Assembly (NCBI GenBank): GCA_001789515.1
Contig: MFZT01000045.1
Span: 1-10,040, forward strand
Reading direction: 5' to 3'
Length of the DNA: 10,040 nt
Source of the DNA: Candidatus Roizmanbacteria bacterium RIFCSPHIGHO2_02_FULL_43_11
Lineage (GTDB): Bacteria; Patescibacteriota; Microgenomatia; UBA1406; HO2-37-13b
Shown one piece after another: positions 1-10,040 of this stretch. The position numbers and the translations under genes are program-made. Below the pieces are notes generated by a model. The model worked only from the letters and a program-made list of their open reading frames with translations. It ran no database searches and had not been told where the DNA came from. Position 1 is the stretch's first letter. Each line of letters begins with the position of its first letter.

Positions 1-13
1 AGTTACCGGCATT

Positions 14-86
14 GTTCCCGTAGCTCAAAGGATAGAGCGTTGGTTTGCGGAACCAAAGGTTGGAGGTTCGATTCCTCTCGGGAACG
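14..86 (+). tRNA. tRNA-Arg (anticodon GCG), copy 1
   Basis: The sequence folds as a full cloverleaf: acceptor 14-20 with 79-85, D stem GCTC/GAGC, anticodon stem TTGGT/ACCAA, T stem 62-66 with 74-78 and T loop TTCGATT. The anticodon loop 45-51 places GCG at 47-49, which reads CGC and probably CGU. The D-loop GGATA supplies the A20-type arginine identity base, and the discriminator is G86. The 3' CCA is not encoded, since CA then T follows. Most bacteria read this codon box with ACG (inosine), so GCG is unusual. Confidence 0.95.
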
Positions 87-102
87 CATAGTTACCGGCA
101 TT

Positions 103-175
103 GTTCCCGTAGCTCAAAGGATAGAGCGTTGGTTTGCGGAACCAAAGGTTGGAGGTTCGATTCCTCTCGGGAACG
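103..175 (+). tRNA. tRNA-Arg (anticodon GCG), copy 2
   Basis: This is an exact copy of the tRNA at 14-86, displaced by 89 nt together with its 5' flank. It has the same fold and the same anticodon GCG at 136-138. It carries no separate promoter, so both copies are probably cut from one precursor that starts upstream of the window. Confidence 0.95.
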
Positions 176-190
176 CATGGAGTATGATTA

Positions 191-235
191 CGCTCGGATG
201 ACTTAGCGAGCGCAATTCAAAGTCGTTTTTGTTTT
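191..235 (+). terminator. Possible terminator after the tRNA-Arg pair
   Basis: A perfect 6-bp inverted repeat, CGCTCG (191-196) and CGAGCG (207-212), is followed about 13 nt later by a T-rich run (226-235). The gap between stem and T-run is longer than in a classical intrinsic terminator, so this is weakly supported. Confidence 0.3.
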
Positions 236-261
236 GCGGAGGCTATAGCTATATCGTATGA

Positions 262-267
262 TATAAT
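262..267 (+). promoter_or_regulatory. Extended -10 box for the 279-596 gene
   Basis: A perfect TATAAT is preceded by TGA (extended -10, TGN). It ends 11 nt before the ATG at 279, so the 5' leader would be only a few nucleotides. No convincing -35 is seen. Confidence 0.7.
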
Positions 268-278
268 TCCAGCATATC

Positions 279-596
279 ATGAGCTTGCAAAGAGCTGAAT
301 TGGTCGTAGCCCGACCTGTAGAGCATGTTGATCTAAGGGTGAGTCATGCAATACATCCTGATTTCTCTAAGCACTATCAAGGCGGTATCATCTCAATGTG
401 GGTTGAGATGGATAAGGATGATCCGTTTTACGAACTCTCAGTAGATGAGCTTTATGCATATACAGGAGCTCTCTCCAATTTCATGCTGCGAAGAACTGTC
501 TATGCAGACTTTATTGCCCGTTCTGGCATAGTATCTGATCATGTTTATGATCCGCTTCTTAACCGCTGGACAGAGTATCGGTCAAATGCTGCGTGA
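279..596 (+). CDS. Hypothetical 105-aa protein
   Basis: I do not recognise this protein. It is soluble-looking, with no signal peptide or membrane segment, and has no cysteine. Its middle and C-terminal half are mixed acidic and aromatic (for example DKDDPFYELSVDELYAYTG), then FMLRRTVYADFIARSG. The start at 279 fits the TATAAT box 11 nt upstream, which matches the promoter-to-start geometry of most genes in the window; no Shine-Dalgarno is present. It stands alone between the tRNA-Arg pair and tRNA-Trp, transcribed in the same direction as both. It ends in TGA, one of several TGA stops showing that the standard bacterial code is used. That it is a real gene rests on this promoter and on protein-like composition. 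Confidence 0.65.
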   Translation: MSLQRAELVVARPVEHVDLRVSHAIHPDFSKHYQGGIISMWVEMDKDDPFYELSVDELYAYTGALSNFMLRRTVYADFIARSGIVSDHVYDPLLNRWTEYRSNAA

Positions 597-712
597 ATTC
601 TAATGTGTCTGTAAAGTTTGGACAATCCGCGTGCCGTGTTGCCAGATAGGAAAGTAAGACCCAATTAGAAAAACGGTGCTTCTTTAAGATGGCTTCAGCA
701 TCGTCTATGATT

Positions 713-718
713 TATAAT
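713..718 (+). promoter_or_regulatory. -10 box for tRNA-Trp
   Basis: A perfect TATAAT ends 20 nt before the mature tRNA-Trp. The predicted transcription start near 725 leaves a short 5' leader for RNase P. The gene-free stretch 597-738 otherwise shows only a weak 6-bp inverted repeat (GGTGCT / AGCATC). Confidence 0.6.
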
Positions 719-738
719 ACGCTTGCAGACCCTAAAAT

Positions 739-809
739 GGGGGCGTAGTTAAATGGTATAACAGAGGTCTCCAAAACCTCTATTGGGAGTTCAATTCTCT
801 CCGCCCCTG
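739..809 (+). tRNA. tRNA-Trp (anticodon CCA)
   Basis: The cloverleaf is complete: acceptor 739-745 with 802-808 (first pair G-U), D stem GTTA/TAAC, anticodon stem GAGGT/ACCTC with loop CTCCAAA and anticodon CCA at 771-773, T stem GGGAG/CTCTC with loop TTCAATT, and discriminator G809 as expected for Trp. CCA is not encoded, since the DNA continues with CA then AAAGAGC. The anticodon reads UGG only, consistent with TGA as stop. The 3' acceptor strand plus flank (803-818) is shared with the right ends of the dispersed A repeats downstream, which makes this tRNA a candidate founding attachment site. Confidence 0.95.
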
Positions 810-845
810 CAAAAGAGCCTCACAGTAACCCATAACCTCCTATGC

Positions 846-851
846 TATACT
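846..851 (+). promoter_or_regulatory. Extended -10 box for the hydrolase gene
   Basis: TATACT is preceded by TGC and ends 6 nt before the ATG at 858. It sits 36 nt after the tRNA-Trp end. This geometry predicts a leaderless message and argues against the longer reading frame that would start inside the tRNA. Confidence 0.7.
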
Positions 852-857
852 ATCCTC

Positions 858-1604
858 ATGATTGACAGACGCCCATTCACGCTCCAAGAGTCTCCTGTTT
901 CAGGTGAAATTCATGGAGACCCCGCTTCAAAGAAAGTTGTCGTACTTTCTCATGGATTTGGCGTTTTTAGAGATTCAAGAGGTATGTATACAGAGCTCGC
1001 AGAACGACTTGGTCAAGATCGACTTGTTGTTCTTTTTGACTATGTTGACGTTGACGAAGCAGGGGACACCACAGTCCGTCCTCTAACAGAACAATCTGCA
1101 ATGCTCAACGCAGTGCTGAGACATGTTCGAGAAACTTACAACGTTAAGGAACTCTCAATTGTTGCTCATTCTCAAGGTTGTCTTGTAGTGGGTTTGTCTA
1201 ATCCTGACAATGTAGATAAGGTCGTACTCAACGCTTCGCCTATGGCAGCACCTAGTCAAGCAAGAATGCAGGAAACGTTTGGCTCACGTGAAGGAACTCA
1301 CATTGTTAGTGATGGTATAAGCACTATAAAACGATCAGATGGGAAATTAACTTATATTCCACCGGAATTCTGGGCAGAGACAGCAGGAATTCATCCTATT
1401 GAGCTTTACGCACGATTAGCAGAGAGGACCAATGTATATATCGTTCAAGCAATGCAGGATCATGTGTTACCTAATCAAGATTATTCCGCTCTGAGAGATA
1501 TTGAAGGCATCACATATATCGAGCTTGATGGAAATCATGATTTTGCTGGCGATGCACGAGAAGGCTGGCTAAATTTGATGGTTCAGCTTATTGAAGGAAA
1601 ATAA
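858..1604 (+). CDS. Alpha/beta-fold hydrolase (serine hydrolase)
   Basis: This is a 248-aa cytoplasmic alpha/beta hydrolase. It has an HGFG oxyanion-hole motif at residues 32-35, a nucleophile elbow AHSQG at 103-107 (Ser105), a candidate acid Asp201 in MQDHVLP, and a catalytic His227 in GNHDF. Length and motif spacing fit the Ser-Asp-His esterase/lipase-like hydrolase family; the substrate cannot be told. The open frame extends upstream to 783, but that would run through tRNA-Trp. The ATG at 858 lies 6 nt after TATACT and begins MIDRRPF, so it is preferred. It is the first gene after tRNA-Trp. It ends 13 nt before the kinase gene, and the kinase promoter lies in that gap. No repeat A follows it, so the hydrolase and kinase may form one two-gene unit. 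Confidence 0.85.
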   Translation: MIDRRPFTLQESPVSGEIHGDPASKKVVVLSHGFGVFRDSRGMYTELAERLGQDRLVVLFDYVDVDEAGDTTVRPLTEQSAMLNAVLRHVRETYNVKELSIVAHSQGCLVVGLSNPDNVDKVVLNASPMAAPSQARMQETFGSREGTHIVSDGISTIKRSDGKLTYIPPEFWAETAGIHPIELYARLAERTNVYIVQAMQDHVLPNQDYSALRDIEGITYIELDGNHDFAGDAREGWLNLMVQLIEGK

Positions 1605-1605
1605 G

Positions 1606-1611
1606 TATACT
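1606..1611 (+). promoter_or_regulatory. -10 box for the P-loop kinase gene
   Basis: TATACT starts one base after the hydrolase stop codon and ends 6 nt before the ATG at 1618. A separate promoter in so short a gap suggests each gene is independently expressed. No TGN extension or clear -35 is seen. Confidence 0.6.
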
Positions 1612-1617
1612 GTCGGT

Positions 1618-2109
1618 ATGAAACCTCTCACAATCATTGCTCAAGAAATACACAAACTTCAAACTAAAAAACCGTGTGTCATTGTTGCCATTGACGGAAG
1701 AAGTGGTTCAGGGAAAAGTTCTTTCGCTAAAAAGCTCCAAGAGTTCCTGCCAGAAAGCCGAATCGTGCATTTGGATGAGTTTGACTTGTATGAAGGCTCA
1801 CCAAATATCCAGAGACTTATTGAAAAGGTCATATCACCTTTGATAACAAACTCAAAAAAAGCAGAAATTGTTATTTTGGAAGGTGTTTTTGCACTAAGAG
1901 AAAAGCTTCTTGCATACTACGATTACAAAATTTGGGTAGACTGCCCTAAAGAAATCGGATTTGAAAGAGGTTTGAAACGCGATATTGCCCTGAATGGAAT
2001 CGACAATTCAGACAGATGGAGGGATTACTGGTTACCGAAGGAAGAGGAATATATTGCATCGGAGAATCCTCACGCGAAAGCTGATGTGGTGGTTGACGGA
2101 AACATGTAA
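1618..2109 (+). CDS. P-loop kinase, uridine kinase-like
   Basis: This 163-aa protein has a Walker A motif GRSGSGKS at residues 27-34 after a hydrophobic beta strand (VIVAID). LDEFD at 52-56 fits the base/substrate-binding acidic position, and VILEGVFAL (85-93) resembles the second core strand. The arginine-rich ERGLKRD segment (116-122) resembles a LID, and the C-terminus reads HAKADVVVDGN. This order matches the uridine kinase/phosphoribulokinase-type P-loop family; the true phosphate acceptor is unknown. The longest frame starts at 1591 inside the hydrolase, but the ATG at 1618 fits the TATACT box 6 nt upstream and the usual N-terminus. The stop TAA (2107-2109) overlaps the first two bases of repeat A1. 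Confidence 0.85.
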   Translation: MKPLTIIAQEIHKLQTKKPCVIVAIDGRSGSGKSSFAKKLQEFLPESRIVHLDEFDLYEGSPNIQRLIEKVISPLITNSKKAEIVILEGVFALREKLLAYYDYKIWVDCPKEIGFERGLKRDIALNGIDNSDRWRDYWLPKEEEYIASENPHAKADVVVDGNM

Positions 2110-2140
2110 TACGTTCCCACCTCGTGCACTAGCCCCTGCA
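2108..2140 (+). repeat. Dispersed repeat A, copy A1
   Basis: This copy starts AATACGTTCCCAC and ends AGCCCCTGCA, and overlaps the kinase stop codon. GCCCCTGCAAAAG (2132-2144) is identical to 803-815 at the 3' end of tRNA-Trp. It contains the palindrome GTGCAC. Confidence 0.85.
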
Positions 2141-2196
2141 AAAGGTTCCGACCAAACATGTACCTACCGCCAATGTACGATGTCAGAACTTCTTGG

Positions 2197-2202
2197 TATA
2201 CT
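2197..2202 (+). promoter_or_regulatory. Extended -10 box for the SET-domain gene
   Basis: TATACT is preceded by TGG and ends 7 nt before the ATG at 2210. It is the only convincing promoter between repeat A1 and this gene. Confidence 0.7.
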
Positions 2203-2209
2203 TGTCACT

Positions 2210-2536
2210 ATGACAGAGATCCTTATTGGAACAGGGGAACTTGCTGGAAAAGGCGTATATGCCGATAGGGATTTCAAAAAAGGTGATGTCGTAATTCAGT
2301 ACAATCTCGTTCCACTAACAGAAGTAGAATATGCCGCATTACCACATGGAGAAAGAATGTTTACTCATATCCAAGGAGGCACAATATATCTTTACTCTGA
2401 TCCAGAAAGATATGTCAACCATTCAACCGATCCCAACACTTATCAAGATCACACACTTCATGCCGATATTGCTCTTTGTGACATAGTTAGAGGAGAAATG
2501 ATCACTACGGATGCGAGGAAAGATGATACTGAATAA
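2210..2536 (+). CDS. Small SET-domain protein
   Basis: This 108-aa protein is almost nothing but a SET fold. ILIGTGELAGKGVYA at the N-terminus is the glycine-rich SET-N signature, RDFKKGDVVIQY follows, and RYVNHSTDPN (68-76) carries the NHS..PN methyl-donor-binding motif. DIVRGEMITTDAR (91-103) lies where SET enzymes have GEEL-x-(Y/F)DY. SET proteins transfer methyl from S-adenosylmethionine to protein lysines. Here the usual DY is DA and no post-SET cysteines exist, so activity is uncertain. The frame is open from 1994 inside the kinase gene, but the ATG at 2210 follows TATACT by 7 nt and begins the domain. The gene lies between A1 and A2, and its TAA stop touches A2. SET proteins are mainly eukaryotic but occur in many bacteria. 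Confidence 0.85.
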   Translation: MTEILIGTGELAGKGVYADRDFKKGDVVIQYNLVPLTEVEYAALPHGERMFTHIQGGTIYLYSDPERYVNHSTDPNTYQDHTLHADIALCDIVRGEMITTDARKDDTE

Positions 2537-2569
2537 AATAGTTCCCAACTTCGTACACCAGCCCCTGCT
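2537..2569 (+). repeat. Dispersed repeat A, copy A2
   Basis: This copy starts directly after the SET gene stop codon (TAA 2534-2536). It has the same order of blocks as A1 and A3 (AATAGTTCCCAACTTCG, then ACACCAGCCCCTGCT), with one base shifted near the left end. Its left part can form AGTT-CCC-AACT. Confidence 0.85.
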
Positions 2570-2598
2570 GAAATCAGTTCATCCATATAATCATAAGG

Positions 2599-2604
2599 TA
2601 TACT
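2599..2604 (+). promoter_or_regulatory. -10 box for the PDZ protein gene
   Basis: TATACT ends 6 nt before the ATG at 2611 and lies 30 nt after repeat A2. No clear -35 or TGN extension is seen. Confidence 0.6.
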
Positions 2605-2610
2605 TTTCAT

Positions 2611-3294
2611 ATGAGTATTAAAAATAAGCGAACTGAATTCATAACACTTATCGCAGCTTTGTTGTTGATGAGTGGAGTCCAAGGAACTTTTGGGGGTCTG
2701 TATGCTTTGAGAAATGGACTTGGTATTGTTTCTAAAGGTGAAACCAAAATTGTTAGAGTTCTGCCGAACTCACCAGCTGCTGAATCAGACCTAAAAATAG
2801 GGGACATTCTTCTTTCAATCGATACTCAACAGGTTGAATCTACACAGTCATTTTTGGAGATAACATCAAAATATAGGGATTCACCAATTCCTCTTGTCGT
2901 CCAACGAGATGGAAAAATGATGCAAGTTGAAATTACTCCACGTACAAATATACCAGCACATGAAGGAGCTCTTGGGCTTGAGATAACAGATAAGAAACAT
3001 GACACAAGACCTGTATATTTACTGTTAATAGCGTCAATAATAAGTTTACTCGTAGCAGTAGGTATCTGGCGATTGAAAAAATGGGCCTTATATGGTTTCA
3101 TCGCTTTGTCAGTTTACCAAGTATTGAGCTTGATCTACCCAATTTTAGCAGGATATCAAATTGTAGATAGCTCACGATCTCGTTTTTCTCCAGAGCAATC
3201 TCTATTGATTGCCTTATTTGTCATATTCGGTGAAATAATTTGGGAAATACTGATTGCAGCTTATATGTATCGAAAAAGGAATTTATTCTCATAG
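2611..3294 (+). CDS. Membrane protein with an extracytoplasmic PDZ domain
   Basis: This is a 227-aa protein. Residues 8-30 form an N-terminal hydrophobic anchor after a basic start (MSIKNKR). A PDZ-like domain follows at about 36-125: GLGIVSKGETKIVRVLPNSPAAESDLKIGDILLSIDTQQV has the carboxylate-loop-like and NSPAA..DLKIGD.I features of HtrA/S1C and site-2-protease PDZ domains. Three further membrane helices lie at about 134-154, 158-182 and 198-220, ending in a basic tail RKRN. No protease domain is present (no GNSGG or HExxH), so this is a PDZ scaffold or sensor rather than a protease. It may bind protein C-termini or unfolded peptides at the membrane; that role is inferred. The gene lies between A2 and A3. 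Confidence 0.85.
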   Translation: MSIKNKRTEFITLIAALLLMSGVQGTFGGLYALRNGLGIVSKGETKIVRVLPNSPAAESDLKIGDILLSIDTQQVESTQSFLEITSKYRDSPIPLVVQRDGKMMQVEITPRTNIPAHEGALGLEITDKKHDTRPVYLLLIASIISLLVAVGIWRLKKWALYGFIALSVYQVLSLIYPILAGYQIVDSSRSRFSPEQSLLIALFVIFGEIIWEILIAAYMYRKRNLFS

Positions 3295-3311
3295 TATCAA
3301 CTCACAAGCAA

Positions 3312-3344
3312 AATACGTTCCCACTTCGTACACCAGCGCCTGCA
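3312..3344 (+). repeat. Dispersed repeat A, copy A3
   Basis: This copy has blocks AATACGTTCCCACTTCG and ACACCAGCGCCTGCA and begins 17 nt after the PDZ gene stop. CCTGCAAAAGAGC (3339-3351) is identical to 806-818 at the end of tRNA-Trp. The left half contains the inverted pair TACG/CGTA. Confidence 0.85.
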
Positions 3345-3362
3345 AAAGAGCATTGTAGCAAG

Positions 3363-3941
3363 CTAAACGAACTTATCCTTCAGATCTTTCTTATTATAGC
3401 CTTCGTAAAACTTCAGAATCTCATCAAGATTATCTGATGAGAAAAATAGCTCCTCTGGGGCAATTCTCGAGAATGCTTTTTCATGCATTTCGCTCAAAAA
3501 AGTGAATAGGTTGTCGTAAAAACCTTCAAAGTTCATGATTGCAATTGGTTTGGAGTAGAGCTTGTTTGCTTGTCCACCAATTATCGAGCCAATTTCTTCA
3601 AATGTGCCATACCCTCCTGGGAGAATAAGGTACGCGTCAGATAACTCAATAATTTTTCTTTTTCGATCTTCCATTGTTGCAACGGTATATTCTTCATCAA
3701 GCTGATCAAACTTTTCGTAGTTTTTTGTGACTGCAACGAGGTCTTCAGCGAGAACACCACACAGACTCGTGCCTCCATGCTGTTTATACGCTTCGGCAAG
3801 CTTCTTCATCATCCCATATGAGGTGCCACCATAGACAATGCCGTGACTCTTTTGAGCGAAAATTTTCGCAACTGTCTCTGTTAGGTCAATATATTTTTGA
3901 CCGATATCAAGTGACGAGGTAAGTGTTATTCCAATTCTCAT
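3363..3941 (-). CDS. LOG-family protein (predicted nucleotide phosphoribohydrolase)
   Basis: This 192-aa protein has the LOG/TIGR00730 fold (long misannotated as lysine decarboxylase). YGGTSYGMM at 37-45 is the N-terminal nucleotide-binding loop, MEDRKRKI at 90-97 supplies the conserved Arg-Lys, and PGGYGTFEEI at 108-117 is the PGGxGTxxE catalytic signature. Family members hydrolyse nucleoside 5'-monophosphates, including cytokinin riboside monophosphate, to base and ribose 5-phosphate. The substrate here is unknown. The frame is open to 4115, but the ATG at 3941 (MRIGIT) lies 9 nt after an extended -10 on the minus strand and gives the normal family length. It is divergent from the small membrane protein gene, and both lie between A3 and A4, so they may travel together. 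Confidence 0.9.
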   Translation of the reverse strand: MRIGITLTSSLDIGQKYIDLTETVAKIFAQKSHGIVYGGTSYGMMKKLAEAYKQHGGTSLCGVLAEDLVAVTKNYEKFDQLDEEYTVATMEDRKRKIIELSDAYLILPGGYGTFEEIGSIIGGQANKLYSKPIAIMNFEGFYDNLFTFLSEMHEKAFSRIAPEELFFSSDNLDEILKFYEGYNKKDLKDKFV

Positions 3942-3950
3942 ATTGATATG

Positions 3951-3956
3951 ATTGTA
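3951..3956 (-). promoter_or_regulatory. Extended -10 box for the LOG gene (minus strand)
   Basis: On the minus strand TACAAT is preceded by TGC and ends 9 nt before the LOG start codon. It lies back to back with the plus-strand promoter at 3971-3976, so the two polymerases would compete for a 41-bp gap. Confidence 0.65.
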
Positions 3957-3970
3957 GCAGAAAGATTTGG

Positions 3971-3976
3971 TACACT
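3971..3976 (+). promoter_or_regulatory. Extended -10 box for the small membrane protein gene
   Basis: TACACT is preceded by TGG and ends 6 nt before the ATG at 3983. Confidence 0.65.
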
Positions 3977-3982
3977 TTGTAG

Positions 3983-4227
3983 ATGAAAGGTAAGGTGGCG
4001 GAAATAATCGGTTGGTATGGTACGTTAGCACTTCTTGCAGCATATGCACTTGTAAGCTTTCAAATTGTTCCTGCAAATGGGTTTGTGTATCAGTTCTTAA
4101 ACCTAACAGGTGCAATTGGGATAATTGTGATTGCCCTGTACAAAGGGGTATATCAATCTGTAGTGCTCAATATCTTTTTGGGGGGGGGATTGCGCTGGTT
4201 GCACTTATAAAGATTTTTGCACAGTAA
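3983..4227 (+). pseudogene. Small integral membrane protein, frameshifted in a run of nine G
   Basis: As read, the frame ends at 4210 after 75 residues with an unlikely tail, RWLHL. The run of nine G at 4180-4188 shifts the frame. One more G (or two fewer) rejoins IALVALIKIFAQ, ending at TAA 4225-4227, to give about 80 residues. The restored protein has three hydrophobic segments (about 9-28, 34-54 and 59-78) and the core IGWYGTLALLAAYALVSF followed by NLTGAIGIIVIALYK. This resembles small CBU_0592-like inner-membrane proteins of unknown transport or structural role. Independent support for the frameshift is that repeat A4 begins one base after the downstream stop, as with A1 and A2. It could be a homopolymer sequencing error, phase variation or true decay. 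Confidence 0.75.
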
Positions 4228-4260
4228 AATAAGTTCCAACATAGTTCACTAGCGCCTGCT
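4228..4260 (+). repeat. Dispersed repeat A, copy A4
   Basis: This is the most diverged good copy (AATAAGTTCCAACATAG, then TTCACTAGCGCCTGCT). It starts immediately after the TAA that ends the repaired membrane protein frame, and repeat B1 follows 6 nt later. The composite A4+B1 spans about 77 nt. Confidence 0.8.
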
Positions 4261-4265
4261 TTTCT

Positions 4266-4304
4266 AACCTCCGGAGTTCGGAAGGCCGCCCGGACAGTCT
4301 GAAC
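4266..4304 (+). repeat. Dispersed repeat B, copy B1
   Basis: This copy begins AACCTCCGGAGTTCGGAAG, and its centre is the 8-bp palindrome CTCCGGAG. GTTCGGA (4276-4282) can pair with TCTGAAC (4298-4304, one G-U), so the right half could form a hairpin. It is the only copy that lies wholly outside any coding frame. Confidence 0.85.
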
Positions 4305-4857
4305 CGAAACACCCATTGCTATGAGGTGTATCTAGACTCAATTTTGCCCATGTCATTGTGACCTGTAGTATATAGTACCACCAGTGCATCGATATAATTT
4401 GATGAGTGGCTACAATACTCTGTGGGTGTAGAAATACAATCGTGGATATCCATGTGAGAAATAATGCAGCTGACCGTTGTATAGCTTGCATCTTTATTCA
4501 CAGCGCTAAACCTTTCTTGGTAAGTCGGACCCCGCTTTTCATTATCAGCAAAGCTGACATGTCGAGGGCACTACACACAAAACGATATATGCAGTACTCT
4601 CGCCTGAAAAGCAAATACAACAGAACATCAAGGTGTAAATAAAAGTAGCCTCAACTTAATAAAACAGCAATAGTTGAATCTCATCAAAGCTACCGAAACC
4701 CTTTGTATCATTATTACTATAGGTTGTCAAGACCATGCAGGCTCAATTCTTGAGTTCTAAAACGAAGTGCAACACTGTTGGTAGAGTAACCTCCACAACC
4801 TTCAGCAAAGTAGTAATAATCCATTTCAATCCCATTGCTTTCTAAACACTTATCTAC
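4305..4857. other. Gene-poor stretch, possibly holding decayed minus-strand reading frames
   Basis: No convincing intact gene is seen. Two minus-strand stretches read like protein but lack good starts. One is 4319-4570, 83 codons after an upstream TAG; its only plausible start is GTG at 4501, and it includes AVNKDASYTTVSC and MGKIESRYTS at the end, with its stop 14 nt from repeat B1. The other is 4717-4824, 35 codons beginning MDYYYFAEGCGGYS. A 7-bp inverted repeat, AGGTTGT (4721-4727) and ACAACCT (4795-4801), lies in the second half. The plus-strand frame at 4406-4642 looks random. The best reading is remnants of one or two cassette genes; chance open frames cannot be excluded. Confidence 0.35.
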
Positions 4858-4863
4858 TATAAT
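4835..4863 (+). promoter_or_regulatory. Promoter of the toxin-antitoxin operon
   Basis: TTGCTT (4835-4840), a 17-nt spacer and a perfect TATAAT (4858-4863) form a good sigma-70-type promoter. The -10 ends 9 nt before the antitoxin ATG. Type II antitoxins usually repress their own promoter, so an operator is likely here, but no clear palindrome is seen. Confidence 0.65.
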
Positions 4864-4872
4864 TCACATATT

Positions 4873-5133
4873 ATGACCAAAGTACAACTTTCTCTAACCC
4901 CAGAAGAGGCAGCTATTTTAATCGGTTATGGAGACCAGTTTGGATATAGTCTGCCAAAAACTATTAAATTTATGATTAGTAAGGCAACGGAAAGCGTTGT
5001 TCGATCGGGCAGTTTACCTGTATATGACTTGCCCGACTCTCTGGAAAAAAGGGGTCTTCAGGCTCTCAAAGAACACAGGGCTGGAAAAACATCCGAAGTC
5101 AAAAATTTTGCTGAGTATTTTGACTCCATATGA
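4873..5133 (+). CDS. Type II antitoxin, ribbon-helix-helix-like
   Basis: This 86-aa protein is encoded just upstream of, and overlapping, a RelE-superfamily toxin. The N-terminus, MTKVQLSLTPEEAAILIGYGDQFGYSLPKTIKFMISKA, has the beta-strand, helix, helix pattern of a ribbon-helix-helix DNA-binding domain. The C-terminal half (about 45-86) is charged and likely disordered until it wraps the toxin. The expected role is to neutralise the toxin and, as a complex, repress the operon. Its TGA stop overlaps the toxin ATG in an ATGA junction, which favours translational coupling. Recognition rests mainly on the toxin and on gene order; no specific antitoxin family is claimed. Confidence 0.75.
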   Translation: MTKVQLSLTPEEAAILIGYGDQFGYSLPKTIKFMISKATESVVRSGSLPVYDLPDSLEKRGLQALKEHRAGKTSEVKNFAEYFDSI

Positions 5134-5393
5134 GGCACGTTATTTTTACGGATGGGTTCAAGAAACAAGCCAATAAATTATGTCGAAAAAATCCGTCTTT
5201 GAGAAAACAGCTTGCCAAACAATTTCAGATATTTTCGCTTGGTGAGTATAGCCCTCCTATAAGACTTCATAAGCTTAGAGGCAGACGATCTACACAATAC
5301 GCCATATGGATTGAAAGTGATTTACGGGCAATTGCAGTCAAAGATGGAGATGCGTATATTTTCTTTGAGCTTGCTGCCCATGATAAGTATTAG
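5130..5393 (+). CDS. Type II toxin, RelE/YafQ-type mRNA endonuclease
   Basis: This 87-aa protein has the size and fold pattern of RelE/ParE-superfamily toxins. There is an N-terminal strand and two charged helices (FTDGFKKQANKLCRKNPSLRKQLAKQFQIF), then RLHKLRG at 45-51, YAIWIESDLRAIAVKDGDAYIFFEL and a terminal AAHDKY. The HKLRG block, Arg66 in the strand and His84 in the C-terminal AAHDKY correspond to positions used by YafQ/RelE ribosome-dependent mRNA interferases. DNA-gyrase-targeting ParE has a similar fold but usually lacks the histidines, so an RNase role is favoured. It is translated after the antitoxin through the 4-nt ATGA overlap. The stop TAG at 5391-5393 is followed 3 nt later by repeat A5. 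Such pairs are frequent cargo in integron cassette arrays, where they stabilise the array. Confidence 0.85.
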   Translation: MRHVIFTDGFKKQANKLCRKNPSLRKQLAKQFQIFSLGEYSPPIRLHKLRGRRSTQYAIWIESDLRAIAVKDGDAYIFFELAAHDKY

Positions 5394-5396
5394 CAA

Positions 5397-5430
5397 AATA
5401 CGCCCCACCTCCTGCACTAGTGCCAGCTGC
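5397..5430 (+). repeat. Dispersed repeat A, copy A5 (variant right end)
   Basis: The left half is typical (AATACGCCCCACCTCCTG, then CACTAG). The right half changes to TGCCAGCTGC. It begins 3 nt after the toxin stop. Three other nearby sites share the CAAAAGAGC-type sequence that follows A3, including 5458-5466. Confidence 0.7.
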
Positions 5431-5444
5431 TATATTTTGACCCA

Positions 5445-5474
5445 TTGAAAACCTTTCCAAAAGAGCATATGCTC
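5445..5474 (+). promoter_or_regulatory. Promoter of the coiled-coil gene
   Basis: TTGAAA (5445-5450), 18 nt, then TATGCT (5469-5474), 5 nt before the ATG at 5480. The weak -10 is compensated by a better -35 than most promoters here. A matching CCCATTGAAAA block recurs at 5781-5791. Confidence 0.45.
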
Positions 5475-5479
5475 CGACC

Positions 5480-5684
5480 ATGCTTACACAAATAGATCTC
5501 GAAAAAATTGACAACATTGTTACTAAGAGAGTGAAAATCGAAATAAATCATCTCCAGAAAGATATTAAACGTATAAAAAAGGATCTGAAGATTGTTATTA
5601 ATTTTTTCGATAATGAGACGCTTAAGCTGCAGAAGCACATTAATTAGGATTGAAGAGCACTTACAACTTCCTCCACTTCCTTAA
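5480..5684 (+). pseudogene. Short coiled-coil protein, frameshifted near its C-terminus
   Basis: The frame from ATG 5480 runs 55 codons (MLTQIDLEKIDNIVTKRVK, then HLQKDIKRIKKDLKIVINFFD) and stops at TAG 5645. Dropping one T at 5644-5645 continues as RIEEHLQLPPLP and stops at TAA 5682-5684, for about 67 residues. I recognise this as the pattern of a small coiled-coil family of unknown function: an LxKIDxIVxxR start, alternating Lys/Ile heptads, and a RIEEHLxLPPL end. That recognition is from memory and unverified. The conserved ending in the second frame is the evidence for a frameshift rather than an early natural stop. It lies between repeat A5 and the 193-aa orphan gene. It could be true decay or a single-base sequence error. 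Confidence 0.65.
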
Positions 5685-5730
5685 TTGCCTGATTATGCAA
5701 CCTGTAACCCTAGTCCATTAAGGGGCGGAA

Positions 5731-5747
5731 TATTGTCCTAAACAATA
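5731..5747. repeat. Inverted repeat TATTGT / ACAATA
   Basis: A perfect 6-bp inverted repeat with a 5-nt centre (CCTAA) lies 47 nt after the coiled-coil gene. It could be an operator for the downstream gene or a weak hairpin; it has no GC-rich stem or T-run for an intrinsic terminator. Confidence 0.4.
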
Positions 5748-5826
5748 ACTTTCAACTAGAGCTCATCTCAACAACCCTAACCCATTGAAAAACCAACACT
5801 TTTTATCTTTTTATCCAAAATTCGGC

Positions 5827-5832
5827 TATAAT
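5827..5832 (+). promoter_or_regulatory. -10 box for the 193-aa orphan gene
   Basis: A perfect TATAAT ends 6 nt before the ATG at 5839. It decides the start, since the longer frame from 5785 would place the promoter inside the gene. Confidence 0.7.
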
Positions 5833-5838
5833 ACGAGC

Positions 5839-6420
5839 ATGCCGGAAACTGATAGAGTGAGTTACTGGTTGGAAAGATTTCTAAAAGATGCTAAAAAATT
5901 GAGTCACGAACAACGCTTGGACTTAACTGTAGCATATTTAGTTCACTTTTGTAGTCTCACTCCCGATGAAGTTGCTTTCTTTTCTGATGAAAGCTTTTTT
6001 TCATCAGCTCATGATATAGACAAAACGCTTATATTTGCACGTATTGAACAAAAGCTTGCTGCTTACTATGGCGCTGGGTATCCAGATCCGAATACCGATG
6101 AGTACTCCTTCCTTGCGACTGCAGCAGCTGTCTACTCCCAAGCGTTTTCTACAATACTGGCTGGGATATACTCTACAGCAGAATGTGCCGAAATCGCATC
6201 TCTTATTATCAATCCGTGGGATTGGGGAGAGGTACGTGCAATCCTCGTAGGAAAAGATTTTTTCCTCGCTCGAAGAATACGTAATGCCTACTTACCTGAA
6301 ATAACGGATTGCTATGTTGTGACAGGTGACGGATCAGTCTACGATATAGATCTTTTCGACAGACCAGATCAAGGCGGCAACCTCCGGAGTTCGGAAGAGC
6401 GCCCTGGCAAGCTAAACTGA
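5839..6420 (+). CDS. Hypothetical 193-aa protein whose C-terminus is made of repeat B
   Basis: I do not recognise this protein. It begins MPETDRVSYWLERFLKDAKKLSHEQR and is mostly helical and acidic up to about residue 120. A hydrophobic, alanine-rich helix (ATAAAVYSQAFSTILAGIY) follows, then NPWDWGEVRAILVGKDFFLARR and a strand-rich end. The frame is open from 5785, but the ATG at 5839 follows TATAAT by 6 nt. The last 13 residues, NLRSSEERPGKLN, together with the stop, are encoded by repeat B2, so the native C-terminus was probably replaced when the repeat arrived. There is no signal peptide. Confidence 0.7.
   Translation: MPETDRVSYWLERFLKDAKKLSHEQRLDLTVAYLVHFCSLTPDEVAFFSDESFFSSAHDIDKTLIFARIEQKLAAYYGAGYPDPNTDEYSFLATAAAVYSQAFSTILAGIYSTAECAEIASLIINPWDWGEVRAILVGKDFFLARRIRNAYLPEITDCYVVTGDGSVYDIDLFDRPDQGGNLRSSEERPGKLN
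6379..6417 (+). repeat. Dispersed repeat B, copy B2 (inside coding sequence)
   Basis: The first 26 nt (6379-6404), AACCTCCGGAGTTCGG then AAGAGCGCCC, are identical to B3. They are read here as codons AAC CTC CGG. The repeat encodes the final residues of the 193-aa protein, and the TGA stop begins just after it at 6418. Confidence 0.85.
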
Positions 6421-6524
6421 ATCCATCTTTGCTCTGGGATAAATTTAGCCTCAATATTCAACCGTTTCACAGGCTCTGTAGTATAGGAGCCAGATATAAG
6501 TAAACTCACCTTCCATTTTCATGC

Positions 6525-6542
6525 CACAGTGTCGTCACAGTG
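6525..6542 (+). promoter_or_regulatory. Direct repeats CACAGTG upstream of the GNAT promoter
   Basis: CACAGTG occurs at 6525-6531 and 6536-6542, spaced 11 bp start to start, about one helical turn. They end 41 bp before the -10 box. This suits a regulator bound upstream of the polymerase, but there is no further support. Confidence 0.3.
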
Positions 6543-6583
6543 CCTATTAAAGAGCCTCATATCAATCTCTAAGCCCCCAGTGG

Positions 6584-6589
6584 TATAAT
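6584..6589 (+). promoter_or_regulatory. Extended -10 box for the GNAT gene
   Basis: A perfect TATAAT is preceded by TGG and ends 8 nt before the ATG at 6598. Confidence 0.7.
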
Positions 6590-6597
6590 AGGCCTCT

Positions 6598-7158
6598 ATG
6601 TCACCTGATCGTAGCGAAAACCAAACAGCGCAATTGGCTTTGCAAGGGACTATTGAGCTTAAATCCCCGTCAGGCAGAATCATTCTGCAGCAATTTACTC
6701 CCAGTGATGCTCAAGATATTTTTGACTTAATAAATAGAAATCGTGCTCATCTTTCTCAGCACGGTGATCAGACAGCGCAGAAGTATCAAACGGTTTCGGA
6801 CGTACTGAAAAGCATTGCTCACCCTACAAATCCATCCAAACTGCGCTTTGCAATCAGAACAGCGGATGGTATCCTCGTCGGCAGCATTAACCTTACTCCA
6901 GATAGCGACAACCCTCATAGAGGAGAAGTCGGATACTATTTGGGAGCCGAGGGCACTGGTCAGGGATACGCAACTGAGGCAGTAAAAACGCTATGTGCAT
7001 ATGCGTTTGAGACATTGGGATATGAAGAGCTTTATGCAAAGGTTGTTCATGCAAATGGACCCTCTGCACGAGTCCTTTTGAGGGCTGGGTGGAGAACCTC
7101 CGGAGTTCGGAAGAGCGCCCAGACAGCGCAAAGCGAAATGGTGTTTACTATGGGTTAG
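6598..7158 (+). CDS. GNAT-family N-acetyltransferase (RimJ/RimL-like)
   Basis: This 186-aa protein follows the RimJ/RimL-type acetyltransferase plan. RIILQQFTPSDAQDIFDLINRNRAHLSQ (27-54) is the opening strand and helix. FAIRTADGILVGSINLTP is the central strand pair, and GEVGYYLGAEGTGQGYATEAVKTLCAYAF (109-137) contains the acetyl-CoA pyrophosphate loop (Q/R)xxGxG/A as GTGQGYA. LYAKVVHANGPSARVLLRAGW is the N-x-x-S-x-x-hydrophobic-GW/GF segment that closes the fold. The natural substrate (ribosomal protein N-terminus, antibiotic or small amine) cannot be deduced. From residue 166 the sequence RTSGVRKSAQTAQ is encoded by repeat B3, followed by SEMVFTMG. The start is fixed by TATAAT 8 nt upstream. 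Acetyltransferases are typical cassette cargo. Confidence 0.9.
   Translation: MSPDRSENQTAQLALQGTIELKSPSGRIILQQFTPSDAQDIFDLINRNRAHLSQHGDQTAQKYQTVSDVLKSIAHPTNPSKLRFAIRTADGILVGSINLTPDSDNPHRGEVGYYLGAEGTGQGYATEAVKTLCAYAFETLGYEELYAKVVHANGPSARVLLRAGWRTSGVRKSAQTAQSEMVFTMG
7095..7133 (+). repeat. Dispersed repeat B, copy B3 (inside coding sequence)
   Basis: It shares 26 identical nt with B2 but is read in another frame (A-ACC-TCC-GGA), giving RTSGVRKSAQ. It covers residues 166-178 of the GNAT protein, where the last beta strand of the fold normally lies. Confidence 0.85.
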
Positions 7159-7292
7159 ATCTACTATCAATTTTATCCTAATAGATATGATGTCGTTCTC
7201 GCCTGGCAGACTATCCCCCTCTGAAGACTTTTTGCTTAACATGAACTTGTTTCGTCTCAATCTTGGTTTTAAAATGACTTCTACCTTATAAA

Positions 7293-7964
7293 TCATCTCT
7301 TTCGGATTTTTCTGCCACCGACTGTGGTGTAATAGCTGCTGCCTGCATGCCGAGTTTTTCCATACTCGACCTTGCCACCGTGAGTATCAGCTGTAGCCCA
7401 ATAAAACTCGTCTGCAGCGGAAGAAGGATCTAGAGTTTCATTCAGCCGTTTGCGATGCCGTCCTGTCGTTACATCTCCTGCATTCGCACCGTATCCTCCA
7501 CGAACATCATGTTCCACATTGCCAGGAAAGGAATGACCAGAAAGTGGATCCGGAGTAGCATTTTGTTGTCGAGCTCGCTCTTTTAGAATATGTTGCTTTC
7601 GCCTTGAGATAGATCTCTGATCCTGCTCTCCATGGGGTAATAATGGGGCGAGTTTTGCTCTGTCTATAGTACCACTCTCAAGTTCTAGTAACGCTTCTTG
7701 TATCGCTTTTTCTTTATCTAGAATGTCCTGTAATGTAATACCTAGCTGTGTGTATTCTGACTCAGATGCTCGAAGTTTTTCCTGCTCATGAAGATTAAGG
7801 GTTCTCTTATAATCAGTTGCAATAAGTTCATATAATGCGTTCCTATGAGCCTCTAATTCTTTCTTCAGTGCGGCGAGTTCATCAACAGTTTGCCACAAAA
7901 GGTCAATATATTCCTGTGCTGAGTATGTGGGAATACGGGTTTCACCAGCGCCTGTTTCCTCCAT
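7293..7964 (-). CDS. Hypothetical coiled-coil protein (223 aa)
   Basis: I do not recognise this protein. Residues about 15-110 are a long charged helix with heptad character (LLWQTVDELAALKKELEAH, later LDKEKAIQEALLELESG). They are followed by a basic linker (RSISRRKQHILKERARQQ), a glycine/aspartate-rich region (DVRGGYGANAGD) and a very basic end, GGRKIRKR. This resembles a scaffold or nucleic-acid-associated protein, but no function is claimed. The start is uncertain: ATG 7964 follows GGAGG by only 2 nt, while TTG 7982 would add MATPEV inside repeat B4. No -10 box lies close to either, unlike the other genes, so it is probably the second gene of an operon with 8040-8471 (68-75 nt gap). Its 5' end overlaps the A6/B4 composite. 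Confidence 0.65.
   Translation of the reverse strand: MEETGAGETRIPTYSAQEYIDLLWQTVDELAALKKELEAHRNALYELIATDYKRTLNLHEQEKLRASESEYTQLGITLQDILDKEKAIQEALLELESGTIDRAKLAPLLPHGEQDQRSISRRKQHILKERARQQNATPDPLSGHSFPGNVEHDVRGGYGANAGDVTTGRHRKRLNETLDPSSAADEFYWATADTHGGKVEYGKTRHAGSSYYTTVGGRKIRKR
7932..7955 (+). repeat. Shortened repeat A, copy A6
   Basis: AATACG joins directly to TTTCACCAGCGCCTGT, as if about 8 nt of the middle of repeat A were deleted. Repeat B4 follows 9 nt later, in the same order as A4 and B1. On the minus strand it encodes residues near the N-terminus of the coiled-coil protein (TGAGETRI). Confidence 0.6.
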
Positions 7965-8003
7965 AACCTCCGGAGTTGCCAAGACCGCTCGGGCAGTCTA
8001 AAA
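7965..8003 (+). repeat. Dispersed repeat B, copy B4
   Basis: AACCTCCGGAGTT is intact; the right half diverges (GCCAAGACCGCTCGGGCAG) but keeps an internal pairing, AGAC with GTCT. On the minus strand its CTCCGGAGGTT places a GGAGG just before ATG 7964, so the repeat may supply a ribosome binding site. Confidence 0.75.
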
Positions 8004-8039
8004 TAAATAAATTTGACACCCAAATCTCATCATAACGGA

Positions 8040-8471
8040 CTATCTTTGTTGACCAGCAGCACCTTCAACAGCCCATCGTGTTATTGCATCTATATACGTT
8101 TTCACCCTGTTTTGTGCAAAATTATTCAGACCTTGTAATACTTGATTCGTATCTTCACCCATTAATATCCGCCACGCATATTCGAAGGCCTTTGGATCAA
8201 AACTGGTTGATGCAGTTGGAACCTCAGCCTGTATCGCTGTCCAGACCATTGCCCGATCTTGCTCTTGTAATCGCGCAATAGCAGCTGCTCTTGCGCGTAC
8301 TTCTTTCTGCCATGATTGGGGCACACCCAATGTCTCAACAGATTCACTTCTAGCACGAATCGCATACTCCGTTAGTTTCCTTTGTGTCGCTTCTCTAATC
8401 CCGCCTGATACTAAATCGAAGGCTTTACGAACATCAGCTGCCGTATTATTATCAACTCCTCCTTCTGACAT
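8040..8471 (-). CDS. Hypothetical 143-aa helical protein
   Basis: I do not recognise this protein. It is rich in alanine, arginine and glutamate and predicted almost wholly helical: AADVRKAFDLVSGGIREATQ, KEVRARAAAIARLQEQDRAMVWTAIQAE, then FEYAWRILMGEDTNQVLQGLNN and YIDAITRWAVEG. It lacks cysteine, a signal peptide and membrane segments. The ATG at 8471 follows a minus-strand TAAAAT box by 6 nt. It is the first gene of a probable two-gene minus-strand operon with the coiled-coil protein (7293-7964). It is divergent from the HD-domain gene across a 70-bp gap. The pair could act together, but nothing in the sequence shows how. Confidence 0.65.
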   Translation of the reverse strand: MSEGGVDNNTAADVRKAFDLVSGGIREATQRKLTEYAIRARSESVETLGVPQSWQKEVRARAAAIARLQEQDRAMVWTAIQAEVPTASTSFDPKAFEYAWRILMGEDTNQVLQGLNNFAQNRVKTYIDAITRWAVEGAAGQQR

Positions 8472-8477
8472 ACTGCT

Positions 8478-8483
8478 ATTTTA
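8478..8483 (-). promoter_or_regulatory. -10 box for the 143-aa gene (minus strand)
   Basis: On the minus strand TAAAAT ends 6 nt before the start codon at 8471, with TG immediately upstream. Confidence 0.5.
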
Positions 8484-8489
8484 CACTAT

Positions 8490-8503
8490 GCTGAACAATC
8501 AGC
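8490..8503. promoter_or_regulatory. Palindrome GCTGA-ACAA-TCAGC in a divergent promoter region
   Basis: A perfect 5-bp inverted repeat with a 4-nt centre lies between the divergent promoters at 8478-8483 (-) and 8526-8531 (+), where an operator controlling both would be expected. Its left part, GAACAATC, also occurs in the LexA-type box at 9500-9511, but the right half differs. Confidence 0.35.
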
Positions 8504-8525
8504 TCTCACTTCATGCTTAAGACTT

Positions 8526-8531
8526 TATACT
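8526..8531 (+). promoter_or_regulatory. -10 box for the HD-domain gene
   Basis: TATACT ends 10 nt before the ATG at 8542. No good -35 is seen. A second AT-rich run (TATATAAC) lies between the box and the start. Confidence 0.5.
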
Positions 8532-8541
8532 TATATAACTT

Positions 8542-9459
8542 ATGAATGATGTATTCGAACAGACTCAGGAAGAGAAATCAGAACATTTTTGGGACGACAC
8601 TATTGTGGATATGGCACAGGAATACGCTACTCACTATATTGTTACTCATTATGAAGACCCTGAACATCCTGAATCCATGCTAGACTACCATAATACTGCG
8701 CATACCCTTGATGTCATCCGTCGCACACGACATCTTATGCAAGCTCTGCAAGCTTCGACACATGATCTACAACTGGCTCTGATTGCTGCAGCGTTTCATG
8801 ATGTTATCCAGCTGTGGGATAAGGCGCTCACAATACAATCCGGCATTCCTGTTGTGCTGCGCAAACGCTCTAATGGCAAAAGCGAGAAAGCAAGTATAGA
8901 TTTAGCACGTCAATGGATGTTTGGTAGAGTGGAGGACAAGCCAAAATATGGGACAGATGATTTTAATATGGTTAAGCAGGCAATCTGCGGAACTATTGCT
9001 GTATTTGACCCTGCATACGGAGCTGTCACACAGCCATACGTTTGGCAAGGGAGTTATATTATTACGAAAGTGCTTGCACTTGCCGACATTGGAGGCGCAG
9101 CAATAGACGGGCCAGAACATTTTGCTCAAGAGGGGGACCAGATTTTTCGTGAATCGCATGTCCGGTTTGTCGAAAATATTGGACTGGAAAAGCTAAGGTC
9201 AGACCCAGCGCTGCAAAAACTTGTACATGCATATATTCTCGACTGGATGAACAAGCAGCAGCGATTTGTTGATGCACGCATTGCATTGCACCCACACTAT
9301 ATTAATTCCTTTTCATTGGATGTGCGACCTGCGATTGAAGCTTCTATGCCACATCTTCAATCATCTCTTGCATATATACAGCAACTTACAAAGATACGAT
9401 CAAAGATGGGGCTATTGGAGCTACTTACAGAGATGGGATTCGCTTTTGATGAAGAGTGA
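8542..9459 (+). CDS. HD-domain metal-dependent phosphohydrolase
   Basis: This 305-aa protein belongs to the HD superfamily of predicted phosphohydrolases. DYHNTAHTLDVI (48-59) supplies His50/His54, LIAAAFHDVIQLWD (80-93) contains the metal-binding HD doublet His86-Asp87, and LALADIGG (178-185) supplies the distal Asp182, completing the H...HD...D set. The family hydrolyses phosphomonoesters or phosphodiesters of nucleotides using a bound metal; the substrate here is unknown. The insert VLRKRSNGKSEKASIDLARQWM carries a conserved-looking basic patch that may bind phosphate. The C-terminus is helical and not recognised. It has its own promoter and is divergent from the 143-aa gene. The stop overlaps a small AAGAG/CTCTT inverted repeat, and the next promoter starts 9 nt downstream. 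Confidence 0.85.
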   Translation: MNDVFEQTQEEKSEHFWDDTIVDMAQEYATHYIVTHYEDPEHPESMLDYHNTAHTLDVIRRTRHLMQALQASTHDLQLALIAAAFHDVIQLWDKALTIQSGIPVVLRKRSNGKSEKASIDLARQWMFGRVEDKPKYGTDDFNMVKQAICGTIAVFDPAYGAVTQPYVWQGSYIITKVLALADIGGAAIDGPEHFAQEGDQIFRESHVRFVENIGLEKLRSDPALQKLVHAYILDWMNKQQRFVDARIALHPHYINSFSLDVRPAIEASMPHLQSSLAYIQQLTKIRSKMGLLELLTEMGFAFDEE

Positions 9460-9467
9460 TTTCCCTC

Positions 9468-9496
9468 TTGACAACTTTTCTGAAACATTTTATACT
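9468..9496 (+). promoter_or_regulatory. Consensus sigma-70 promoter upstream of the LexA-like gene
   Basis: TTGACA (9468-9473), exactly 17 nt, then TATACT (9491-9496). This is the best full promoter in the window and the only one with a perfect -35. The predicted start near 9503 lies inside the GAAC-N4-GTTC box, the position expected for repression by LexA. Confidence 0.8.
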
Positions 9497-9499
9497 GGT

Positions 9500-9511
9500 G
9501 AACAATCGTTC
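9500..9511. promoter_or_regulatory. LexA-type operator GAAC-AATC-GTTC
   Basis: A perfect inverted repeat GAAC-N4-GTTC matches the core of the Gram-positive (DinR) LexA box. It overlaps the predicted transcription start of the strong promoter at 9468-9496. A LexA-like repressor gene begins 263 nt downstream, as expected for autoregulation. Confidence 0.7.
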
Positions 9512-9525
9512 AACATTATTAATTT

Positions 9526-9714
9526 ATGCAATTTTCTATGCGCAGACTTGTACAACATATCATCACAATTTACCGAAATGCAAAACTTCTTGCAGATCCT
9601 CATTTGGAAGAAAAAGTACTTGCAAAAGCTGCACATGAGAAACTGACAGAACAGAAGTTTGGCAAGGACAGTTTATATTTTCATAAATATTTCATGGTTC
9701 ACGTTGTGCAATAG
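9526..9714 (+). CDS. Hypothetical 62-aa protein, possibly SOS-controlled
   Basis: I do not recognise this protein. The frame reads MQFSMRRLVQHIITIYRNAK, then DPHLEEKVLAKAAHEKLTEQKFGKDSLYFHKYFMVHVVQ. It is basic and helical and looks more protein-like than the other two frames open here. It starts about 23 nt after the predicted transcription start of the strong promoter carrying the GAAC-N4-GTTC box. No Shine-Dalgarno is seen; ATG 9538 is an alternative start. It ends 59 nt before the LexA-like gene, so one message could carry both. If real, damage-induced expression would be expected. A chance frame in an untranslated leader remains possible. Confidence 0.4.
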   Translation: MQFSMRRLVQHIITIYRNAKLLADPHLEEKVLAKAAHEKLTEQKFGKDSLYFHKYFMVHVVQ

Positions 9715-9773
9715 TGGTCATTTCAAAACTCAAACTCTGAAATGATTGCTCTGCTGCTGAGCCGCAACATTAT

Positions 9774-10040
9774 ATGAAAACACCTTATAACGCTTTAACC
9801 AAAATACGCTCCTTTTTCAGGCACCAGCGTAGGCTCCCAACGTATCAGGAACTTGCTGATATCATGGGCTTTGCTTCAAAAAATGCAGCATTCAAGCTTG
9901 CGCACAAGCTCATTGAAGCAGGTTACCTTGAACGCGATAGCAAAGGAAAACTTATCCCAAAGCGATTATTCGCTCCACTACCTCAATCCGGAATCATCAA
10001 AGCCGGTTTTCCAACCGTTGCTGATGAGGACATTACTGAC
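9774..10040 (+). CDS. lexA: LexA-like SOS repressor, N-terminal part (runs off the window)
   Basis: The first 89 residues are present. Residues 1-60 form a LexA winged helix: MKTPYNALTKIRSFFRHQRR, LPTYQELADIMGFASKNAAF (recognition helix region) and KLAHKLIEAGYLERDSKGKL. GIIKAGFP (73-80) contains the Ala77-Gly78 pair at the position of the LexA/UmuD self-cleavage site (Ala84-Gly85 in E. coli LexA). The catalytic Ser/Lys peptidase domain would lie beyond the window. Upstream, in-frame TGA 9738 and no other ATG fix the start at 9774. There is neither a near -10 box nor a ribosome binding site, so it is probably transcribed from 9468-9496, whose operator it likely binds. A UmuD-like or phage-type S24 repressor is less likely given the full DNA-binding domain. 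Confidence 0.85.
   Translation, partial: MKTPYNALTKIRSFFRHQRRLPTYQELADIMGFASKNAAFKLAHKLIEAGYLERDSKGKLIPKRLFAPLPQSGIIKAGFPTVADEDITD

What the first reader, a model, noticed from the sequence alone, without database searches (positions are those of the whole stretch)
2108..5430. Stop-codon-anchored repeat A defines an integron-like gene-cassette array
Five copies of a 33-nt repeat (2108, 2537, 3312, 4228, 5397) share left block AATA(C)GTTCCCAC and right block CACYAGCSCCTGC. They begin 2 nt inside, or 0, 3 or 17 nt after, the stop of a plus-strand gene. The genes between them are unrelated, mostly have their own promoter, and are typical mobile cargo (toxin-antitoxin, hydrolase, SET, PDZ). A further shortened copy is at 7932. 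Repeats placed this precisely at gene ends suggest capture of promoter-gene-repeat cassettes by a recombinase.
Basis: partly seen in the sequence, partly recalled or inferred. Interest (0 to 1): 0.8.

Follow-up and report, generated by a model that had tools for sequence, protein, structure and literature searches.

The report
tRNA-anchored gene cassettes in Patescibacteria
The repeat marks the ends of small gene units lined up behind a tRNA gene; the same 32-letter tag, ending in a near copy of the neighbouring tRNA's last letters, occurs in many related ultra-small bacteria, which points to an integron-like way of collecting genes.

Summary
The repeat is real: four good copies (2108, 2537, 3312, 4228), one decayed copy (5397) and one fragment (7932), at 3' ends of unrelated genes, behind tRNA-Trp (739-810). 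It is neither a genome-wide 3'-end element nor an integron attC. A sequence-only model of the 32-nt site matches 125 of 372 class genomes at E<=0.05 and 9 genomes of other classes of the phylum at E<=0.001. The site has two parts: a conserved ~25-nt arm and a 5-7-nt tail that resembles the 3' end of the tRNA upstream (Trp, Gln, Ser, Tyr, Asp, Asn, Ala). The nearest tRNA lies upstream on the same strand in 49 of 55 loci that hold a tRNA, and tails fit their own tRNA better than permuted ones in three sets. In two genomes a short segment (136 bp; 121 bp) sits exactly behind both a tRNA and a repeat. Best reading: gene+site cassettes inserted at tRNA 3' ends by a recombinase acting in trans. No excision was observed; the recombinase is unknown, two Xer-like enzymes widespread in the class being candidates. 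The cassette idea holds; integron membership does not.

The parts
739..810 (+). tRNA-Trp(CCA); its 3' end CCCCTGC is the anchor and proposed insertion point (attI/attB equivalent)
811..2139 (+). cassette 1: alpha/beta hydrolase (858-1604), uridine-kinase-like P-loop protein (1618-2109), site A1
   Evidence: borders inferred from the tRNA end and A
2108..2139 (+). site A1, tail CCCCTGC identical to the tRNA-Trp 3' end
2140..2568 (+). cassette 2: SET-domain protein (2180-2536) and site A2
2537..2568 (+). site A2 (one base lost after AATA, one gained), tail CCCCTGC
2569..3343 (+). cassette 3: PDZ membrane protein (2611-3294) and site A3
3312..3343 (+). site A3, tail CGCCTGC; followed by AAAAGAGC, the same 8 nt that follow tRNA-Trp
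3344..4259 (+). cassette 4: LOG-family (Lysine_decarbox) gene (3366-3944, minus strand), small membrane-type protein (3983 to about 4227, frame broken at a G run), site A4
4228..4259 (+). site A4, best-scoring copy in the window (37.7 bits)
4260..5427 (+). cassette 5: repeat B, non-coding stretch, antitoxin-like (4873-5133) and RelE/YafQ-like toxin (5130-5393; Pfam matches weak, below cut-off), decayed site A5; homologous pairs closed by a site A lie in L128 (G379) and L210 (G213)
5397..5427 (+). decayed site A5, tail GTGCCAGC (the tail type found behind tRNA-Gln)
7932..7954 (+). fragment of a site A (right half), followed by repeat B
9774..10040 (+). lexA-like gene (Pfam LexA match weak, below cut-off), conserved flank shared with G007; continues beyond the window

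Best explanation
The array is a set of mobile gene cassettes, each made of a promoter, one or two genes and a 3'-terminal recombination site A. A consists of a ~25-nt arm shared across the class and a 5-7-nt tail that is identical or similar to the 3' end (acceptor end, discriminator, first C of CCA) of the tRNA gene behind which the array sits. A recombinase acting in trans joins the tail of a free cassette to the tRNA 3' end, or to the tail of an A already there; the tRNA stays intact and cassettes pile up in one orientation downstream of it. Shown: the site, its sharp borders, its position at gene ends, the tRNA upstream on the same strand, the tail-tRNA fit, variable content, and identical segments behind a tRNA and behind an A in two genomes. 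Inferred: free circular cassettes, promoters, direction of growth, and the enzyme (one of two Xer-like tyrosine recombinases widespread in the class is my best guess).
For: In 78 copies (window copies 2537, 5397 and 7932 dropped) conservation is confined to positions -1 to 32 (in one search eight of the 78 were one base out of register). Nearest tRNA upstream on the same strand: 26 of 29 loci (discovery), 16 of 19 (second set, chosen by model score), 7 of 7 (other classes). Last-5-nt match of tail and tRNA against permuted tRNA ends: 4.31 vs 3.38 (p 5e-5, 26 loci), 3.59 vs 3.05 (p 4e-4, 17 loci), 4.50 vs 3.50 (p 0.017, 6 loci). In the 6 usable loci outside the class the tRNA encodes CCA and A continues to CCA in all 6; four of them (two tRNA-Trp, tRNA-Gln of G454, tRNA-Ala of G591) match over the last 7 nt. 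L138: a 136-bp segment follows both tRNA-Trp and an A (135 of 136 identical) and ends in a tRNA-Trp-like 3' fragment; L169: a 121-bp segment does the same at tRNA-Gln (120 of 121); the L138 segment is absent from the congener G154 at E<=0.001. The window's toxin-antitoxin pair has homologous pairs closed by a site A in G379 and G213, and one starting right behind an A in G365. L064: tRNA-Trp, one NYN gene, A, then secE and nusG as named by eye.
Against: No excised circle and no strain pair differing by one cassette was seen. No recombinase gene was seen to travel with arrays; the Xer-like groups (309 and 337 of 372 genomes) are too widespread to be tied to A. The right side of the junction shows no conserved half-site. 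Misfits: L136, L168 (second array), L209, L212, L223, L224, L227, L243, and window copy 5397, a Gln-type tail in a Trp array; loci with no same-strand tRNA although 4.7 kb or more of upstream sequence was at hand: L056, L135, L137, L140, also L217, L239, L240 with 1.8, 2.0 and 6.2 kb. Gln-type tails (TGCCAGC) mostly match their tRNA only in the last 3-5 nt. In the class, 8 loci with CCA-encoding tRNAs have no CA after A (0 of 8). The L138/L169 repeats could also come from homologous (Campbell-type) recombination.
Confidence: 0.75

Rival explanations
1. A is a conserved RNA-level 3' element (terminator or processing/stability signal) of certain genes, not a recombination site.
For: An ORF ends close to A in 69% of 112 copies; a few copies are followed by terminator-like hairpins (by eye: L060, L137, L138).
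Against: No RNA structure; few copies per genome; clustered in tandem behind tRNAs; the tail follows the tRNA type; identical segments exactly behind A and behind the tRNA.
Confidence: 0.1
2. The units are insertions by a transposase- or Cas1-like enzyme that cuts the tRNA 3' end with a stagger: the arm is a one-sided element end and the tail a 5-7-bp target-site duplication.
For: Tail resembles the tRNA end on both sides of a unit; no conserved right half-site.
Against: No such enzyme was noticed at arrays (not searched for by profile); Gln-array tails keep bases (TGC) of their own that are not in the tRNA, and a Gln-type tail occurs in a Trp array, which a duplication would not give.
Confidence: 0.15
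3. Classical integron or CALIN: A is an attC read by an integron integrase elsewhere in the genome.
For: Array layout, promoters, toxin-antitoxin cargo; CALINs lack the integrase (passages of PMC8618304). The window contig's recombinase scores 213.7 of the 220-bit cut-off of a model described as tyrosine recombinase/integron integrase (NF040815, archaeal XerA).
Against: A is 32 nt without hairpin or inverted partner; the two Xer-like proteins score 116 and 80 of 265 bits with the integron-integrase model TIGR02249; anchored on tRNAs.
Confidence: 0.03
4. Xer/dif-like modules, as the pdif modules of Acinetobacter plasmids.
For: Xer-like recombinases are widespread in the class; small modules with toxin-antitoxin genes are alike.
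Against: A has no two-armed dyad: best 3 and 4 of 11 arm matches in two consensus forms, no better than shuffles; sites in one orientation with few exceptions; tail tied to tRNA.
Confidence: 0.1

Closest known systems
Integron cassette arrays (attC/attI/IntI)
   Same: Tandem gene+site units mostly in one orientation, site at the 3' end of the gene, anchored at a fixed first site, toxin-antitoxin cargo, sites alike within an array and different between genomes.
   Different: Site is 32 nt, unstructured and sequence-conserved across families; anchor is a tRNA 3' end; no IntI found.
tRNA-targeting integrative elements and tycheposons (recalled; one search gave a listing only)
   Same: Use the 3' end of tRNA genes and rebuild it; tRNA-derived identity block at the far end (also seen in the L138 and L169 segments).
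   Different: Units of one or two genes, no integrase seen on board, identity block of 5-7 nt joined to a conserved arm that is not tRNA sequence, several units in tandem.
pdif modules of Acinetobacter plasmids
   Same: Small modules, often toxin-antitoxin, moved by chromosomal Xer enzymes in trans (passages of PMC13141974).
   Different: 28-bp two-armed sites in alternating orientation on plasmids; the word tRNA does not occur in that paper's text.
Casposons / Cas1-type integration at tRNA 3' ends (recalled)
   Same: Target at the tRNA 3' end with a short duplication.
   Different: Larger elements with terminal inverted repeats and a Cas1 gene.

Membership tests
Integron | attC sites that fold into a hairpin | tested here: not met
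   No consensus pairs in 30 copies; A2108 and A3312 fold no better than shuffles; inverted partner within 150 nt at p<0.05 in 2 of 73 (upstream) and 4 of 73 (downstream), the chance level
Integron | integron integrase (IntI) in the genome or at the array | tested here: not met
   One PF00589 match in the 87%-complete genome; 116 of 265 bits with TIGR02249, but 213.7 of 220 with NF040815 (XerA/integron integrase). The missing 13% of the genome was not seen
Integron | tandem gene+site cassettes in one orientation | tested here: met
   (L142 has one copy in the other orientation)
pdif / Xer modules | 28-bp site with two recombinase arms around a 6-8-bp spacer | tested here: not met
tRNA-integrating genomic island | position at a tRNA 3' end with the tRNA end repeated at the distal border | tested here: met
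   tail-tRNA fit in three sets, segments in L138 and L169; insertion itself is inferred
tRNA-integrating genomic island | carries its own integrase | tested here: not met
   Window only: none of 16 proteins scanned is a recombinase. In other loci not every ORF was scanned; serine-recombinase-like ORFs lie near arrays in L135 and L136 (named by eye)
Tyrosine-recombinase system | strand exchange at the site | not testable with these tools
   needs biochemistry

The most novel reading that the evidence does not exclude
A phylum-wide gene-capture system of Patescibacteria, distinct from integrons, in which an unstructured arm plus a tRNA 3'-end tail forms the cassette site and tRNA genes serve as the landing platforms, run by a conserved chromosomal Xer-like recombinase acting in trans.
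Probability: 0.45. Interest if true: 0.95.

Novelty: new variant of a known kind. Interest (0 to 1): 0.85.

Why it matters
Patescibacteria have very small genomes, and how they gain genes is little understood (recalled, not searched). A tRNA-anchored cassette system with a recognisable 32-nt tag would let accessory genes (toxin-antitoxin pairs, transporters, acetyltransferases, unknown proteins) be read out of large genome collections, and would show a second way of building integron-like arrays.

Tried and rejected
Rejected: RNA fold of A; hairpin partner; dif-type dyad; an Rfam family (only tRNAs reached threshold); phage origin (no match of 2100-4300 in the phages collection; 0 matches of the pattern in viral contigs). 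Reverse-strand translation of A gives [QL][AG]LV[DN]YVGTY with codon-like variation, but a stop lies close on one or both sides in nearly all copies; set aside as coincidence. Tying A to one Xer-like group: both are widespread, nothing gained. Ancestral tRNA-Trp/secE adjacency: ARAGORN found no tRNA in the 30 nusG loci fetched (about 1.5 kb of flank, some cut at contig ends), so L064 is not claimed as an empty-site comparison. In G003 (L158) tRNA-Arg/tRNA-Trp lie about 2.3 kb from the lexA-like gene on the other strand, and I saw no convincing A there. Pattern hits in Planctomycetota (L072) and Arthrobacter (L076) look like chance: no AATA start. Literature: the listings showed no such system by title and abstract (open-access PMC only; one search listed 12 of 321 papers); two papers were read in passages only. 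In one search the protein labelled G060a was picked wrongly and is not a recombinase.
Full report
Observation. Four are good; 5397 is decayed and 7932 is a fragment. They follow the stop codons of unrelated plus-strand genes as described. CACYAGCSCCTG occurs 5 times exactly in the 709-kb genome, all in this contig; the model finds three more A copies on contig C33 (6582, 7246, 8392).

Context. The window is contig C45 of a 51-contig, 87%-complete genome. A genome-contig scan for the pattern gives 16 stretches; 10 bear the names Amesbacteria, Roizmanbacteria, Daviesbacteria, Levybacteria or Woesebacteria. In one search, 13 of 144 genomes matched (own included), with 1 control match.

Distribution. 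A 32-position model without structure (R1, from 30 copies) matches 125 of 372 class genomes at E<=0.05, where about 19 are expected by chance from the E-value (which is rough); by hand count of the table 58 reach E<=1e-4. Genomes that supplied model copies match by construction. Over 277 genomes of the phylum 18 match at E<=0.001, 9 of them outside the class. Arrays of 2-5 copies, in one orientation except in L142, with one or a few genes between, occur in G000, G004, G060, G379, G289, G333, G327, G047 and others. Copies of one array often share their tail variant, which differs between genomes (by eye).

Anatomy of A. Conservation in 78 copies runs from -1 to 32 and drops sharply on both sides (which repeats with eight copies put back in register; window copies 2537, 5397, 7932 dropped). 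The arm is AATAAGTTCCAACATAGTCNACYAG. The tail tends to follow the tRNA upstream: CCCCTGC-like at tRNA-Trp, TGCCAGC at tRNA-Gln, CACCGC at tRNA-Ser, CCTGGAC at tRNA-Tyr, GGAGC at tRNA-Asn, CCCGC at tRNA-Asp, GGTCCAC at tRNA-Ala. The discovery set held copies found with patterns that fixed part of the tail, so a second set of 20 loci was chosen by model score alone; it gave the same result, as did 12 loci outside the class.

Counts. Discovery: 41 loci, 29 with any tRNA, 26 in the tail test. Second set: 20, 19, 17. Outside the class: 12, 7, 6. Loci without a same-strand tRNA within 5 kb upstream were left out of the tail test. Some of these are cut short by contig ends (for example L053, L128, L134), but L056, L135, L137 and L140 had 4.7 kb or more upstream without one. 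L071, counted against the rule because its stretch was short, has tRNA-Gln 1.2 kb upstream in the longer stretch L155; it was not re-entered.

Misfits. L136 and the second array of L168 (tail unlike its tRNA), L209 (nearest tRNA 5.9 kb away), L212 (tRNA-Ser with a Trp-like tail), L223 (none upstream), L224 (tRNA-Lys), L227 (tRNA-Pro downstream is nearest), L228 (a tRNA-Arg 4 nt downstream is nearest, though a fitting tRNA-Ser lies upstream), L243 (tRNA-Gly); window copy 5397 has a Gln-type tail. L059 and L143 have only downstream tRNAs in the fetched stretch. In the class, tRNAs that encode CCA (8 loci) are not matched by CA after A, unlike outside the class (6 of 6).

Junction evidence. In L138 (G187) the 136 bp behind tRNA-Trp recur, 135 of 136 identical, behind the A at 915; the segment ends in GGTTCGATATTCCTTCCGCCCCTGC, a tRNA-Trp-like 3' fragment. 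In L169 (G019) a 121-bp segment behind tRNA-Gln recurs behind an A (120 of 121) and ends in a tRNA-Gln-like 3' fragment; the CAGC/CAAC ends are exchanged between its borders. These two were the only long matches when the 60 nt behind each discovery-set A were compared with the 60 nt behind its nearest upstream tRNA within 5 kb; the second set and the loci outside the class were not tested so. The L138 segment has two copies in G187 and none in the congener G154 at E<=0.001; of 14 family genomes searched only one other, G114, had a match, of 30 bases. Site-specific insertion explains both cases; Campbell-type recombination of a circle that already held an A|segment junction is possible too. In the window itself the 8 nt behind tRNA-Trp (AAAAGAGC) recur behind A3312.

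Gain and loss. G007 shares tRNA-Arg, tRNA-Trp, the lexA-like gene, tRNA-Gly and the recombinase with the window contig, but of 15 window proteins encoded between tRNA-Trp and the lexA-like gene only the 62-aa one next to it has a tblastn match in that stretch of G007 (E<=0.01; the first comparison had left out the kinase and the small membrane protein). The toxin-antitoxin pair of cassette 5 has homologous pairs in G379 (52-53% identical) and G213 (49-53%), each closed by a site A, and in G365 (32-48%), where it starts right behind an A and no A was recognised after it; these genomes are of another family. L064 carries one NYN-domain gene plus A between tRNA-Trp and genes that I name secE, nusG and rplK by eye.

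Cargo. Window: hydrolase, uridine-kinase-like, SET, PDZ, LOG family, and further on a GNAT acetyltransferase; the toxin and antitoxin match YafQ and RelB only weakly, below cut-off. Of twenty cassette or near-array proteins from other genomes, NYN, EamA, HD, PemK/MazF toxin, GNAT, M48 peptidase and DKNYY are over cut-off, one is HigB-like just below it, one NikA-like weakly, and 11 of 20 had no Pfam match at 0.001.

Enzyme. PF00589 occurs once in this genome (C45:13772-14866, about 8 kb beyond the array) and in 11 of 12 A-bearing genomes examined. It belongs to a group found in 309 of 372 class genomes at E<=1e-60; a second group is in 337 of 372 at E<=1e-45 but not in G000. Both score best with XerC/XerD models, below their cut-offs. 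The family f14 (Amesbacteria records), which has typical A sites, is missing among the 309 but has the second group at 41-53% identity to the other families (three f14 proteins compared). Neither group is shown to act on A.

Verdict. What it works like: an integron array whose platform is a tRNA gene. What it is a member of: no known family tested here; integron (hairpin, IntI) and dif (two arms) features are not met. I found no description in print in the searches named under Tried and rejected, which cover open-access papers only.

Noticed in passing
window 4266-4345, 6379-6458, 7095-7174, 7965-8008: A second repeat B (AACCTCCGGAGTTCGGAAGAGCG..., about 75 nt, sharp left border): 11 matches in this genome, none in its congener G001, two related matches in G075. 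It follows tRNA-like ends on C24, C27 and C15 (by eye), a tRNA-Val on C33, and A on C45 and C33. Possibly a 3'-end element displaced by cassettes.
   Followed up: partly
window 1-178: Exact tandem duplication of 89 bp holding a tRNA-Arg(GCG) gene.
   Followed up: no
window 3983-4227: Small membrane-type protein whose frame breaks at a run of nine G; sequencing error or decay.
   Followed up: no
window just before 2180 and 2611: TATACT-like boxes only some nt before the ATG of cassette genes (by eye), suggesting leaderless or nearly leaderless mRNAs.
   Followed up: no
L138:779-914 and 3317-3452; L169: Segments of 136 and 121 bp ending in a tRNA 3' fragment, each in two copies; perhaps minimal cassettes or relics of a second site type.
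   Followed up: partly
L064 and L065, directly after A: TTAGCCTCAAAATG-like motif right after A in two different records; GCCTCA also recurs in the window (817, 4648, 6448, 6554).
   Followed up: no
L135:4688-6184, L136:278-1639: Serine-recombinase-like genes (by eye) near two arrays; L135's end overlaps an A.
   Followed up: no
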